The notes under the pieces were generated by a model. The model did no database searches. It had not been told where the DNA came from and saw only the letters and a program-made list of their open reading frames with translations. Position numbers and translations under genes: made by a program. A stretch of 64,000 nt of DNA from Hymenobacter metallilatus (GTDB lineage Bacteria > Bacteroidota > Bacteroidia > Cytophagales > Hymenobacteraceae), in contig NZ_RWIS01000006.1 in NCBI RefSeq assembly GCF_003944705.1, forward strand, positions 62,001 through 126,000, in the 5' to 3' direction. Every line of letters starts with the position of its first letter. Within the stretch, counting starts at the first letter, position 1. This document shows positions 1-64,000 of the stretch, piece by piece.

Positions 1-272
1 AGCAGCTGGTGCAGCCCCAGGCGGTCCATGGCGTCGCGCTGCATGACGGCCACCACATCGGTGGGGAAGTAGGTGCGGATGTCGCCCAGCCAGCGGCTCA
101 CGCGCGGCGCGGAGCCGCCCAGCCCCGCCTTGCGCTCCGACTGGTCGTAGAGCGAGGTCAGCACGTCGTCCATGCCTTTGTAGTCGGCATCGAAGGCAAT
201 CTGGTGCTGGGCGTCGGCTTTGGAGCCGAGCACCAGTTTCCAGCGGGTGGCGTTGTCGGTGGCAGGTTTCAT
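1..272 (-). CDS. VWA domain protein, N-terminal part (cut by window edge)
   Basis: This is the first ~90 codons of a minus-strand gene that runs off the left edge. It starts MKPATDNATRWKLVLGS and contains a helical stretch with DDVLTSLYDQ and WLGDIRTYFP. That opening is what I recall from VWA proteins encoded beside MoxR ATPases (YehP-like). The VWA domain and its MIDAS motif would lie outside the window, so the family call rests on the N-terminus and on the MoxR, SWIM and DUF5682 genes upstream. The ATG lies 11 bp after the stop of the Imm51-like gene, so it is probably co-transcribed with it. Family inferred, not proven. Confidence 0.6.
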   Translation of the reverse strand, partial: MKPATDNATRWKLVLGSKADAQHQIAFDADYKGMDDVLTSLYDQSERKAGLGGSAPRVSRWLGDIRTYFPTDVVAVMQRDAMDRLGLHQL

Positions 273-283
273 AGGGCAGATGG

Positions 284-643
284 TTACTCGAAAAAATCCC
301 CCGGGTCGGCCTGGCTGAGGTACTTATTGAGGCTGCCCAGGTCGCCGAAGATGGGATGGATAAGGGCCAGGAACTGCTCGGTGGCGGCGGGGCCGTCGGT
401 GAAGGCCAGGAAGATGTCGCCCTGGCCGGCCAACTCCACGTGGTCGAGCAGGGCCGGGGCGTGCTCTTCCAGGATGGTTTCGATGTGCTCGGCCCAACTG
501 GCCCCATTGCCGCTGAAGCCGTACTTCTCAAACACGTTGTAGTAGTCCTCCAGGTGAGTGAGGTTCACCAGGATGCGCTCCTGGCGGCCGGGCTCGGCCT
601 TGTCGGCTAAATCAGCCACCTGGAAAGGGAAAGTAGTAGGCAT
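284..643 (-). CDS. Imm51-like small protein
   Basis: A protein of 119 residues. The core pattern YGFSGNGASWAEHIETILEE, followed by a hydrophobic strand with DIFLAFTDG and an acidic end (YLSQADPGDFFE), resembles the Imm51 immunity-protein family as I remember it (G-x-G-x-x-W, then F-x-A-Y/F, then the acidic tail). Imm51 proteins are predicted immunity partners of polymorphic toxins, but many occur alone with unknown roles. No toxin gene is visible next to it. The ATG at 643 is preferred over one at 670, which lies almost on the stop of the upstream gene. It sits between the 2H phosphoesterase and the VWA gene with short gaps (32 and 11 bp). Alternative: an unrelated small alpha/beta protein. 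Confidence 0.5.
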   Translation of the reverse strand: MPTTFPFQVADLADKAEPGRQERILVNLTHLEDYYNVFEKYGFSGNGASWAEHIETILEEHAPALLDHVELAGQGDIFLAFTDGPAATEQFLALIHPIFGDLGSLNKYLSQADPGDFFE

Positions 644-675
644 AGGCAAAAGAAAGGAATGCGGCAGCAAGGTAG

Positions 676-1365
676 TCAGCGGCGGCCCAGGGCATACTTT
701 TCCAGTAACACAGTGTTGCCGGCCCGTTGATACCAGTCATTATACACCAGTTCCACGGTATCCACCTCACATGTACCGATACACGCCTCCTGGTACTTGG
801 TCAGCCTGGCTATCAGCGCCGGCGCATCGGCGAGGGGCTGTGTGAAACGGATAATGGTGGAATGGGCCGTGTGAATACTATAGCGCGTGTCAATAGATTG
901 CTGGAGTGCGGAGTGGCGAAAAAACTGTCGGACCGCGTCGCGCAGATTCTCCAGGCCGTCATCCTCCGGAAAGCCCTGCACCATAATACCGCCGGGCGAA
1001 GCCGTGAGGCCCTCATAGCGGATGCGAAACGGCCGCGCCAGCCGCGTAATCTGCCCTACTGCCTGGCGGTAGGCGGCCGGTTCAATCTGGCTAAGGGCGA
1101 AACCGGCGTAACAGGAAATGATAGAGAGGATAGTGAGATGAATATCGGAGGCCGGGTAGTAGTACTGCGCCGGCTCGATGCGCCGGAAATCTACCAGGAT
1201 ACTATCTATTGCGGCTGTTACGGCCGCCGGCGGCCGGGCCAGTAGAGTGAGGCCCCGCCGGGTATCCTGCGCCGAATGCAGCAGCGGGTCCGGGTCGGCC
1301 CCCTCGTGCAGCAGCCGGTGCACCGTGGCGTCCCGCATGGCGGCGTAATGTTCAGGCAGGTTCAT
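676..1365 (-). CDS. 2H phosphoesterase-like protein
   Basis: A protein of 229 residues with two H-x-T/S motifs spaced as in the 2H phosphoesterase superfamily (2'-5' RNA ligase LigT/ThpR, CPDases): HLT at about residues 76-78 inside a hydrophobic strand, and HST at about 168-170 inside another. These histidines normally act on 2',3'-cyclic or 2'-5' phosphodiester bonds. An N-terminal helical extension of ~40 residues precedes the domain. The substrate is unknown. It lies inside the MoxR/VWA gene train, upstream of the Imm51-like gene and downstream of DUF5682, separated from the latter by a palindrome. Function inferred from motifs only; no obvious signal peptide. Confidence 0.7.
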   Translation of the reverse strand: MNLPEHYAAMRDATVHRLLHEGADPDPLLHSAQDTRRGLTLLARPPAAVTAAIDSILVDFRRIEPAQYYYPASDIHLTILSIISCYAGFALSQIEPAAYRQAVGQITRLARPFRIRYEGLTASPGGIMVQGFPEDDGLENLRDAVRQFFRHSALQQSIDTRYSIHTAHSTIIRFTQPLADAPALIARLTKYQEACIGTCEVDTVELVYNDWYQRAGNTVLLEKYALGRR

Positions 1366-1403
1366 TCGGGGAGTTTGGGTAATGGTTAAAGCGAGCCTTG
1401 TAG

Positions 1404-1443
1404 TTGAACGTCATTCCGAGCGCAGCCGAGGAATGACGTTCAA
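1404..1443. repeat. Palindromic repeat (ATTCCGAGCGC family)
   Basis: Fourteen-base arms TTGAACGTCATTCC (1404-1417) and GGAATGACGTTCAA (1430-1443) surround a 12-base loop. It is a compact version of the longer GTCATTCCGAGCGGAGCC palindrome at 21951-22047. It lies between the DUF5682 and 2H phosphoesterase genes and could form an mRNA hairpin that processes or attenuates the operon transcript. Confidence 0.85.
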
Positions 1444-1456
1444 CGATGGGTACTGA

Positions 1457-3871
1457 TCAAAATCCCAGCAACTCCCTGAGCCCCGGCAGCACCTGTAATC
1501 CTCGTTCCAGGTCGTAATCCTCTTCCCCAACAACCGCAGCCGGCTGGTGTCCTTGCCGGGAAAGGTCCAGCAGCTGGCGGCGTTCGGGCAGGCTGAAATC
1601 GGTGAAGGCGCGGCGCAGCAGGGGCACGATTTCGCGGAAGGTGTCTTCGGGCAGCTCCCCCAGCCAGTCGTTGAGCAAATCGAAGAGGGGGCGGTGGTGG
1701 AGCAGCAGCAGGGCGCTGCCGCTCAAAAAGCCTTCCAGCCAAGCCGTGGCGTAGCTGGTGGGCTGGGCCGGCGAAAGGGCCAGGCCCAGGAACGTGGCGG
1801 CTTCCTCGGGGCTGAGGCGGTGGGCATCAAACAGCAGCCGCCCCGCTGCCCCGGCCAGCAGCCCCGAGGAAGCCGGGTTGCGCAGCACCCCGGCCAGGGC
1901 CGCGTACCAGTCGGTTTCCTGGGCCTCGTCCTGCAGCAGCCGGATGGCCTGGTGGCTGCCTTCGAGGCGGGGCAGCAGCTGGCGGGCCGCGTCATAGTCG
2001 AGGCCGGTGCAGGCTGGCGGTAGCCCGATGCACAGGCGCGGCACCAGGTGGTGCACTACGGTGGCTACCTGGGCGGTTTCGGTGCGGCGCACGTTGCCGT
2101 AGCGCAGCACGTTCACCAGCGGGGGCAGGGCCGCCAGCAGGTGCGTCACGTCGCGGGTGCCAGCCGAGAGGGTTTCGAGCCGGGCCACCAGCGCCCCGAT
2201 GGCCGGGGCCAGGTCGGCCTGCAGGGCCTCTGCCAGCAGCTGGCTCACGGCTTCCAGGTCGGGAGCCTCGGCGGCGCGACTGGCGGCGCGGGCGGCGGCA
2301 GCGGCCAGCACGGTGTTGCCCCAGCGGCCGGCGTCCAGCACGTTAAGGGCGTATTCGGGCTGCCACTGCAGCTCCCACAGCTCGTGGAAGGTGCCGGCCT
2401 TGCCCTGGGCCCGGCGCGGCTCGCCCCAGCAGATATCGAGCAGGCGCAGGCGGTGCAGCAGGTGGCTGCGGCTCAGGTCCAGCTCCTTACGCAAATCCAG
2501 GTCGAGGGTGCGGGCGGTGGCTTCGGGCTTGAGGCGGGTGGCTTTCTGCTGCAGCTGTACATCCTGCTGCAGGGGCGTGGCGGGCTGCTCGGGCGGTACC
2601 GCGCCCAGCCGCTCACCCACCACCAGCTCGCGCTGCACCAGTTCCAGGGTCTCGGGGTAGCCCCCGCCCAGGATGGCCACGGCGGCTTCCTGAAGCTCTT
2701 CGATGCCCGGCAGCTCGCGGCCGCGCACGGCGGCCAGGGTGTGGGCCAGGCGCACGCCCTCAATGGCGTGGGCGGCGGAAGCGTCCAGGTCGCGGGAGCG
2801 GAGCAGGCGAGCGGCGCGCACCATCCAGTGCGTAACCACCTCGGCCCGGGGGGTGGTAAACAGCAGCTCGTACCAGGCCGGCGACCCCACGCCCGCCCCG
2901 TAGCCCGAGGCGGTGGACAGGCGCTCAAACGTCCACGGAATCCAGGTAGCGGCGGTGGCTACTTTTTTCAGGCCCTTGAGGCAGGCTTTATCCTCTTTCT
3001 TGAGCAGCTCGGGCCGCAGCACCGGGGCGTGCCAGGCCCCGCACACCACCGCTACGCGCTGGTAGCCCTGTTGCAGCGTGGCGCGCAGGGTTTCGCGCAT
3101 AAAGGCCTCACGCAGCAGGGTTTCCTCGGTTTCGGGCAGGTTCAGCTCTTCGCGCAGGGCCGTCATCAGGTCCAGCACCACGGCAAACGTGTCGGCGTGG
3201 CCAGGGGCCTGCTCCAGGCGCAGCTCCCACCACCGCTCCCCGTCGGCGTAGCCGTCGAGCTCGGCCAGGTAGGAGATGGGGTCCCGGGGAACCTCACCCC
3301 TTAGCTCCCTGTCCTCGGGGAGAGGGGGGACTAGCTTTAGCTCCTGTTCTGGCTCTAGCTTTAGTTTCTGCTCTGAATTTGGTTGTTGATCTGACTCCGG
3401 CTCTTTTTCCTGGTGATGGGCTGGTTCAGGTTGTTGTGGGAAATCTGCCGGTTGCGGTTGTGCAGTTGGGGGTTGGTCTGGGGCTGCATCAGGAGAAGAA
3501 TCCCGTGCCGGTTCCCCCTCTCTCAAGGAGAGGAGACCAGGGAGTGAAGTCCCGAAGCGCAGGGCCATGGGCAGGTCGAAACAGCGCAGGTGGGCACCGT
3601 GGCGGTGGCACCACTGAATGGCCTGCCACTCGGGCGAAAACTCGGCGAAGGGCAGAAACGAGGCCTGCTGGTGCTGTTTGGGGTTGTACACGAGCAGGGC
3701 CACCGGCGGCCGCATCTCGGGGTGGGTGGCCGCCGCCAGCGCCGCTTCGGCATCGGCGGGGCACTCCAGCAGCACGATGTCGGGCTGGTAGGCGTCGAGG
3801 GCGTGCACGAGGCTGGCGGCGCTGCCGGGCCCATGGTGGCGGATACCAAAAAGGCGGAGGTCGGTGGGCAT
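1457..3871 (-). CDS. DUF5682 family protein (MoxR/VWA-associated)
   Basis: A protein of 804 residues. The N-terminus LRLFGIRHHGPGSAASL and the later VAVVCGAWHAPVL block are landmarks I associate with DUF5682. The family is always seen with MoxR, VWA and SWIM proteins, and the large subunit YehM of E. coli occupies an equivalent position in its operon. The H-rich conserved sites suggest an esterase/ChaN-TraB-like catalytic fold, but this is inference. Residues ~106-196 form a Q/E/P-rich low-complexity insert that coincides with a palindromic repeat (see separate entry). The start lies 4 bp after the stop of the upstream secreted-protein gene, so translation may be coupled. No signal peptide; probably cytoplasmic. 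Confidence 0.75.
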   Translation of the reverse strand: MPTDLRLFGIRHHGPGSAASLVHALDAYQPDIVLLECPADAEAALAAATHPEMRPPVALLVYNPKQHQQASFLPFAEFSPEWQAIQWCHRHGAHLRCFDLPMALRFGTSLPGLLSLREGEPARDSSPDAAPDQPPTAQPQPADFPQQPEPAHHQEKEPESDQQPNSEQKLKLEPEQELKLVPPLPEDRELRGEVPRDPISYLAELDGYADGERWWELRLEQAPGHADTFAVVLDLMTALREELNLPETEETLLREAFMRETLRATLQQGYQRVAVVCGAWHAPVLRPELLKKEDKACLKGLKKVATAATWIPWTFERLSTASGYGAGVGSPAWYELLFTTPRAEVVTHWMVRAARLLRSRDLDASAAHAIEGVRLAHTLAAVRGRELPGIEELQEAAVAILGGGYPETLELVQRELVVGERLGAVPPEQPATPLQQDVQLQQKATRLKPEATARTLDLDLRKELDLSRSHLLHRLRLLDICWGEPRRAQGKAGTFHELWELQWQPEYALNVLDAGRWGNTVLAAAAARAASRAAEAPDLEAVSQLLAEALQADLAPAIGALVARLETLSAGTRDVTHLLAALPPLVNVLRYGNVRRTETAQVATVVHHLVPRLCIGLPPACTGLDYDAARQLLPRLEGSHQAIRLLQDEAQETDWYAALAGVLRNPASSGLLAGAAGRLLFDAHRLSPEEAATFLGLALSPAQPTSYATAWLEGFLSGSALLLLHHRPLFDLLNDWLGELPEDTFREIVPLLRRAFTDFSLPERRQLLDLSRQGHQPAAVVGEEDYDLERGLQVLPGLRELLGF
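3283..3556. repeat. Palindromic repeat inserted in-frame in the DUF5682 gene
   Basis: The arms lie at about 3283-3335 and 3509-3556. The left arm carries the run CTCGGGGAGAGGGGGGACT and the right arm GTTCCCCCTCTC; each is roughly the reverse complement of the other. The type is a longer relative of the CCTTGGAAAGGAGGGG element at 6844-7070. Between the arms are degenerate tandem units rich in CTTTAG and CTCTG that encode K/L/E/Q repeats. Read on the minus strand, the arms encode SLPGLLSLREGEP and PPLPEDRELRGEVP, and the frame stays open throughout. Confidence 0.7.
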
Positions 3872-3875
3872 GGGG

Positions 3876-4952
3876 TTAAAGTAGTTTGAATGCCTGTCCG
3901 TCCCAGATGCCCACTCCGTCGTTTTGAGTCAGCAGCACCAGTTTCCCGTTGCCCAAGGAAAGCATCTTCAATACGTTCATCGGCGAGCCAACTGCGTCAG
4001 GCTGGCCATTGCGCCAACGCAGCTTAGGTTGAAATACCTTTTCCCATGATGTAAATCGGGAAAGGTTGGTACCGTACGAGCCTTTATAAACTCCCAGGTT
4101 GGAATACACATAAATAGTATTGGTAGCAGTATCATAAGTTGCTGGCCCTACATACGGCGTAGTAGTTCGGAAAGGGATTTGTCTGGTTGTGCTTGTGTCC
4201 CGATCATTCCAGGAATCGTAAAGGAGTTGGGCGCTCTGGTTCTTGAACTCGGCCACGGCACCGGAATTGAACATGTGCTGCAAACCAGAAGAAGTGCCCA
4301 CACCGGAGGGGAGTTGAAAAAAAGATTTAATAGGGTGCAGGTTAATTTCGAATGAGTTAAATGCTAGGTTGGAGAGTTTCTTGTTCTGCGTGTCATAAGC
4401 GAAGATATTCCCGCCCCATTCACCATACCCAAATCCCAGCCAGATCGTGTCTTCTTTATCCAGAAAGCAGGCGGAGGGATTGCCTAGCTCTTTCAACTGC
4501 CTGAGCTGATCATTGGGTGATGAACCAGGCAAATAGCTTTTGCCCGTGGTGACATCCAAGACTCCCTTTGTAGTAATGGCGAAAACGAGGTTCTGGCTTG
4601 TGACTGCCAGTGCAAAAGCATCGACAGGCAACTTGCCAATTACACGCCATGTGGAATCTTTGCTGCTCCATTTTTGCAGTTGCTGACCTGTCTGAGCTAC
4701 TATATCATCACCTGCTTTGGCAATAAGCTGTGCCTGAATGCCACGAAGGGAAGCCATCTGCACTTTTGCCCCATCAGTAGTATACACCGTTATCTGTCCG
4801 CCATTTTCAAGCACCCAAATATGGTTTTTCACTACTACTATATCGGTAGTACTGCCCAAAAGTGATTGTCTCCGTTCAGCAGAGGCGTTAGTTCGCAACG
4901 GCTGGAGGATGGCAAGAAGGAATAATAACCGTTTGAGAATATTGGTATTCAT
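3876..4952 (-). CDS. Secreted hypothetical protein, possible beta-propeller
   Basis: A protein of 358 residues with an N-terminal signal sequence (basic NTNILKR, then the hydrophobic run LLFLLAILQPL). The mature part has repeated strand-rich segments ending in W or aromatic-G pairs (VVVKNHIWVLENGG, TIWLGFGYGEWGG, GVGIWDG) like the blades of two-component-regulator or WD-type propellers. No catalytic motif seen. The DNA looks distinctly more AT-rich than the flanking DUF5682 and MoxR genes, which suggests later acquisition. It is co-directional with them and ends 4 bp before the DUF5682 start. I do not recognise the family. Confidence 0.65.
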   Translation of the reverse strand: MNTNILKRLLFLLAILQPLRTNASAERRQSLLGSTTDIVVVKNHIWVLENGGQITVYTTDGAKVQMASLRGIQAQLIAKAGDDIVAQTGQQLQKWSSKDSTWRVIGKLPVDAFALAVTSQNLVFAITTKGVLDVTTGKSYLPGSSPNDQLRQLKELGNPSACFLDKEDTIWLGFGYGEWGGNIFAYDTQNKKLSNLAFNSFEINLHPIKSFFQLPSGVGTSSGLQHMFNSGAVAEFKNQSAQLLYDSWNDRDTSTTRQIPFRTTTPYVGPATYDTATNTIYVYSNLGVYKGSYGTNLSRFTSWEKVFQPKLRWRNGQPDAVGSPMNVLKMLSLGNGKLVLLTQNDGVGIWDGQAFKLL

Positions 4953-5050
4953 TGGCTCTTGATGGGCTGCTAGTACAACTCCGTTAATTGGATGCAGGAC
5001 TGGTCAACATTGCACACGTTACTCCACTATTCTAGGCACAGTCGGCAGTA

Positions 5051-5632
5051 CTATAATTTTGGGCCCATCTGCCGATCCTGCAGCAACTCCCGTGCGGCGG
5101 TTAGGGCATCCGGTAGCACTTTTCTCTCCTGAAGCATCAGTTGCAGGCTTGCGTCGGATTTGCGGGCGAAGTTTTGCTTAAACTGGTCGATGTTCTTCCG
5201 CCTGCGTTTGGCTGCTTGCTCGTGCGTGGGGGTAGGTGTAATGCGCTGGTTGATAAAGGCGTGAGCGGCCGGCTTATTCAGGAAATAATACAACAGCACC
5301 AGCCCTAGCCCGAGGATCGAAAAACCTACTCCCACGTCTCCAAAACCGAAATTGAACCGGACATTATCCGGTAAAAAATTGATGATGCTGAACAGGGTAA
5401 GCCCCAAGGTCAGCAGGAGCACCGGTTTGAAGAACGGGCGGAAAAAGAAGTAGGCCAGCAGATTCAAAAGCACAGCGGCAAAAGCGCCATAATGCGCCGG
5501 AGTAAAGGCCCGCTGGTACGCTTCCCCATCCTGGTACACTGGCACAAACAGAACCATGAGAATTGTATAAACACTAAGTGCAGCCAGCAATACTACTGGA
5601 ATCAGGTTCTTGTGCGTGCGTAGGAAGTGCAT
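5051..5632 (-). CDS. Four-TM membrane protein of unknown function
   Basis: A protein of 193 residues with four predicted membrane helices (about residues 10-32, 47-65, 68-86 and 100-117). A basic, helical cytoplasmic tail follows (AAKRRRKNIDQFKQNFARK and onward). The family is unrecognised. It lies in the gap between the MoxR and DUF5682 genes, on the same strand, with 73 bp upstream (carrying a repeat remnant) and 98 bp downstream. It may be passenger cargo in the MoxR operon, as neither it nor the secreted neighbour belongs to the usual core set. Confidence 0.65.
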   Translation of the reverse strand: MHFLRTHKNLIPVVLLAALSVYTILMVLFVPVYQDGEAYQRAFTPAHYGAFAAVLLNLLAYFFFRPFFKPVLLLTLGLTLFSIINFLPDNVRFNFGFGDVGVGFSILGLGLVLLYYFLNKPAAHAFINQRITPTPTHEQAAKRRRKNIDQFKQNFARKSDASLQLMLQERKVLPDALTAARELLQDRQMGPKL

Positions 5633-5656
5633 TGATAATAGGTTGGTTAGGGCGGG

Positions 5657-5690
5657 CGAGATGCTTCGCTCCGCTCAGCATGACGTTCGA
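5657..5690. repeat. Half-copy of the GATGCTTCG palindrome
   Basis: The run GAGATGCTTCGCTCCGCTCA followed by GCATGACGTTC matches one arm of the inner palindrome at 6902-6997 (GAGATGCTTCGGCAAGCTCA), but no partner arm is present. It appears to be a decayed or solo copy between the MoxR and 4-TM genes. Confidence 0.6.
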
Positions 5691-5705
5691 ATTTGAAATC
5701 TGGTA

Positions 5706-6809
5706 CTACTCCACCACCTCCCGGCAGGCGCGGTAAAGGTCTTTCCAGCCGTCCCGCTCTTTCACTACGGTTTCGAGGTATTCGAGCCAGACGGTGCGGT
5801 CTTGCACGGGGTCTTTGAGCACGGCGCCGGTGAGGCCGGCGGCCAGGTCGTGGGCGCGGAGGCTGCCGTCGCCGAAGTAGGCGGCCAGGGCCAGGCCGCT
5901 GTTCATCACCGAAATGGCCTCGCCGGTGCTGAGCGTGCCGCTGGGGCTTTTGAGCTTGGTTTTGCCGTTCTCCGTCACGCCCGAGCGCAGCTCCCGAAAG
6001 ATGGTCACGAGGCGGCTGATCTGCTCCAGGGCCGGGGCTTCCACCGGCAGCTGCAGCGCCTTGCCCTGCTTTTCCACCCGCGTCTGCACAATGCGCACTT
6101 CCTCCTCCGCGGAGGTCGGCAGGGGCAGTACCACCGTGTTGAAGCGGCGGCGCAACGCACTGCTTAGCTCGTTCACGCCCTTGTCCCGGTCGTTGGCGGT
6201 GGCAATGACGTTGAAGCCGCTCACGGCCTGCACCTCGGTGGAAAGCTCCGGGATGGGCAATACTTTTTCGGAGAGCATGGTGATGAGCGTGTCCTGCACG
6301 TCGGAGGGGATGCGGGTGAGCTCCTCGAGGCGCACCAGGCGGCCCTCCTGCATGCCTTTGAACAGGGGTGAGGGCACCAGCGCACCCAAAGAAGGCCCTT
6401 CGGCAATGAGGCGGGCGTAGTTCCAGGAGTAGCGGATGGCGTCCTCGGAGGTGCCCGCCGTACCCTGCACCAGCAAGTCCGACCGGCCGCTGATGGCCGC
6501 CGTCAGGTGTTCCGACACCCAGCTTTTGGCCGTGCCCGGCACGCCCAGTAGCAGCAGGGCGCGGTCGGTGGCCAGGGTGGCCACGGCAATTTCCATCAGC
6601 CGCCGCTGCCCGATGTACTTGGGCTCGATTTCAAAGCCGTTATCCAGCTTGCCGCCCAGCAGATAGGTAACCACCGCCCAGGGCGAGAGGTGCCAGTTCG
6701 GGGGCTTGGGCCGGTCGTGGTCGGCGGCGCGCAGGGCGGCCAGCTCTTCGGCGTATACATCCTCGGCGTGCGGGCGCAGGACGGTGGTAGCGGGAGTAGT
6801 GGTGGACAT
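5706..6809 (-). CDS. MoxR-family AAA+ ATPase (YehL-like)
   Basis: A protein of 367 residues. Walker A GVPGTAKS is at about 89-96, the Walker B position reads RLVRLEEL (157-164), sensor 1 is VIATAN (201-206), and the arginine-finger region is ALRRRF (219-223). MoxR ATPases work as hexameric chaperones with VWA partners to remodel or metallate protein complexes. The neighbours (SWIM, DUF5691, DUF5682, VWA) point to the YehL branch. The Walker B acidic pair is EE instead of the common DE, still compatible with catalysis. Cytoplasmic. The ATG at 6809 is followed by an S/T-rich start, and 275 bp of nested palindromes separate it from the DUF5691 gene upstream. Confidence 0.92.
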   Translation of the reverse strand: MSTTTPATTVLRPHAEDVYAEELAALRAADHDRPKPPNWHLSPWAVVTYLLGGKLDNGFEIEPKYIGQRRLMEIAVATLATDRALLLLGVPGTAKSWVSEHLTAAISGRSDLLVQGTAGTSEDAIRYSWNYARLIAEGPSLGALVPSPLFKGMQEGRLVRLEELTRIPSDVQDTLITMLSEKVLPIPELSTEVQAVSGFNVIATANDRDKGVNELSSALRRRFNTVVLPLPTSAEEEVRIVQTRVEKQGKALQLPVEAPALEQISRLVTIFRELRSGVTENGKTKLKSPSGTLSTGEAISVMNSGLALAAYFGDGSLRAHDLAAGLTGAVLKDPVQDRTVWLEYLETVVKERDGWKDLYRACREVVE

Positions 6810-6843
6810 TGAGGAAAGGAGAGTTAGATAGTAAAAATGCTAG

Positions 6844-7070
6844 TTCCCCTCCTTGGAAAGGAGGGGCCAGGGGTGGTTGATGCTGGCAGAACGATGTAAA
6901 TGAACGTCATGCTGAGCTTGCCGAAGCATCTCTCCCGCTTCGTTGCAGTAGTAATCAGGCGAAGCGGGAGAGATGCTTCGGCAAGCTCAGTATGACGGAT
7001 TGGGTATTTATGGGTGAAGCTGTTCAACGATTGGTCAACCACCCCCAACCCCTCCTTTCCAAGGAGGGGA
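6844..7070. repeat. Nested palindromes: two repeat families, one inside the other
   Basis: The outer arms are at 6844-6880 (CCCTCCTTGGAAAGGAGGGG plus CAGGGGTGGTTGA) and 7035-7070 (the complementary CAACCACCCCCAACCCCTCC and so on). The inner arms are at 6902-6942 (GTCATGCTGAGCTTGCCGAA and on) and 6960-6997 (TTCGGCAAGCTCAGTATGAC at the end). The two families occur separately elsewhere (5657-5690 and, related, 3283-3556), so the inner one seems to have landed in the outer one. No credible gene lies in the 275-bp gap. Confidence 0.9.
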
Positions 7071-7083
7071 GCTATGTTCTGGC

Positions 7084-8673
7084 TTAGCCAAAACCGGGCG
7101 GCTCGTGCAAAGCTTCCTGCAGCTGCTGGCGGAAGTGCAGGGTATTGAGCAGGCGGGCGAGGCTGTTGTGCAGGTAGGGCACGTCCTGGAGCAGGGGCTG
7201 CAGCGGTTCGGCGCAGAGCTGATACTGAGTTACCGGTACTACACGGGCCATATGCTCCAGCAGTTGGGAGGCCGCGTACTGAATGCGGTACAGTTCGGTA
7301 GGTTGCCGCAGAGCGCGGCGCAGCAACTCCACCACCCGGCGCGTGAGGGCTTCGGGCCAGGGCGCGGGTACTAGCTGCAATAGGTGCTGCCAGGGCGCAT
7401 TGGTGGAGAAGTGTGGGGTGGCGTTGAGCAGCGGCAGGATTAGCTCAGTAAGCTGGGCGGGGGGCAGCACGGCTGCCAGCCGGGCAACGGGCAGGGTGGG
7501 CGCTTTCTGGCGTGGTTGGGCGTGCAGCCACTCCAGCAAGGCGTGGGTCCACACCGCATCCTGGTGCAGCACTGCCGCCTCCGACCACGCCGTGAGCAGC
7601 AAATCCGCCCATTCAGTGTCGGCCGCCAGGTCAATGATTTTAGCGGGCGAGACGTGCCATTGCTCAGCCCAGCGCCGAGGCGGAATCAGAACGAGAAGCT
7701 GGCCCAGCAGCGCGGCTTTTTCGCCGGGGAAGCGACTGTCTTTTTGCTCTATGCCGTCGAGCAGCCAGTTTTTGTCCCAGGTGGAAGCTGGTAGCTCTAC
7801 CAGGAGTTTCTTGCTGAGCAGATTACGTTTAAGTTGTACCAGCGGCTCGGCGCGTTGCCAGAGCCGTGCCAGCAGGGGGCTGTCGGGGAGGCGCACCAGT
7901 AGGGGCAGCACCGTTTGGCGTACTTCCTTGCTTTTGGCAGCCAGATACTGCGTGAGCAGGGGCGCATCGTCGGCAGCCAGCCTTTCCTGAAGCGTTTCCA
8001 GCAGCTGGGCCTGGTGTTTGGCCGGCTCCTGGGGCAGCCCAGCGGCCAGCAGCTGGCGGGCGTGGGCGGGCTCCCGGCGGCGCAGGTTTTCCAGGTACAA
8101 GGCGCGCTGCCCAATAGTGCCGGTTTCCCAGGCAGTTTGCTCAGTAGCCTGCTCCGAGGCGGCCAGCAACCCTTGCCACGCCGGGTTCTGGGCTGCCAGC
8201 CAGGCCCCCCGCCGACCCAGCACCGCAGCAACTGCCGGGTGCAATGCTGGTCGGGGGCGGGCGTATTCGAGTAGCTGCACCAGTAGCTGGTGCGGTACCC
8301 GGCGCTGGTTGTCGGCCAGCGCGGCCAGAAATTCGGGCAGTAGCTCGGGGTATTGGCCTTCCAGCAACTGCTGCAGCAGCTGAGCACCGCCAGCTCCCAA
8401 GGCATCCTGTGTTTCGGGAGCGGCCAAGGCAACATCTGCTACAGCCGTAGCTGCCAACCGGTAGCCTGCTTTGCGGATGGCACTCAAAACGCCGGCCGTT
8501 AGCAAAGCCTGCTTTTCGCGGTGGTCGGAAGTACCATCGGGCAGCACAAAACCGGGCACTACGGGTAGCTCGTCGGGGTTTTGGCGGGTGCCGAGCAGGG
8601 CTACGCGCTGCAGGCGCTGCCAGTCGGCGGCGGGGCGCAGAGCGGCCTCCGGGGTGGGGTGGGTTTCGGACAT
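7084..8673 (-). CDS. DUF5691 family protein
   Basis: A protein of 529 residues, almost entirely helical and rich in L, A and Q, with repeated LL-x-x-L patterns that suggest a HEAT/ARM-like solenoid. The N-terminal block WQRLQRVALLGTRQNPDELP is a DUF5691 landmark. The family occurs beside SWIM and MoxR genes and has no known biochemical role; a scaffold for the ATPase/VWA complex is a reasonable guess. Its start lies 3 bp downstream of the SWIM gene stop, so the two are surely co-transcribed and likely translationally coupled. Cytoplasmic; no signal peptide. Confidence 0.8.
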   Translation of the reverse strand: MSETHPTPEAALRPAADWQRLQRVALLGTRQNPDELPVVPGFVLPDGTSDHREKQALLTAGVLSAIRKAGYRLAATAVADVALAAPETQDALGAGGAQLLQQLLEGQYPELLPEFLAALADNQRRVPHQLLVQLLEYARPRPALHPAVAAVLGRRGAWLAAQNPAWQGLLAASEQATEQTAWETGTIGQRALYLENLRRREPAHARQLLAAGLPQEPAKHQAQLLETLQERLAADDAPLLTQYLAAKSKEVRQTVLPLLVRLPDSPLLARLWQRAEPLVQLKRNLLSKKLLVELPASTWDKNWLLDGIEQKDSRFPGEKAALLGQLLVLIPPRRWAEQWHVSPAKIIDLAADTEWADLLLTAWSEAAVLHQDAVWTHALLEWLHAQPRQKAPTLPVARLAAVLPPAQLTELILPLLNATPHFSTNAPWQHLLQLVPAPWPEALTRRVVELLRRALRQPTELYRIQYAASQLLEHMARVVPVTQYQLCAEPLQPLLQDVPYLHNSLARLLNTLHFRQQLQEALHEPPGFG

Positions 8674-8676
8674 CGG

Positions 8677-10080
8677 CTAGGAAGTTTGTAGTTCAGCCAC
8701 GGTATCCCACCCCACCAAAGGACGCAGGCCCTGGCCGGTCCACTCCCCGAAAACGGTGAGCGGAAAGCCGCCGCTGATGGCCCGCAGCTCCCAGCCAAAT
8801 GAGTCGTCGCAGAGCAGGCGGATTTCGATGAGGCGGTTGGTTACAGAAGTTGCGCCGACCATACCGGCCGCACTGGGTTCGGCCGGGAACCGCAGTACCC
8901 AACCTTCGGCCGTAGGGACGGGTACCCCGCCACCAAGCAGGGCTGGCCACTCGCGCAGCCAGGGCTGCCGGGCCAGGGCAGCAGCATAGGCAGCCAGTAG
9001 CTGCCCGGGCCCGCCACTACCCGGGGGCACGGGGTTGGCGGGCTGAATTCCCTGAAACGTGAGCTGCCCCGGAATGGCGCGCAGCGGTAATAAACCCGGA
9101 TAAAACGTTAGTTCGCCTTCATAGAAGCCATCGGGTACCAGCGGGGTGGCAAAGGCCTGGCCTCCAAAGGAAAACTCCACCACCAGCGCGAAACAGCTGG
9201 TCCGCTGGCCCTGCAGCCAGGCCCGCCGCACGGTCAGGCGGTCTTCCTCAGTAGTAGCCAGGGCCAGAACGCGCCACTCGTCGGTTACAGAGGGCTGCGT
9301 GGCCTGCACGTCTTCCTTTTTTAGGTTCACGCTCACTAATTGCAGCACCTCCTGGCGGGCGTCCTCGCTCAACTCAGGCAGGCGCAGGAAAGCGCGCACC
9401 AGTAGGTACAGCTCCCCTAGTCGGCTTAGCATCCGGGAGGGCCAGTCGGCGCCCTGGTGGCGCAGGGCGGGCAGTTCCCGCACCACCGTAGCCAAGCCGG
9501 GTAGCTGATTATCCACGAGGCGGGCGGCCTGGTTTTCCCAGTAGCTTCGGGGCTGCTGGTCGAGGGCAGCCAGGCCGGCCCGTATGATGTCCACCAGCCA
9601 GATTTCCAGTTCTTGTGCCCCGCGCTGCATACGGTTCTGGCGCTGTACCTCGCGTTTCTGGCGAGCCACCGCCGCGGCAGTTTCTGCCGCTGCCGGGTCA
9701 ACCGCTGCCGCGGCAGCGGTGTCAACTGATTTGGCTACCTGCTTTTCCTGGGCTTGCTGGCGCTTATCCAGCCACTCCTGCAGCCAGCCGGGGGGCTCAG
9801 CGGGGCTCAGCAGCTGGGGCTGGCGGGCCAGCAGCAGGAGCAGGCCCGCCCCGTGCTTGCAGGGAAATACGCGGCTGGGGCAGCTGCACTTGAAGGCGGG
9901 AGCGGTGAGGTCGATACCGGTTTGGTAAGGCTTGCTGCCGCTGCCTTTACACTCACCCCAGGCGGCGGTGTCGGTGCGGCCCAGGTTGCCCCACTTGGCG
10001 GGAGCGGCCAGCTCCTGGCCCCGTTTCAGGGTACCGGTGTCGGTGATGAGGGCGCGGGCCTGTTCTTCGGTCCAGGTCAA
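8677..10080 (-). CDS. SWIM zinc-finger protein (YehQ-like)
   Basis: A protein of 467 residues. The SWIM motif C-x-C-x6-C-x-H is seen as CSCPSRVFPCKH with ligands at about C65, C67, C74 and H76. The SWIM domain binds zinc and typically mediates DNA or protein contacts. The rest is helical, with an Ala-rich, K/Q/R-rich coiled-coil stretch around 130-185 and a beta-rich C-terminus. E. coli YehQ is the equivalent SWIM protein of the yehL-P-Q set. It is the first gene of the MoxR train. The upstream sequence on the minus strand contains TACTTTGG (10125-10132), near the TAnnTTTG promoter consensus. Confidence 0.85.
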   Translation of the reverse strand: MTWTEEQARALITDTGTLKRGQELAAPAKWGNLGRTDTAAWGECKGSGSKPYQTGIDLTAPAFKCSCPSRVFPCKHGAGLLLLLARQPQLLSPAEPPGWLQEWLDKRQQAQEKQVAKSVDTAAAAAVDPAAAETAAAVARQKREVQRQNRMQRGAQELEIWLVDIIRAGLAALDQQPRSYWENQAARLVDNQLPGLATVVRELPALRHQGADWPSRMLSRLGELYLLVRAFLRLPELSEDARQEVLQLVSVNLKKEDVQATQPSVTDEWRVLALATTEEDRLTVRRAWLQGQRTSCFALVVEFSFGGQAFATPLVPDGFYEGELTFYPGLLPLRAIPGQLTFQGIQPANPVPPGSGGPGQLLAAYAAALARQPWLREWPALLGGGVPVPTAEGWVLRFPAEPSAAGMVGATSVTNRLIEIRLLCDDSFGWELRAISGGFPLTVFGEWTGQGLRPLVGWDTVAELQTS

Positions 10081-10137
10081 AACGGTGTCTCGGTTAGGTC
10101 TGCCGAAGCAAGACGGTTACCGGGCCAAAGTAGGAGT

Positions 10138-10488
10138 TCAGACTGGAAATACCGCGTTACAGTTTGGGCATTTATGCACCACAGTACCCACGTAATACAG
10201 CCGCTGCCACCACGTCGGCCGAGGCAGCGGCGCGGCGTCCTCGGCCCGGCAACGCGGGCAGCGCAGCACCGGCGGCGTGGCGCGCTGTTGCTCAAAGGCT
10301 TCCACTAGCGCCCGGGCCTGCGGCACATCGGCTTCCTCAATCAGCAGCTGGTAAAACAGGCCGTCGCCGAAGGGGAAGGAAGGCGGGCCGCAGGTTTTCA
10401 CCAGTGCATCCACATCGGCGTCCCGAAGCTGATTGTACAGCGCCACCGCCTCGGCGTAGGTCAGGAACTGGGCGGCGGGGGTGAGCAT
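10138..10488 (-). CDS. Small zinc-ribbon protein, DUF2007-like
   Basis: A protein of 116 residues with an N-terminal alpha/beta part (FYQLLIEEADVPQARALVEAF) like the DUF2007 'putative signal-transducing' fold. A C-terminal zinc ribbon has two CxxC pairs, CPRC and CPNC, about 30 residues apart. The role is unknown. It lies 57 bp upstream of the SWIM gene on the same strand and is flanked upstream by a long palindrome, so it may be a separate unit or the operon leader gene. Confidence 0.65.
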   Translation of the reverse strand: MLTPAAQFLTYAEAVALYNQLRDADVDALVKTCGPPSFPFGDGLFYQLLIEEADVPQARALVEAFEQQRATPPVLRCPRCRAEDAAPLPRPTWWQRLYYVGTVVHKCPNCNAVFPV

Positions 10489-10510
10489 GGGGAGAATGGA
10501 GGAAAATACC

Positions 10511-10599
10511 CTGTCATCCTAAGCAGAGCGAAGGACCTTATCACGTCAGGGCAGTTCGTGCTGACGTGATAAGGTCCTTCGCTCTGCTCAGGATGACAG
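10511..10599. repeat. Long palindrome, ATCCTGAGCnnAGCGAAGGACC family
   Basis: Two 39-base arms (10511-10549 and 10561-10599) with an 11-base loop differ at only one position. The arm begins CTGTCATCCTAAGCAGAGCG and continues AAGGACCTTATCACGTCAG. The same family is at 21460-21548 and 46853-46950. It sits between two minus-strand genes and can act as a hairpin in either transcript. Confidence 0.95.
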
Positions 10600-10611
10600 C
10601 CGGTTAGTGTA

Positions 10612-11244
10612 TTACTTCCGGCGTTTCACCGGCGTGCCGCGCTGCCCGCGGAGCTTGCCTACGTACACCAACAGCCCCACGCTCAGCACGGCCAGGGCGG
10701 CGGCCAGCAACTCGCGGCTGGTGCGGGCGGCGGTGGCTTCGTCGGCGGTGGCTTGCAGGTCCTGGAGTTTCTTGTCGCGCTGCCGGTCCCGCTCCTGGAG
10801 GTTGGCAATCTGGTTTTCCAGGTCGTGGAACCGCTCCCGGGTGCTGCTCTGGTCGGTTTGCGCCACGGTGGCCAGCTGCTTCACCTGCTGGTTTTCGGCT
10901 ACTACGGCGGCGGTTTTACGCAGGGTGCCGGCCTGCACGGCCCGCACTATTTCAGTGTCTTTGCGGATGATGCCTTTCAGGGCGTCTACCACTTCCTGCA
11001 GGTCTTTTTTGCTGGGCTTGTCGGCCAGGAAGGCGTTGCGCTGGGCGGCGGCGGCTTCGTAGTCCTGCACCAGCTGCTGGCGCTCCTGAATCAGGCGGGG
11101 TAGCGGGTCGTCGGGGGCGGTGGTGGGCGTGGGCGTCTGGGCGAGGACTGACCCTAGGGTCAGGCAAGTGGCGAAGCAAAAGGATGTGAAGCGGCGGGGA
11201 AGGAGCTGGTTAGTCAAAATAAAATTGGGGGCAGAAGTGAACAA
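10612..11244 (-). CDS. Secreted coiled-coil protein with C-terminal TM helix
   Basis: A protein of 210 residues: signal peptide (RRFTSFCFATCLTLGSVLAQ), a long charged helix rich in Q/E/R (about 45-165) that should form a coiled coil, then one TM helix (LLAAALAVLSVGLLVYVG) and a basic tail (LRGQRGTPVKRRK). The topology would place the coiled coil in the periplasm with a C-terminal anchor. Function unknown; not a recognised family. It is divergent from the lipoprotein gene at 11272, with only 27 bp between starts, so the two share a promoter region. Confidence 0.7.
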   Translation of the reverse strand: MFTSAPNFILTNQLLPRRFTSFCFATCLTLGSVLAQTPTPTTAPDDPLPRLIQERQQLVQDYEAAAAQRNAFLADKPSKKDLQEVVDALKGIIRKDTEIVRAVQAGTLRKTAAVVAENQQVKQLATVAQTDQSSTRERFHDLENQIANLQERDRQRDKKLQDLQATADEATAARTSRELLAAALAVLSVGLLVYVGKLRGQRGTPVKRRK

Positions 11245-11271
11245 AACAAGCTTTTTAGCTAAATCGAGTCT

Positions 11272-11763
11272 ATGAAACGTATATTCTATCTACTAAGTCT
11301 ATCCGTCCTGTTGGCGGCCTCGGCCTGCAAAACGGCCAAAACAACATCCGGCACTAACGCTAAGCCGAACATTACCGGCTCCACCAACCTGCCGCAAAGC
11401 TACTATGATAACGCGCGCCAGACCGTAGCGCCGGCCACCGGGCTATCGGTTACCACCGACCCGGAGTACGGCGTAACGCAGCAAAAACCCATCTGTGTAG
11501 GCGGCAAAACTGATTCGGGGGCCCGTAATCAGCAGGCTTATCTGAATGCTCTGCGTGGCCCCGGCGGTGAGGAAATCAGCTACCGGCGGCGTGGAAGCTG
11601 CTGTGCATTCAAAACACCCAACGGCATCATCGGCGGAATGGGTATGCTGGATGTATATGAGGTGACTTGGGCCGGCAGTGCCAAACCCCTATTGCTCTAC
11701 CTCAACTTCTACGACGAAGGTCCGCTGCTGGCACCAGTAGGCCTGACCCTCGCCAAGCCTTAA
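11272..11763 (+). CDS. Hypothetical lipoprotein
   Basis: A protein of 163 residues with a type II signal peptide and lipobox LAASAC (Cys at ~19), so lipid-anchored. The mature part has one CC pair (GSCCAFKTP) and ends in a hydrophobic strand region. A conserved-looking stretch, RGPGGEEISYRRRGSCC followed by LDVYEVTW, resembles a family I know only as hypothetical in Bacteroidota. A strong hairpin terminator follows. Confidence 0.75.
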   Translation: MKRIFYLLSLSVLLAASACKTAKTTSGTNAKPNITGSTNLPQSYYDNARQTVAPATGLSVTTDPEYGVTQQKPICVGGKTDSGARNQQAYLNALRGPGGEEISYRRRGSCCAFKTPNGIIGGMGMLDVYEVTWAGSAKPLLLYLNFYDEGPLLAPVGLTLAKP

Positions 11764-11783
11764 AAATGGTCAGGTGTGTACAA

Positions 11784-11824
11784 AAAATGGCGGGCCCGCT
11801 TTTCAAAAGCAGGCCCGCCATTTA
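11784..11824. terminator. Bidirectional terminator hairpin
   Basis: AAATGGCGGGCCCGCTTTT pairs with AAAAGCAGGCCCGCCATTT around a two-base turn, with A/T tracts on both sides. It lies between the convergent lipoprotein and RND transporter genes and can serve both. Confidence 0.85.
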
Positions 11825-11839
11825 CGTATAAAATCACTT

Positions 11840-14140
11840 CTACGCTTCCAGCAGCGGCACCGGCTGCCGTATTTCCTTGGGTTTATGCCGGTAGAAGTAT
11901 AGAATCAGAATCGGCAGCAGCGTCAGCTCCGCCACTACCCCAAACAGCAAGGTCAGCCCAATCAAAAGCCCCACGTAAAAAGTCCCGTCAAACGAAGAAA
12001 AGATCAACGTGGAGAACCCGCCCACCAGAATCAGGGAGGTGACGATGACTGCTTTGCCGGCCATCAGGTAGGTTTTGCGCACGGCTTTGAACAGGCTGGG
12101 CTCCTTCAGCAGCACCAGTTTCAGCTTCGAGATGAAGTGGATGGTGTCATCCACGGCAATACCGAAGGCAATGGTGAAGATGATGCTGGTGCTCACCTTC
12201 ATGCTCACGCCGGCCGCACCCATCACGCCGGCCACAATCAGAATGGGCACCAGGTTGGGGATGAGCACCACCACCGTCATGCGCAAGCTCCGGAACAGCA
12301 GCAGCACAATCAGCGTCACCATCACAATGTCGATGCTCATGCCCGTAATCATGTTGAGCGTGAGGGTTGAGTTATTTTTGTCGATGAGGTTGGCCGAGCC
12401 GGTGAGGCGGGTTTGCAGCACGGTGCTGTCCACAGAGGTGCGCAGAAAGCGGCGCAGGCCGGCGTTCAGCTGGTCGGCCCGGATGCTGCCCACGTCGGGC
12501 ATACGGCCGGTAAGGCGACCCTCGGAGCCGTCGGGCAGGGCCAGCGCCCGGAACTCGGGCTTCTTGCGAAACAGCTTCACCTTGCGCACCAACCGCTGCA
12601 GCTCGGCTTCAGAATCGGGGAGGCGGTACTCGCTCAGCAGGCCGCCGTTCAGGGCCTTGCGCACCGATTTGATGATGGTGACCGGCGAGGCCACGAAGTT
12701 CAGGCCATATTCTTTTTGCAGGTAGCCCTCGATTTTCTCGGTTTGGCGCAGCACCTGCAAATCGTAGATCGTGCGGCCAGAGCCGGGCTTCAAATCCAGC
12801 TCGAAAGGCCGCACGCCGGCAAACTGCCGCTCGAAAAACCGGAAATCCAGCTTCACCGGGTCGTTCTTCGATAGGTCGTCGAGCAGCGCCGAATTGATGC
12901 GGATGCGCGAGGCCGAGGCCACCGACAGCCCCAGCACCACGGCGCTGATGGCCACCACCCAGTGCCGCCGGGCCAGCACCGTCCGGAACAGGCGGCCCAG
13001 CACGCCGTCCCAGCTGTGGCCTTCCCGGCGCGGAATGCGCAGCTGGGGCTTGCGCAGCAGTACCAGCATGGCCGGCAGCAGCGTGAAGCTGAGGGCAAAC
13101 GTGAGCAGCACGGCAATGCCCGTGAACAGCCCGAAGTTGTAGATGGGCCGGATGGTGCTGGTCATCAGGGTGAAAAACCCGATGCTGGTCGTCAGGGCCG
13201 ACAGTCCCGAGCCGAAGCCCGATTCCTTGAGGGCAATCAGCAGCGACTCTCGCTTACTGGCCCCGTAGCCCAGCTCCGTGACGTAGCGCGTGATGATATG
13301 AATGGTATCGGACATGCCCACCACGAACAGCATCACCGGCAGCAGGGCCGTCATCAGATCAATGCTCACCCCGAAGGCCGACATCACGCCCAGCCCCCAC
13401 AGAATGGCCCCCAGCACCACCACCAGCGGCAGCACCACACCCCACCACGTCCGGAACGTGAGCCACAGCAGCCCCGTCACGAGCAGCACCGAGAGGCTCA
13501 TGAACACCATCAGCTCCACCTGCAGCCGGTCCACAAACACCGACTGCGCCACCATCTTGCCGGCCAGGTGGTACTCGTTTTCGGGAATGCCCTGGCGGGC
13601 CAGCTCGGTGCGCACGGCCGCCAGCAGCGAGTCACCGGGCGGCTTGCTGAGGTTGGGTGAGGTCTGGAACAGGATGGTCACGGCCCGCGCATCGCGCGAA
13701 ATCAGGTTGCCGATGAGGCCCGGCGTGCGGTACACCAGCGCCGAGTCCTGGGCGCGCCGCTCGGGCTCCTGCGGGTGCAGGTAAGGCACGTTGAACACGC
13801 CCAGCCCCTCCACCACCGGGTTGCTGGCCGTGGTCGGCGACGAGACCTGCGTGACGTGCCGCCGCGCCCGGATAAAGCGTGTGAGCGAATCGACTTTGGT
13901 CAGGAACCGGGGCTCGAACACCGTCTGGCCGGCCGGGGCTTCCAGGCCCAGCAGCACGTAGTCGTTGTCGTTGCCGAAGCGGGCGGAGTAGGCCTGGTAG
14001 TAGTCCAGGTCCGGGTCGCCGGCAGGGTAGAAGTCGTTGAAATTATAGTTGAAGCGCAGCTGAGCCACGAAGAACACGGCCAGGGCCGTGAGCAGTCCGA
14101 GGGCCAGCAGCGTGAGGTGCGCAAGTTTGCGAAGGGGCAT
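11840..14140 (-). CDS. RND superfamily transporter (MMPL/SSD type)
   Basis: About 766 residues from the preferred ATG at 14140 (MPLRKLAHLTLLALGLL); an in-frame ATG at 14173 would add an unlikely extension. Two repeats, each with one TM, a large periplasmic loop and five clustered TMs, give about 12 helices. The motif GVSIDLMTALLPVMLFVVGM in repeat 1 and FTIAFGIAVDDTIHFI in repeat 2 are typical TM4 segments, the latter with the DD pair of proton relays. The family moves hydrophobic or lipid substrates (hopanoids, MmpL lipids). Substrate unknown here. No membrane-fusion protein or OMP gene lies alongside it. Confidence 0.9.
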   Translation of the reverse strand: MPLRKLAHLTLLALGLLTALAVFFVAQLRFNYNFNDFYPAGDPDLDYYQAYSARFGNDNDYVLLGLEAPAGQTVFEPRFLTKVDSLTRFIRARRHVTQVSSPTTASNPVVEGLGVFNVPYLHPQEPERRAQDSALVYRTPGLIGNLISRDARAVTILFQTSPNLSKPPGDSLLAAVRTELARQGIPENEYHLAGKMVAQSVFVDRLQVELMVFMSLSVLLVTGLLWLTFRTWWGVVLPLVVVLGAILWGLGVMSAFGVSIDLMTALLPVMLFVVGMSDTIHIITRYVTELGYGASKRESLLIALKESGFGSGLSALTTSIGFFTLMTSTIRPIYNFGLFTGIAVLLTFALSFTLLPAMLVLLRKPQLRIPRREGHSWDGVLGRLFRTVLARRHWVVAISAVVLGLSVASASRIRINSALLDDLSKNDPVKLDFRFFERQFAGVRPFELDLKPGSGRTIYDLQVLRQTEKIEGYLQKEYGLNFVASPVTIIKSVRKALNGGLLSEYRLPDSEAELQRLVRKVKLFRKKPEFRALALPDGSEGRLTGRMPDVGSIRADQLNAGLRRFLRTSVDSTVLQTRLTGSANLIDKNNSTLTLNMITGMSIDIVMVTLIVLLLFRSLRMTVVVLIPNLVPILIVAGVMGAAGVSMKVSTSIIFTIAFGIAVDDTIHFISKLKLVLLKEPSLFKAVRKTYLMAGKAVIVTSLILVGGFSTLIFSSFDGTFYVGLLIGLTLLFGVVAELTLLPILILYFYRHKPKEIRQPVPLLEA

Positions 14141-14323
14141 AGGCAAGGTCCCGAAGCCGTAAGCTCCGGGCATCAGAAAACACGTGAGGAGCCCTGAACA
14201 GGCTTCGGCAAAACTACAACCGGTGGCGTGCGGTTTTCTGCCGGAACCGAGCTACTTTAGGACAACCGAAAACCAACCCCTGATTTCCGGCATTTGTTTC
14301 TCCATCTTCCATCCTCGCTTTTT

Positions 14324-14545
14324 ATGAAAAACGCCCTGCTCGCCCTTGCCCTGTTTGCCTTCGTTGGTTCCGCCGCTGCCCACGAGGGCGAGAAAACTGC
14401 CAAAAAAGGCAAAAAAGCCGCCAAAATGGAATGTTCCGAGGCGCAGAAGTCGGCCATGGGTAGCTCCTGCTGCATGAAAAAAGGTACCAAAACTGCCGCT
14501 GTAACGCCGGCCCCGGCTGCCGCCCCGGCGGTTAAGTCGTTGTAA
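14324..14545 (+). CDS. Small secreted Cys/Lys-rich protein
   Basis: A protein of 73 residues from the ATG at 14324 (an in-frame ATG at 14294 would bury the signal peptide). Signal peptide KNALLALALFAFVGSAAA. The mature part begins with HEGEK, then a Lys-rich segment, three cysteines (MEC and SSCC) and an Ala/Pro tail. The H plus Cys pattern could bind metal, but that is a guess. Hypothetical small exported protein. A weak TACTTTAG box lies at 14252-14259. Confidence 0.55.
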   Translation: MKNALLALALFAFVGSAAAHEGEKTAKKGKKAAKMECSEAQKSAMGSSCCMKKGTKTAAVTPAPAAAPAVKSL

Positions 14546-14582
14546 GTAGCTGCTGGTAATCGGCTTTATGCTGCTGCCACGA

Positions 14583-14682
14583 TGTAGAGACGCAATACTT
14601 TGCGTCTCTTCGTTGAACGGTTCGTATCAACCGGTTTAAACAACTTCAGCAACGAGGAGACGCAGTACTTTGCGTCTCTACA
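14583..14682. repeat. GAGACGC-type repeat element (copy 1)
   Basis: The terminal units TGTAGAGACGCAATACTTTG and CTTTGCGTCTCTACA form an inverted repeat. Each end is also a local hairpin (GAGACGC...GCGTCTC). The middle contains GTTGAACGGTTCGTATCAAC and TTTAAACAACTTCAGCAACG. A second copy with a nearly identical middle is at 17393-17508. Confidence 0.9.
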
Positions 14683-14703
14683 TGGTAGCGGTTGTTGCTT
14701 AAA

Positions 14704-14752
14704 AATATAAGAAGCCCCTCCCGTAATTTACTGCGTGAGGGGCTTTTATATT
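14704..14752 (+). terminator. Terminator hairpin
   Basis: AATATAAGAAGCCCCTC pairs with GAGGGGCTTTTATATT around a loop of ~15 bases. It lies between the small Cys-rich gene and the TonB-like gene; transcripts from the former would end here. Because it ends 12 bp before the next ATG, it also argues against the in-frame ATG at 14735 as a start. Confidence 0.75.
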
Positions 14753-14764
14753 AAAAATGCGTTG

Positions 14765-15337
14765 ATGAATAACAAGTTGCATACAATTCTCTGGCTATTC
14801 GTGGTCCTGGTGTGCACCGCCGCCGGGCAAGCTCGTGCGCAGGCTACGTACAACCGCTGGGAGGCGAAACCAGTTATTCGCCCGAAGCCTCCTACTGCTG
14901 CCCAACGCGGGGTGCAAACGATGCAAGCGAAAATCCGGCAAGATTCGCTGAATCAGCTACAGGCGCTGCGCCGGGATTCTCTACGCATTGTTGCATCGGG
15001 CGCTGCTATGTCGCTTTTGCAACGTGGTATCGGGCAGCGCATCAAGGAAAACCACATTCTTTCCGAAGATAACCGGTATTATGACTACCTGCGCAGGACG
15101 ATCCACTACCCAACACAGGCGTTGCGGGCGCAGGTAGAAGGCAAGATTACCATGCGGCTGACCATCAACACCACCGGCCAGGTAAATAACCTGGAAGAGC
15201 TGGAAAATACGATACCGGCAAGCGCAGCCGGCCGGGCTGAAATGGTGCGGCAAGTGGTGGTAGCGCTGCGTCAATTACGCTTCGAAGCTGGCCCGGTCAC
15301 AACAGAAGTGCTGACATTCGCCTATAAATTTCTATAG
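14765..15337 (+). CDS. Exported protein with TonB-like C-terminal domain
   Basis: A protein of 190 residues from the ATG at 14765, with signal sequence (LHTILWLFVVLVCTAAGQARA). A helical Q/R-rich middle (about 50-90) is followed by a TonB C-terminal-type domain: YLRRTIHYPTQALRAQVEGK, then the strand MRLTINTTGQVNNLEEL and FEAGPVTTEVLTFAYKF. Unlike true TonB it has no obvious proline-rich periplasmic spanner, and the hydrophobic segment looks cleavable (AQARAQ). Probably an envelope protein using the TonB fold for protein-protein contacts. It lies 10 bp upstream of the SRPBCC gene. Confidence 0.75.
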   Translation: MNNKLHTILWLFVVLVCTAAGQARAQATYNRWEAKPVIRPKPPTAAQRGVQTMQAKIRQDSLNQLQALRRDSLRIVASGAAMSLLQRGIGQRIKENHILSEDNRYYDYLRRTIHYPTQALRAQVEGKITMRLTINTTGQVNNLEELENTIPASAAGRAEMVRQVVVALRQLRFEAGPVTTEVLTFAYKFL

Positions 15338-15347
15338 GTTTAGGTAC

Positions 15348-15827
15348 GTGCCCACTATCGAAGTTCTGACATTTATCAGTGCCCCACCAGTTCGGTGTTT
15401 TCAACTGGCGCTAAGCATGGATTTGCACACCATTTCGGCCAGCCAAACCCAAGAGGAAATCATCGGTGGCGTCCGTCGTGGCGTGCTTCAGCTCGGAGAC
15501 TCTGTCACGTTCCGGGCGCGGCATTTTGGCGTGTGGCAGACGCTGACGAGTAAAGTCACGGAGTTCGAGGCCCCAAGGTATTTCTGCGACGAAATGCAGC
15601 GGGGCGCTTTTAAACGCATGCGCCATGAGCACCATTTTCAGGTGCAGGATGCCGGTACCCTAATGCGGGACGTGTTCGAATTTACCTCCCCGCTGGGCTG
15701 GCTGGGCCGGGCGGTGGATGCGCTGGTGCTGAAACGCTACCTGCGGAAGTTTCTGGTGGAGCGGGCGCGCGTGGTCAGGCACTACGCCGAAAGCGGCCAG
15801 TGGCGCGAAGTACTGCCGCCGCAGTAA
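15348..15827 (+). CDS. SRPBCC family protein
   Basis: A protein of 159 residues with the START/Bet v1-like pattern of cell-division-inhibitor-type SRPBCC proteins: IEVLTFISAPPVRCFQLAL at the start, an RARHFGVWQTLTSKVTEFE strand block, and a C-terminal helix (RYLRKFLVERARVVRHYAES). The family has a hydrophobic cavity, with the ligand unknown here. In many bacteria this SRPBCC type is encoded beside photolyase genes, which matches the TIGR03643 and cryptochrome genes downstream. Confidence 0.85.
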   Translation: MPTIEVLTFISAPPVRCFQLALSMDLHTISASQTQEEIIGGVRRGVLQLGDSVTFRARHFGVWQTLTSKVTEFEAPRYFCDEMQRGAFKRMRHEHHFQVQDAGTLMRDVFEFTSPLGWLGRAVDALVLKRYLRKFLVERARVVRHYAESGQWREVLPPQ

Positions 15828-15918
15828 CGGCCGGCTGCTGTGCCCGCCGAAACATCCCCCGAAGCCCGACGGTTGCTGAAGCGCCGGCCGCCCCACGCCG
15901 GCACCCATCTGCTGCCGT

Positions 15919-16203
15919 ATGCCCGAATCCGCCCCTTTATCCCCCGCCGACATTGACCGCATCATCGAAATGGGGTGGGAAGACCGCACGCCGTTCGAGG
16001 CCATTGAGGCGCAATTTGGCTTGGCCGAAAAGGAAGTCATTGCCCTGATGCGCCGCGAAATGAAGGCGTCCTCGTTTCGGATGTGGCGGGCCCGCATGAG
16101 CGGCCGCGCCACCAAGCACCGTGCCCGTCGTCCCGACGACGTGGACGGCTTCAAGAGCAACCAGCAGCGCAGTATCTCCCTCAACAAACTCAGCAAGCGG
16201 TAG
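15919..16203 (+). CDS. TIGR03643 family protein
   Basis: A protein of 94 residues. LSPADIDRIIEMGWEDRTPF, then FGLAEKEVIALMRREMKASS and FRMWRARMSGRATKH, are the hallmark of TIGR03643, a small family found next to cryptochrome/photolyase genes. It looks like a short helical, possibly helix-turn-helix protein with a basic tail; the function is unknown. It lies 16 bp upstream of the cryptochrome ATG, so the two are likely co-translated. Confidence 0.9.
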   Translation: MPESAPLSPADIDRIIEMGWEDRTPFEAIEAQFGLAEKEVIALMRREMKASSFRMWRARMSGRATKHRARRPDDVDGFKSNQQRSISLNKLSKR

Positions 16204-16219
16204 CGCCCCCTTTCCCGTC

Positions 16220-17404
16220 ATGAGCACGCACCTGCGTAAACTCCACGCCGGCCAGGCCCACCCCGAGCCCACCGCCGCGCCCAACCTCAGCTTCCCCACC
16301 CGTTACGCGGCTATTCTGGACCGGGTAGCGGCCATCGACCCGGTGCGTTACGGCTGCTCGCGCAACTTCCTCAACGGGGCCCTCACGTATCTGTCGCCCT
16401 ACCTGAGCCGGGGCGTTATCAGCACCCGGCAGGTGTACGAGGCCCTGCAGGCCCGCGGCTTCACCTTCGACGAGATGCAGAAGCTGGCCAGCGAGCTGGG
16501 CTGGCGCGACTATTTCCAGCGGGTGTGGGAGGCCCGCGGCGACGAGCTGTTCACTGATTTGCGCCAGCCCCAGCCCGGCGTGCAGCACCACCGGCTGCCC
16601 CGGGCCCTGCCTGAAGCCCGCACCGGCATTGCGGCCGTGGATGGGTATTTGCGCCAGCTGCCCGCCACCGGCTACCTGCACAACCACCTGCGCATGTACG
16701 TGGCTAGCCTGGCCTGCTGAATCGGGCGGGCGCACTGGGCGGCCCCGGCGGCCTGGCTCTACTACCATCTGCTCGACGGCGACCTGGCCAGCAACACCTG
16801 CAGCTGGCAGTGGGTGGCCGGCGCGTTTGCTGGCAAGCCCTACTACTGCAACCAGGAAAACATCAATCACTACACCGGCAGTCAGCAGCGCCACACCTAC
16901 CTCGACGTAGCCTACGGCGAGCTGCCCACGCTGCCCGTGCCCCCGGAGCTGCAGGCCACCGTCGCGCCCGACCTAGAAACCCCGCTGCCCGCCACGCCCG
17001 CCCCGGTTATCGACCCCGCCCGGCCGCTGCTACTCTACAACAGCTACCACCTCGACCCGCAGTGGCGCGCCGACGAGCCGGCCAACCGCATCCTGGTACT
17101 TGAACCCTCGCACTTCCGGCGGTTTCCGGTGAGCGGGGCGGTGCTGGCCTTCATCCAGCGGCTGGCCACGGACAATATCCCCGGCATCCAGGTATTCGTG
17201 GGGGAGGTGACGGAGCTGCCCCACCTGGCCGACGTGCCGGCCATCTACACCCGCCAGCACCCCACCACGGCCCACTACCCCGGCACCCACGACGCCCGCC
17301 CTTGGCTGGTGCCGGAAGTAGTCGGCTATTTCCCCAGCTTCTTCAACTACTGGAAAAAGTGCGAAAAAGTACTGCGCCGCCAAGAGGTAGAAGGCACGGT
17401 GTAG
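16220..17404 (+). pseudogene. Cryptochrome/photolyase-related FAD-binding protein with in-frame TGA
   Basis: The ATG at 16220 opens a frame that continues to 17404 except for one TGA at 16718-16720 (codon 167). Reading through gives about 394 codons. The FAD-domain blocks are intact on both sides: GYLHNHLRMYVASLAC before the stop, then IGRAHW and LLDGDLASNTCSWQWVAGAF after it. In relatives I recall, the residue at the stop is Asn (C-N-I-G). The C-terminal ~130 residues (ILVLEPSHFRRFPVSGAVLA and on) look like the Rossmann antenna domain, placed after the FAD domain instead of before it. The stop codon lies inside a repeat element. Either a recent nonsense mutation or an assembly error. Confidence 0.8.
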
Positions 17405-17508
17405 AGACGCGACACTTCGCGTCTCGGCGTTGAACGGCTCGTCCGAACCAATTTAAACAACCTCAGCAACGTAGAGACGCGACACTTCGCGTCTCTACAC
17501 CGTGCCAA
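17393..17508. repeat. GAGACGC-type repeat element (copy 2), overlaps a gene end
   Basis: Ends GGCACGGTGTAGAGACGCG and CGCGTCTCTACACCGTGCC are perfectly complementary. Each end contains an internal hairpin GAGACGCGACACTTCGCGTC. The middle (GTTGAACGGCTCGTCCGAAC, then TTTAAACAACCTCAGCAACG) matches the element at 14583-14682. The TAG in the left end is the stop codon of the cryptochrome frame. Confidence 0.92.
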
Positions 17509-17546
17509 CAGCCGCCGGAGGTACTTAATCATCTAGGTATAAACTG

Positions 17547-17554
17547 TAGCTTTG
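17547..17554 (+). promoter_or_regulatory. Putative -7 box upstream of thyA
   Basis: TAGCTTTG matches the Bacteroidota -7 consensus TAnnTTTG. It lies 88 bp before the thyA ATG and just downstream of the repeat element, as expected for an independent thyA promoter. No clear -33 TTTG is seen. Confidence 0.5.
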
Positions 17555-17642
17555 CGCTCCTGTTCGGTGCCCTTTTCGTTGAAAACGGTGATGCAGGACA
17601 CTTTCAGGTTCCGCCGCTATACGCCCAAGCGCACACCACTTC

Positions 17643-18437
17643 ATGCACCAATACCACACCCTGCTCCAGCATATCCTCGAACACGGCACCCGGAAAACCG
17701 ACCGCACCGGCACCGGGACGCTGTCGGTGTTCGGGTATCAGATGCGCTTTAATCTGCAGGAGGGGTTTCCGCTGGTGACCACCAAGAAGGTACACCTGAA
17801 AAGCATCATCCACGAGCTGCTGTGGTTTCTGCGCGGCGACACCAGCAACCAGTCGCTGGAAGACGTGGGCGTGACCATTTGGCGGGAGTGGGCCGACGAG
17901 CAAGGCGAGCTGGGCCCTATCTACGGCAAGCAGTGGCGCAGCTGGGCCGCGCCCGATGGGCAGAGCATCGACCAGATTGCCCAGATGGTGCACCTGCTGC
18001 GCACCCAGCCCGATTCGCGCCGCATGGTGGTATCAGCCTGGAACGTGGCCGAGCTGCCGCTGATGCGCCTGACGCCCTGCCACGCCCTGTTTCAGTTCTA
18101 CGTAGCCGACGGCCGCCTCAGCTGCCAGCTCTACCAGCGCTCCGCCGACGTGTTCCTGGGTGTGCCCTTCAACATTGCCAGCTACGCCCTGCTCACCCTC
18201 ATGATGGCTCAGGTAACCGGCCTGGAGCCCGGCGAGTTCATCTGGACCGGCGGCGACACCCACCTCTACAGCAACCACCTGGAGCAGGCCCGCCTGCAGC
18301 TCACCCGGGAGCCCCGCCCGCTGCCCGCCATGCGCCTGAACCCCGCCGTGCAGGACATCTTCGCCTTCCAATACGAGGACTTCACCCTGGAAAACTACAA
18401 CCCCTGGCCCGCTATTAAAGCGCCAGTGGCAGTATAG
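17643..18437 (+). CDS. thyA: Thymidylate synthase
   Basis: A protein of 264 residues, the same length as E. coli ThyA. It methylates dUMP to dTMP using methylene-tetrahydrofolate. The nucleophile Cys146 lies in [12 protein letters not shown]. Other landmarks are [12 protein letters not shown] near the start, [30 protein letters not shown] and the C-terminal [12 protein letters not shown]. Cytoplasmic homodimer. No dihydrofolate reductase gene is adjacent. The ATG gives the usual family N-terminus ([13 protein letters not shown]). Confidence 0.97.
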
Positions 18438-18864
18438 GAGGCGGGTTACATGGTAAGGTTGAATAATATATCCCTTCGGTAATTGCTCGATGGGTAAGTA
18501 GGTATTTTCCTGAAAAGCACTTCGGTAGCTTAGTTATGCCGGGTAAGGGTACGGCTTGCAATTAGAGGAGCAGGATCAAAAAATGTACTGCTGATTGTAT
18601 AGAAAGTGCTCTATGTTAAGAGGTTGATAATGAGTGGAATGATGTCGCGCTATCTGCCTGCACGTCCTTTATGCATCAGCAATATTCTGAGTGTAATTTG
18701 TTACCGAGGTGATACTATAGTGTAGTTGTCCGATGCATATACCAGTCTTAGCATAGTTCAGCTCCCGAAAAGTTCTGTATAAAAAAAATCGGAATCATTT
18801 TGAGAAATTGCTGATCCGGTAATAGAACTTTTCCCGTAGATATCCGCAGAAACCAGATACTGCT
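18438..18864. other. AT-rich gene-free stretch
   Basis: A 427-bp stretch between thyA and the first of two tiny paralogs. It is visibly more AT-rich than the surroundings and has an A-tract (AAAAAAAA near 18780). I see no convincing long frame, RNA fold or repeat-family copy in it. It may be decayed coding sequence or a regulatory region for the small gene downstream. Confidence 0.5.
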
Positions 18865-19059
18865 ATGTCTACTGCTATTTCTGCCTGCTCCACGCTGTCC
18901 CGCCAGCACCGCGCCTGGATTGCTCTGTATTCCCTACAGATGGCCACATCACACCGCAACCAGGTATTGGCGCAGAACAATGTGACGGAGTCGGACTTAG
19001 TGGAATATCAGGAGAGTTGGGTGAAGATGCAAGTGCGGCGGGGGATGCTGGAAAAGTAA
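18865..19059 (+). CDS. Small hypothetical protein, tandem paralog A
   Basis: A protein of 64 residues. Its segment LSRQHRAWIALYSLQ, followed by QVLAQNNVTESDLVEYQESW, is closely matched by the next small gene, which supports that both are real genes. Probably two helices; no signal peptide or known motif. I do not recognise the family. Confidence 0.6.
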   Translation: MSTAISACSTLSRQHRAWIALYSLQMATSHRNQVLAQNNVTESDLVEYQESWVKMQVRRGMLEK

Positions 19060-19166
19060 GGGGTTTTGCCAGTTTGGGAAAAGTAAAAATCCAGTAAACC
19101 GATTAAAATCCAATGGGTTGTGGGCCGTCGTAGCTGTGGTATGGTACTACTTGTACACCTACAGCC

Positions 19167-19358
19167 ATGGCAGTTGTTGTATGCACCCCGTTAAGCCGGC
19201 GGCACCGGGCCTGGATTGCGTTATACTCTTTGGATTCCGGGCGGCAGGACCGGGCTCAGGTACTTGCGCAGAATGCCGTAACCGAAGCCGACCTGACTGA
19301 ATTCTTCGAAAGCTGGTTTGCACTTCGAAGCCGGATTACCTGGACGGATTTTCAGTAA
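19167..19358 (+). CDS. Small hypothetical protein, tandem paralog B
   Basis: A protein of 63 residues, a diverged duplicate of the gene at 18865. Shared blocks are LSRRHRAWIALYSLD, then QVLAQNAVTEADLTEFFESW. The conservation of H-R-A-W-I-A-L-Y and V-L-A-Q-N between two frames argues for protein-level selection. Function unknown. Confidence 0.6.
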   Translation: MAVVVCTPLSRRHRAWIALYSLDSGRQDRAQVLAQNAVTEADLTEFFESWFALRSRITWTDFQ

Positions 19359-19417
19359 GCGTATACCATCTGGTCGTTACTTCATACCAGCTTGAGCCTG
19401 TGGTTGCCAGACTTACG

Positions 19418-20254
19418 CTACGTGAGCAAGTCGTGGCTTTCCAGGGCACGGAGCTGCAGAAGCAGTGGATGATGCTCCGAGGCGAAATCGGTGGCATTCA
19501 GCCGCAGTATAGCCCGAATTCCGGCAATATTGGCTGTAAACACAGCCTCGGCGGCCAGCAGCTCTTCGGGCCCAAACAGGCCCGTGTGCCAGTGTAAACC
19601 TGCCTGCCGGGCTGCTTCCTGCAGGTGCCTCAGCCGGGCGCCGGCCACGCAGCCCGTCGCTACATCCGGGGTATACACAGTATTGCCCCGGATCCAGGCA
19701 ACGGAAGCGGCCACTGCTTCGGCCACGTACCCTTCCTTCGACAGCAAAATAAGCTCGTCCAGCTGCCGACGCTGCCGTTCCTGGGCAGCCAGCACGTACA
19801 GCAGCGCGTTGGGTCCTTTGCAGAAGGATACCGCTGAGGCCTGGGTATGCACGCTCTCCGCCAAGGCGCTATGCCGTATAGTACCGGTCACCGCCTGAAA
19901 TGGTTGCTGGGTCATCAGCCACTCAGCGGCGTTGGTAGCGGGACTATACAGGCCGCCGCCCCCGCGCCAGAGCTGCAACCGGATGCGGTAGCCCGTACCA
20001 CTGGGCGGCGCCGTTGCAACCAGGAGGCTTATGGTGGCCGCCAGCGCCGCCTCCGTAGTCAGGGCCGCGGGAAGCTCCAGGCCTAGGGCCGTTGCGGCGC
20101 GTTGCAGCCGGGCCAGATGATGGGGGGCGTAGCGTATTTGGTCATGGGACCACACCAGCGTCTCAAAAAAACCGTCGTTGAAGTATAGCCCCCGGTTCGG
20201 CAGGGGCAGCGCAAATTCGGCTTCGGGAAGTAAATGGCCGTTGTAGAGCAGCAT
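19418..20254 (-). CDS. Class IV aminotransferase (BCAT/4-amino-4-deoxychorismate lyase type)
   Basis: About 278 residues from the ATG at 20254. PLP fold-type IV signatures: PNRGLYFNDGFFETL at the start, an AVSFCKGPNALLYVLA block where the PLP-binding Lys is expected, and the cofactor loop (ATGCVAGARL, then EAVFTANIAGIRAI). Members make branched-chain amino acids or PABA; the sequence alone does not decide which. A longer frame from 20299 would overlap dprA, so the 20254 start is preferred. It follows dprA with 31 bp between. Confidence 0.88.
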   Translation of the reverse strand: MLLYNGHLLPEAEFALPLPNRGLYFNDGFFETLVWSHDQIRYAPHHLARLQRAATALGLELPAALTTEAALAATISLLVATAPPSGTGYRIRLQLWRGGGGLYSPATNAAEWLMTQQPFQAVTGTIRHSALAESVHTQASAVSFCKGPNALLYVLAAQERQRRQLDELILLSKEGYVAEAVAASVAWIRGNTVYTPDVATGCVAGARLRHLQEAARQAGLHWHTGLFGPEELLAAEAVFTANIAGIRAILRLNATDFASEHHPLLLQLRALESHDLLT

Positions 20255-20285
20255 GGAACAGAAGAAATAAATCGACCGGGCGGGG

Positions 20286-21425
20286 TTACAATAACCCAAA
20301 CCGCTTGCCCGGCAGCGCCTTCACTACTCCCCGGAACTCCAGCCCCAGCAGCAGCGAGGCTACCGTATGCACCGGCAGCTGTGCCTTCCAGGCCAGATTA
20401 TCCAGGTGCTCCTCCCGGCCGTTAGCCCCAAGCAGCACAGTTATCAGCTGAAACTCTTCCACGGCAAACTCAGCAGCATCATACACAGCGGGGGCCGTGG
20501 GTTTGCCTTGCAGGTGCAGGGCCAGGTCCCAGTTCAGGGCCTGCTCGATGTCGGCGGGCTCGGCGTACAATGCGGCCCGGCTGGTTTTGATGAAGTCGTG
20601 GCAGCCTTCCGAGGCTACCGAGCCCAGGGGGCCAGGCACGGCCAGCACCTCCCGGTTGTAGTCCAGGGCCAAATCAGCCGTAATGAGGGCGCCGCCTTTG
20701 CGGGCCGCTTCCACTACTACGGTGCCATCAGAAAGGCCGGCAATGATTCTATTCCGAGCGGGGAAGTTATACTTGTCGGGCGGAGTACCAAAGGGAAACT
20801 CCGTGAGCAGACCGCCCTGACTGAGCATTTTCTCGGCGGTTTTGCGGTGGGCGTGGGGGTAGATGACGTCGAGGCCGGTGGCCATGACGCCCACGGTTTC
20901 CAGGCCTTCCTGCAAGGCAGCGCGGTGGGCGGCAATATCAATGCCATAGGCCAGGCCACTTACGATGAGCGGGCGGTGGGAGGCCACGCCTTTAATGAGC
21001 CGCTCGGTTTGCTCCCGGCCGTAGTCGGTGGCCTGGCGGGTGCCTACCAGGGCCAGGGTTTTGGGCTGATTGAGGTCGGCGGTGCCCTGGTAGTAGAGCA
21101 GGGCGGGGGCATCGGGAATCTGCTTGAGCCGGGCCGGAAACTGCTTGCTGGTGTAAAACAGCAGCTGCACGCCTTCCTTCTCCGCCTTGTGCACCGCTGC
21201 CTCGGCCTGCTTCAGTGCGGCGGTGCGCTCCGGCCCTGTGAGCACCTTCACTGTGGCCGGCCCCACGCCCGGAATCTTCAGCAGCTTGCCCGGCGGCAGG
21301 TGCAGCACGTTCCGCGCCGAGCCGCCGTAGCTCATCAGCTGCCGCGTCAGCTGCGGCCCCACGCCGGAAAACAGCGTTAGAGCGACTTCGTGGAGGAGGG
21401 TGTCGTTGGTAGAGGATATGGTCAT
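20286..21425 (-). CDS. dprA: DNA-processing protein DprA
   Basis: A protein of 379 residues. DprA loads RecA on incoming single-stranded DNA in natural transformation. The N-terminal helix-hairpin-helix-like part has KIPGVGPATVKVL. The Rossmann domain shows LALVGTRQATDYG, IVSGLAYGIDIAAHRAAL, FPARNRIIAGLSDGTVVVEA and KGGALITADLALDYNREVLA. A winged-helix C-terminal tail (VHTVASLLLGLEFRGVVKAL) completes the family architecture. The gene has its own upstream palindrome and is followed closely by the aminotransferase gene. Confidence 0.96.
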   Translation of the reverse strand: MTISSTNDTLLHEVALTLFSGVGPQLTRQLMSYGGSARNVLHLPPGKLLKIPGVGPATVKVLTGPERTAALKQAEAAVHKAEKEGVQLLFYTSKQFPARLKQIPDAPALLYYQGTADLNQPKTLALVGTRQATDYGREQTERLIKGVASHRPLIVSGLAYGIDIAAHRAALQEGLETVGVMATGLDVIYPHAHRKTAEKMLSQGGLLTEFPFGTPPDKYNFPARNRIIAGLSDGTVVVEAARKGGALITADLALDYNREVLAVPGPLGSVASEGCHDFIKTSRAALYAEPADIEQALNWDLALHLQGKPTAPAVYDAAEFAVEEFQLITVLLGANGREEHLDNLAWKAQLPVHTVASLLLGLEFRGVVKALPGKRFGLL

Positions 21426-21459
21426 CCGATAATGCGTAAAAGAATAGAGAGCATAGCGT

Positions 21460-21548
21460 CTGTCATCCTGAGCGGAGCGAAGGACCTTGTCACGTTACAA
21501 CGATTCGTGCTGATGTAATAAGATCCTTCGCTCCGCTCAGGATGACAG
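21460..21548. repeat. Long palindrome, ATCCTGAGCGGAGCGAAGGACC family
   Basis: The left arm begins CTGTCATCCTGAGCGGAGCG (21460 on) and the right arm ends CGCTCCGCTCAGGATGACAG (21548), with inner mismatches. Same family as 10511-10599 and 46853-46950. It lies between the MerR and dprA genes, both minus strand. Confidence 0.92.
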
Positions 21549-21563
21549 ATTAAGCTACCCTTG

Positions 21564-21920
21564 CTACTGCGCCTTCCCAATAGCATCCAGCTCCTTTTTC
21601 ATGGTCACCATAAACTTGCGGATGCGCTCCAGGCTTTGAATTACGTCGATTTTCTCCTTGAGCTGGGGGCCTTTCTGCTTGAGCATGTCGCGGGCCCCGG
21701 GAATAGTGTAGCCGCGCTCCTTTACCAGGTGGTAGATGGTGCGGAACACGTCGATGTCCTGGGGCGTGTAGAGGCGGTTGCCCTTCTTGCTCTTGCGGGG
21801 GCGTAGCTCCTCAAACTCCGTTTCCCAGAAGCGAATCAGCGAAGGAGCCACGTTGAATTGGGCTGCAACTTCACCAATGGTGAAGTACTGCTTCTCGATT
21901 TCACGGTCTTTGTAGGGCAT
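21564..21920 (-). CDS. MerR family transcriptional regulator
   Basis: A protein of 118 residues. The N-terminal winged helix reads YFTIGEVAAQFNVAPSLIRF, then WETEFEELRPRKSKKGNRLY and the T-x-x-D-I-D-V-F block, typical of MerR. The C-terminal helix is a short dimerisation coil (KEKIDVIQSLERIRKFMVTM). No effector-binding cysteines, so not a classic metal sensor. Single gene between two palindromes; this short MerR type is common and conserved in Bacteroidota. Target unknown. Confidence 0.92.
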   Translation of the reverse strand: MPYKDREIEKQYFTIGEVAAQFNVAPSLIRFWETEFEELRPRKSKKGNRLYTPQDIDVFRTIYHLVKERGYTIPGARDMLKQKGPQLKEKIDVIQSLERIRKFMVTMKKELDAIGKAQ

Positions 21921-21950
21921 GGGATGGAGAAAATGGAGATACTACAGCAC

Positions 21951-22047
21951 GTCATTCCGAGCGGAGCCAAGAAATCTCGCTTGGCTGACGTCTGAGTTGC
22001 TACTGCAACCTCAGCACGCGAGATTCCTCGGCTCCGCTCGGAATGAC
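21951..22047. repeat. Palindrome, GTCATTCCGAGCGGAGCC family
   Basis: Arms GTCATTCCGAGCGGAGCC (plus AAGAAATCTCGC) and GCGAGATTCCTCGGCTCCG (plus CTCGGAATGAC) at 21951-21980 and 22018-22047. A short version is at 1404-1443. It lies between the divergent merR and alaS genes. Confidence 0.92.
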
Positions 22048-22090
22048 AGTTGGGGAGGCCTTATCGGTTTCGGTTTCCGGCTGAGTCGGC

Positions 22091-22098
22091 TACCTTTG
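22091..22098 (+). promoter_or_regulatory. Putative alaS promoter (-7 box)
   Basis: TACCTTTG is an exact TAnnTTTG match, preceded by a GGTTTCCGG segment near the expected -33 site. Initiation here would give an ~85-nt leader before the alaS ATG at 22188 and excludes the in-frame start at 22050. Confidence 0.6.
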
Positions 22099-22187
22099 CC
22101 GCTAGTGCCTTTCCCGGGGGAAGGGCGAAAAATAGCCAAAATCCCGGCGGCTGCCAATTTCCGGTGCCCGCCGCCACGTATTCTGCC

Positions 22188-24914
22188 ATGTCACTGCCCA
22201 CCGCATCGCACGTCCGCCAGCAATTCCTGGACTTCTTCGCTTCCAAAGGCCACCACATCGTGCCCTCGGCCCCCATTGTAGTGAAGGACGACCCCACGCT
22301 GCTGTTCATTAACTCGGGCATGGCCCCGTTCAAGGACTATTTCCTGGGCAACAAGCCTGCGCCCTATAAGCGTATTGCCGACACCCAAAAGTGCCTGCGC
22401 GTATCGGGCAAGCACAACGACTTGGAAGAGGTAGGCTACGACACCTACCACCACACCATGTTCGAGATGCTGGGCAACTGGTCGTTTGGCGACTACTTCA
22501 AGAAGGACGCCATTGCCTGGGCCTGGGAGTTGCTCACCGAGGTGTACAAGCTGGAAAAGGACCGCTTGTACGTGACCTATTTCGAGGGCGACCAGGCCGA
22601 CGGCACCGCCGCCGACACCGAGACCCAGGACCTCTGGCGCCAGTACACCACCGACGACCGGATTCTGCCCGGCAACAAGAAGGACAACTTCTGGGAGATG
22701 GGCGACACCGGCCCCTGTGGCCCCTGCACCGAAATCCACATCGACCTGCGCTCCGAGCAGGAGCGGGCCCAGAAGCCCGGCCGCGAGCTGGTAAACGCCG
22801 ACCACCCGCAGGTGGTGGAAATCTGGAACAACGTGTTCATGGAGTTCCAGCGCCTGGCCGATAAGAGCCTGATCAAGCTGCCCGAGCAGAGCGTGGACAC
22901 TGGCATGGGCTTCGAGCGCCTGATGATGGCCGTGTCGGGGGTGAAGTCGAACTACGACACCGACGTATTTCAGCCGCTTATCCAGTTCATTGCCAAGGCG
23001 GTAGGCAAGGAGTACACGGGCTCAGTTGTCAGTGCTCAGTTGTCAGTTGTCAGTGAGGACGACCAAGGCGAACTAACAACTAACAACCAGCAACTAACAA
23101 CCCAGCAAAAAACGGACATTGCCATCCGGGTAATTGCCGACCACATCCGCACCATTGCCTTCACCATTGCCGATGGGCAGCTGCCGAGCAACGTGAAGGC
23201 CGGCTACGTGATTCGGCGGATTCTGCGCCGGGCCGTGCGCTATGCGTTTTCCTCACTGGGCCAGAAGCAGCCCTTCCTGTACAAGCTGGTGCCCGTGCTG
23301 GCCGACCAAATGGCCGGCATCTTCCCCGAGCTGAAAGCCCAGACCGCCTTTGTGCAGCGTGTGATTGAGGAGGAGGAAATTGCCTTCCTCAAAACCCTGG
23401 AAACCGGCCTGCGCCGCCTCGACGCCCTGGAGGAAACCACCCGCCAGAACGGCGGCGTGATTGACGGCAAAACCGCTTTCGAACTGAGCGACACCTTCGG
23501 TTTCCCGCTGGACCTCACCGCCCTCATTGCCCGCGAAAAGGGCCTGACGGTGGACGAGGAAGGCTTCAAGAAAGAGCTGGAGCAGCAGAAGAACCGCAGC
23601 CGCAACGCCCAGGAAACCGAGCAGAGCGACTGGGTGACGGTAACGGAGCACGACGCGCCCAACGTGTTTGTGGGCTACGACCAGGACGAGGCCACGGCCC
23701 GCCTGCTGCGCTACCGCAAAATCGACAAGAAGGGCAAAACCGAGTACCAGCTGGTGCTCGACCAGACGCCGTTCTACGCCGAATCGGGCGGACAGATTGG
23801 CGACACGGGCTACCTGGAGTCGCCGCTGAGCAAGGTGCGCGTGATTGATACCAAGAAGGAAAACGACCTCATCATCCACACCACCCTGGATTTGCCCCAG
23901 GACCTGGAGGCTGAGTTTCTGGCCCGCCCCGACGCCGCCCGGCGCGCCCTCATTCGCAACAACCACTCGGCCACCCACCTGTTGCAGGCCGCCCTGCGCC
24001 AGGTGCTGGGCAGCCATGTGCAGCAGAAAGGCTCGTTGGTGAACGACAAGCTCCTGCGCTTCGACTTCTCCCACTTCACCAAAGTAACCACCGAGCAGCT
24101 GCGCGAGATTGAGCAGCTCGTGAACCAGCGCATCCGCCAGCAGATTCCGCTGGAGGAGCGCCGCAACGTGCCCATTGAGGAAGCCAAAACGCTGGGCGCT
24201 ATGGCCCTGTTCGGGGAAAAGTACGGCGACTTTGTGCGCGTCATCACCTTCGACCGGGACTACTCGGTGGAGCTGTGCGGGGGCCTGCACGTGCCCAACA
24301 CCGGCAGCATCGGCTACTTCAAAATTACCTCGGAATCGGCCGTGGGGGCGGGGGTGCGCCGCCTGGAGGCCGTTACGGCCGGGGCCGCCGAAGCCTACGT
24401 GGACCAGCAGCTAGACCTGCTGACGCAGGTACGCGAGGCCCTGGGCAACCCCCAGCACCTACTCCCCGGCATCGAGAAGCAGACCGAGGAAATTGCCACG
24501 CTGCGCAAGCAGCTGGAGCAGTTTGCCCAGCAGAGCATCAACCAGCAGAAAGACCAGCTGGCTGGTCAGGTGAAGGCGCTGCACGGCGTCAACTTCCTGG
24601 CGGCCCAGGTGCAGGCTACTTCGGCCGATGCGCTCAAAACCCTGGCGTTCAACCTGCGCCAGGCCGTGCCCAACCTGGTGGCCGTGCTCGGGGCCGAAAT
24701 TGACGGCAAGCCCCAGTTGGCCGTGATGCTCGCCGACGAGCTGGCCCAGGGCGGCAAGCTCAACGCCAGCACGCTGGTGCGCGAGCTGGCCAAGGAAATC
24801 CAGGGTGGGGGCGGCGGGCAGCCGTTTTTCGCCACGGCCGGTGGTAAAAATGCGGCCGGTCTGGGCGCGGCTATCAGTAAGGCTGAGATGTTGGTAGGCG
24901 AGAAGCTGGCATAA
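22188..24914 (+). CDS. alaS: Alanyl-tRNA synthetase with an in-frame repeat insert
   Basis: A protein of 908 residues from the ATG at 22188 (family N-terminus SHVRQQFLDFFASKGHHIVP). Class II catalytic domain with GDTGPCGPCTEIHID, tRNA-recognition region (LPSNVKAGYVIRRILRRAVR), editing domain with metal ligands HSATH and C-x-x-x-H in LCGGLHV, and a C-Ala domain with the G-rich QGGGGGQPFFATAGGKNAAG. It charges tRNA-Ala. Residues ~278-306 (SVVSAQLSVVSEDDQG and following LTTNNQQLTTQ) interrupt the usual link between VGKEY and KTDIAIRVIADHI, and match a palindromic repeat in the DNA. As an essential gene, it is expected to be functional. Confidence 0.97.
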   Translation: MSLPTASHVRQQFLDFFASKGHHIVPSAPIVVKDDPTLLFINSGMAPFKDYFLGNKPAPYKRIADTQKCLRVSGKHNDLEEVGYDTYHHTMFEMLGNWSFGDYFKKDAIAWAWELLTEVYKLEKDRLYVTYFEGDQADGTAADTETQDLWRQYTTDDRILPGNKKDNFWEMGDTGPCGPCTEIHIDLRSEQERAQKPGRELVNADHPQVVEIWNNVFMEFQRLADKSLIKLPEQSVDTGMGFERLMMAVSGVKSNYDTDVFQPLIQFIAKAVGKEYTGSVVSAQLSVVSEDDQGELTTNNQQLTTQQKTDIAIRVIADHIRTIAFTIADGQLPSNVKAGYVIRRILRRAVRYAFSSLGQKQPFLYKLVPVLADQMAGIFPELKAQTAFVQRVIEEEEIAFLKTLETGLRRLDALEETTRQNGGVIDGKTAFELSDTFGFPLDLTALIAREKGLTVDEEGFKKELEQQKNRSRNAQETEQSDWVTVTEHDAPNVFVGYDQDEATARLLRYRKIDKKGKTEYQLVLDQTPFYAESGGQIGDTGYLESPLSKVRVIDTKKENDLIIHTTLDLPQDLEAEFLARPDAARRALIRNNHSATHLLQAALRQVLGSHVQQKGSLVNDKLLRFDFSHFTKVTTEQLREIEQLVNQRIRQQIPLEERRNVPIEEAKTLGAMALFGEKYGDFVRVITFDRDYSVELCGGLHVPNTGSIGYFKITSESAVGAGVRRLEAVTAGAAEAYVDQQLDLLTQVREALGNPQHLLPGIEKQTEEIATLRKQLEQFAQQSINQQKDQLAGQVKALHGVNFLAAQVQATSADALKTLAFNLRQAVPNLVAVLGAEIDGKPQLAVMLADELAQGGKLNASTLVRELAKEIQGGGGGQPFFATAGGKNAAGLGAAISKAEMLVGEKLA
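23020..23106. repeat. CAGTTGTCAGT repeat inserted in-frame in alaS
   Basis: The left side is tandem CAGTTGTCAGT units (23022-23054) and the right side tandem AACTAACAAC units (23071-23101). The right side is the approximate reverse complement of the left, with C/T differences. The segment is open in the alaS frame and adds about 28 residues. A short trace of the same unit (TTGACAGTTGTCAG) lies after the third TlpA gene near 33228-33241. Confidence 0.8.
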
Positions 24915-24936
24915 AATAGGAACTGAAAGAGTTGCG

Positions 24937-25007
24937 AAAAAGCAGTTTTTAGTCGGATATTCGAGTTGGAACACCAGCTAAATTATCCGACTAAAAACTG
25001 CTTTTTT
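24937..25007. terminator. Long hairpin terminator after alaS
   Basis: AAAAAGCAGTTTTTAGTCGG (24937 on) pairs with CCGACTAAAAACTGCTTTTT (to 25007) around a 24-base loop and ends in a T-run. It is 22 bp after the alaS stop and just before the next ATG at 25019. It probably ends the alaS transcript, though the next gene then needs a promoter inside or before it. Confidence 0.8.
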
Positions 25008-25018
25008 ATTGTGCCTCA

Positions 25019-25759
25019 ATGCTCTACAGTGCTGCTTTAGGTGTGTTGCTGCTAAGTTGGATACTAGCGCCGCAAGGTGTTTCCGCCCAGGCTGAGAACC
25101 GTAAAAGCTTTGTGTTCTATTCAACGCAACATCAGCCTCTGCCTTCTTCCAAAGGTGCCAGCTACGCTATTGAAACCGAATTTCTGGATAGCATCAACGC
25201 TACGGAACGCATCTATTGGGCACCGCAGAAACTTCGGGAAACTGCCACCTTCTCCAACCTCCGACTGCGCCGCCGCGACGGAGAAACGGTAGTTTATTAC
25301 AATGACGGCACCATAAAACGGCGGGAGCAGTATCGTAATGGTCGTCGGCAAGGGGAAGGATTTGCCTATCACCCAAACGGCAAATTGCGCCGACACGATG
25401 TGTATGACGACCAAGGCAGGAAATCCGAAGAGTGCTTTGACGCCGCCGGAAGCCCAATCAACTGTGACACGCTGGCTCGTCGGGATGTTTGTCCGAGTGA
25501 AATAGCAACGGGAAGAAGCGCGCCGGTATATTTCCCAAGCAAGGCATTGAAGCTTGGAATACAAGGGGTTGTGAAAGTTGGCTTTACGGTAAGCCGAACC
25601 GGACAACTGGTAGATGTACAAATAGTAGAATCTCCTTCTCCCATTTTAAGCGCCGCCGCCGTGGATGCAATACGCCGTGCGAAATGGAACATTCGGCTGG
25701 ATAACTGTGACCCTGTAGATGTCCGTTATTTGATTCCTTTCACCTTTGCCATCAAATAA
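25019..25759 (+). CDS. TonB-like domain protein with MORN-type repeats (1)
   Basis: A protein of 246 residues with signal peptide (SAALGVLLLSWILAPQGVSA). The middle carries MORN/YwqK-like units (VVYYNDGTIKRREQYRNGRR and FAYHPNGKLRRHDVYDDQGR). The end is a TonB C-terminal domain (GIQGVVKVGFTVSRTGQLVD, VQIVESPSPILSAAAVDAIR). This layout occurs in Bacteroidota envelope proteins annotated as energy transducer TonB, but there is no N-terminal membrane anchor or Pro-rich spanner, so a direct role in energising receptors is doubtful. Related proteins follow at 26857 and 27635. Confidence 0.78.
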   Translation: MLYSAALGVLLLSWILAPQGVSAQAENRKSFVFYSTQHQPLPSSKGASYAIETEFLDSINATERIYWAPQKLRETATFSNLRLRRRDGETVVYYNDGTIKRREQYRNGRRQGEGFAYHPNGKLRRHDVYDDQGRKSEECFDAAGSPINCDTLARRDVCPSEIATGRSAPVYFPSKALKLGIQGVVKVGFTVSRTGQLVDVQIVESPSPILSAAAVDAIRRAKWNIRLDNCDPVDVRYLIPFTFAIK

Positions 25760-25782
25760 TTCTTCACCTCTTACCCTATTCT

Positions 25783-26751
25783 ATGCGCCTTTCTACTCTC
25801 ATCCTCTCCGCCGGCCTGCTGCTGGGCCTCACTACGGCCGCCCGGGCCCAGACCTTCACTGACCCGGGGGCCTACAACAACTTCATTGTGAGTGAGCAGC
25901 GGGCCATGCTCAAAAAAAACCTGCGCTACATCAGCAAATCGGCCCACTCCGACAACGCCCGGAAGATTGACGCCAAGCGCCTGGACCTGATCAAGCAAAC
26001 CGAGTTGTCGCTCAACAAGATTGCCAAGCTGCCTGCATTTGAGGATGACAAGGGCTTCAAGGAGCAGACCACCGAGGCCCTGTACCAGCTGCTGAGGGTG
26101 TACTCCGAGGACTACAAGGCCGTTGATATGCTGGCGGCCACGCGCACGGCTACCGTCGAGAACATGGAGCAGTATTTTAAGCTCCAGGAAGTTGCGGAGG
26201 CCAAAATGCAGGTCATCAACGATTCGGTGGATGCGGCCCAGGCCCGGTTTGCCCGGCGCCACAAGCTCACCATTACGGAAGACCCCGAGGGCAAGCGTCT
26301 GGCCCAGTACATGCGGCAGGTGTCGGAGGTGAACAGCTACCAGCACCGCGTATACCTGGCCCAGTTCCGCATCGAAAAAGCCTCGGCCCGCCTCACCGAT
26401 GCCCTGGGAGCCCAGGATGCCGCCGCCTTCGAGGCCGCCCGCCTGCAGCTGGTAGACGATGCCCAAACCGCCACCGCCGAGCTGACGGCCATCAAGCCCT
26501 TCCGCGGCAAGGATGCTCAGTACCGCGACGCGGCCCGCAACCTGGTAAAGTTCTACGCCGCCTTTGCCGCCAACCAGGCCGCCCAGATGAAGGCCCTGCT
26601 GGACCGCAAAAACGACCTGACCAAGCTGGAGGCCGACAAGTTCAACGGCATCATTGGCTACTACAACACCCAGAACCAGAAGCTGGCCCAGGCCTACAAC
26701 CAGGCCGGAAACACCTTCCAGGCCACCTACATTCCGGTATTCAACGATTAG
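25783..26751 (+). CDS. Secreted helical protein, possibly LIC11966 family
   Basis: A protein of 322 residues with signal peptide (RLSTLILSAGLLLGLTTAARA). The rest is nearly all helix, starting FTDPGAYNNFIVSEQRAML and rich in A/Q/K. The Y-N-x-F/I-V-x-E-Q opening recalls the LIC11966 surface protein family, a weak match from memory. No enzyme motif. It sits 23 bp after one TonB-like protein and 105 bp before the next, on the same strand, perhaps as part of an envelope gene group. Confidence 0.65.
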   Translation: MRLSTLILSAGLLLGLTTAARAQTFTDPGAYNNFIVSEQRAMLKKNLRYISKSAHSDNARKIDAKRLDLIKQTELSLNKIAKLPAFEDDKGFKEQTTEALYQLLRVYSEDYKAVDMLAATRTATVENMEQYFKLQEVAEAKMQVINDSVDAAQARFARRHKLTITEDPEGKRLAQYMRQVSEVNSYQHRVYLAQFRIEKASARLTDALGAQDAAAFEAARLQLVDDAQTATAELTAIKPFRGKDAQYRDAARNLVKFYAAFAANQAAQMKALLDRKNDLTKLEADKFNGIIGYYNTQNQKLAQAYNQAGNTFQATYIPVFND

Positions 26752-26856
26752 TCAGCTGGTAGCAGCCGGCCGGCACGGGTGGGCTGGTGCTACCTTGTAC
26801 ATACGAAGCCGATGCGGGCGTAGCGCCCTTCTTCCGTTCTGTTTTATCCTCCCGTC

Positions 26857-27603
26857 ATGCGTTTTTCGGGTATTCTTGCCGGGCTGACTTCCTGGTTCGG
26901 GCGCCGACGCCCGCTAGCTGCTGCCGCACCGGGGCGCTACGTGGACCACCTCGGCCAAACGCTGCCATCGGCGGCCGGGGCCTGGCGCCGGGTGGAGGAG
27001 GAGCAGATAACCCCCCGGCTGCGGGAAACCCGCTACTACCGCCAGGGCGTGGAGTGGCTGGCGCGGCGGGTACAGCAGGGCCTCGATGTGGCCGGGCAGC
27101 CCTACTTGCTGCGCATCACCTACTGGCCCTGGGGGCAGGAGTCGATACGGCTGGAAAAATACGTGCGCGACGGCCAGGCCTGCGTGGAGTACCAGCGGTT
27201 TTTCGGCGACGGGGAGCTGCTGGAGCACAAGCTGCTGGTGGGCCGCGAGCTGCGCACCCACTACACCTTCCGCTGGCCCGCCGGCCAGTACACCTACGTG
27301 GAGGCCATGCCGGTGTACCCGGGCGGGCAGGAACGGCTGCTGCAGGATGTAACCCGGTTTACCAAGTACCCGGCTGTGTCGCTGCGTAACCGGGAGGAGG
27401 GGCGGGTGGTCATGTATTTTGTAGTAGGGGCCACCGGCCTGATAACCACAATTCGGGTGAAGGAGGGCGTGACGCCAGCACTCGACGCGGCTGCCACGCA
27501 GGTTCTTCGGGAGATGAGCAGCATCCGGTGGCGACCCGGCTTTCAGAATCACCGGGCGGTAACAGTGTTCTACACCATGCCCATCACGTTTTTCATTAAG
27601 TAG
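26857..27603 (+). CDS. TonB-like C-terminal domain protein (2)
   Basis: A protein of 248 residues. The C-terminal ~100 residues are a TonB-type domain: GGQERLLQDVTRFTKYPAVS, then EGRVVMYFVVGATGLITTIR and a hydrophobic last strand ending FYTMPITFFIK. The N-terminal half has MORN-like strand pairs (SIRLEKYVRDGQACVEYQRF). The N-terminus (RFSGILAGLTSWFGRRRP) is only weakly signal-like. Function unknown; paralogous to the proteins at 25019 and 27635. Confidence 0.75.
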   Translation: MRFSGILAGLTSWFGRRRPLAAAAPGRYVDHLGQTLPSAAGAWRRVEEEQITPRLRETRYYRQGVEWLARRVQQGLDVAGQPYLLRITYWPWGQESIRLEKYVRDGQACVEYQRFFGDGELLEHKLLVGRELRTHYTFRWPAGQYTYVEAMPVYPGGQERLLQDVTRFTKYPAVSLRNREEGRVVMYFVVGATGLITTIRVKEGVTPALDAAATQVLREMSSIRWRPGFQNHRAVTVFYTMPITFFIK

Positions 27604-27634
27604 ATTGTTGTAAAAAATTGTGAGTCAGATATAT

Positions 27635-28417
27635 ATGGTGAATAGACTACTGGTTGGACTAGTGAGCGGACTGGGGCTGAGCGGAGTGCCGCTACGAGCA
27701 GGGGCGCAGGGCCGGCCCGTCCCCGATACCGTGTACGTGGGCGCGCAGCAGCAGCGGCTGCCTACCCGCCAGGGGGCCGTACAGCTGGTGCTTACCTATC
27801 CCGCCCAGCCCGTCGGGGCCGTGCAGCAGGTGTACACGCCCGCCCGCGTTCTGCTGCAAACCATCCGTTACGCCGATGCCGCCGCCACCCGGCGTCAGGG
27901 CGAGGCGCTGCTCTGGTATCCCGATGGCCGCCTGCAACGCCGCGAAACCTACGTGGCCAACCTGCTGCACGGCCAGCGCCAGACCTTCTACCCCGATGGC
28001 ACGCTACAGCAGCTGGAGCAGTTCGACCAGGGTAACAGCCGGGGGCAGCTGTGTTTTTTGCCCGATGGTCGTCGCGCCGCCTGCCGGGTGGTGTTGCGGC
28101 AGCCCCTCAACCGGCCGGCGGCGTTTGCGCAAGGGCCGGAGTGGCTTTCGGCCGTTATTCAGCAGCGGCTGCAGTACCCCCCGGCCGCGCTTCGGCAGCG
28201 CCGGAAAGGCCAGGTGTTGGTGCGCTGCCTTATTTCCGGGGAAGGTCACCTGCAAGAAGCCACCGTGCTACAGAGCATGGGCCTGGAGTTCGACGCCGAG
28301 GCGCTGCGAGTAGTGCGCGGGTTGCCCGATACCTGGCTGCCCGCCCTGGTTAACGATGCCCCCGTGGAGGCCGTGTACACCGTGGCGGTGGATTTTGTGC
28401 CCCCGCCCCAGCCCTGA
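27635..28417 (+). CDS. TonB-like domain protein with MORN-type repeats (3)
   Basis: About 260 residues from the ATG at 27635; an in-frame GTG at 27620 is also possible. Signal peptide NRLLVGLVSGLGLSGVPLRA. MORN/YwqK-like units follow (ALLWYPDGRLQRRETYVANL, then RQTFYPDGTLQQLEQFDQGN). The C-terminal TonB-like domain starts near YPPAALRQRRKGQVLVRCLI. It has the same architecture as the protein at 25019, and the two flank a helical secreted protein and a third family member. Confidence 0.75.
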   Translation: MVNRLLVGLVSGLGLSGVPLRAGAQGRPVPDTVYVGAQQQRLPTRQGAVQLVLTYPAQPVGAVQQVYTPARVLLQTIRYADAAATRRQGEALLWYPDGRLQRRETYVANLLHGQRQTFYPDGTLQQLEQFDQGNSRGQLCFLPDGRRAACRVVLRQPLNRPAAFAQGPEWLSAVIQQRLQYPPAALRQRRKGQVLVRCLISGEGHLQEATVLQSMGLEFDAEALRVVRGLPDTWLPALVNDAPVEAVYTVAVDFVPPPQP

Positions 28418-28511
28418 CGCGCCCGCCCACCACCTAGAAACTTGCGTATCCTCGCTACCTTGCGGAAAAATCAGCGTAATCCGCGCCTGATCCGCGGAAA
28501 TCTGTGATTCA

Positions 28512-29969
28512 ATGGACGACAGCATCAAATCAAAATACCAGCCCGTTATCGGCCTCGAAGTACACGCCCAGCTGCTCACCCGCAGCAAAATGTACTCCGC
28601 CGATGAAAACGAGTACGGCGCCCTGCCCAACAACAACCTGAGCGTCATTACCCTGGGCCACCCCGGCACGCTGCCCCGCGTGAACTACTCGGCCGTGGAG
28701 TACGCCATGAAAATGGGCCTGGCTACCAACTGCCACATCCGCCGCGACAACCTGTTTGCGCGCAAGAACTACTTCTACCCCGACCTGCCCAAGGGCTACC
28801 AGATTACCCAGGACAAAACGCCCATCTGCTACGAGGGCCACGTGGATATCCGGCTAGCCGACGGGGAAACCCGGAAAATCGGCATTACCCGCATCCATAT
28901 GGAGGAAGATGCGGGCAAATCCATGCACCTGGCCGGCGAAACCGAAACCCTGGTGGATTTGAACCGGGCCGGGGTGCCGCTCATCGAAATTGTATCGGAG
29001 CCCGACATCCGCAACTCGGAGGAGGCCTACGCCTACCTGGCCGAAATCAAGAAGCTGGTGGAGTACCTGGGCATCTGCGACGGCAACATGGAGGAAGGCT
29101 CCCTGCGCTGCGACGCCAACATTTCGGTGATGCTGAAAGGCGCCGGCAAGTTCGGGACCAAGGTGGAAGTGAAGAACATGAACTCCTTCCGCAACGTGCA
29201 GCGGGCCATTGAGCACGAGATTGAGCGGCAGATTGCCATTCTGGAGGCCGGGGGCGAAATCGACTCCGAAACCCGGGGCTTTGATGCCACTACGGGCACC
29301 ACCAGCGGGCAGCGCAGCAAGGAAACCATGAACGACTACCGGTATTTCCCGGAGCCCGATCTGCCCCCGGTTGTTATTGATGACGAGTGGCTGCACCGGG
29401 TGCAGGCCGAGCTGCCGGCCCTGCCGCAGCAGCTGTATGCCCGCTTCACCGGCGAGCTGGGCCTTTCCGATTACGATGCCACGGTGCTCACGGCCGAAAA
29501 GGAAGTGGCCCTGTTTTTCGATGAGCTGACCCGCCTCACGCCCAACGCCAAAGCCGCCGCCAACTGGGTAACCGGCCCCGTGAAAGCCTACCTCAACGAG
29601 CGGGCCCTCACGCTGGAGCAGTTTCCGCTCAGCACCCGGCACCTGGCCGATATCATTGGCCTCATCGACGAGAACAAGGTGGGGCACTCGGTGGCCAGCA
29701 AGCAGCTGTTCCCGTACCTGCTGGAAAACCCCACGCACACCGCCGCCGCCGCCGCCGAGGCCCAGGGCCTGCTCCAGCAGTCGGATGCCGGGGCGCTGGA
29801 AGCCATGATTCGGCAGGTGCTCGATGCCAACCCGGCCAAGGTGGCTGAGTACCGTGCCGGCAAAAAGAGCCTCACCGGTATGTTCATGGGCGAGCTGATG
29901 AAGCTCACCGGGGGCAAGGCCGACCCCAAGCTGGCCAACCAGCTCCTGCGCCAGCACCTGGACGGCTAA
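28512..29969 (+). CDS. gatB: Aspartyl/glutamyl-tRNA amidotransferase subunit B
   Basis: A protein of 485 residues, the usual GatB length. It phosphorylates and amidates misacylated Glu-tRNA(Gln)/Asp-tRNA(Asn) with GatA and GatC. Landmarks are YQPVIGLEVHAQLLTRSKMY, FYPDLPKGYQITQ, GITRIHMEEDAGKSMH, GVPLIEIVSEPDIR, MEEGSLRCDANISV, KVEVKNMNSFRNVQRAIEHE and a C-terminal YqeY-like tail (YRAGKKSLTGMFMGELMKLT). gatA and gatC are not in the window. A TACCTTG box lies at 28456-28462. Followed by a terminator. Confidence 0.97.
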   Translation: MDDSIKSKYQPVIGLEVHAQLLTRSKMYSADENEYGALPNNNLSVITLGHPGTLPRVNYSAVEYAMKMGLATNCHIRRDNLFARKNYFYPDLPKGYQITQDKTPICYEGHVDIRLADGETRKIGITRIHMEEDAGKSMHLAGETETLVDLNRAGVPLIEIVSEPDIRNSEEAYAYLAEIKKLVEYLGICDGNMEEGSLRCDANISVMLKGAGKFGTKVEVKNMNSFRNVQRAIEHEIERQIAILEAGGEIDSETRGFDATTGTTSGQRSKETMNDYRYFPEPDLPPVVIDDEWLHRVQAELPALPQQLYARFTGELGLSDYDATVLTAEKEVALFFDELTRLTPNAKAAANWVTGPVKAYLNERALTLEQFPLSTRHLADIIGLIDENKVGHSVASKQLFPYLLENPTHTAAAAAEAQGLLQQSDAGALEAMIRQVLDANPAKVAEYRAGKKSLTGMFMGELMKLTGGKADPKLANQLLRQHLDG

Positions 29970-29988
29970 GGAAACGTCAGGTTTCTTA

Positions 29989-30022
29989 CAAAACCCTCTG
30001 GCCCTGTGGCTGGAGGGTTTTT
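29989..30022 (+). terminator. gatB terminator
   Basis: AAAACCCTC pairs with GAGGGTTTT around a CTGG-containing loop and is followed by a T-rich run. It starts 20 bp after the gatB stop. Confidence 0.85.
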
Positions 30023-30236
30023 CTTTGGTCTGGATTTTACGCACTGCGTCGTTCTGATTCCCTTCTCGCAGTGTTGCGTGGTGGTATGCGCAGGGTTTCG
30101 CAGTAGGGCTGCTTAGGAAGTCGTAAGAACGTCATGCTCATCTGGCGTCCCCATTCTGCGCATCAAGCAGAGACGGAGCGAAGTCGAAGTATTCCTGCCT
30201 CTGACTAACTGAAAAAGCTGAAAATATCATTCAATA
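30023..30236. other. Intergenic stretch with a degraded repeat
   Basis: A 214-bp gap. It contains GAACGTCATGCTCATCTGGC (30127 on) and GACGGAGCGAAGTCGAAGTA (30171 on), which look like decayed arms of the GTCATGCTGAGC repeat family. No gene seen. The promoter of the TlpA cluster should lie here, but I cannot point to a clear box. Confidence 0.5.
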
Positions 30237-30764
30237 ATGTCCATCACGCGCTTCTATCTTTTTTTGCTCATTCTCCCGCTGTGGGAGGGCGGCTGCCAGC
30301 GTCCGGCGGCTTCGGCGCTGCCTGCTTCGGCAGCCATACCTTCGCGGGCGGCTCTGGCTCCGGAAATTGATTTGCCCACCGCCGACGGCTCCCGCCTCAA
30401 GCTCAGCAGCCTGCGCGGCAAGTACGTGCTGCTCGACTTCTGGGCCTCGTGGTGCGGGCCCTGCCGGACCGAAAGTCCCAACCTGCGCAAACTTCACGGG
30501 CAGTTTCACAGCCGCGGGCTGGAAATCCTGAGCGTGTCGCTGGACGACAGCCGGGCCCGCTGGCACCAGACTATTGCCGCCGACGAGCTGACCTGGTACC
30601 ACGTGTCGGATTTGCGGGGCTGGCAGAATGCCGCCGCCCGGGCCTACGGGGTGCGGGCCATTCCCTATACCGTCCTGCTCGACCCGGAAGGCCGGATTCT
30701 GGCCACCAACCTGCGGGGCCGGGCCCTGGGCCAGAAGATTTCAGAATACATTCCGCTAGACTAG
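30237..30764 (+). CDS. TlpA-like thioredoxin (1), short form
   Basis: A protein of 175 residues: signal sequence ending near GGC (possible but atypical lipobox), then a TlpA thioredoxin fold with FWASWCGPC, VSDLRGWQNAAARAYGVRAI and the cis-Pro segment AIPYTVLLDPEGRI. It is a membrane-tethered periplasmic disulfide/thiol oxidoreductase, likely used for cytochrome or envelope redox work. It lacks the N-terminal DUF4369 domain present in the next two genes. First of three tandem TlpA genes on the plus strand. Confidence 0.88.
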   Translation: MSITRFYLFLLILPLWEGGCQRPAASALPASAAIPSRAALAPEIDLPTADGSRLKLSSLRGKYVLLDFWASWCGPCRTESPNLRKLHGQFHSRGLEILSVSLDDSRARWHQTIAADELTWYHVSDLRGWQNAAARAYGVRAIPYTVLLDPEGRILATNLRGRALGQKISEYIPLD

Positions 30765-30894
30765 AGGGCGGCGGGATACGGATGGCTGGGGCGGAGCCGG
30801 GGCAGCAGGTACGGGCGCCTCCGCCCGCCCGGGAATATGTGCGCGGGATTCGGCAGCTTTGCGCCAGTATTGTCCAACCACTATATTTCTCTTC

Positions 30895-31926
30895 ATGCTC
30901 ACTATTGTATTGCCCTGGCTGCTGAGCTTGGGGGCCACTCCGCCCGAGTACGCGCTGCTGGGCCAACTCACCGGCGTAGCCCCTGGCACCAAAATCTACC
31001 TCACTCATTACCAGGACAGCTGGCGCACCCTGGACTCGGCTACGGTGGACGCAGCCGGGCGCTGCGAGCTGCGGGGGCAGTTGGCAGCGCCCATTCTGGC
31101 CTCCCTGAAGGTGAGCGGGCAGAAGGCGTTGTATCAGTTACCCCTGCACCCCGGCGACCAGCTCCGCTTTACGCTGGAGCGGGAGCCTAACAAGGAGTTT
31201 CTGCGCTTTAAGGCCCAGGGCTCGGTGGGCGTGGAGCAGTGGCAGCAGTTTCAGCAGGAAATCTACCCGCAGATGTTTGGCATGGCCCAGCTGCCGGCCA
31301 AAAACAAGGGGCTGCGGGAGCTACGCGCCCTAGTACGCCGCACCCCCGATACCTTTCTGGCGGCCTACCTCACCAAAAGCTACCTCAGCCGCCAGGCCAG
31401 TCAGCAGGCGTTTGTCGATTCCATGACCACCGTGCTGGCCCAGCGCCAACCGGCCCTGGCCGAAACCCAGAGCCTGGCCGTCCGCACGCCCACCGCCGCC
31501 CTCACTGAAAAAGGTGGGGAAACCGCCCCCGATTTCACCCTGCCCACGGCCGCGGGCCAGCCGTTCACGCTCAGCAGCCTACGCGGCAAGTACGTGCTGG
31601 TTGATTTCTGGGCCAGCTGGTGCGGGCCCTGCCGGGCCGAAAACCCGCACCTGCGGAGCCTCTACCAGCAGTACCAAAGCAAAGGGCTGGAAATTGTAAG
31701 CGTATCCGTGGATGCCGATGGGGGCAAATGGCGCAAAGCCGTAACCCAGGACCAACTGCCCTGGACCCAGGTGTCGGATCTGAAGGGCTGGGACTCGCCG
31801 GCAGCACAGCTCTACGGCGTGCTGGCCGTGCCCACCACCGTGCTCATTGCCCCCGACGGCCGCGTGCTGGAACGCAACCTGCGGGGCGAGGCCCTGGAAA
31901 AGCGTCTGCGCAAGCTGCTGCCGTAA
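30895..31926 (+). CDS. TlpA-like thioredoxin with DUF4369 (2)
   Basis: About 343 residues from the ATG at 30895; a longer frame begins with TTG at 30859. Signal peptide (LTIVLPWLLSLGATPP), a DUF4369-type beta domain (YALLGQLTGVAPGTKIYLTH), a helical linker, then the TlpA domain: DFTLPTAAGQPFTLSSLRGK, FWASWCGPC and AVPTTVLIAPDGRV. The WCGPC active site, the GKYVLVDFWASWC block and the SDLKGW motif are closely shared with its two neighbours, indicating duplication. Confidence 0.9.
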   Translation: MLTIVLPWLLSLGATPPEYALLGQLTGVAPGTKIYLTHYQDSWRTLDSATVDAAGRCELRGQLAAPILASLKVSGQKALYQLPLHPGDQLRFTLEREPNKEFLRFKAQGSVGVEQWQQFQQEIYPQMFGMAQLPAKNKGLRELRALVRRTPDTFLAAYLTKSYLSRQASQQAFVDSMTTVLAQRQPALAETQSLAVRTPTAALTEKGGETAPDFTLPTAAGQPFTLSSLRGKYVLVDFWASWCGPCRAENPHLRSLYQQYQSKGLEIVSVSVDADGGKWRKAVTQDQLPWTQVSDLKGWDSPAAQLYGVLAVPTTVLIAPDGRVLERNLRGEALEKRLRKLLP

Positions 31927-32057
31927 GGCCGAGTACCCCGGAGCCCAGCTTCGGGGGATACGGTCTGCGCCGCAATTCCAGTCAAAATCGGCAACTTGCG
32001 ACTCGTTTCCTCGTCCTTGTACTTCTCACCGGTTATTCTGCCGGTTTGCTTTCCTGA

Positions 32058-33215
32058 ATGATGCATAAAATGAAGAGCCTGCTTTACTTGGGTGCCCTGC
32101 TGGGCATGGCCAATGCCTGCAATAAGAACACCACGCCCACTACCAGCGGTACCGATGGCGCGGGCTACCAGCTCAGCGGCCAGCTCCAGAATGCCCCGGC
32201 CGGTACCAAAGTGTATCTGGCCGAACTGGGCGAAACGCAGTTTGTGTCCCGGGATACCGCCACCACCGACGATAAAGGCCAGTTCAAGTTTACCGGCTCC
32301 CTGCCCGAAGCGGGGCTGTACCAGGTCAAAACCTCCGATCAGAACCAGGCCCTGGTGGTACTCAGCAACGGCAGCCGCCTCGAGCTGACCGGTGACGCGA
32401 ACCAGCTGCCCACTACTTACACCGTGAAAGGCTCTCCCGATTCGGAGCTGCTCAAAACCATCACCCGCACGCTGGAAAGCAGCCAGCGGCAGATGCAGCA
32501 AGTAATGCCTCGCCTGGAGCAGCGCTATACCCAAGCCGCCCAGGCCGGCCGCCAGGATTCCATGCAGGCCATTCAGCGCCAGGCGGAGGCCCTGCAGAGC
32601 CAGGGCCAGCGTGAGGTGGCCCGGCTGGTACGCCAGAATCCTAATTCGGTAGTATCGGCCTTTGTGCTGAGCAGCGTGCTGAATCCCGACGACAACTTCA
32701 CCTTGGCTGACTCGGTGGCTACCCAGCTGAAAGTTAGCCAGCCCAACTCGCGCTACACCAAGGCGCTGGTGGCCCGGCTGGAGCCGTTGCGGGCCACGGC
32801 CCTGGGCACCACGGCCCCCGAAATCAGCCTGACTGCCCCCGATGGCAAGGCGCTGCCGCTTACCAGCCTACGCGGCAAGTACGTGCTCATCGACTTCTGG
32901 GCCAGCTGGTGCGGCCCCTGCCGCCGCGAAAACCCCAACGTGGTAAAGGCCTACAACAAGTACAAAGGCAAAGGCTTCGAAATCTACGGCGTGTCGTTCG
33001 ACCAGGACCGGGCCAAGTGGCTTAAGGCCATTGAAGCCGACGGCCTCACCTGGAAGCACGTCTCGGACCTGAAAGGCTGGGAGTCGGCCGCCGGCCAGAC
33101 CTACGGCATCAAGTCCATTCCCGCTTCCATTCTGCTCGACCCCCAGGGCCGCATCATCGGCAAAAACCTGCGCGGCGAAGCTCTGGAAGCCAAGCTGGCG
33201 TCGGTGCTGAAATAG
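32058..33215 (+). CDS. TlpA-like thioredoxin lipoprotein with DUF4369 (3)
   Basis: A protein of 385 residues; the start could also be the next ATG (32061) or 32070. Type II signal peptide with lipobox MANAC. DUF4369 domain (YQLSGQLQNAPAGTKVYLAE), a Q/R-rich helical linker, then TlpA: APEISLTAPDGKALPLTSLR, FWASWCGPC and SIPASILLDPQGRI. Likely a periplasmic reductase anchored in a membrane. Terminator and a repeat trace follow. Confidence 0.92.
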   Translation: MMHKMKSLLYLGALLGMANACNKNTTPTTSGTDGAGYQLSGQLQNAPAGTKVYLAELGETQFVSRDTATTDDKGQFKFTGSLPEAGLYQVKTSDQNQALVVLSNGSRLELTGDANQLPTTYTVKGSPDSELLKTITRTLESSQRQMQQVMPRLEQRYTQAAQAGRQDSMQAIQRQAEALQSQGQREVARLVRQNPNSVVSAFVLSSVLNPDDNFTLADSVATQLKVSQPNSRYTKALVARLEPLRATALGTTAPEISLTAPDGKALPLTSLRGKYVLIDFWASWCGPCRRENPNVVKAYNKYKGKGFEIYGVSFDQDRAKWLKAIEADGLTWKHVSDLKGWESAAGQTYGIKSIPASILLDPQGRIIGKNLRGEALEAKLASVLK

Positions 33216-33244
33216 AGTTATCGGTTGACAGTTGTCAGACTGAC

Positions 33245-33281
33245 GTACAAAAAAGCCCGCTGTTTGCGGGCTTTTTTGTAA
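33245..33281 (+). terminator. Terminator after the TlpA cluster
   Basis: TACAAAAAAGCCCGC pairs with GCGGGCTTTTTTGTA around a short TGTTT loop and has a T-run. It lies 30 bp past the third TlpA stop and is followed by the convergent Pro/Ala-rich gene end at 33307, so it can act for both strands. Confidence 0.92.
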
Positions 33282-33306
33282 CACTTACTTTCTACGCAAC
33301 TAACAA

Positions 33307-34152
33307 TCACCCCAGAAACATCCGCTGTACAGCCTGCCAGAGCTGTTTTTTGCGGCCGGCGTCGTACTCCAGCATATCAATTTCCCCGGCTCCGAGGAAG
33401 GCGGTGTCGCCGTAGAGGAGCACGGGCTCGTAGGGCTGGGTGGTGTACACGGCCACGTCGAGCAGGTTTTTGCCGAAGGCCAGCAGCTGCCGGGCCGCCA
33501 GCTCGCGGCGCAGACTGCACAGGGCCACGGGGTATTTCTCGTGCTCCACGTTCACCAGCACCACGTCTTCCATCACCAGGCGCAGGGCCTTGAGCAGGTT
33601 GTTGAGGAATACGTTGCGGGGCAGCTTGCGGAACTGCTCCGCCGGCAGGCGCACCAGAATTACCAGCCCATGCGGGTTGCTGCCCAGCGTACTGAACGGA
33701 ATATGCGCCACCGGCGACTCGGTAGGTGTGGGCTGTACCCGCCCGGCTGGCGCCTGGGCTGCGGCCGGTAAGTTAGCCAGTGGTCGCGTGCCCAGTGGCT
33801 GAGCGAGTTGTGGCTGAGCGAGTTGTGGCTGGGAGGATTGTGGCTGAGTGGCCGGTGCAGGAGCCGCCGCTGCGGGCGGGGCAACCGCCACGGGCGGGGC
33901 AACCGCCACGGGCGGCTGAACTGGTGCTGGCGCGGGCGGCTGCGGGGCTGCTACAACGGGTGTGGGCGCTGGTACTGGAGTGGGTTCTGGATTTAATGCC
34001 GGTGGTAGCGCAGGAGCTGCCGCGGCTGCGGGCCCAACTGGTTTGGGGGCCGGCAACGGAGCCGTTGGGCCCGCAGCCGGCTCGGCTACCACGTAGAGCG
34101 CCGCGCCGGCATACAGGTTCTGAAAGAAAGCGAGGTTAGCAGCAGGATCCAT
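33307..34152 (-). CDS. Hypothetical protein with Pro/Ala-rich linker
   Basis: A protein of 281 residues. A short N-terminal helix (MDPAANLAFFQNLYAGAALY) is followed by ~130 residues of Pro/Ala/Gln/Val-rich linker with tandem units, then a C-terminal alpha/beta domain (HGLVILVRLPAEQFRKLPRN to EIDMLEYDAGRKKQLWQAVQ). No signal peptide. The C-terminal domain resembles a conserved Bacteroidota family of unknown function; the linker is a flexible tether. Single gene, convergent with the TlpA cluster. Confidence 0.7.
   Translation of the reverse strand: MDPAANLAFFQNLYAGAALYVVAEPAAGPTAPLPAPKPVGPAAAAAPALPPALNPEPTPVPAPTPVVAAPQPPAPAPVQPPVAVAPPVAVAPPAAAAPAPATQPQSSQPQLAQPQLAQPLGTRPLANLPAAAQAPAGRVQPTPTESPVAHIPFSTLGSNPHGLVILVRLPAEQFRKLPRNVFLNNLLKALRLVMEDVVLVNVEHEKYPVALCSLRRELAARQLLAFGKNLLDVAVYTTQPYEPVLLYGDTAFLGAGEIDMLEYDAGRKKQLWQAVQRMFLG
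33801..33909. repeat. Coding tandem repeats in the Pro/Ala-rich linker
   Basis: A 15-bp unit GAGCGAGTTGTGGCT is repeated twice with a third diverged copy (33801-33845), encoding QPQLA. An 18-bp unit GGGCGGGGCAACCGCCAC is repeated twice (33874-33909), encoding Pro/Val/Ala. Both units keep frame, so length can vary without damage. Confidence 0.9.
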
Positions 34153-34263
34153 ATCTAGCCCAAAGCAGCAGTTGGCAATAAGTGGCAGTAGGGGCGGCGG
34201 AAGCCAGGCGAGTAAGACCAGTGGTACTTCCGCATCAGCAAGCCGCCATAAGCCGGTTAAAGG

Positions 34264-34788
34264 TTACTCCAGCTCCCCAAAAAGCGCCTTGAGCTCAGTG
34301 GCCTCGTGGGGGGCCATGCGCCCGCCCAGCACCAGTCGCAGCTGGCGGCGCCGCAGGGCTCCATCATATAGGGCCACTTCCTCAGGCGTTTCGGGCGTAG
34401 CCTCCGGCACGTCGATGGGCCGGCCCGACTGATCCACGGCCACGAAGGTGAGGAAGGCCTCGTTGCTCTTGATTTTGGTGCCGCTCGGAATGTCTTCGGC
34501 CCACACGTTAATGTGCACTTCCATGCTGGAGCTGAAGGAGCGCGTCACCTGCGACTCCAGCGTTACCACGCTGCCCAGCTTGATGCCCTCCCGAAACGAG
34601 ACGTTATCCACGGAGGCGGTTACCACAATACGGTTGGAGTGGCGCTGGGCCGAAATAGCCGCGCACACATCCATCAGGTGCATCATGCGGCCTCCCATCA
34701 GGTTGTTGAGGGTGTTGGTATCGTTGGGCAGAACCAGCTCCGTCATTCGCACGAAGGAGTCTTTCACGGACTTTTGTTTACGCAGCAT
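34264..34788 (-). CDS. Acyl-CoA thioesterase (hotdog, YciA/ACOT type) 1
   Basis: About 174 residues from the ATG at 34788 (MLRKQKSVKDSFVRMTELVL). Hotdog fold: NTLNNLMGGRMMHLMDVCAA, with the Asp of the active-site region in HLMDVCAAISAQRHS, then VVTASVDNVSFREGIKLGSV. Members hydrolyse acyl-CoA thioesters. The acidic tail GALRRRQLRLVLGGRMAPHE is an extension not always present. Single gene with a TAnnTTTG box 33 bp upstream. A second, shorter member is at 58486. Confidence 0.9.
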   Translation of the reverse strand: MLRKQKSVKDSFVRMTELVLPNDTNTLNNLMGGRMMHLMDVCAAISAQRHSNRIVVTASVDNVSFREGIKLGSVVTLESQVTRSFSSSMEVHINVWAEDIPSGTKIKSNEAFLTFVAVDQSGRPIDVPEATPETPEEVALYDGALRRRQLRLVLGGRMAPHEATELKALFGELE

Positions 34789-34820
34789 GGGCTGAGGCAA
34801 GGGTCAAAAATTACAGGGGG

Positions 34821-34828
34821 CAAAGGTA
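34821..34828 (-). promoter_or_regulatory. Putative -7 box of the thioesterase gene
   Basis: On the minus strand this reads TACCTTTG, an exact TAnnTTTG match. It lies 33 bp upstream of the ATG at 34788, a short leader typical for the phylum. Confidence 0.55.
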
Positions 34829-34872
34829 GCAGGTATGGAGAAGCAAGAGGAGAGAAGGGCATACAAAGAAGT

Positions 34873-34927
34873 GAGAGGGTAGACTTCTGTTCGGCGGGTC
34901 AGGCCCGGAACAGAAATCTACCCTCTC
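34873..34927. terminator. Inverted repeat/terminator upstream of the thioesterase
   Basis: GAGAGGGTAGACTTCTGTTC (34873-34892) pairs with GAACAGAAATCTACCCTCTC (34908-34927) around a short loop. It lies after the M43 protease stop and before the minus-strand thioesterase promoter, so it is well placed to end protease transcription. Confidence 0.8.
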
Positions 34928-34946
34928 GCTTTTCGGTCTTACTATG

Positions 34947-37115
34947 CTACTCCGGCACTACTACGCGCAGGCTGTAGGGCTGCTGCCCGACAATCAGCTG
35001 CACCACGTATACCCCGGCCGGAAGCTGCGTCGCCCCCGCCAGGGGCAGGGTAAATGTGCCCGGGGCATAGCGCCGCTCCGAGAGGCGGTGTACTTCCCGG
35101 CCCAGTACATCCAGCACCCGCAGCTGCACGGTAGCCGCCGCGGCCAGCGTAAACTGCACCGTGGTTTGCGCGGTAAGGGGGTTAGGAGCCACGCTGATCT
35201 GGTGCTGGGCCGGGTCGGCGGGGCGGATAGCCGTAACGGCCGATGTACCTACCCGCACGTTATCCAGGTAGAAGTTGTTGCCACCCCCGCTCGTGAGCTG
35301 GAAACGCAGCTGTAACCGGGGGCTGCCCTGCACCGAGCCCGGCAGCGGCACCGCCAGCAGCCGCCAGTCGCTGAGCGAATCGGGGGCGTACCCGCCGAAG
35401 CGCTGGTTGCCCTGGGTGTTCAGCTGACCAGCGGTGTAGGTGATGAGCGGCACCCAGGTACTGCCGCAATTAATGGAGTAGGCCACCTGCAGCTGGTCGG
35501 TTTCAACTCCCGAGCGCACCCCATAGGCCCGGTCGAAAAATACCTGCACGCCCGCCGGCACGGCCGCCAGGTTAATGTTCGGGGAAATCAGGGTGCTGAC
35601 GGTACCGCTGGCAATAACGGGCGTGCGCACCACCAGATACGCCGCCCCATTGCTGGCCACTGAACCGGTTTGCCGCTCCCACTTGTAGAACGAATTGTTG
35701 GAGCTACTGATCAGCCAGTTGCGCAGCGAGGGCGCCGCCTCATTCTCCGGGAAGCCGGCATTCTCGAACGACTCCGCCACCGGGGCCTGCAGGCCGGCAC
35801 TCGCTCCCGCTACCTGAATCAGGTTTGGTTGAGTTTGGCTGCTGCTGCCATCGGGGGTAGTAATGGTGAGCGTGACGCTGTAGATGCCCGCCGTGGGGTA
35901 GGTAACGGTGGGAGTACGGGCCGTGGAGGTAGCCGGCAGCCCCCCCGGAAACGACCAGCTGTACTGCGTAGTGGCCGCGTTGTAGGTGAAATTATAGGAG
36001 TAATCGGTGAATGTAACCGTGCTGCCCTCACAAACAGCCTGCACCGAGGGGCGGAAGGCAATGATGGGGGCACAGGCCGGGGCCGAGTAGCCGTCGTTGG
36101 TACCGGTAGTCCGTAGGTTGGTGGCCGATACCAGAGTGCTGCGGCAGGTACGGGTAAGGGAAGCCCGCATCACCGCTTTCTGGCCTTCGGTAAACATGCG
36201 CGAGCAGCTGGCATAGTCCATGTAGTTCTGCACGTTGGCCAGTACACCGCAGGGAGCATAATTCAGGTTGCAGTCCTGGTTGCTGCCGCTGGTATTGGGC
36301 GTATCGGCAATGCCGTCGTCAATGTTGCAGTTGCTGGGCAGGCCCACGCTGTTGGAGTTGCCCCAGGTATGCGGCAGGCCAAAGTAGTGTCCCACTTCGT
36401 GGGTGAGGGTACGGCGGCAGAAGTTGGAACCACAGGAGCGGCCCACGCCCCCGAACTGAGCATTCCGCACCACAATACCATCCAGGGTTGCGCTGGGGCA
36501 GGGCAGGTAGGCATAGCCACCCGCGCCATTGGCGTTGTCGGATACCCAGATGTTAAGGTAACGGCTCGGGTCCCAGCGGATCAGGTTCTTAACCGTATTG
36601 TCGCCCACGGAGGTTTGCGCCGAATAAGTGCGCGTGATGCCGGTGGTGCAGTTGCCGTTGGGGTCCAGCCGGGCCAGCCGGAACCGGAAGCCCACGTTGG
36701 CATAAATCGGCTGAAAGTCCCGGATGACGTCGGCCGTATCCGGGTTGGTTTTGCTGAAATCTTGGTTCAGAATCCGGATGGCATCCTGTACCTGGGCATC
36801 GGTGATGTTGTTAGCCCCGCCGGTATGGATAATGTGCACCACTACCGGCACGGTCACATCGGGCTGGGCCAGCAGCCGGGCCCGGTCGGTGCTGCTCATG
36901 CTGCCCACGGCCTGCATAAAAGCCCGATATTCCCGCTCTGCGGCGGGGTTGCGTGCAAACTCAGCCTGCTGGGCGCTGTCGAAGGCGCAACGGTAGCCGG
37001 TGCGGTGCAGCGGGTGCGGGTCGGGGGTGGGGCGGAGAGTGGGCTGCGCTTCCGCAGCGGGCCCGCGCAGCAGGCTCACGGCCAGCGTAGCCAGCACGAG
37101 TAGTGTTTTCAGCAT
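34947..37115 (-). CDS. Secreted M43 (pappalysin-like) metalloprotease, T9SS type A
   Basis: About 722 residues from the ATG at 37115 (in-frame ATG at 37136 is less likely). Signal peptide LKTLLVLATLAVSLLRG. The catalytic domain has the zinc motif HEVGHYFGLPH (about 239-249) and a Met-turn NYMDYASC, with many Cys. A PKD domain follows (TVTFTDYSYNFTYNAATTQY, then SWSFPGG and PTVTYPTAGIYSVTLTI). Next is a jelly-roll/CUB-like part and a type A C-terminal sorting domain (ISVAPNPLTAQTTVQFTL to LPAGVYVVQL). Probably exported through type IX secretion and anchored on or released from the cell surface. Single gene. Confidence 0.93.
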   Translation of the reverse strand: MLKTLLVLATLAVSLLRGPAAEAQPTLRPTPDPHPLHRTGYRCAFDSAQQAEFARNPAAEREYRAFMQAVGSMSSTDRARLLAQPDVTVPVVVHIIHTGGANNITDAQVQDAIRILNQDFSKTNPDTADVIRDFQPIYANVGFRFRLARLDPNGNCTTGITRTYSAQTSVGDNTVKNLIRWDPSRYLNIWVSDNANGAGGYAYLPCPSATLDGIVVRNAQFGGVGRSCGSNFCRRTLTHEVGHYFGLPHTWGNSNSVGLPSNCNIDDGIADTPNTSGSNQDCNLNYAPCGVLANVQNYMDYASCSRMFTEGQKAVMRASLTRTCRSTLVSATNLRTTGTNDGYSAPACAPIIAFRPSVQAVCEGSTVTFTDYSYNFTYNAATTQYSWSFPGGLPATSTARTPTVTYPTAGIYSVTLTITTPDGSSSQTQPNLIQVAGASAGLQAPVAESFENAGFPENEAAPSLRNWLISSSNNSFYKWERQTGSVASNGAAYLVVRTPVIASGTVSTLISPNINLAAVPAGVQVFFDRAYGVRSGVETDQLQVAYSINCGSTWVPLITYTAGQLNTQGNQRFGGYAPDSLSDWRLLAVPLPGSVQGSPRLQLRFQLTSGGGNNFYLDNVRVGTSAVTAIRPADPAQHQISVAPNPLTAQTTVQFTLAAAATVQLRVLDVLGREVHRLSERRYAPGTFTLPLAGATQLPAGVYVVQLIVGQQPYSLRVVVPE

Positions 37116-37279
37116 AGATGCAGAGGTAAATAACAAGCCGAAGCGGCTGAGCTGACCCTGAGTACCGCAGCAGCAGTGCCCAACGCCTCAGCAAGATACA
37201 ACTCCAGCGCCCGGTGCAGGCGGCTGGGCGCTGATTTTTTGCTGTTCCACAAAAGCCTGCTTCGGGCCCCCTGTCGGAG

Positions 37280-37939
37280 CTAGCCGGCCTGGCCCCAGCC
37301 CGCCTGCCCCAGCAGGGGCACAAACCGGAACTCCTCCAGCTCCTGCCGCGAAAATTCTTCTTCGCTCTCCCGCACCACCCGCAGCATCCGCTGGCTGGTT
37401 TCGTCGCCTACCGGAATAATCAGGGCCCCGCCTACCCGCAGCTGCCGCAGCAGGGGGCGGGGCAGCACGGGCGCGCCGGCCGTCACCAGTATCTTATCGA
37501 AGGGTGCGTGCTGGGGCAAGCCCAGCGACCCATCTCCGCAAAACAGGTGGGGCGCGCGGCCCATATCGGCCAGCCGCCGGGCCGTGCGTGCAAACAGCAC
37601 CTGGTTGTATTCAATGCTGAATACGTGCGGGGTCAGCTCCAGCAGTACGCAGCACTGGTAGCCTGAGCCCGTCCCAATTTCCAGTACCCGGTCGGTGGGC
37701 CGCAACTGCAGCAGCTCGGTCTGGTAGGCCACGGTGTAAGGCTGCGAAATCGTTTGGCCTTCGCCAATCGGAAACGCCTTGTCCTGGTAGGCGTGGGGCT
37801 GGAAGGCGGCATCAAAAAATAAGTGGCGCGGCACCAGCCCCACCGCTGCCAGCACCCGCTCGTCGCGGATGCCCTTGCGGCGCAGCTCTTCCACCAGGGC
37901 GCGGCGCATTCCTCGGTGGCGGTAGGTGTCGGCGTGCAT
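37280..37939 (-). CDS. pcm: Protein-L-isoaspartate O-methyltransferase
   Basis: A protein of 219 residues. It repairs isoaspartyl residues with SAM. Landmarks: HLFFDAAFQPHAYQDKAFPI, then GEGQTISQPYTVAYQTELLQ, SAM-binding motif VLEIGTGSGYQCCVLLEL, and HAPFDKILVTAGAPVLPRPL. Slightly extended at the C-terminus relative to many members. Cytoplasmic. Starts 73 bp from the TAnnTTTG box that faces the other way toward the sugar transferase gene. Confidence 0.95.
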   Translation of the reverse strand: MHADTYRHRGMRRALVEELRRKGIRDERVLAAVGLVPRHLFFDAAFQPHAYQDKAFPIGEGQTISQPYTVAYQTELLQLRPTDRVLEIGTGSGYQCCVLLELTPHVFSIEYNQVLFARTARRLADMGRAPHLFCGDGSLGLPQHAPFDKILVTAGAPVLPRPLLRQLRVGGALIIPVGDETSQRMLRVVRESEEEFSRQELEEFRFVPLLGQAGWGQAG

Positions 37940-38012
37940 GGGAGAGGAAGGGAATGAAATGAGTCTGCTGCGGGAAGCCGCCGGGTCAAACCACCGGATT
38001 GCGGGGTTTTTC

Positions 38013-38020
38013 TACCTTTG
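38013..38020 (+). promoter_or_regulatory. Putative -7 box of the sugar transferase gene
   Basis: TACCTTTG is an exact TAnnTTTG match. If active, the transcript starts around 38025, so the open frame from TTG 38018 cannot be the start and the ATG at 38045 or a later codon is needed. Confidence 0.55.
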
Positions 38021-38044
38021 CGCTGTTTCTGGTACAAGGCCCGG

Positions 38045-39553
38045 ATGGGCTTGGGGGCCCGCCCAAGGCGCAAAACTACGGTGCCTGCCCCACAAAATCA
38101 CTCCTGGTACCGGCCCGGCCGGTTAGTTCTCTCGCTCTTGATCCGTACTCTCCAAAAACTGAAGCTGATAGCTGCCGACTTCGGAGCGGCCTTGTTGGCG
38201 TGGGTTTGTTTTTTTCTGCTGCGGAAATACCTGCTGCGCGAAATAACGGAGGAGTATCATTTCGCCGCCGACGCCGCCTTTCTTTCGGGCTCAGCCCTGA
38301 TGATTGCCGCCTTTTGGACGGGCTTATACGCACTGCTGGGTGAGTACAATGACATCTTCCGCAAGTCGCGCCTGGCTGAGCTGATCCGCCTGGGCCGGGT
38401 TTCGCTGCTGGGGGCCATCCTGATTTTCTTCGTGCTGCTGCTCGACGACCAGGGCGTGCAGAACTATCACAGCTACTACAAAACCATTTCGGCCTACTTC
38501 CTGCTGCACTTCAGCATTACGGCCGTGCTGCGGCTCTGGGCCGTAAGCAGCGTGCAGCGCCTGGTGCGCGGGGGCGTCATCTCCTTCAATACCCTGCTGG
38601 TAGGCTCCGGGGCCCTGGCCCACGATACCTACCAGGAGCTGCGCCGCACCGGCCGCCACCTGGGCCTGCGGCTGGTGGGCTTCACGCCCCTCGGCGACAC
38701 CGTAGACGACAAGCTGGCGGCCGAGCTACCCGCCCGGGGCACGTTCCGGCGCCTGCCGGCCCTCATCCGGGCCTTGCACGTGGAGCAGGTTATTATTGCC
38801 ATTGAGCCCTCGGAGCACCGCGTAATTGAGGAAATCCTGACGCTGCTGGAAGGCTCGCCGGCCCGCATCAGCATCCTGCCCGACCTCTACCAGATGCTGC
38901 TGGGCTCGGTGAAGGTAAGCCATGTATTTGGCACGCCCCTCATCGAAATCAAGCAGGATCTGCTGCCCCTGTGGCAGCGGGTGCTCAAGCGGTTGATTGA
39001 TGTGGTTGCCTCGGTGCTGTTTCTGCTGCTGGCCTGGCCCGTGTACGCCTTCACGGCTGTCATGGTGAAGCTCTCCTCGCCGGGGCCCGTGTTTTACTCC
39101 CAGGAGCGCATCGGGCGGCACGCGCAGCCGTTTCGCATCTACAAGTTCCGGTCCATGTACACGGATGCCGAGCAGCAGGGCCCGGCCCTCAGCTCCGACC
39201 ATGACCCGCGTATCACGCCCTGGGGCCGCTTCATGCGCAAGGTGCGCCTCGATGAGCTACCTCAGTTCTGGAACGTTATCCGGGGCGACATGAGCATTGT
39301 GGGGCCACGCCCGGAGCGCCGCTTTTTCATCGACCAGATTGTGCAGATTGCGCCTCACTACCGCCACCTGCACCGCGTGCGGCCCGGCCTCACCAGCCTC
39401 GGCCAGGTGAAGTACGGCTACGCCGAAACCGTGCAGCAGATGGTTGAGCGCCTCAAGTTCGACATTCTATACATCGAAAACATGAGCCTGGCCATGGACT
39501 TCCGGGTGCTGCTCTACACGCTCAAGATTATTATTGAGGGGCGGGGTAAATGA
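38045..39553 (+). CDS. Exopolysaccharide polyprenyl-glycosylphosphotransferase
   Basis: About 502 residues from the ATG at 38045; a TTG near 38138 (IRTLQKLKLIAADFGAALLA) fits the family N-terminus better, so the start is uncertain. Four or five TM helices (38-200), then a CoA-like Rossmann part, and a cytosolic catalytic domain: KRLIDVVASVLFLLLAWPVY, YKFRSMYTDAEQQGP and GPRPER with the invariant D-E-L-P. It transfers sugar-1-phosphate to undecaprenyl phosphate as the first step of polysaccharide assembly. No other glycan genes adjoin it; an O-antigen ligase-like gene is 20 kb away. Confidence 0.93.
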   Translation: MGLGARPRRKTTVPAPQNHSWYRPGRLVLSLLIRTLQKLKLIAADFGAALLAWVCFFLLRKYLLREITEEYHFAADAAFLSGSALMIAAFWTGLYALLGEYNDIFRKSRLAELIRLGRVSLLGAILIFFVLLLDDQGVQNYHSYYKTISAYFLLHFSITAVLRLWAVSSVQRLVRGGVISFNTLLVGSGALAHDTYQELRRTGRHLGLRLVGFTPLGDTVDDKLAAELPARGTFRRLPALIRALHVEQVIIAIEPSEHRVIEEILTLLEGSPARISILPDLYQMLLGSVKVSHVFGTPLIEIKQDLLPLWQRVLKRLIDVVASVLFLLLAWPVYAFTAVMVKLSSPGPVFYSQERIGRHAQPFRIYKFRSMYTDAEQQGPALSSDHDPRITPWGRFMRKVRLDELPQFWNVIRGDMSIVGPRPERRFFIDQIVQIAPHYRHLHRVRPGLTSLGQVKYGYAETVQQMVERLKFDILYIENMSLAMDFRVLLYTLKIIIEGRGK

Positions 39554-39556
39554 GTC

Positions 39557-39702
39557 AATTAAAAATTGAGAATTAAAAATTAAAAATGGCTGTCTGTCCG
39601 TCGGCTGTTTTGATTTTTCATGGACTTTCGGATGGTATGATTCCGAAAAATCATCCGCTCAACTTTTAATTTTTAATTCTCAATTTTTAATTAAAAATGC
39701 CA
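39557..39702. repeat. AT-rich inverted repeat before ribE
   Basis: AATTAAAAATTGAGAATTAA (39557 on) pairs with TTAATTCTCAATTTTTAATT (39673 on). It spans the gap between the sugar transferase stop and the ribE ATG; the right arm ends at or over that ATG (AAAAATGCCATG). Repeats of this ATTAAAAATT kind are common in the phylum. Confidence 0.9.
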
Positions 39703-40292
39703 TGTTCACAGGTATTGTAGAAGGCTTAGGCATCATTCAGGAAGTGCGCCGCGAAGGCACCAACATTCACTTCACCGTGCAGTCGGGCTTTGCCCAGGAG
39801 CTGAAAATTGACCAGAGCGTGGCCCACGACGGCGTGTGCCTGACGGTGGTGGCCGTGGACGGCATGGCCGGCACCCACGTGGTTACGGCCATTGATGAGA
39901 CGTTGCAAAAAACCAACCTGGCCCACTGGGCGCCTGGTCGCCGCGTAAACCTGGAGCGGTGCCTGGCGGCCAACGGCCGCTTCGACGGCCACATTGTGCA
40001 GGGCCACGTGGACCTCACGGCCGAGTGCGAATCGGTGGAGGACCAGAACGGCAGCTGGCTCTACCGGTTCCGCCACGAGCCCGGCCCCGGCCGCGTAACC
40101 GTGGAAAAAGGCTCCATCTGCATTAACGGCACCAGCCTCACCTGCTTCAACAGCACCGACGATGGCTTCTCCGTGGCCATCATTCCCTACACCTACGAGC
40201 ACACCACCTTCCAGGACCTGCGCCCCGGCCACCGGGTAAATCTGGAGTTCGACATCGTGGGCAAGTACGTGGCGAAGCTGCTGGGGAAGTAG
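39702..40292 (+). CDS. ribE: Riboflavin synthase, alpha chain
   Basis: A protein of 196 residues with the two-repeat lumazine-binding fold. It dismutates dimethylribityllumazine to riboflavin. Landmarks: MFTGIVEGLGIIQEVRREGT, AHDGVCLTVVAVDG, TLQKTNLAHWAPGRRVNLER, and in repeat 2 DGHIVQGHVDLTAECESVED and KGSICINGTSLTCF. The start is the conserved M-F-T-G. The rest of the rib pathway is not nearby, and no FMN riboswitch was seen, but a strong AT-rich hairpin lies immediately upstream. Confidence 0.95.
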   Translation: MFTGIVEGLGIIQEVRREGTNIHFTVQSGFAQELKIDQSVAHDGVCLTVVAVDGMAGTHVVTAIDETLQKTNLAHWAPGRRVNLERCLAANGRFDGHIVQGHVDLTAECESVEDQNGSWLYRFRHEPGPGRVTVEKGSICINGTSLTCFNSTDDGFSVAIIPYTYEHTTFQDLRPGHRVNLEFDIVGKYVAKLLGK

Positions 40293-40340
40293 GCAAGCGG
40301 TGGTATTTTGGGGCTCTGACCAAATAACTGTAGTTCACTC

Positions 40341-40966
40341 ATGAAGAAAGCGCTATTGCCAGTTATTGTGCTTGGTTTACTGACTGCTGCCTGTAACCAC
40401 GCGCGGCAAAACTCGCCAGGCGGTGTGGCTGCGGCCGGTGGTAAACCAGTTGAAGCCGCTCCGCCCGCAGCAAGCGCATCGGAGCCGCCTGAGTTGGAGA
40501 TTATAACCCCGTGGTGTTAGTTAACAAGCACACGATACTACCGCTGCAAACCAGCGTCGCGGAGCTGACCCAATACATAGGTAAGCCCGATGCGGTTGAG
40601 AGGGGTACCATCGAGTGTTGCGGCTACTTCGACACACCACATTCTGACCCCAGCGACGCCGTAATGTATTGCTACGGTGCGTCAGACTTTGAGGTGTACG
40701 GCCAGAAGGCGGTTATGCGCACCATTGGCTTCCAGAGCGGCAGATTCAAGGCTAGGCTGGATGGCACCCTGGTGGATAGTGCCACAACACTGGCACACAT
40801 TCAGCGGCTGTATCCGCAAGCCGGACAGCAAGGTGGAGTGCAGAAGACAAACACGGCCTCCTTCTGGGTTATTACTCTGCGAACTGGTGAGATTTCCGAC
40901 GATGCTTGGGTATTAAAGTTTCAGCGCGGTAAGCTCGCTCAGCTGGAATACTATATTCCGAGCTGA
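40341..40966 (+). pseudogene. Hypothetical lipoprotein gene with frameshift
   Basis: The ATG at 40341 starts a lipoprotein (KKALLPVIVLGLLTAACNHA, lipobox LTAAC) with a Pro/Ala-rich stretch that meets TAG about 60 codons later. A second frame from about 40499, offset by one base, continues DYNPVVLVNKHTILPLQTSV to 40966 and codes for a compact beta-rich domain (FDTPHSDPSDAVMYCYGASD). The two parts join if one base is missing near 40485-40510. I see no slippery heptamer. So it is a frameshift mutation or sequencing error. Family unknown. Confidence 0.65.
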
Positions 40967-41020
40967 ACAGCTGTACCCGGCGTATACACTAGTTTTTCGG
41001 CCGGGCAGCAGCGCTTGGCG

Positions 41021-41593
41021 CTAGGCCTGCGCAAACCAGCGCGCCGCCATTCGCTCATACGCCCAGGCGCAGAGCCAGGCTAAACCGGAGCCGAGCAGGG
41101 CACCGGCCAGCACATCGGAAGGATAATGTGCGGCCAGGTAAATGCGGCTATAGCTCACCAACACGGCCCATCCGAACAGCAGCCACTTGGCCACGCGGTA
41201 GCGGCGGGGCAGTACCAAGGCTACAAACACGGCCAGCGCGAAGGCATTGGCCGCGTGCGAGGAAATAAACCCAAACTGGCCCCCACACCCATTTACCAGG
41301 TTCAATGTGGCCGAGAGGTCGGGGTCGTGGCAGGGACGCAGGCGGGCGAAGTAGGGCTTGAAGAAGCGGCTGGAAATCAGGTCGGCCAGGGCTACGCTCA
41401 GGCCCAGCAAGGGCAGCAGCAGGCGGGCCCGGCGGCCGTAGAGATAGGCCAGTACCACCAGCAGGACTAAATAGGCCGGAAACCAGACAAACCGTTCGGT
41501 AAAGAACACCATCCACGCATCCAGCCGGGGCGTACGGTGGGCGTTGGCCGCTACCAGCAGCCAACGGTCCAGGGCTTGCAGCTGCGCTAACAC
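41021..41593 (-). CDS. PAP2 superfamily phosphatase, membrane-bound
   Basis: A protein of 190 residues with five or six TM helices. PAP2 motifs: K-x6-RP as KPYFARLRP, the S-x-H motif as FISSHAANAF, and SR-x5-H-x3-D as SRIYLAAHYPSD. Members dephosphorylate lipid phosphates such as undecaprenyl pyrophosphate or phosphatidate. The start is a GTG at 41593 that overlaps the hemF stop by 7 bp (GTGTTAG), so translation is coupled to hemF. Confidence 0.92.
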   Translation of the reverse strand: MLAQLQALDRWLLVAANAHRTPRLDAWMVFFTERFVWFPAYLVLLVVLAYLYGRRARLLLPLLGLSVALADLISSRFFKPYFARLRPCHDPDLSATLNLVNGCGGQFGFISSHAANAFALAVFVALVLPRRYRVAKWLLFGWAVLVSYSRIYLAAHYPSDVLAGALLGSGLAWLCAWAYERMAARWFAQA

Positions 41594-42555
41594 GCGGTAG
41601 TGGGTGTGGGTTGGGCGCTCAGCCAGTCGACGCCCTTGCGCAGCCAGCGTTGGGTATCAAACTCCGCCGTGCCAGGCTCGGGCTGCAGATTATAGTGCCA
41701 CTCGGCCTGGGGCGGCAGACTCATGAGGATACTCTCGGTGCGGCCCCCGGTTTCCAGCCCGAAGCGCGTACCCCGGTCGATGGCCAGGTTGAACTCGGCG
41801 TAGCGGCCCCGGCGCACCAGTTGCCACTGTTTCTGCGGCTCAGTGTAGGGCAACCCGGCATTTTGGCGCAGTAGCGTGGTGTAGGTGCGCCCATACACCT
41901 CGGCCACGTCGCGCACGAAGGCGAACAGGCTGTCGGCATCGGCTTCCTGGCCCACGATGAGCCGGTCGAAGAAAATGCCGCCGATGCCCCGGGTTTCCTG
42001 GCGGTGCGGAATGTAAAAATACTCGTCGGCCCACTGCTTGAACCGCTCGTAGTAAGCCGGGCTATGGCGCTGACAGACCTCGGCAATCTGCTCATGAAAC
42101 CAGCGGGCCTGCTCCACGTCCACATAAATTGGGGTGAGGTCCAGGCCACCGCCGAACCAGGCTTCCCCATTGCCGGCCTCAAAATAGCGCACGTTCATGT
42201 GGGAGATGGGCACGCGGGGGCTGCGCGGGTGCTGCACCACCGATACGCCGGTGGCAAAATAATTTGGGTCAGGCATGAGCAGCACGCGGGCCGCCTGTTC
42301 GCTCATCTGGCCTTCCACAGCCGAGAAATTCACCCCGCCCTTCTCAATAATAGCGCCTGCAGTAAGAATGCGGCTGCGCCCCCCGCCGCCGCTGTGGTGC
42401 TGCCAGGCATCCTCGCGGAAGCGGCCCGGCCCGTCGGTGGTTTCCAGCTGCTGGCACAGCCAGTCCTGAAACTGGCGCATCCAGGCTTCCACCGTGTCGC
42501 GGAAGCGGGCGTGGGGGGTAGGAAGGGGGAAGGGAGAAAGCACGGGAATCTGCAT
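41587..42555 (-). CDS. hemF: Oxygen-dependent coproporphyrinogen III oxidase
   Basis: A protein of 322 residues. It decarboxylates coproporphyrinogen III in heme synthesis using oxygen. Landmarks: ILTAGAIIEKGGVNFSAVEG, VPISHMNVRYFEAG, GGLDLTPIYVDVEQARWFHE, EYFYIPHRQETRGIGGIFFD, and FGLETGGRTESILMSLPPQA. Cytoplasmic dimer. First gene of a two-gene unit with the PAP2 phosphatase. Confidence 0.97.
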   Translation of the reverse strand: MQIPVLSPFPLPTPHARFRDTVEAWMRQFQDWLCQQLETTDGPGRFREDAWQHHSGGGGRSRILTAGAIIEKGGVNFSAVEGQMSEQAARVLLMPDPNYFATGVSVVQHPRSPRVPISHMNVRYFEAGNGEAWFGGGLDLTPIYVDVEQARWFHEQIAEVCQRHSPAYYERFKQWADEYFYIPHRQETRGIGGIFFDRLIVGQEADADSLFAFVRDVAEVYGRTYTTLLRQNAGLPYTEPQKQWQLVRRGRYAEFNLAIDRGTRFGLETGGRTESILMSLPPQAEWHYNLQPEPGTAEFDTQRWLRKGVDWLSAQPTPTTAC

Positions 42556-42651
42556 GCAAACGGAGCCGCCGGGCAGCAGGGCAGCAGGCCGGCTAAACTA
42601 GACCGATACGCTTACCCCTGGCGGCAAAAAGTGGAGCGGTGATACAAACGG

Positions 42652-42659
42652 CAAAGGTA
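42652..42659 (-). promoter_or_regulatory. Putative hemF -7 box
   Basis: Reads TACCTTTG on the minus strand. It lies ~97 bp before the hemF ATG. No -33 TTTG is obvious. Confidence 0.5.
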
Positions 42660-42765
42660 GCTAATTCCGGCCGCGGCGCAGCGCCGTCATCATCGTGCCA
42701 CGTAGGGTAAAGTAAATCGGCTGGCATTACGTCTGCCAGCGTACCCGGCCCGGTTAGGCCGACTT

Positions 42766-43803
42766 ATGTATATGCTCCACGTTTTCGGGAAAAATCCCAG
42801 CAGTGCAATTCAGCGGCATTTCACCCGCCTTGCCAACTACCAGAATGGCCGCTTTCAGAACCTGGGCGGGGTGAAATTCAGCCCCGGTGAGGCCCCGATG
42901 GGCAAGATGCTGCTCGATTTTTTGCGGAAGCCCCGCACCGTTACCCCGTCCCGCCCGCTGCCCAGCGTGCAAACCGATTTGCACCATCCGGCCACGGAGC
43001 AGCCCACCATCATCTGGTTCGGCCACTCGTCTTACCTGATTCAGGCCCGGGGGCTCAACATTCTGGTAGACCCCGTGTTCAGCGGAGCGGCCTCCCCGGT
43101 GTCGTTTGCGGTGAAAGCCTACGCCGGCGCCGATGCGTACACTGTGGCTGACCTGCCACCCATCGACGTGCTGGTGCTCACCCACGACCATTACGACCAC
43201 CTCGACTACACTACCGTAGCCGAGCTGCGGCCAAAAGTGCAGCACGTGGTTACGCCCCTGGGCGTGAGCGGCCACTTGTGGGCCTGGGGCTACGCGCCAG
43301 AGCAGCTTACGGAGCTCAACTGGCACGAAACGGCTGAGCCGGTACCGGGCGTACAGCTCACGGCCACGCCCGCCCAGCACATGTCGGGCCGCAGCCTGGC
43401 GCCGCAGCGCACATTGTGGGCCTCCTACGTGCTGCAGCTGGATGACTACCGGTTGTTTCTGGGCGGCGACAGTGGTTATGGGCCGCACTTCCGGGCCATT
43501 GGGGAGCAATACGGGCCGTTTGATGTGGCTTTGCTCGAAAACGGCCAGTACAACCTAAGCTGGCACGCCATTCATTGCCTGCCCGAGGAAACAGCCCAAG
43601 CCGCCCAGGACCTCGGTGCCAGGCTGCTGCTGCCGGTGCACTGGGCTAAGTTCACGCTGGCCTATCACCCCTGGAACGAGCCCATTCAGCTGGTTCTTAC
43701 GGCCGCTGATGCCGCCGGTCTGCCCGTCACGGTGCCGCGCATCGGTGAAGCCTACACGCTGGGCACTCCGCCAAAGCGGGAAGCGTGGTGGGCGTTTGAG
43801 TAG
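42766..43803 (+). CDS. MBL-fold metallo-hydrolase (UlaG/NAPE-PLD-like)
   Basis: A protein of 345 residues. The metal motif is THDHYDHLD, with WFGHSSYLIQARGLNILVDP before it, ATPAQHMSGRSL and FLGGDSGYGPHFRAIGEQYG after it, and LLPVHWAKFTLAYHPWNEP at the end. This is the layout of UlaG/NAPE-PLD-type hydrolases that cleave lactones or phosphodiesters. The substrate is unknown. Single gene on the plus strand, with a divergent hemF promoter region upstream. Confidence 0.93.
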   Translation: MYMLHVFGKNPSSAIQRHFTRLANYQNGRFQNLGGVKFSPGEAPMGKMLLDFLRKPRTVTPSRPLPSVQTDLHHPATEQPTIIWFGHSSYLIQARGLNILVDPVFSGAASPVSFAVKAYAGADAYTVADLPPIDVLVLTHDHYDHLDYTTVAELRPKVQHVVTPLGVSGHLWAWGYAPEQLTELNWHETAEPVPGVQLTATPAQHMSGRSLAPQRTLWASYVLQLDDYRLFLGGDSGYGPHFRAIGEQYGPFDVALLENGQYNLSWHAIHCLPEETAQAAQDLGARLLLPVHWAKFTLAYHPWNEPIQLVLTAADAAGLPVTVPRIGEAYTLGTPPKREAWWAFE

Positions 43804-43911
43804 TCCAGGGCTGTTATTGTAAACGAGGTAAAAAAGCTGAGCCCCTGCATTCAGGCGTTAAACTCCAATTGTTTACCAGAGTTAGAATAACAGTGAAAGG
43901 CCTTAAATAAA

Positions 43912-43940
43912 GCGGAAAAAGCTGCTAGAGCTCTTTCCGC
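43912..43940. terminator. Convergent terminator hairpin
   Basis: GCGGAAAAAGCT pairs with AGCTCTTTCCGC around a 5-base loop. It overlaps the last codons of the GNAT gene and lies ~110 bp past the MBL-gene stop, so it can stop both transcripts. Confidence 0.6.
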
Positions 43941-44452
43941 AGCACCAAGAGCACCAGCGGCTCGGGGTGGCGCGGAATGCCGAAGCGGGTATCGGTGGGA
44001 AAGTCCACGGTGGCGCCGGTACGGCGGAAGCCCAGCCGCTCGTACCAGGCCAGCAGCTCGTGGCGCACCGAAATAACGGTGATGCGAATCCCCGTGCAGC
44101 CCTGGCGGCGCGCGTGCGCCTCGGCGGCCATTACCAGCTGCCGGCCCAGGCCCCGGGCCTGCCGGGTAGGCTCCACGGACAGCATGCCCAGGTACAACTC
44201 GGGGCCTTGCTGCTGCAGGTATACGCTGCCCACCAGCTCCTGCTCGGCCGTGCGCGCCAGCAGAAACATAGCACCGGCGGCGTGCAGCTGTTCCCGCAAA
44301 TCGGCCTCGTCGGTGCGCTGCCCGGCCAGCAGGTGGGATTCGGTGGTCCAGCCCTGTTCAGCAGCCTCGCCCCGGTAGGCCCGGTTTACCAGGTGGTTGA
44401 GGGCAGGAATATCGGCGTCGGTGGCGGGGGAGAAGGTGAGGGTAGCGAGCAT
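43925..44452 (-). CDS. GNAT family N-acetyltransferase
   Basis: A protein of 175 residues. GNAT fold with the acetyl-CoA P-loop in the segment RQARGLGRQLVMAAEAHARR (R-x-x-G-L/G-G) and the conserved VEPTRQ strand before it. The acceptor is unknown; such proteins acetylate amines, amino acids or drugs. Single gene; its ATG is 132 bp from the divergent E1 dehydrogenase start. Confidence 0.9.
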   Translation of the reverse strand: MLATLTFSPATDADIPALNHLVNRAYRGEAAEQGWTTESHLLAGQRTDEADLREQLHAAGAMFLLARTAEQELVGSVYLQQQGPELYLGMLSVEPTRQARGLGRQLVMAAEAHARRQGCTGIRITVISVRHELLAWYERLGFRRTGATVDFPTDTRFGIPRHPEPLVLLVLRKEL

Positions 44453-44584
44453 GGGGCAAAGCTACGCAACGCGGGTGGCTGAACGGGAGGCCGGGGCAGT
44501 ACGGGCATCTGAACCGCCCGCATCCGGGCCGGTTTTCCTCATCAGTGCCTTTGCGTACCTTCGCCCCGCACTCACCACCCACCC

Positions 44585-46795
44585 ATGACTGCTGAAACTG
44601 CTGCTGCTCTGGAAACGGAAGCTTCTCTCACCCGCCCCGATGCGGCCACGCTGCGCCGGGCCTATCTGCTGATGCGCACGGCCGATGAAATGGCCCGCCT
44701 CTACGAAGAAAACAAGGCCGTAACGGCCCGCTACGTACACGCCACGGCCCGGGGCCACGAGGCCATTCAGCTGGCTGCCGCCTGCTTTCTGGGCCCCCAG
44801 GACTACGCCGCACCCTACTACCGCGACGATGCCATGCTGCTGGGCATGGGCCTGCAGCCTTACGAGCTGATGCTGCAGCTCATGGCCAAGCGCGACGACC
44901 CGTTTTCGGGCGGCCGTACCTACTACAGTCACCCTTCCTTACGCCGGGCCGGTTTTCCTACCATTCCGCACCAAAGCTCCGCTACCGGGATGCAGGCCAT
45001 TCCGGCCACCGGCGTGGCCCACGGCATGAAGTATCTGGAAGGGATAAAGGATGAGGGATTAAGGACGAAGGATGAAGGAGTGGAGGCCGGACGGTTGATA
45101 GCGCAAAGTGAAGGTTTGTTTCAACAACTAGCGAAGAACCTTTCATCCCTTATTCTTAATCCCTCATCCTTTATCCATAATCCTCTCGTCCTCTGCTCCA
45201 TCGGCGACGGGGCCATGACCGAAGGCGAAGTGGCCGAGGCCCTGCAGATGGCCGTGCTGCACCAGCTGCCCATCATTTATCTGGTGCAGGATAACGACTG
45301 GGGCATCTCGGCCACCGGTCGTGAGATGCGCAGCATGGATGCCTACGAGTTTGCCGCCGGTTTCAAAGGCCTGCACCGGTTGCAGTTCGATGGGGCCGAC
45401 TTCCTGGCCAGCTACGCCGGCATGCAGCAGGCCGCCGCGTACGTGCGCCAGCGGCGCGGGCCGGTGCTGGTACACGCCAAATGCCCGTTGCTGGGCCACC
45501 ATACCAGCGGGGTGCGCCGGGAGTGGTACCGCGGCGACAACCTCGCCCAGCATACCCTGCAGGACCCGTTGCCCCGCTTCCATCAGCAGCTGCTGGAGCT
45601 GGGATTTGGGGAAGAGGAGCTGCAGCAGCTGGCGGCTCAGGCCCGCACCACGGTGCAGCAGGACTACGAGCGGGCCCTGGCCGCGCCCAACCCCGACCCG
45701 GCCACCTTCCAGGACCACGAGTTTGCCCCACCGGCCGTAACCGAAGAAGCCGGGGAGCGGAGCCCCGCCGGGGCCGATAAGGCGCTGATGGTAGACGCCG
45801 CCCTGCACGCCGTGGACGACATTCTGCGCGAGTTCCCGGAGGCGTTGTTCTACGGCCAGGATGTAGGTGGGGAACTGGGCGGCGTGTTCCGGGAAGCGGC
45901 CCTGCTGGCCAAAAAATACGGCGACGCCCGCGTGTTTAATACGCCCATTCAGGAGGCCTATATTGTGGGCAGCACCGCCGGCATGAGTGCCGTGGGGGCC
46001 AAGCCCATTGTCGAAATTCAGTTTGCTGATTATATCTGGCCCGGCCTCAACCAACTGGTGGAGGAGCTAAGCAAATCCTGCTACCTCTCCAACGGCCAGT
46101 TTCCGGTGCAAAGCCTGATTCGGGTGCCGGTGGGGGCCTATGGTGGGGGCGGGCCTTACCACTCGGGCTCCGTGGAAAGCACCCTGCTCACCATCCGGGG
46201 CATAAAGGTGGTATATCCCAGCAATGCGGCCGATATGAAAGGCCTGCTGCGCGCTGCCTTCCTCGACCCCAATCCCGTGGTGCTGCTGGAGCACAAAGGC
46301 TTGTACTGGAGCAAGGTGCCCGGCACTGAGGATGCTAAAACCGTGGAGCCCGCCGCCGGCTACGTGCTGCCCCTGGGCCGGGCCGCCGTAGCCCAGGTGG
46401 CCGCCGCCGAAAAGTTGGCTTCGGGCGAAACCTGCGTGGTTATTACCTACGGTATGGGTGTACACTGGGCCAAAACCGCCAGCCGCCAGCTGCCCGGCCA
46501 GGTCGAAATCCTGGACCTGCGCACCCTTAACCCCCTCGATTGGGAGGCGGTACAGGCGGCCGTACGCCGCCACGGCAAAGCGCTGGTGCTCACGGAGGAA
46601 CCCTTGCTGAATTCCTTCGCCGAAAGCCTGGCCGGCCGCATCCAGCGCCACTGTTTCCGCCAGCTGGATGCTCCGGTGTTTACCCTGGGAGCCGCCAATC
46701 TGCCCGCCATTGCCCTCAACGTGGAGCTGGAAAAACAGATGCTTCCCAACCCCGACAAAGTCCTGACGGCTCTGCAGGAGCTGCTCGGGTGGTAG
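44585..46795 (+). CDS. 2-oxoacid dehydrogenase E1, fused alpha and beta parts, with repeat insert
   Basis: A protein of 736 residues. The alpha part (to ~360) has the thiamine-diphosphate motif GDGAMTEGEVAEALQMAV with LVQDNDWGIS. The beta part (from ~405) has LFYGQDVGGELGGVFREAAL, IQEAYIVGSTAGMSAVGAKP and VPVGAYGGGGPYHSGSVEST. It decarboxylates a branched-chain keto acid (2-oxoisovalerate) or pyruvate and passes the acyl group to E2 lipoate. The single-chain fusion is common in Bacteroidota. Residues ~153-198 are an extra segment just before the ThDP motif that maps on a palindromic repeat. A TACCTTCG box lies at 44556-44563. E2/E3 genes are not adjacent. Confidence 0.93.
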   Translation: MTAETAAALETEASLTRPDAATLRRAYLLMRTADEMARLYEENKAVTARYVHATARGHEAIQLAAACFLGPQDYAAPYYRDDAMLLGMGLQPYELMLQLMAKRDDPFSGGRTYYSHPSLRRAGFPTIPHQSSATGMQAIPATGVAHGMKYLEGIKDEGLRTKDEGVEAGRLIAQSEGLFQQLAKNLSSLILNPSSFIHNPLVLCSIGDGAMTEGEVAEALQMAVLHQLPIIYLVQDNDWGISATGREMRSMDAYEFAAGFKGLHRLQFDGADFLASYAGMQQAAAYVRQRRGPVLVHAKCPLLGHHTSGVRREWYRGDNLAQHTLQDPLPRFHQQLLELGFGEEELQQLAAQARTTVQQDYERALAAPNPDPATFQDHEFAPPAVTEEAGERSPAGADKALMVDAALHAVDDILREFPEALFYGQDVGGELGGVFREAALLAKKYGDARVFNTPIQEAYIVGSTAGMSAVGAKPIVEIQFADYIWPGLNQLVEELSKSCYLSNGQFPVQSLIRVPVGAYGGGGPYHSGSVESTLLTIRGIKVVYPSNAADMKGLLRAAFLDPNPVVLLEHKGLYWSKVPGTEDAKTVEPAAGYVLPLGRAAVAQVAAAEKLASGETCVVITYGMGVHWAKTASRQLPGQVEILDLRTLNPLDWEAVQAAVRRHGKALVLTEEPLLNSFAESLAGRIQRHCFRQLDAPVFTLGAANLPAIALNVELEKQMLPNPDKVLTALQELLGW
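45041..45177. repeat. GGATAAAGGATGAGGG palindrome inserted in-frame in the E1 gene
   Basis: The left arm GGGATAAAGGATGAGGGATT (45041 on) and right arm AATCCCTCATCCTTTATCC (to 45177) are perfectly complementary over ~22 bases, and imperfectly further in. The same arms flank the terminator at 50366-50572. The segment stays open in the E1 frame and encodes about 46 residues (DEGLRTKDEGVEAGRLIAQS and NLSSLILNPSSFIHN). Confidence 0.92.
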
Positions 46796-46998
46796 TTTTA
46801 GGGTAGGAAGGTGTGAGGGTAAGTGTGTGTGAGGGTAGGAGGTAAAAGCCGGTCATCCTGAGCGCAGCGAAGGACCTTATCACGCTGGAACGAGTCGTTG
46901 TTACGAAATACCGTTCTAATGTAATAAGGTCCTTCGCTGCGCTCAGGAGGACCGGCTTTTACCTCCTACCCCTACACCCGCCTACCCTCACACCCTAA
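46796..46998. repeat. Nested palindrome between E1 and TamA-like genes
   Basis: The inner arms are GGTCATCCTGAGCGCAGCGA (46851 on) and CGCTGCGCTCAGGAGGACC (to ~46953), of the same family as 10511-10599. The outer arms are TAGGGTAGGAAGGTGTGAGG-like on the left and CCTACCCTCACACCCTA on the right. The right outer arm covers the stop codon of the TamA-like gene. No gene is present. Confidence 0.9.
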
Positions 46999-49625
46999 AA
47001 CGGGTACCCAATACCCAGGTTAAACGCCGACTGGTCTTCGCGGAGGCTGAAATTGCGCAGTATCCACTTATTGCCGGTGGCTGAGGGGTCGTATACCTTG
47101 GTAGCCACGTCGAGGCGCAGAATCAGGAAGTCGAAATCGAAGCGGAACCCGATGCCCGAACCTACCGCAAACTGCCGGTAGAACTCGTTGAGCTTGAACG
47201 TGGCCCCTGGGCGCGGGTCGTTACGCAGCGTCCAGACGTTGCCAAAATCAGTAAAAACGGCTCCTTTGATAAAGCTGTAGATGGGGAAGCGGTATTCCAC
47301 GTTGCCTTCCAGTAGTACCTCCCCGGGCTGCTCGGTATTGTAGTCGCGCACGATGGTGGAGCTGCCATCCGAGTTTTTGACGGTGCGAGTGGTTGGATAG
47401 GAGCCTGGTCCCAGGCGGCGCGGCTTCCAGGCCCGTACACTGGTACTGCCGCCCGCAAACAACGATTTGTCGTACGGAATCAGATAGAGCGTTTCCGTGA
47501 CGGCATCGGAGCCATCCTTGTTTTTGGTTGTGAGCTGGGTGCTGCTGAGGGCAGTGGCCAGGCCACTAGCCAGCCGGTACACAAAGTAGGTACTGGGCGT
47601 AAGCTTGTAGTAGCGCCGGTAATCCGCCGTGAGCTTACCAAAATCATACACCTTCAGCCGGTTGCTGCGCAGGTCGTTGCGGTAGCTTGTAAGCGGCTCC
47701 TGCTGATACAGGCCCCGGGTAAGGCCACCCAACTCGGCAAACAGCCGCAGGTAGTGCGCACTGCGGGTTTGGGTGAAGTCGTTGGAATTGTATAGGTAGG
47801 TGGCGTTGAAACTGGGAATGAACAGGTTATCAAAGCTGCGGTAGAGAGGCGAGCCCTGGTTGATGCGCAGCCTTTCCAGGGTATTGCGGAAAGACGTATC
47901 AATGGAAGCCGTCCGGATAACGCTCACGTCAATCGGGGTCAGCACAATCTGGGCGAAGGGTGAGGGCTGCCAGAGGTAATCGAAGGTGCCCTCTACGTTG
48001 GTGCGGGTGTATTCGGGCCGCTGCACGTAGGTGTACGAGGCGTTGAAGCGGGTGCGTGGGTTGTACTGGCTCAGGTAGCGGTTGGCCCGCCAGGGTACCA
48101 GAAACTGCGGCAGCACCAGGTTTACGTTCGCCCCCAGCTGGGTGGTCAGCTGGCTTTTCAGGTTCGCCGATTGTACGTCGCTCTGCGTAAGGCCGGTGAG
48201 GTCGTACTGGCCCTCAAAACCCGCCCGTACCCCAAATTCCAGCACCTCGGCGCCGCCAAATACGTTGCGCACTTTCAGGCGCACGTTGCCGAACGGCCCC
48301 ACTTGCCGGGCCACGTAGGTGCCGCCAAACTCGGTGGTTTCCTGGAATTTTTTGGCCGGGGAGGCATTCACGGTGGCGTCCAGCTGGCCCTGGGCCGAAT
48401 CGGCGGCGGCCTCCGGGCCCCGCACCCGGCGGTACGTTACGGTGCTGAACCGGAACATATCCAGGCCGGAAAGCTGACGCTGGGTCTGCTGGGTTTTGGC
48501 GAGGCTGTACGGCTGGCCGGGGCGCACCTGCAGCTTCTGGTCCAGGGCCTTGGTGCTGAAGCGGTGCCGGTAGGCCAGGTAGCGCACCGAATCGCGCACC
48601 AGGGTATCGCGCCGCTGCCCAAAGCGTATCAGGCCGGCATCGGTGATAAAGTTGACGTTCCGGATGGTGTACAGCCGGTGCTGCCCGCCCCGGGCCGGGC
48701 GGCTAATGAGGGTACGCAGCCGCACGGTGGTGGGAGCAAAGCTGGTATCGGCTTCCAGGGTAATATACTGCTGCCGAAAATCGAAGAAGCCCTGATTTTT
48801 CAGCAGGGCCTCAATGCGGTTCCGCTCCGCCCCAATGGTTTCCTCATCGTACTGGTTGCCTACGTGCAGCAGGCTCTGGGCCTGACTGGCCAGTACCCGC
48901 CGGGCCACGGCCGTATCGGCAATGTCATAGTCCAGCTGCGAGTAGTGAAACGCCGGCCCCTCCTGAATCCGGTATACCACCGTTACGCGCTGCGAATCGG
49001 TGTGAAAAGGTGACTTGAGGGCAAAAATCCGGAAGGGGGCAAACCGCTCCGTGGGCACCGTATCCGTAGCGGATACAGAGCTGCGGAAAAATCCCTTGGA
49101 CTTCAGAAATATAGCCAGCTGGGTAACCGACACGGCCGTGAGCGACGAATCGTAGATGACCGGGGCCTCGCCCAGGCGCATAATTGAGTTGCCTTTGTCC
49201 AGGGCCAATTGGTGGCGGCGGGTATGCCGCTCCCGCTTGGTGAGCAGCTTGCCCACCTCCGCCGAGTCGGTGCCGGCTGCCTTAATGAGGCCGTCGTAGT
49301 GGGTGCGGTCCTCATCGAGCTTACGCTGAATGCGCTCCTGGTTATAAAATGAGCGACCTAGCTGGTAGATGGCTACCTTTGGCAGCGGGAAGGTGCTGTT
49401 CGGCTTTTGCTGCACCAGAGCCTGCAACCGCTCCGTATCGGCATTTTGGGTGCCTTCTACCTTTACGCGGCTTAGCAGGCGCTGGCCCGGCTTCAGCAGC
49501 TTCAGCGGTGAGCAGGCGCTGAGGCCCCCGGCCAGCAGCAGGCTGCCCAGGGCCAGGCCCGAGGTGAGTTTTCCAGAAAACAGGGCCCGCTGGGGCCACC
49601 CGTTCAATTGCGAATATGGTATCAA
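46995..49625 (-). CDS. BamA/TamA family outer membrane protein
   Basis: About 876 residues from a TTG at 49625; no ATG is available before the conserved part and another TTG is at 49607. A lipobox LSAC follows a hydrophobic segment, suggesting a lipid-anchored N-terminus. POTRA-like repeats follow (LLSRVKVEGTQNADTERLQA; IVLRRQ-type strands), then a 16-strand barrel with a final domain ending EDQSAFNLGIGYPF and a V/G-x-R/K-x-W block (STSVRAWKPRRLGPGSYPTT). It inserts or exports proteins at the outer membrane. The start overlaps the divergent TrmH start by 10 bp. Confidence 0.9.
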   Translation of the reverse strand: MIPYSQLNGWPQRALFSGKLTSGLALGSLLLAGGLSACSPLKLLKPGQRLLSRVKVEGTQNADTERLQALVQQKPNSTFPLPKVAIYQLGRSFYNQERIQRKLDEDRTHYDGLIKAAGTDSAEVGKLLTKRERHTRRHQLALDKGNSIMRLGEAPVIYDSSLTAVSVTQLAIFLKSKGFFRSSVSATDTVPTERFAPFRIFALKSPFHTDSQRVTVVYRIQEGPAFHYSQLDYDIADTAVARRVLASQAQSLLHVGNQYDEETIGAERNRIEALLKNQGFFDFRQQYITLEADTSFAPTTVRLRTLISRPARGGQHRLYTIRNVNFITDAGLIRFGQRRDTLVRDSVRYLAYRHRFSTKALDQKLQVRPGQPYSLAKTQQTQRQLSGLDMFRFSTVTYRRVRGPEAAADSAQGQLDATVNASPAKKFQETTEFGGTYVARQVGPFGNVRLKVRNVFGGAEVLEFGVRAGFEGQYDLTGLTQSDVQSANLKSQLTTQLGANVNLVLPQFLVPWRANRYLSQYNPRTRFNASYTYVQRPEYTRTNVEGTFDYLWQPSPFAQIVLTPIDVSVIRTASIDTSFRNTLERLRINQGSPLYRSFDNLFIPSFNATYLYNSNDFTQTRSAHYLRLFAELGGLTRGLYQQEPLTSYRNDLRSNRLKVYDFGKLTADYRRYYKLTPSTYFVYRLASGLATALSSTQLTTKNKDGSDAVTETLYLIPYDKSLFAGGSTSVRAWKPRRLGPGSYPTTRTVKNSDGSSTIVRDYNTEQPGEVLLEGNVEYRFPIYSFIKGAVFTDFGNVWTLRNDPRPGATFKLNEFYRQFAVGSGIGFRFDFDFLILRLDVATKVYDPSATGNKWILRNFSLREDQSAFNLGIGYPF

Positions 49626-50368
49626 AAGCAGTAGCGAAATACGTGCACGCGCTGCACCTGAAGAAGTACCGGCTCCGGCACGAGGCCTTCCTGGTGGAAG
49701 GCGGCAAAAGCGTGCGGGAGCTGCTAAGTTCCGGGATTCTAACGGAACGCCTCATTGGTACGCCGGAATTCCTGGAGAAAATTCGTGCCGAAGTGCCCGC
49801 CGGGGTACCCGTTGAAGTTGTTTCGGAGGAGGAATTAACCCGCCTGAGCACACTCAGTACCAACAATACGGCCCTGGCCGTGGCGCGTTTGCCCCCGGAA
49901 AAGCCCTTGCAGCCCGCCCCCGGTCAGTTGCTGCTGGCCCTGGATGAAGTGCGCGACCCAGGCAACGTGGGCACCCTTATTCGCCTGGCCGACTGGTACG
50001 GGCTGGCCGGGGTGGTGTGCTCCGATACCTGTGCCGACCCCTGGGCGCCCAAAACCGTGGTGGCTACTATGGGCTCCTTCACCCGGGTGCCGGTGTGGCA
50101 GCGCAACCTCCCCGAGTGGCTCGGCGGGTTGCCCCAGGAACTGCCCGTGTACGGGGCCGACCTGCACGGCGACAATGTCCACCGCCTCACCCTGCGGCCA
50201 ACCGGCGTGCTAGTAATGGGTAGTGAAAGCCACGGCCTCACGCCCCCCGTTGAGGCCTGCCTCACCCAGCGCCTGCACATTCCGGGCCGGGGCCAGGCCG
50301 AAAGCCTCAACGTAGCCGTATCGGCGGCAATTCTGCTGGATAACTTCTACCGGCATGAGGTAGGTTGA
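49616..50368 (+). CDS. TrmH/SpoU family RNA 2'-O-methyltransferase
   Basis: A protein of 250 residues. SPOUT knot motifs: LALDEVRDPGNVGTLIRLAD, TVVATMGSFTRVPVW, GVLVMGSESHGLTPPVEACL and IPGRGQAESLNVAVSAAILL. An N-terminal substrate domain (HALHLKKYRLRHEAFLVEGG) precedes the catalytic part. Methylates ribose 2'-OH in rRNA or tRNA; target unknown. It is divergent from, and slightly overlaps, the TamA-like gene. Followed by a terminator inside a palindrome. Confidence 0.94.
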   Translation: MVSKAVAKYVHALHLKKYRLRHEAFLVEGGKSVRELLSSGILTERLIGTPEFLEKIRAEVPAGVPVEVVSEEELTRLSTLSTNNTALAVARLPPEKPLQPAPGQLLLALDEVRDPGNVGTLIRLADWYGLAGVVCSDTCADPWAPKTVVATMGSFTRVPVWQRNLPEWLGGLPQELPVYGADLHGDNVHRLTLRPTGVLVMGSESHGLTPPVEACLTQRLHIPGRGQAESLNVAVSAAILLDNFYRHEVG

Positions 50369-50572
50369 GGGATAAAGGATAAAGGATGAGGGCTGTAATT
50401 GCTTCACGCTGCTCTTGGCTCTGCCCTACGCAAAAGCCCCCAACGTCAGTGCTGACGTTGGGGGCTTTTGCGTTAGAAAGCGTATCATTTTAAAAAATGA
50501 AGGATTAGCTGCGCTGTTCTGCGGGCGCTTCGCGCTACTCGCAATGTCATCCTTTATCCCTCATCCCTTATC
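50366..50572. repeat. Palindrome with GGATAAAGGATGAGGG arms around a terminator
   Basis: Left arm GAGGGATAAAGGATAAAGGA (50367 on) and right arm CCTTTATCCCTCATCCCTTA (to ~50571). Same family as the insert in the E1 gene. The space between arms holds the hairpin at 50429-50472. It separates the TrmH stop and the barrel-protein stop (convergent). Confidence 0.9.
50429..50472. terminator. Bidirectional terminator
   Basis: CGCAAAAGCCCCCAACGTCAG pairs with CTGACGTTGGGGGCTTTTGCG around a 2-base turn. It has A/T-rich ends suitable for termination on both strands between convergent genes. Confidence 0.92.
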
Positions 50573-51733
50573 CTAATTCAACAGCGAGAAGCCGAAGCTG
50601 AGCGTCTGGGCCTGGGGGCCCCGGTTGCTTTTGAACGTGTCGTTGAGGTTATATTTCACGAACAGGTCGATGCCCCGGATGCCCACGATGCCCTGCACGC
50701 CGTACTGGAAGTCCTCCAGGTTGTAGCTGCCCCGGTCCTTGTCTTTCTTGGTGCCGCCGTCGGCTTCATACTTGATTTTGGTGTGGGAGCCCAGGCGGTA
50801 GCCGATGAAGCCCCCGGCCCCGAGGCGAAACGCATCCTTACCCTTCTTATCCTGGAAGTTGAGCATGGGCATCAGGGGCAGGTTGATGCTGGTCACGGCC
50901 AGCTTGCTTTTCTCCAGGTTGCGGCCGGCATCGGCCTTTACAATGGTCGTGACGCCGTTGGTATTCACAAACTGGTAGTTGTTGTCGAGCATGTAGTTGT
51001 TGAAGGCTACCTCGGGGCCGGTGCGCAGGAACAAGGGCGAGCCCTTGCCACCCACCCGGACATCGTAGTGCCAGTTAAGGCTGAGGTAGCGCGAGGCAAT
51101 GGGCCGCAGGTCGGGCGCAAACTGGTTTTGCGGCACCGATTTGTTTACCAGCGCATTCACGCCCAGGTCAATGTCGAAATTACTGTGAACGGCACGGTTC
51201 CGGCGCTCCTCCTGCTTGGCTTTACGCTCGGCATTGCGCACGGAGTCGGAAGCTGCCGACGTACCCACCCGCACCGATACGTGGTCGGAGCCGCCGTCGG
51301 TACTCTCCTCCACCGATACCCCGAACACCCGGCCCAGGGTCACGTCCACGTGGTCGGCCGATTTAGTGGCTTTAGCTCCGGTACCCTGGTTGCGCACCGT
51401 AATACGGATTTGCTCGGGTACCTGCTTGCCGGGCTGCTCCTTGGCCGGGTAGAACTCCATGGTTACCTGCTCCGCCTTGGAGTTTTTGCCGGCGGCTTCG
51501 GCCTGGCTGATGTACCCATCCAGCAGCACCAGCAGCGAATCGAGCTTGTACTGGCGCAGCTCGCGGAGCTGGGCTTTGTTCTTCACATACAGCGTCATGC
51601 TGGCCTGGTTGGGCAGTTTCACCACAATGGTATCATCGTTGGCCACGGTGGTGGGGCGGGCAAGCGTTTTGGCCTGACCGGCAGTGGCAGTACCAAGGAG
51701 CAGAGCGGCGACGAGAACGGGGAAGCGTTTCAT
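50573..51733 (-). CDS. Outer membrane beta-barrel protein, sigma-operon partner
   Basis: A protein of 386 residues: signal peptide (RFPVLVAALLLGTATAGQA), a helical periplasmic segment, then an OmpA-like barrel domain with alternating aromatic strands (YLSLNWHYDVRVGGKGSPLF, FRLGAGGFIGYRLGSHTKIK) ending LSFGFSLLN. The stop lies next to the palindrome with the TrmH gene. It is the last gene of a sigma factor / anti-sigma-like / barrel unit, a frequent arrangement in Bacteroidota. Ligand unknown. Confidence 0.8.
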   Translation of the reverse strand: MKRFPVLVAALLLGTATAGQAKTLARPTTVANDDTIVVKLPNQASMTLYVKNKAQLRELRQYKLDSLLVLLDGYISQAEAAGKNSKAEQVTMEFYPAKEQPGKQVPEQIRITVRNQGTGAKATKSADHVDVTLGRVFGVSVEESTDGGSDHVSVRVGTSAASDSVRNAERKAKQEERRNRAVHSNFDIDLGVNALVNKSVPQNQFAPDLRPIASRYLSLNWHYDVRVGGKGSPLFLRTGPEVAFNNYMLDNNYQFVNTNGVTTIVKADAGRNLEKSKLAVTSINLPLMPMLNFQDKKGKDAFRLGAGGFIGYRLGSHTKIKYEADGGTKKDKDRGSYNLEDFQYGVQGIVGIRGIDLFVKYNLNDTFKSNRGPQAQTLSFGFSLLN

Positions 51734-51759
51734 AACGAAGGGCGCAAAAAGCGGGAGAG

Positions 51760-52563
51760 TTAGAGTTGGATGACTTTGGTGAGGGTGTGGCCCGCCACGC
51801 GGGCCTGCACCGTCACGGTTTCGGGAATGCCAGCGGCCGTAAGGCTCACTTTCTCGCCCTGCACCACGTTGCGGGCCTGCCGCAGCAAGGATACCAGGCG
51901 GGGCCGGTGGGCCGGGGCGGCCGGGGCAGGAGCCACGGCCGCGGGCCGGACTTCTACCTCAATGGGGCCGGTGAGGGCTACTGAGTGGGTGGCAAGCTCC
52001 GGAAGAGGGCTGGGCTCGGGCTCAGGCCCGCGCTCCGGACGAGTGGGCTGAAGAGCAGGAGCCGGCAGTTCTGGCGAAGCGGTCCGGGTAGTAGCCTGCG
52101 CCAGCTGGCGCGGGTCCGAAGCACGGGGCCGGTCGGGCCGGCGGGCTTCCGAAGCGGGGTCCGGTTGTACACCCACGGACCGGGTTTCGGAAGAGGGCAC
52201 CGCAGTGGCCACTGCGGCGGCCGGCTCGGGGGCCGGGGCTTCTGAGGGGCTAGATGGAGAAGTGGGGGCGGGGGTTGCCTGGGGCTGTACACTATTTTTT
52301 GTGGCCGGAGCTGCGGGCCGGCGGGGCGTGGCAGCCGCCATTTCCGGTTGCGTGGCTGAGTGACCGGCGCCGCCTACCACTACCCACCAGGTGCCGCCCA
52401 GCAGCGCGAGCAGGGCTACGGCGGCCGCAGCCAGCCACAGCACCGGGCGGCGCTTGCGGGGCTGAATTTCAGCTGCTATTTCGTCCCACAGAAACGCGGG
52501 CGGCGTAGGAGCGTGGTCCGCCAGCCGGTCGCGGAACAGCTTGTCGATATCTTCGGGTTGCAT
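51760..52563 (-). CDS. Single-TM protein, probable anti-sigma factor
   Basis: About 267 residues from the ATG at 52563 (a longer frame from 52701 would overlap the sigma gene). A short N-terminal cytoplasmic helix (EDIDKLFRDRLADHAPTPPA, then FLWDEIAAEIQP) precedes one TM helix (VLWLAAAAVALLALLGGTWW), followed by a Pro/Ala/Thr-rich periplasmic tail and a beta-rich C-terminus. The size and position (4 bp after the sigma gene) suggest an anti-sigma factor, but no known anti-sigma motif is evident. Confidence 0.7.
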   Translation of the reverse strand: MQPEDIDKLFRDRLADHAPTPPAFLWDEIAAEIQPRKRRPVLWLAAAAVALLALLGGTWWVVVGGAGHSATQPEMAAATPRRPAAPATKNSVQPQATPAPTSPSSPSEAPAPEPAAAVATAVPSSETRSVGVQPDPASEARRPDRPRASDPRQLAQATTRTASPELPAPALQPTRPERGPEPEPSPLPELATHSVALTGPIEVEVRPAAVAPAPAAPAHRPRLVSLLRQARNVVQGEKVSLTAAGIPETVTVQARVAGHTLTKVIQL

Positions 52564-52567
52564 GAGG

Positions 52568-53131
52568 CTAGTAGGTGTAGAGTGAGGTGGTAGTGGGCCG
52601 GGCCTGGGCTCCGGCCACCGCGAGGCGGCGCTGGAGCATGGCCCGGGCCTTGCTGAGCTGCGACTTGCTGGTGCCCTCCGAAATACCCAGCAGCTCGCCA
52701 ATTTCGGGGTGGGTGTAGCCTTCCAGGGCGTACAGGTTGAATACCGTGCGGTAGCCAGCGGGCAATTCGGCCAGTACGGCCAGCATGTCCTGGGCGTTGA
52801 GCTGGCTTTCGGCTTCGGCGGCGGTGGTCGGCACGTCGTAGGTTAACTCGTCGATGGCCATGTGCAGGGGTTCCTTGCGGCGCAGCATACCCAGGGCCTC
52901 GTTCACCACAATCCGCCGGATCCAGCCCTCAAACGAACCCTCGTGCCGGTACTGATCCAGGGCCCGGAAAACTTTGGTGAAGCCCACAATCAGGGCCTCT
53001 TCCGCATCTTCGCGCCGCCGCAGGTAACGTAAGCATATGCCCAGCATCAGGCCCGCAAACCGCTCATAGAGCAGTTTCTGGGCCCGGCTGCTGCCCTCAC
53101 GGCAGGCGGCTATCAACTCGGCTTCGGTCAC
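52568..53131 (-). CDS. ECF RNA polymerase sigma factor
   Basis: A protein of 187 residues. Region 2 reads AQKLLYERFAGLMLGICLRY and RREDAEEALIVGFTKVFRAL, region 4 LAELPAGYRTVFNLYALEGY then THPEIGELLGISEGTSKSQL. No large region 3, so the extracytoplasmic type. It likely controls this operon and perhaps others; its promoter motif cannot be read from sequence alone. First gene of the unit with the anti-sigma-like and barrel genes. Confidence 0.93.
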   Translation of the reverse strand: MTEAELIAACREGSSRAQKLLYERFAGLMLGICLRYLRRREDAEEALIVGFTKVFRALDQYRHEGSFEGWIRRIVVNEALGMLRRKEPLHMAIDELTYDVPTTAAEAESQLNAQDMLAVLAELPAGYRTVFNLYALEGYTHPEIGELLGISEGTSKSQLSKARAMLQRRLAVAGAQARPTTTSLYTY

Positions 53132-53384
53132 GGGAAGAAAGGGTAAAGTAGGGTCAGGGGCAGGTCGTTTGGGGGGCTAGATGCAGCCGGCGCACAGGTG
53201 GTTGCCTGGAAGTAAGAAAAAAACGACCTTAAATACAGCAAACCGGTAAGCGAAGGGGCAGGCGGCTTGGTTTATCTGCACATGAGGGGCGGGTGCACCC
53301 GGTCTGGCGCTCTGCTATCTGCGTCCGGAACGCTTGCCGACGCATTCCAAACTACGTATCTCCGTGTATCTTCTTTCTGTTGCC

Positions 53385-55712
53385 ATGAACCTGTTTTTAC
53401 GCCTGAGCTGGCTGCTGCTCCTGCTTGCGGCAGCGCTGCCGGCCTCGGCCTCTCACCTGATGGGGGGCGAAATCACCTATAAATACCTGGATAATGCCGG
53501 CCCGGCCGCCCGGCCGTTCCGCTACGAGGTGGTAGTAACGCATTACATCAACCAGAACTCCTCCATTCCCAGCGGGGCCACCTCCATTTTCGTCCTGTTT
53601 CACAGTCGCTCAACCAACAACCCGGTGGTAGCCGAAGAGCGCTTTGCCCGCACCAGCATCACCACCATCAACCCCGCGTCCAGTACCTCCTGCGGGCTGC
53701 CACCTACCGGGGTGGTCGGCATTACCCTGGCCGTGTATAAGATGGTGGTGAATCTGCCGGTTTCGCCCTCCGGCTACTACGCCGTGTGCAACGTAACGGC
53801 CCGTAATGCCGGTATCCTGAATGTGCAGAACTCGGGTAGCGTGTCCATGACGCTGTTTTCGGAAATGGCCCCGCCCCAGCTGCCCAACACCTCGCCGGTA
53901 TTTCCGGACACGGCGGTGGTGTTTATTTGCCGCGCCGACACCAGCCTAGTGCTCAATACTGCCTACGATGCCGACGGGGACCGGCTAAGCTATTCCTTCG
54001 GGACGCCTTACGGGGCAGTGGGTAGCGCCCAGGATGATAGCGCCATGCCGTTTACCCCCCTCCGGTATACCACGGGCTTTGGGGTGAGCCAGCCGTTTGG
54101 GGCGGGCGGCAGCGCCCAAATAGACCCCGCAACCGGCGTAACCCGCTATTTTACTTCCCTGAACGGGTCGTTTATTGTAGCCGTGGATGTAAAGGAGTAC
54201 CGGATGGTAAACGGGCAGGAGGTGCTGCTGGGCACCACCCGACGCGACGTTCAGCTCCTGACCCGCACCTGCCAGCCCAATGCAACGCCCCAGCTGGCTA
54301 CTTCCACCGGCAACGTCCGCAACCTGACCGTGGTAGAGGGCCAGACGCTGGAATTCGACGTGACGGCCTCCGATCCGGAGGGGCAGGCCCTCACGCTCCG
54401 GGCCAGCAGCTCCCTGCTGGATGGGCCTGGCCCCTTTGAGGCATTCCTCAACAACCAACCCGGAAGTGTGCCGGCGGGCGGGGCCGTGGGCTCAGTCAGC
54501 CTGAGCGGGGTTGGAACGGTGCAGGGGCGGTTCCGGTTTGCGGCCCACTGCGGCAATGCCCGGGCTATTCCTTATGATGTTGTGCTAAGCGGTACCGATG
54601 AAGACTGCAACCGAAAAACCGGCATTACGGTGGTCCGGATTACTGTGCTGCCGCTAACCATCGTCGGGACGCCGTTTTATTGCACCTCCGGCAGCGGCTC
54701 ACTGACCTTTTCGGTGAGCGGGGCACCCAACGGCCGGTACCAGTGGACAATTACCGGGGGCACCATTACGGCAGGTCAGGGCACCGGCAGCATCACGGTA
54801 CAGGTGCCGGCCGGTACAACTACCGTCACGCTCAGCGTAGCGGAGCCTGGCAGCCAGAGCTGCGCGGCCACCTTCACCATCCGCCCCGACAACGCCGCCG
54901 TGCAGCTGAACACGGCCTCGGTGGAGGCCGCCGCCCAGGACCGCAGCATCACGCTGGCCCTGCAGGTGCCCGGTAACAGCGGCAACGGCAACCGGGTGCA
55001 GATTCTGCGCCGCGACGCCGGCAGCACCGGCGCCTACACCACCGTGGGCACCGTGGCCAACTCGGCTACCGCCTTCACCGATACGGGCGTGGAGGCCGAC
55101 CGCAAGGCCTATCAGTACCAACTCAACCTGACCAACGCCTGCGGCACCGTGCTCAGCAGCCAGACCCACACCACCATCCTCACCACCGCCACGGCCACCC
55201 AGAGCACCGGGGGCCGCAACGTGGGCCAAGTGCAGGTGAGTTGGAGTGCCTACCAGGGCTTCGCGGTGAAGGAATACCAGATCAGCCGCGTGGCCGACAA
55301 TGGCGCGGCCGAGCTGGTGGGTACCGTGGCCGGCTCGGTGCTGAACCTAGAGCTGCCCAGCAGCACGGCCGGCTTCAACCAGTGCTTCCGGGTGCAGGCC
55401 GTCAGCACCGACGCCACGGCCCGCACCTCGGCCTCCAACGACGCCTGCGTGACGTTTGAGAATCGGCTGGGCTTCTACAACATCATCACCCCCAACGGCG
55501 ACGGCAAGAACGACGTGCTGGTTATCGACAACGTGGCCCTCTACCCGCGCAACACGCTCACCATCTTCTCCCGCTGGGGCAGGCAGGTGTACCAGACCCG
55601 CAACTACCGCAACGACTACGGCGGCCAGGAGCAGGCCCAGGGCATGTACTACTACCTCTTCCAGCTCGAAGATGGTACCAGCTACAAGGGCTGGTTTGAA
55701 GTTGTGCGCTAG
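53385..55712 (+). CDS. Large secreted protein, T9SS type B sorting domain
   Basis: A protein of 775 residues from the ATG at 53385. Signal peptide NLFLRLSWLLLLLAAALPAS. The body is made of Ig/fibronectin-like strands (e.g. GRYQWTITGGTITAGQGTGS, then QVPAGTTTVTLSVAEPG) with a few Cys. The last ~85 residues are the gliding-motility-associated C-terminal type: NIITPNGDGKNDVLVIDNVA, IFSRWGRQVYQTRNYRNDYG and GMYYYLFQLEDGTSYKGWFE. Probably exported by the type IX system and held on the cell surface. Ligand unknown. Confidence 0.9.
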   Translation: MNLFLRLSWLLLLLAAALPASASHLMGGEITYKYLDNAGPAARPFRYEVVVTHYINQNSSIPSGATSIFVLFHSRSTNNPVVAEERFARTSITTINPASSTSCGLPPTGVVGITLAVYKMVVNLPVSPSGYYAVCNVTARNAGILNVQNSGSVSMTLFSEMAPPQLPNTSPVFPDTAVVFICRADTSLVLNTAYDADGDRLSYSFGTPYGAVGSAQDDSAMPFTPLRYTTGFGVSQPFGAGGSAQIDPATGVTRYFTSLNGSFIVAVDVKEYRMVNGQEVLLGTTRRDVQLLTRTCQPNATPQLATSTGNVRNLTVVEGQTLEFDVTASDPEGQALTLRASSSLLDGPGPFEAFLNNQPGSVPAGGAVGSVSLSGVGTVQGRFRFAAHCGNARAIPYDVVLSGTDEDCNRKTGITVVRITVLPLTIVGTPFYCTSGSGSLTFSVSGAPNGRYQWTITGGTITAGQGTGSITVQVPAGTTTVTLSVAEPGSQSCAATFTIRPDNAAVQLNTASVEAAAQDRSITLALQVPGNSGNGNRVQILRRDAGSTGAYTTVGTVANSATAFTDTGVEADRKAYQYQLNLTNACGTVLSSQTHTTILTTATATQSTGGRNVGQVQVSWSAYQGFAVKEYQISRVADNGAAELVGTVAGSVLNLELPSSTAGFNQCFRVQAVSTDATARTSASNDACVTFENRLGFYNIITPNGDGKNDVLVIDNVALYPRNTLTIFSRWGRQVYQTRNYRNDYGGQEQAQGMYYYLFQLEDGTSYKGWFEVVR

Positions 55713-55733
55713 GCCACAATACCGGCACAACAA

Positions 55734-55762
55734 GGCCGCGCTGCTCACGGAACAGCGCGGCC
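55734..55762. terminator. Terminator hairpin
   Basis: GGCCGCGCTG pairs with CAGCGCGGCC around a 9-base loop. It sits between the T9SS type B gene and the convergent CoA-binding gene. Confidence 0.65.
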
Positions 55763-55784
55763 CTGCGGTAAGGTGGTAAGCGCG

Positions 55785-56144
55785 TTAGTACTGACCTACG
55801 CTAAGCATCACCAGCGTGCAGGCTTCTTCGGTCTGGATGCCGCGCTGATGGGCCAGTTCCTCCAGTTCGGGGTTTTCGGTGCCAGGATTGAAAATGATAC
55901 GCTTGGGCTGCAGGTCGAGGATATAATCGTACCAGGCGGGCTGATTCTGCGGGCCTACGTAGAGCGTTACAGTATCTACCCCCTCGGCGGCGGGCCGGTC
56001 GTTGCGGATTTCCAGGCCGGCTACCTGGCCTTTGCGGATACCTACCGGCACTACCTCGTGGCCGTGGCTTTTCAATTGATGAACGGCGCGGTAGGCATAG
56101 CGGGCGGGATTATCGGTAGCGCCCAGCACCAGGGTCTTTTTCAT
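55785..56144 (-). CDS. CoA-binding domain protein (YccU-like)
   Basis: About 119 residues from the ATG at 56144 (KKTLVLGATDNPARYAYRAV). Rossmann-type nucleotide/CoA-binding fold with GATDNPARYAYRAVHQLKSH, PVGIRKGQVAGLEIRNDRPA and RIIFNPGTENPELEELAHQR. Binds CoA in relatives; no enzyme activity established. An earlier in-frame ATG near 56276 lies far upstream and would make an odd N-terminus. Single gene. Confidence 0.88.
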   Translation of the reverse strand: MKKTLVLGATDNPARYAYRAVHQLKSHGHEVVPVGIRKGQVAGLEIRNDRPAAEGVDTVTLYVGPQNQPAWYDYILDLQPKRIIFNPGTENPELEELAHQRGIQTEEACTLVMLSVGQY

Positions 56145-56303
56145 GGTCATTTCTTGTTGATAGGTGGTTATTTTCGCCGACCAGGGGCGGTCAACCGTCA
56201 CTGGCGGGTGAGGTAAGCAGGGTGTAACGCAAAAATCGGGCAGAGAGCCAGGCAATTCAGTAAAACTAGTCAGCAAAAAAAAAAAACGAGCCGCGCGAAG
56301 AGC

Positions 56304-57875
56304 TTATAAGGCTGCCAGCACCGCCTCGGCGCACCGTTCCCCATCCATGGCCGCCGACACAATACCGCCAGCGTACCCGGCTCCTTCCCCGCAGGGAAAC
56401 AGGCCCCGCACCTCGGGGTGCTGCAGCGTTTCCCGGTCGCGGGGGATGCGGACCGGGGAGGAGGTCCGGCTTTCCACGCCTACAATCTGGGCCAGGTTGG
56501 TTGCGTAGCCGGGAATTTTGCGGCCGAAGTTCTGGAAGCCCTGACGCAGGCGTTCCGAGAGGCCGGCCCCAAGCACCTCCTCCATCGGCACCGACACCAG
56601 GCCGGGCTGGTAGCTGGTTTCCAGCAGTTGAGCCGAAGTTTTCTTTTTCAGAAAGTCGCCCAGGAGTTGGGCCGGGGCTAGTTGAGTGCTCCCGGCCAGG
56701 CGGCAGGCCCGTTGCTCAATTTCCTGCTGGAACCGCAGGCCGGCCAGGGCCCCGTGCTGGCGCAGGTCCATATCCTCCAACTCCACGGCCGCCACAATGC
56801 CCGAGTTGGCAAAGCGGGAGTCGCGGCGGCTGGGGCTCATGCCGTTTACCACTACCTCGCCGGGAGCAGTGGCAGCTGGCACGATAAAGCCGCCCGGGCA
56901 CATGCAGAACGAAAACACGCCCCGCTGCCGCTGCTGCCACTGTGTTTGGTGTACCAGGGCATAGGAAGCGGCTGGTAGCTCGCCCCGGTTGGGGCGGCGG
57001 TACTGGGCCTGGTCGATGAGCTGCTGGGGGTGCTCCACGCGCACACCCAGGGCAAAGGGCTTGGCCTCGATGAGCACGCCGCGCCGGTGCAGCAACTCGT
57101 ATACGTCGCGGGCCGAGTGGCCGGTGGCCAGAATAACGGCGTCGGCGGTCAGCTCCTGGCCGGTGCTGGTTACTACCCCACGCAGGTGCGGGCCCGTCAG
57201 CAGCAGGTCATCCACCCGGGTATCGAAGCGCACCTCGCCCCCGGCCGCCAGTATCGTGTCGCGCAGGGCGGCTACTACGTACGGCAGCTTGTTGGTGCCA
57301 ATATGCGGGTGAGCATCCACCAGAATGTCGGGGGTGGCACCGTGCTGCACCAGAATGCGCAGGATGCGCTGAATGTCGCCGCGCTTGGTGGAGCGGGTAT
57401 ACAGCTTGCCATCGGAGTAGGTACCGGCCCCGCCCTCGCCGAAGCAGTAATTGCTGTCGGGGTTTACGCGGTGCTCTTTGTTGAGGGCCGCCAAGTCGCG
57501 GCGGCGGGTACGCACGTCTTTGCCGCGCTCCAGCACAATGGGCTTGATGCCTAGCTCAATGGCCCGCAAAGCCGCAAACAACCCCGCCGGACCGGCTCCC
57601 ACTATCACTACTGAGCGGGTGGCCTGCCGTACATCGGGGTAGCGAAACCAAGGGCCGAATAACTCAGCGGGCGGGGCAGCGCGGTAAATATCGGCGCGTA
57701 ACCGCACCAGTGGCTGGCGGCCCCGGGCATCAATGGAGCGGCGGCGCAGGTGCACAAAGTCGGCCTGGCCCGGCATCAGACCGGCGGCATCGAGCAGGGC
57801 CCGGTAGCGGGCCAGCTCATTGTAGGCTACTTCCGGGGGCAGAAGCAGCTCAATTTCCTGGGGGGAAGTAGGCAT
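56304..57875 (-). CDS. FAD-dependent dehydrogenase (COG2509 type)
   Basis: A protein of 523 residues. The FAD Rossmann motif is VVIVGAGPAGLFAALRAIEL, followed by the ATG-type motif VILATGHSARDVYELLHRRG and the C-terminal VRGLFPCGEGAGYAGGIVSA. An N-terminal alpha/beta part (~75 residues) precedes the FAD site, as in uncharacterised FAD-dependent dehydrogenases. The substrate is unknown. Preceded on the minus strand by a TATCTTCG box (57932-57939) and a hairpin. Confidence 0.92.
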   Translation of the reverse strand: MPTSPQEIELLLPPEVAYNELARYRALLDAAGLMPGQADFVHLRRRSIDARGRQPLVRLRADIYRAAPPAELFGPWFRYPDVRQATRSVVIVGAGPAGLFAALRAIELGIKPIVLERGKDVRTRRRDLAALNKEHRVNPDSNYCFGEGGAGTYSDGKLYTRSTKRGDIQRILRILVQHGATPDILVDAHPHIGTNKLPYVVAALRDTILAAGGEVRFDTRVDDLLLTGPHLRGVVTSTGQELTADAVILATGHSARDVYELLHRRGVLIEAKPFALGVRVEHPQQLIDQAQYRRPNRGELPAASYALVHQTQWQQRQRGVFSFCMCPGGFIVPAATAPGEVVVNGMSPSRRDSRFANSGIVAAVELEDMDLRQHGALAGLRFQQEIEQRACRLAGSTQLAPAQLLGDFLKKKTSAQLLETSYQPGLVSVPMEEVLGAGLSERLRQGFQNFGRKIPGYATNLAQIVGVESRTSSPVRIPRDRETLQHPEVRGLFPCGEGAGYAGGIVSAAMDGERCAEAVLAAL

Positions 57876-57945
57876 GAATAAGTGGCGAAAGGGAGTTAGC
57901 CTTTGAACCGAAAAGGGTACGTAAGCAGCCGCGAAGATACAAAAT

Positions 57946-58000
57946 CAGCACCCCACAGCAGTACGCTCCTGACGGCAGAGCGAAGTGCTACGGGGTGCTG
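57946..58000. terminator. Hairpin between helical-protein and FAD genes
   Basis: CAGCACCCC (57946-57954) pairs with GGGGTGCTG (57992-58000) around a 37-base loop that can pair further. It lies downstream of the helical protein (stop 58032) on the minus strand, so it may end that transcript before the FAD gene. Confidence 0.45.
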
Positions 58001-58031
58001 GTACTGCCGCGGGGCGGGAGGGAGGCAGGAG

Positions 58032-58448
58032 CTACTGGCCGCTGCCAGAGAGCTGACCGGGCTTACCTGCCTGCACTTTGGGCCAGAACTTTTCAATCGA
58101 CTCATTAAACTGCGTCAGCACCTGAGTCCGAACCTCGCCCGAGGAATGACGCAACAGGTTGCTGAGCAGGTGCCGGTACATTTCGGTGGTTACTTCGAGG
58201 CCTTTGGCACTTACCAGCCCGTGGTGCAACAGGTCGCAATTGGCCGCCACAGAGTTGGCCAACGATTCAGTAAGCTCCTCCCGGGCCTGATCGGCTTCCC
58301 GGAAAGATTGTTCCAGACGAGTATTCATGGGGGCGAGAAACGGCTGCTCGGTTGACATGGGAAGGATGGACGTGGAAGTGGCAACCAAACCAAGTCCGGC
58401 TGGCAAATAGTTCAGCCAGTCCCGAAAAATATCTTGGTTATATCCCAT
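58032..58448 (-). CDS. Small helical protein of unknown function
   Basis: About 138 residues from the ATG at 58448, or 108 from an ATG at 58358. Almost all helix with Q/E-rich segments (SFREADQAREELTESLANSV, then SAKGLEVTTEMYRHLLSNLL). It has a phasin-like flavour but no firm match. Located between the FAD and thioesterase genes on the same strand; no conserved motif. Its own promoter is unclear. Confidence 0.55.
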   Translation of the reverse strand: MGYNQDIFRDWLNYLPAGLGLVATSTSILPMSTEQPFLAPMNTRLEQSFREADQAREELTESLANSVAANCDLLHHGLVSAKGLEVTTEMYRHLLSNLLRHSSGEVRTQVLTQFNESIEKFWPKVQAGKPGQLSGSGQ

Positions 58449-58485
58449 TACTTCGCCCGCCGGGAGGCAGATTGCTCCTCCCTTT

Positions 58486-58905
58486 TTATGCCGGCGTAGC
58501 CGGAGGCAGCAGGTTTGAAGGCAGAATGCGCACGGGCTTTTTGTGCTCGTCGATGGCCACAAAAGTGAACAGCCCCGACACGGCCCTGATGCGCTCTTCG
58601 GAATACATCTGCTCTACAAACAGCTCCACCCGTACTTTCAGGCTGGTATTGCCCACGTGCTCCACCCGCCCAATCAACTCCACCAGTGTGCCCCCAGGTA
58701 TGGGATGCGTAAAATCTACCTTGTCCGAAGACACCGTCACCATTTTGAGGCGGGAGAAGCGGGTCGCCGTAATAAAGGCCACCTCGTCCATCAGGTGCAG
58801 GGTAGTGCCCCCGAACAGGGTATCGTAGTGGTTGGTGGTGTTGGGGAAAACGGCTTTGAAAATGCGCGTCTCGGCGCGGCTGATTTTGTCGGCAAGGGTA
58901 AGCAT
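58486..58905 (-). CDS. Acyl-CoA thioesterase (hotdog) 2
   Basis: A protein of 139 residues. Hotdog fold: TRIFKAVFPNTTNHYDTLFG, GTTLHLMDEVAFITATRFSR, and VDFTHPIPGGTLVELIGRVE; the Asp in H-L-M-D-E is the catalytic-site residue. It hydrolyses acyl-CoA thioesters. It is related to the 174-residue enzyme at 34264 but shorter. The nearest upstream element is a cobalamin riboswitch ~210 bp away, an unexpected regulator for a thioesterase. Confidence 0.88.
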   Translation of the reverse strand: MLTLADKISRAETRIFKAVFPNTTNHYDTLFGGTTLHLMDEVAFITATRFSRLKMVTVSSDKVDFTHPIPGGTLVELIGRVEHVGNTSLKVRVELFVEQMYSEERIRAVSGLFTFVAIDEHKKPVRILPSNLLPPATPA

Positions 58906-59113
58906 AAGCTGAGCAGGAAAAAGTAAGAGAAACTATTTCCCCGCCCGGTTTTCGAAGGTGCTTTTCTCCCCCGTACCCGCTGGTTCCTGTTGCCTGTACC
59001 CGTGCACCCACCCGTGCCGGACCCGCCCAGCGGGTTCGGAGAGCAGGCCGGCCGTAGCCTGCCGTGGCAGCACCCAACAAGGCTCTCAGGTCGCGAAGAG
59101 GCCTTATCAATAG

Positions 59114-59313
59114 AAGCGGCAGGCAGGTCTCCTGACTTGGGCCCGGCTTCCCGCCCTTCTCACCGGCCACGGGGCAGATAATGGGCTGCGAGGAGAAGCC
59201 GTTGCCGCCTTCCTTTGAAGGCGGCGGGCCGTTACAGTAGCGCGTCTGTCCGGGAGTTGCACCCGATTCCCTTTTCAGGCCTTCCCAAACACGGAAAAGC
59301 CACCGGCCGCTCG
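59114..59313 (-). ncRNA. Cobalamin riboswitch (minus strand), without a B12 gene
   Basis: Read on the minus strand: GGGAATCGGGTGCAACTCCC, CAGACGCGCTACTGTAA, then GGTGAGAAGGGCGGGAAGCC and the B12 box AGTCAGGAGACCTGCC (59122-59137). These are the core of the classic cobalamin riboswitch, which shuts off expression when adenosylcobalamin or related B12 forms bind. A P1 pairing between AGCGGCCGG-like and CTGCCGCT ends is plausible. The first gene downstream on that strand is the hotdog thioesterase at 58905; no btuB, cob or methionine gene is present. Confidence 0.92.
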
Positions 59314-59642
59314 TCTGACTGAAAACACAGGCAAAGAACGTGGCCGCAAGGTACGTACAGAATACGGGTCCGCCAGCACACTTTCCCCACCCTGTACTCT
59401 TCAGGGAATAATGCGGCCCCCAGCCAAGGAGGTTGTGGGCAATGCGCCTACATTTGCGCCAATGAGCATCTTTACCAACCCGCTCCATTTCCCGCATGAC
59501 TCCTAGCACACGGCCGCCTATTTCAGAGTACACTATGTTTTGGGGCGGTAGTGGTTTAGCTGCTGGCTTGCCGGCCTCACACAGACCGTACTCTCAGGCT
59601 CATAACCAGTAGGCAGAGGGTAGATTTAGCGGATATTACAGT

Positions 59643-60971
59643 ATGCAGCAGGTGGTGGAAGCCTTTACCAGTGGCCGGTATTATCGTTCGGGGCGGTTGT
59701 CGCAGCACCTGCTGTGGCTGGCCTGCGGGGCGGGCGTAGCCGGGCTGCTCGCGTTTCGGGCCCTGATTGCGCTGAGCCCGGTAGTGGGCATGGTGGCGGT
59801 GCTGGCCAACCCCCGGCTGGGGGCGGCCCTGCCCCGGTACTGGCGCAACGGCGCGGCCCTGCGGGCGGCGGCCCTGGTGGCGTTTCTGCTGCTGAGTGGG
59901 TGCTATACCAGCCAGTGGCCCATTTGGCGGCACGAGTTATTCCGCAGCCTGACTTGGCTGGGGGTACCGCTGGCCTTTACGCTGGCCGTGCCCCTGAGCC
60001 GTGGGCAGCGGCTGGCGGTAGGAGCGTTGTTCGTGCTGAGTGTGGCGGCAGTGGGCCTGGCTACCATGGGCCAGTACCTGCTTAATCCTACCGGGGCCAA
60101 CGAAGCCATCCGGATAGGCCAGAACATGCAGGCCGCCACGGGCACGTTTCATATTGCTTTCGGTATTATGCTGGCCCAGGCGTTTTTCTGGGGGCTGTTG
60201 CTACGGCGGCACCCGCTGGCCGGGCGGGTGCTGCGAGTAGGGCTGCTGGCGGCAGTGGCCGGCATCGGCCTCACGCTGCACGTGCTGGCCTACCGCACCG
60301 GGTTGCTGCTGCTGTATACGGGGCTGCTGGCCTACGCCCTGCGCCTGCTTGCACGCCGGCACGTATTAGCGGGCGGGCTGCTGTTGCTGGGCGTGGGGCT
60401 GGGGCCCTGGCTGGCCTACCGCACCCTGGAGTCGGTGGAGCAGCGGGTAAGCGCCACGGTGTACGACGTAAGCCAGTACCTGGAAGGGCAGGACATCAAC
60501 GACTATTCCCTGGCCCGGCGGCTGGCGGCCGTCGAAACGGCTGGCACCATTATCCGCCAGCACTGGCTGCTGGGCGTTGGGCCCGCCGACGCCTACACGG
60601 CCATGCTGGACCAGTACAGCTGGCGCACCTTTGGGTTGCGGCCCGAAAACCGCGTGAACGTGCACAACCAGTACCTCAGTACCCTGGTGGGGGGCGGAGT
60701 AGTGGGACTGGGACTGTGGCTGGCGCTGCTCTTCGGACCCCTGATCCGCCCGGCTACCCGCCGCAACCCCTTCGTGGCCGTATTTATTTTCACTCAGGCC
60801 GTGGCCATGCTGGTAGTCGACATCCTGAGTCTGCAAATCAGCCTGAATCTGTTTGTGTTCGGCTACGGCTTTCTGGTAGTAGCCACCGAAACCGACTTCC
60901 TGCTGGCCCGGGATACGCCTGAACTGCCCCGGCCACCTGCTTCCGCGGCTGCCCCGGCCCCCGGGGCCTGA
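59643..60971 (+). CDS. O-antigen ligase family membrane protein
   Basis: A protein of 442 residues with about 10-12 TM helices and a large loop (RTLESVEQRVSATVYDVSQY to VHNQYLSTLVGGGVVGLGLW) that matches the Wzy_C region of WaaL/Wzy family proteins, including H-N-Q-Y-L. It would join or polymerise polysaccharide units on undecaprenyl pyrophosphate at the periplasmic face. Single gene next to an MHS transporter; the sugar transferase at 38045 could supply its substrate, but the two are far apart. Confidence 0.85.
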   Translation: MQQVVEAFTSGRYYRSGRLSQHLLWLACGAGVAGLLAFRALIALSPVVGMVAVLANPRLGAALPRYWRNGAALRAAALVAFLLLSGCYTSQWPIWRHELFRSLTWLGVPLAFTLAVPLSRGQRLAVGALFVLSVAAVGLATMGQYLLNPTGANEAIRIGQNMQAATGTFHIAFGIMLAQAFFWGLLLRRHPLAGRVLRVGLLAAVAGIGLTLHVLAYRTGLLLLYTGLLAYALRLLARRHVLAGGLLLLGVGLGPWLAYRTLESVEQRVSATVYDVSQYLEGQDINDYSLARRLAAVETAGTIIRQHWLLGVGPADAYTAMLDQYSWRTFGLRPENRVNVHNQYLSTLVGGGVVGLGLWLALLFGPLIRPATRRNPFVAVFIFTQAVAMLVVDILSLQISLNLFVFGYGFLVVATETDFLLARDTPELPRPPASAAAPAPGA

Positions 60972-60999
60972 CCTCCTACATCCTTGTTTTCCTCCGCCT

Positions 61000-62295
61000 A
61001 TGAGGCCTCCCTCTACGCCCCGCACCATGGCTTCCCGCATCCGGTCCATCTTCAGCGGCTCGGTGGGCAACCTGGTGGAGTGGTACGACTGGTACGTGTA
61101 CTCGGCCTTTTCCTTGTACTTTGCGCCGGCTTTTTTCCCGAAGGGCAACCTTACGGCGCAGCTGCTTAACTCGGCCGCCATTTTTGCGGTAGGCTTTCTG
61201 ATGCGGCCCTTGGGGGGCTGGCTGATGGGAATTTACGCCGACCGGGCCGGGCGCAAGGCGGCGCTGCTGGCGTCGGTGCTGCTCATGTGCGGGGGCTCCC
61301 TGCTCATTGCCCTCACCCCATCCTACAGCCAGATTGGCGTGGCTGCTCCCGCGCTGCTGGTGCTGGCCCGGCTGCTGCAGGGCCTAAGCGTAGGCGGCGA
61401 GTACGGTACCTCGGCCACTTACCTCAGCGAAATGGCCGATGCCCGCCACCGGGGCTTCTTTTCCAGCTTTCAGTACGTTACCCTGATTGCGGGGCAGCTG
61501 CTGGCTCTGCTGGTCCAGCTGGCTCTGCAGCAGCTACTCACGCCCGCTGAGCTGGCGGCCTGGGGCTGGCGCATTCCGTTTGGCATTGGCGCTGCCGCGG
61601 CGCTGGTAGCCCTGTACCTGCGCCGGACCATGGAAGAAACCGATGCTTTTCAGCAAGAGGCAGCTCAGCCCTCGGCCCCGAAAGCCAGCCAGCTGCGGAT
61701 ACTGCTGCAGCATCCGCGCGAGGTGCTTACGGTAATTGGCCTTACCCTGGGCGGTACGGTAGTGTTTTATACCTTCACCACCTACGTACAGAAGTTCCTG
61801 GTTAATACGACCGGCTTCAGTAAAGGCCAGGCTACGCTGGTGTCGTTTGGGGCCCTGGGCGTAGCCATGCTGCTACAGCCCCTATTGGGCGCCTTGTCGG
61901 ACCGGGTGGGACGACGGCCGGTGCTGCTGTTTTTTGGCATCGGGGCCACGCTCCTCACGGTGCCCCTGCTCACGGCCCTGGCCCGGGCCCAGGGCTTAGG
62001 GGAGGCTTTTGGCCTGCTGCTGCTGGCCATGCTGGTCATCAGCGGCTATACTTCCATCAATGCCGTAGTCAAAGCCGAACTGTTCCCAACCGAAATTCGG
62101 GCGCTGGGCGTAGGTCTGCCCTATGCCCTCACGGTGGCAGTGTTCGGGGGCTCGGCCGAATACCTGGCCCTGCTCGCCAAGGATTACGGCGTGGAGCACT
62201 GGTTTTACTGGTACGTAACGGCCTGCGCGGCCGTGTCGCTGCTGGTATACTGGCGCATGGCCGATACGCGCGCTACCTCGCGCATCCGGGAGTAG
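61000..62295 (+). CDS. MFS transporter, MHS family
   Basis: A protein of 431 residues from the ATG at 61000; the ATG at 61027 (ASRIRSIFSGSVGNLVEWYD) also fits. Twelve TM helices. Metabolite:H+ symporter marks: SGSVGNLVEWYDWYVYSAFS in TM1, the loop 2-3 motif GIYADRAGRKAALLASVLL, and LGALSDRVGRRPVLLFFGIG in the second half. The nearest known relatives transport alpha-ketoglutarate or similar acids. Starts 28 bp after the O-antigen ligase-like gene, so the two may share a transcript. Confidence 0.92.
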   Translation: MRPPSTPRTMASRIRSIFSGSVGNLVEWYDWYVYSAFSLYFAPAFFPKGNLTAQLLNSAAIFAVGFLMRPLGGWLMGIYADRAGRKAALLASVLLMCGGSLLIALTPSYSQIGVAAPALLVLARLLQGLSVGGEYGTSATYLSEMADARHRGFFSSFQYVTLIAGQLLALLVQLALQQLLTPAELAAWGWRIPFGIGAAAALVALYLRRTMEETDAFQQEAAQPSAPKASQLRILLQHPREVLTVIGLTLGGTVVFYTFTTYVQKFLVNTTGFSKGQATLVSFGALGVAMLLQPLLGALSDRVGRRPVLLFFGIGATLLTVPLLTALARAQGLGEAFGLLLLAMLVISGYTSINAVVKAELFPTEIRALGVGLPYALTVAVFGGSAEYLALLAKDYGVEHWFYWYVTACAAVSLLVYWRMADTRATSRIRE

Positions 62296-62311
62296 GGCCT
62301 AAACCGTAAGC

Positions 62312-62722
62312 TTATTGAATGGTGATGGTGTCGGTGAGGGTTTGGGTGGTGTTCGGGAACAGCAGCACGTAGGTGCCCGGCTCAGCCGCCGTAAACTGAT
62401 ACGTGCCCCGGTAGTCAGACACAACCTGCGGACAGGTGCACCCTTCGTAGTGCACGGTAGGCACGAGGTATACCTTTTTATCCTCCCGTTGCTCGCGCAG
62501 CCCCTGAAACTGTCCGCACCCATTTGGAATACTAACGGTGTAGGAAACCGGCACGGGAGTGCCCACCCGACCGGTACGGGCGCTGCTCACCGTTGCCACT
62601 GAGCCCACCACATCCTCGGAGCACGTAGCCTCATCGGTGGTAGGAAAACAGGACGTAGCCGCCCCGGTTAGGCCCAGGCACAGGGCTAGTAGTCGGATTG
62701 AATTGATTTTCAGAGAATTCAT
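62312..62722 (-). CDS. Hypothetical lipoprotein
   Basis: About 136 residues from the ATG at 62722. Type II signal peptide with GAATSC. The mature part is Cys-rich (C-x-E, N-G-C-G, G-C-T-C) and beta-rich, ending in a strand pair (GTYQFTAAEPGTYVLLFPNT). Family unknown. Convergent with the MHS transporter with a 16-bp gap and no visible terminator. Confidence 0.7.
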   Translation of the reverse strand: MNSLKINSIRLLALCLGLTGAATSCFPTTDEATCSEDVVGSVATVSSARTGRVGTPVPVSYTVSIPNGCGQFQGLREQREDKKVYLVPTVHYEGCTCPQVVSDYRGTYQFTAAEPGTYVLLFPNTTQTLTDTITIQ

Positions 62723-62901
62723 AGAGTAGGAACGGTAGCTACCGCAGGAAAGTGCACGGCTTGTCGCTTGATAAGATGCCGTGCACTCCGTAAAGGTTGG
62801 CAAAGAAAAGTAACTAAACTTTCAACTTGGGGTATAATTATTGAGGTGCTTCCTGATTTTGCGCCCAAATTCGGCCGCTCTGCGCTTCACTACTGCCCTC
62901 T

Positions 62902-63444
62902 ATGCCTGCTACCCGTACACTGTTTGTGCGTTTTCTGCTGCCTCTGCCCATCTTACTGCACCTAACGGCCTGCTCCGACCAGAAAAAACCGGAACAAAAG
63001 CCCGCCCGGCCCAGTCCGCCGGCAACAGTTGCGGCGGCACTACCGGGAGGCGGGCAACTGGTTATCAGCTACAGTCAGCCCTCGGCTAAGGAGCGCAAAG
63101 TGTTTGGGGGGCTGGTGCCCTACGGGCAGGTGTGGCGCACCGGGGCCAACGAGGCCACCACGTTTCAGGTAAGCCGGAACGTAACGGTGCAGGGGCAGGC
63201 CCTGCCCGCCGGTAAATACGCGCTGTTCACCATTCCCCAGGAAAAGGAGTGGACCATCATCTTCAACAAAACCGCTAAGCAATGGGGGGCCTACGAGTAC
63301 CAGGAGGCCGACGATGTGCTGCGCGTAAAAGCCACCCCAAGCCGGGCGGCCACTCCGTTGGAGCGCTTCACCATTACGGCCGATAAAGCGGGCCGGGTAA
63401 CGCTGGCCTGGGAGAAAACCCAGGTAGCATTTGCGGTACGATAG
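62902..63444 (+). CDS. DUF2911 lipoprotein
   Basis: A protein of 180 residues with type II signal peptide and lipobox LTAC. The rest matches the DUF2911 pattern: VISYSQPSAKERKVFGGLVP, YGQVWRTGANEATTFQVSRN, LPAGKYALFTIPQEKEWTII and an ending strand. Members are periplasmic or outer-membrane proteins common in Bacteroidota, function unknown. Divergent from the preceding lipoprotein gene with a 179-bp gap. Confidence 0.88.
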   Translation: MPATRTLFVRFLLPLPILLHLTACSDQKKPEQKPARPSPPATVAAALPGGGQLVISYSQPSAKERKVFGGLVPYGQVWRTGANEATTFQVSRNVTVQGQALPAGKYALFTIPQEKEWTIIFNKTAKQWGAYEYQEADDVLRVKATPSRAATPLERFTITADKAGRVTLAWEKTQVAFAVR

Positions 63445-63491
63445 GCTGCCCTACCGGCTGCCCGGAACCCTGCGGACCTGCCGCAGCGCTC

Positions 63492-64000
63492 CTAACGGCA
63501 ATGCTCTTTCTGTAACTTTCTGATTTCCCGCTCGGCCGCCGGGGCATCGCCCCATTGCAAAGCCTGGCTCAGGGCCGCGCAGGCCCCGGCCGAGTCGTGC
63601 AGCCGCAGCTTCAGCATCCCGATGGCGCGGTAAAACTGGCCTCTGTCGCGGGGCTGCACCAGGTGCAGGCACTGCTCATTGTCGGCAACGGCGGCGGCGT
63701 AGTTGCCGGCGTCGGCATGGGCCAGGGCGCGGTTGGCGTAGGCATTGATATAGTGCGGATTGATGCGGGCGGCGGCCGTAAAATCGGCAATGGCGGCTGG
63801 GTAGCGCTTTTGCTCGTAGCGCAGCCAGCCCCGATTCAGAAAGGAAACCGAATCCTGAGGGTTCAGCTCCACGGCCCGCGTGAGGTAATGCGCGGCCCGG
63901 GCCGTGTCTTGCTGCTGCATGTACCAGAAGCCCGCCCGGCCGTTGGCAAACGGGTTGTTGGCCTCCAGGGCCAGCACCTGGGCATTTGCGGCCAGGGCCT
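63492..64000 (-). CDS. TPR repeat protein, C-terminal part (cut by window edge)
   Basis: The frame remains open to the right edge, so the gene starts beyond position 64000. The visible ~169 residues are tetratricopeptide repeats with A-x-x-Y/F, G-x-x-x-Y/L patterns (e.g. DSVSFLNRGWLRYEQKRYPA, then INPHYINAYANRALAHADAG) ending in KLQKEHCR. TPR proteins mediate protein-protein contacts. Unknown partner. Confidence 0.9.
   Translation of the reverse strand, partial: ALAANAQVLALEANNPFANGRAGFWYMQQQDTARAAHYLTRAVELNPQDSVSFLNRGWLRYEQKRYPAAIADFTAAARINPHYINAYANRALAHADAGNYAAAVADNEQCLHLVQPRDRGQFYRAIGMLKLRLHDSAGACAALSQALQWGDAPAAEREIRKLQKEHCR

Follow-up and report, generated by a model that had tools for sequence, protein, structure and literature searches.

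Heptamer palindromes at one loop of the Hymenobacter E1 dehydrogenase: probable repeated entry of resident inverted arrays

The fused alpha-beta E1 2-oxoacid dehydrogenase gene of Hymenobacter metallilatus (genome of 5.2 Mb in 32 contigs) contains an in-frame DNA palindrome shortly ahead of GDGAMTEGEV, which we take to be the start of the ThDP-binding motif, and raises the question of where such DNA comes from and how a core enzyme accommodates it. Coordinates (Table 1) refer to the window, the whole stretch of 64,000 nucleotides that was analyzed. The E1 proteins of its Hymenobacter relatives are annotated "alpha-ketoacid dehydrogenase subunit alpha/beta", and the closest species-named ones, among the best 120 of 8000 proteins, belong to Hymenobacter rigui, H. 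perfusus, and H. pini. The host genome also codes for another fused E1-like protein frame, 36% identical, which could relax the constraint on E1. The palindrome lies between the peptides YLEG and NPLVLCSIGDG, and its two arms, 35 nt each and complementary at 89%, are built of tandem 7-bp units (GGATAAA, GGATGAG, and so on). The perfect arm of about 22 bp reported by the initial annotation corresponds, by reading, to the outer 22 bp (45042-45063 and 45155-45176), which pair without a mismatch. The same annotation counted 46 extra residues; this is the length of the palindrome, but the net gain is smaller, because the native loop was replaced too, and amounts to 32 residues as compared with H. 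pini (736 versus 704 residues, loop of 54 versus 22) and to 36-38 as compared with relatives with loops of 16-18 residues. The arm score of the insert region is 23, while 200 codon shuffles yield a mean of 7.0 and a maximum of 10. A 16-mer of the arm has five matches in the window with up to two mismatches (0.04 expected), a number reached by none of 100 shuffles.

Table 1. Features of the window and heptamer units of the palindromic E1 inserts
Feature	Position	Strand	Genome	Basis
Fused alpha-beta E1 2-oxoacid dehydrogenase gene, 736 aa	44585..46795	+	host	ORF; Pfam E1_dh, Transket_pyr, Transketolase_C
E1 palindrome	45042..45176		host	
Left purine-rich arm, GGATAAA GGATGAG GGATTAA GGACGAA GGATGAA	45042..45076	+	host	inverted-repeat search and reading
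Spacer between E1 arms, 65 nt	45077..45141	+	host	
Right pyrimidine-rich arm, inverted complement of left arm	45142..45176	+	host	
GDGAMTEGEV codons, presumed start of ThDP-binding motif	45203..45232	+	host	
AATTAAA/AATTGAG-type heptamer palindrome, intergenic, like architecture	39557..39692	.	host	
Second GGAT-type palindrome, between convergent rRNA methyltransferase-like and beta-barrel genes	50370..50573	.	host	
E1 units GGAT			host	
E1 units AATTAAA, AATTCAG or AATTCTG			G062, G112, G021, G057	
E1 units AATTATG, short arms of 13 nt			G054	
E1 units AATTAGT			G050, G074, G084, G022, G092	
E1 units GAGTTAA			G094, G078	
E1 units GAGTTTT			G107	
E1 units AATGAAG			G115	
E1 units TTCTCGT			G097, G096	

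Structurally, the insert is predicted to connect a helix (residues 138-157) to a strand (residues 202-207) at whose end the GDG triplet (residues 207-209) begins. The model is poor (mean pLDDT 64.6, from 42 closely related sequences; 49-65 for the blocks of the insert), so that only this local helix-loop-strand order is used. When E1 is matched to solved alpha chains (1um9, 1qs0, and 2bp7), the match splits into two stretches, the best of which starts at residues 201-204. G207, D208, and G209 are invariant in an alignment of 42 E1 rows. An insertion so near a catalytic motif had been called surprising. It does adjoin the motif in sequence but, GDG being at the end of strand 202-207, it would occupy the opposite end of that strand in this low-confidence model. 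The insert is presumably harmless, forming a loop that is tolerated rather than useful.

The E1 loop could be typed in 116 of 120 genus genomes, host included (90 plus 26; G018, G082, G090, and G099 were left out), and 17 of these 116, the host among them, carry a palindrome. None of 200 codon shuffles equals the arm score in 16 of the 90 genomes and in one of the 26 (G096), although for the few of the 90 loops trimmed by an approximate anchor the shuffle test covers that piece only. The heptamer units vary from genome to genome (Table 1), and the GGAT insert of the host has no counterpart among the other typed loops. This presence of other heptamer palindromes at the same site in congeners goes beyond the initial annotation and is invisible from the window alone. 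The arm 16-mer itself is matched, at one mismatch, in 14 of the 120 genomes searched, host included. The remaining 99 typed genomes possess short loops or longer non-palindromic ones, a few of which (G031, G110, G060) look like decayed arrays. One non-palindromic loop, DPRDFYESGQPxPGLY, is conserved in several genomes (G012, G038, G098, G101, G041, G040, and others). At the protein level, more loops exhibit array-type peptides, for example NSELKIKN...ILNSEFLIFNS, among the 118 parsed of the best 120 of 8000 proteins. Outside the genus, the loop is short in 12 of 13 outgroups, with arm scores of at most 5 (set of 27 loci: 13 non-genus and three genus loci read, 11 unread). The remaining outgroup, G121 (L234, another family), has a loop of its own at this position, 68 residues long, in which some 7-bp repetition is visible by eye but only an unrelated 18-bp self-complementary stretch is present. 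An old feature of the E1 family is thereby rejected, and the finding that the initial annotation had named as a refutation, the same insert in distant genera, is not made among these 13 loops.

What, then, is the relation of the E1 insert to other repeats of the genome? The arms had also been reported around an intergenic terminator at 50366-50572. This copy is confirmed, with arms of 34 nt complementary at 82% that enclose a terminator-like hairpin (50428-50473, perfect over 22 bp), but the notion of a single palindrome was wrong, as tandem heptamers of this kind occur at about 20 loci. Indeed, the arm 16-mer, at up to two mismatches, returns 40 forward and 41 reverse matches in the host genome, versus 2 and 3 for the reversed pattern. 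At most of the GGAT loci, units of the GGATNAN kind come first, followed by a variable spacer and then by the complement; six loci (L012, L014, L015, L016, L018, L023) have in common, by eye, a core near GGACACCGTTGAACGATAGTCC or its complement. The AATTAAA/AATTGAG-type pattern returns 86 and 83 matches versus 52 and 59 for the reversed pattern, which indicates a high background in this count, and many AATT-type loci are clear palindromes. The one in the window is not traversed by any frame open for 30 codons on both sides; it stops 10 bp short of the ORF at 39702.

A genome-wide search for the arm that separates coding from intergenic copies, as the initial annotation had proposed, finds the copies tested to be mostly intergenic. 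Among 41 entries whose placement was read (4 in the window, 18 GGAT-type, 19 AATT-type), E1 holds the sole full heptamer palindrome recognized inside a gene. Five further entries fall within frames that stay open for 30 codons or more to each side. Three of them, L011, L017, and L194, are upstream of the recognizable starts of their genes; L018b belongs to a 148-codon frame without recognized identity; and L192, a lone AATT array, lies in frame within a gene that we take from its motifs to be Mpl/MurC-like. In some species this gene (L192:1490-1520; L230; L231) has a second loop of the kind, with a heptamer array or palindromes in frame: among 30 loci read, the Mpl-like gene of relatives has a variable loop too, with a perfect 25-bp in-frame palindrome in G009 and one of 17 bp in G063, both of other sequence. 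By eye, the ends of the GGAT loci display no clear target-site duplication. The site orthologous to the intergenic copy L023 is occupied by other hairpins in G109, G062, G110, and G050 and by a weak one in G036 (the poor alignments of G052 and G004 being left out); therefore no clean empty site is seen for this copy. Similarly, in at least 8 of 11 relatives read by eye, other long hairpins are found where the host has its intergenic copy at 50366, 8 further loci not being parsed. At both of these orthologous intergenic sites (L132-L140, L151; L262-L268), most of the Hymenobacter read have a long hairpin that differs from one to the next, as if terminators or spacers were swapped whole.

The E1 heptamer type tends to match a family that is abundant in the same genome. 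Genome-wide counts, E1 copy included, were compared over the 116 typed genomes with patterns picked after the E1 inserts had been seen; the comparison involves seven of the 17 palindromic genomes (eight with G107), nine belonging to none of the groups. The host ranks first of 116 for the GGAT type. For the GAGTTAA type, G094 and G078 rank first and second (Mann-Whitney p 0.0007; 0.0004 when G107, rank 24, is added). For the AATTMAR type, G112, G021, G062, and G057 rank 2, 6, 8, and 30 (p 0.002), with G021 placed in this group though its AATTMAR units stand in the right arm, and with a control, the pattern read backwards, that is not clean. Type-swapped controls give p values of 0.16 and 0.45. 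This match favors the entry of resident copies, which may have inserted directly or have converted an insert already present.

We consider it probable that resident inverted heptamer arrays have repeatedly entered a permissive E1 loop. Each element consists of a tandem 7-bp run, usually purine-rich, then a variable spacer and the reverse complement of the run, and such elements mostly reside between genes. The arrays are probably selfish and may move as selfish DNA. In the host, one copy would have entered E1 in frame, replacing the short loop between the helix and the strand leading to GDG, and its translation would yield a loop of some 46 residues. As the site is permissive, copies would enter again and again: those of the genome's abundant family would arrive, decay, and be replaced.

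Alternatively, a single ancestral insertion could have been inherited vertically, its arms kept complementary by template switching or conversion while the heptamer type drifted or was overwritten by copies from elsewhere in the genome. The right arms of the host and AATTAGT types do align, by eye, in one 7-bp register, and for the mitochondrial palindromes of nematomorphs, template switching that corrects the arms has been put forward (PMC6649704). However, we judge such a history unlikely. The host and G062 are 90.6% identical over the flanks but 61.3% over 119 aligned bases of the insert. On a tree built from E1 DNA after removal of the loop (90 rows from the genus and 6 outgroups, with long outgroup branches and a warning of unlike base make-up in 11 rows), short or non-palindromic loops interleave with palindromic ones. 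The palindrome label needs 10 changes there, of which well supported branches force at least 9; this count omits 41 rows that belong to no group, and 7 of 500 shuffles need as few as 10. A protein tree of 56 rows, from which 34 of the 90 were left out because their anchor was unmatched, needs 9 changes, at least 6 of them forced, and 241 of 500 shuffles are as low. Close pairs differ in state: G112 is palindromic and G049 short, G068 is devoid of the insert of G022, G074 and G012 differ with flanks 95.1% identical, and so do G021 and G051, with weaker support. Lastly, the arm differences between G031 and G092 (score 9 versus 15) are uncompensated, which indicates decay and not correction.

Another reading is that insertion was rare and that homologous recombination in the flanks moves loop cassettes from one species to another. 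The AATTAGT insert common to G022 and another clade is 86-90% identical between them, against 87-89% for the flanks, and it is missing from the sister G068, which suggests exchange or common descent rather than insertion in this case. Exchange between species, or old common descent, may thus contribute too. The DPRD loop type is also scattered on the tree (7 changes, at least 6 forced) and was perhaps exchanged, or is an aged, adopted insert. As the general explanation, cassette exchange appears decidedly unlikely, since it accounts neither for the match between the E1 type and the abundant family nor for the isolated GGAT insert of the host.

Maintenance of the hairpin for regulation of the E1 mRNA, or a function of the loop, is very improbable. 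The RNA fold of 45036-45182 is indeed very stable (-64.1 kcal/mol, z -7.2; none of 200 shuffles equally good), but 99 of the 116 genus genomes have no palindrome at this loop, the arms have decayed in G031, and a known RNA family was rejected, Rfam returning none at gathering score within 44500-51800. Ribosomal bypass of the stretch, or a dead gene, for which the strong hairpin in the message might speak, is scarcely credible, as the coding frame is free of stops in 16 of 16 palindromic inserts while the other two frames contain 49 and 86, with stops in both in every insert, and as dN/dS between the host and G062 is 0.02 upstream (133 codons) and 0.033 downstream (533 codons) of the insert. 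The open frame and the purifying selection on either side argue that the E1 gene is alive and that the palindrome is read through. The initial annotation's view of a translated and tolerated in-frame palindromic insertion, related to the intergenic copy, is upheld in this respect.

The arrays have a strongly biased polarity, purine-rich arm first, with exceptions. In the host genome, the purine-rich run comes first in 19 of 19 pairs of opposite runs within about 260 bp among the AATT matches listed, and in all 12 of the 17 host stretches that have runs of at least two units on both strands. In a sample chosen by pattern, the 5' arm is purine-rich in 44 of 46 heptamer-type inverted repeats and in 24 of 34 other inverted repeats. 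The E1 palindromes follow in 14 of 16 cases, the exceptions being G021 (0.5) and G097 (0.12); G096 is not purine-first either. The inserts of G097 and G096 (L082, L391) are clearly pyrimidine-first, contrary to the usual polarity. A universal polarity was rejected on such exceptions, 2 of the 46 gathered repeats not being purine-first. Beyond the genus, a scan of species-representative genomes for three GGATRAR units lists at least 80 loci (L272-L351) from cyanobacteria, Chloroflexi, Verrucomicrobia, Acidobacteria, Bacteroidota, and others. Many of them are from Herpetosiphon. From the first match at each listed locus, 16 of 80 have an opposite run of two or more units no farther than 330 bp away in the 3' direction, and none of the 80 has one in the 5' direction. 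L276 and L310 have the right-arm stretch TTCCGCCTTC in common, with close variants in L294, L326, and L341.

The arm profile, from 44 arms chosen by pattern, is R-R-R-T-T/G-A-A. Telomere repeats fused end to end show this polarity, hence a bolder proposal, which we hold to be doubtful: inverted heptamer arrays would form one pan-bacterial class with a strong polarity, their purine-rich units pointing inward from either side as in telomere repeats joined head to head. An activity that copies heptamers or folds back would write them where DNA is broken or paused; lineages would change the heptamer and retain the architecture, and permissive protein loops, that of E1 among them, would record these events and yield new protein sequence. 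However, variant units often follow the same order in both arms, in better agreement with fold-back copying than with separate additions to two ends.

Repeat DNA shows up many times in one loop of a core enzyme within one genus, and where tested the inserts resemble a family abundant in the respective genome. The birth of protein segments from selfish or structural DNA would in this way become a testable series and not a single curiosity, in a setting that lies outside the reduced genomes of intracellular bacteria. The E1 case also brings to notice inverted heptamer arrays with polarity bias, a class that is widespread and little described.

In behavior, the closest precedent is that of the Rickettsia palindromic elements, likened here by description. 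These elements measure about 100-150 bp, and many copies are found inside different genes of one genome. They reportedly lie in frame within protein genes and are tolerated, as attributed to Ogata (2000, 2002) and to Claverie and Ogata (2003). The accessible part of PMC6649704 cites such in-frame Rickettsia palindromes and states that their arms lose identity over time. The likeness resides in a palindrome in frame inside a protein gene. In contrast, the host copies tested are nearly all intergenic, E1 being the lone full in-gene one; the phylum is another, the arms are tandem heptamers, and at one site, that of E1, the sequence varies among several species.

Hairpins with arms of the GTCATCCTGAGC, CGTCATGCTGAGC, or GTCATTCCGAGC kind are present in the window at 6905-6997, 10511-10599, 21459-21549, 21951-22047, and 46810-46994, the last one nested within outer repeat arms; we take these arms to resemble those of CGTC-tagged REPs. 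The host genome has three Y1_Tnp matches, two with REP-like hairpins nearby and none with heptamer arrays, and RAYT-driven REPs were rejected as an account of the arrays on this ground. The CGTC- and GTAG-tagged REP elements are hairpin repeats that, in the portion of the source available, differ from heptamer arrays in having no 7-bp units (PMC3733652).

Nematomorph mitochondria, as far as the available text goes, contain coding palindromes, long inverted repeats in translated genes with dynamic gain and loss (PMC6649704), as at the E1 site. Their arms are perfect and encode conserved residues, whereas those of Hymenobacter E1 are imperfect and encode a variable loop. Perfect upkeep of the nematomorph type was rejected, given the uncompensated differences between G031 and G092 and the variation of the loop sequence between species. 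TAACTGA heptamer repeats are described, in the part accessed, from Beggiatoaceae, cyanobacteria, and five Bacteroidetes (PMC4679880). They are likewise tandem heptamers, mostly intergenic and scattered over phyla, but the unit is another one and the repeats are direct, with 1 inverted among 170 sets in the main genome. Five array sequences of 13-15 nt gave no text match in the literature, and no description of Hymenobacter heptamer palindromes or arrays was found by title or abstract start, in a search that left most subscription journals outside.

In architecture, the closest precedent in the text available is that of the paired octa- and heptanucleotide arrays of Geobacter metallireducens, termed "predicted global regulator binding sites" and proposed as IHF/HU sites (PMC2700814). 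Both these and the host arrays are multicopy and made of tandem 7- or 8-bp units on opposite strands at a variable distance, and another Geobacter heptanucleotide family, in the same excerpt, also lies within genes. The Geobacter units are MTYCTGA and GTTGCTYN, and by eye the consensus MTYCTGA is not matched by the host profile; the excerpted text does not describe recurrent entry into one protein loop. In-frame palindromes and paired heptanucleotide arrays were therefore already known, and what the Hymenobacter E1 loop adds is an unusually clear comparative series.
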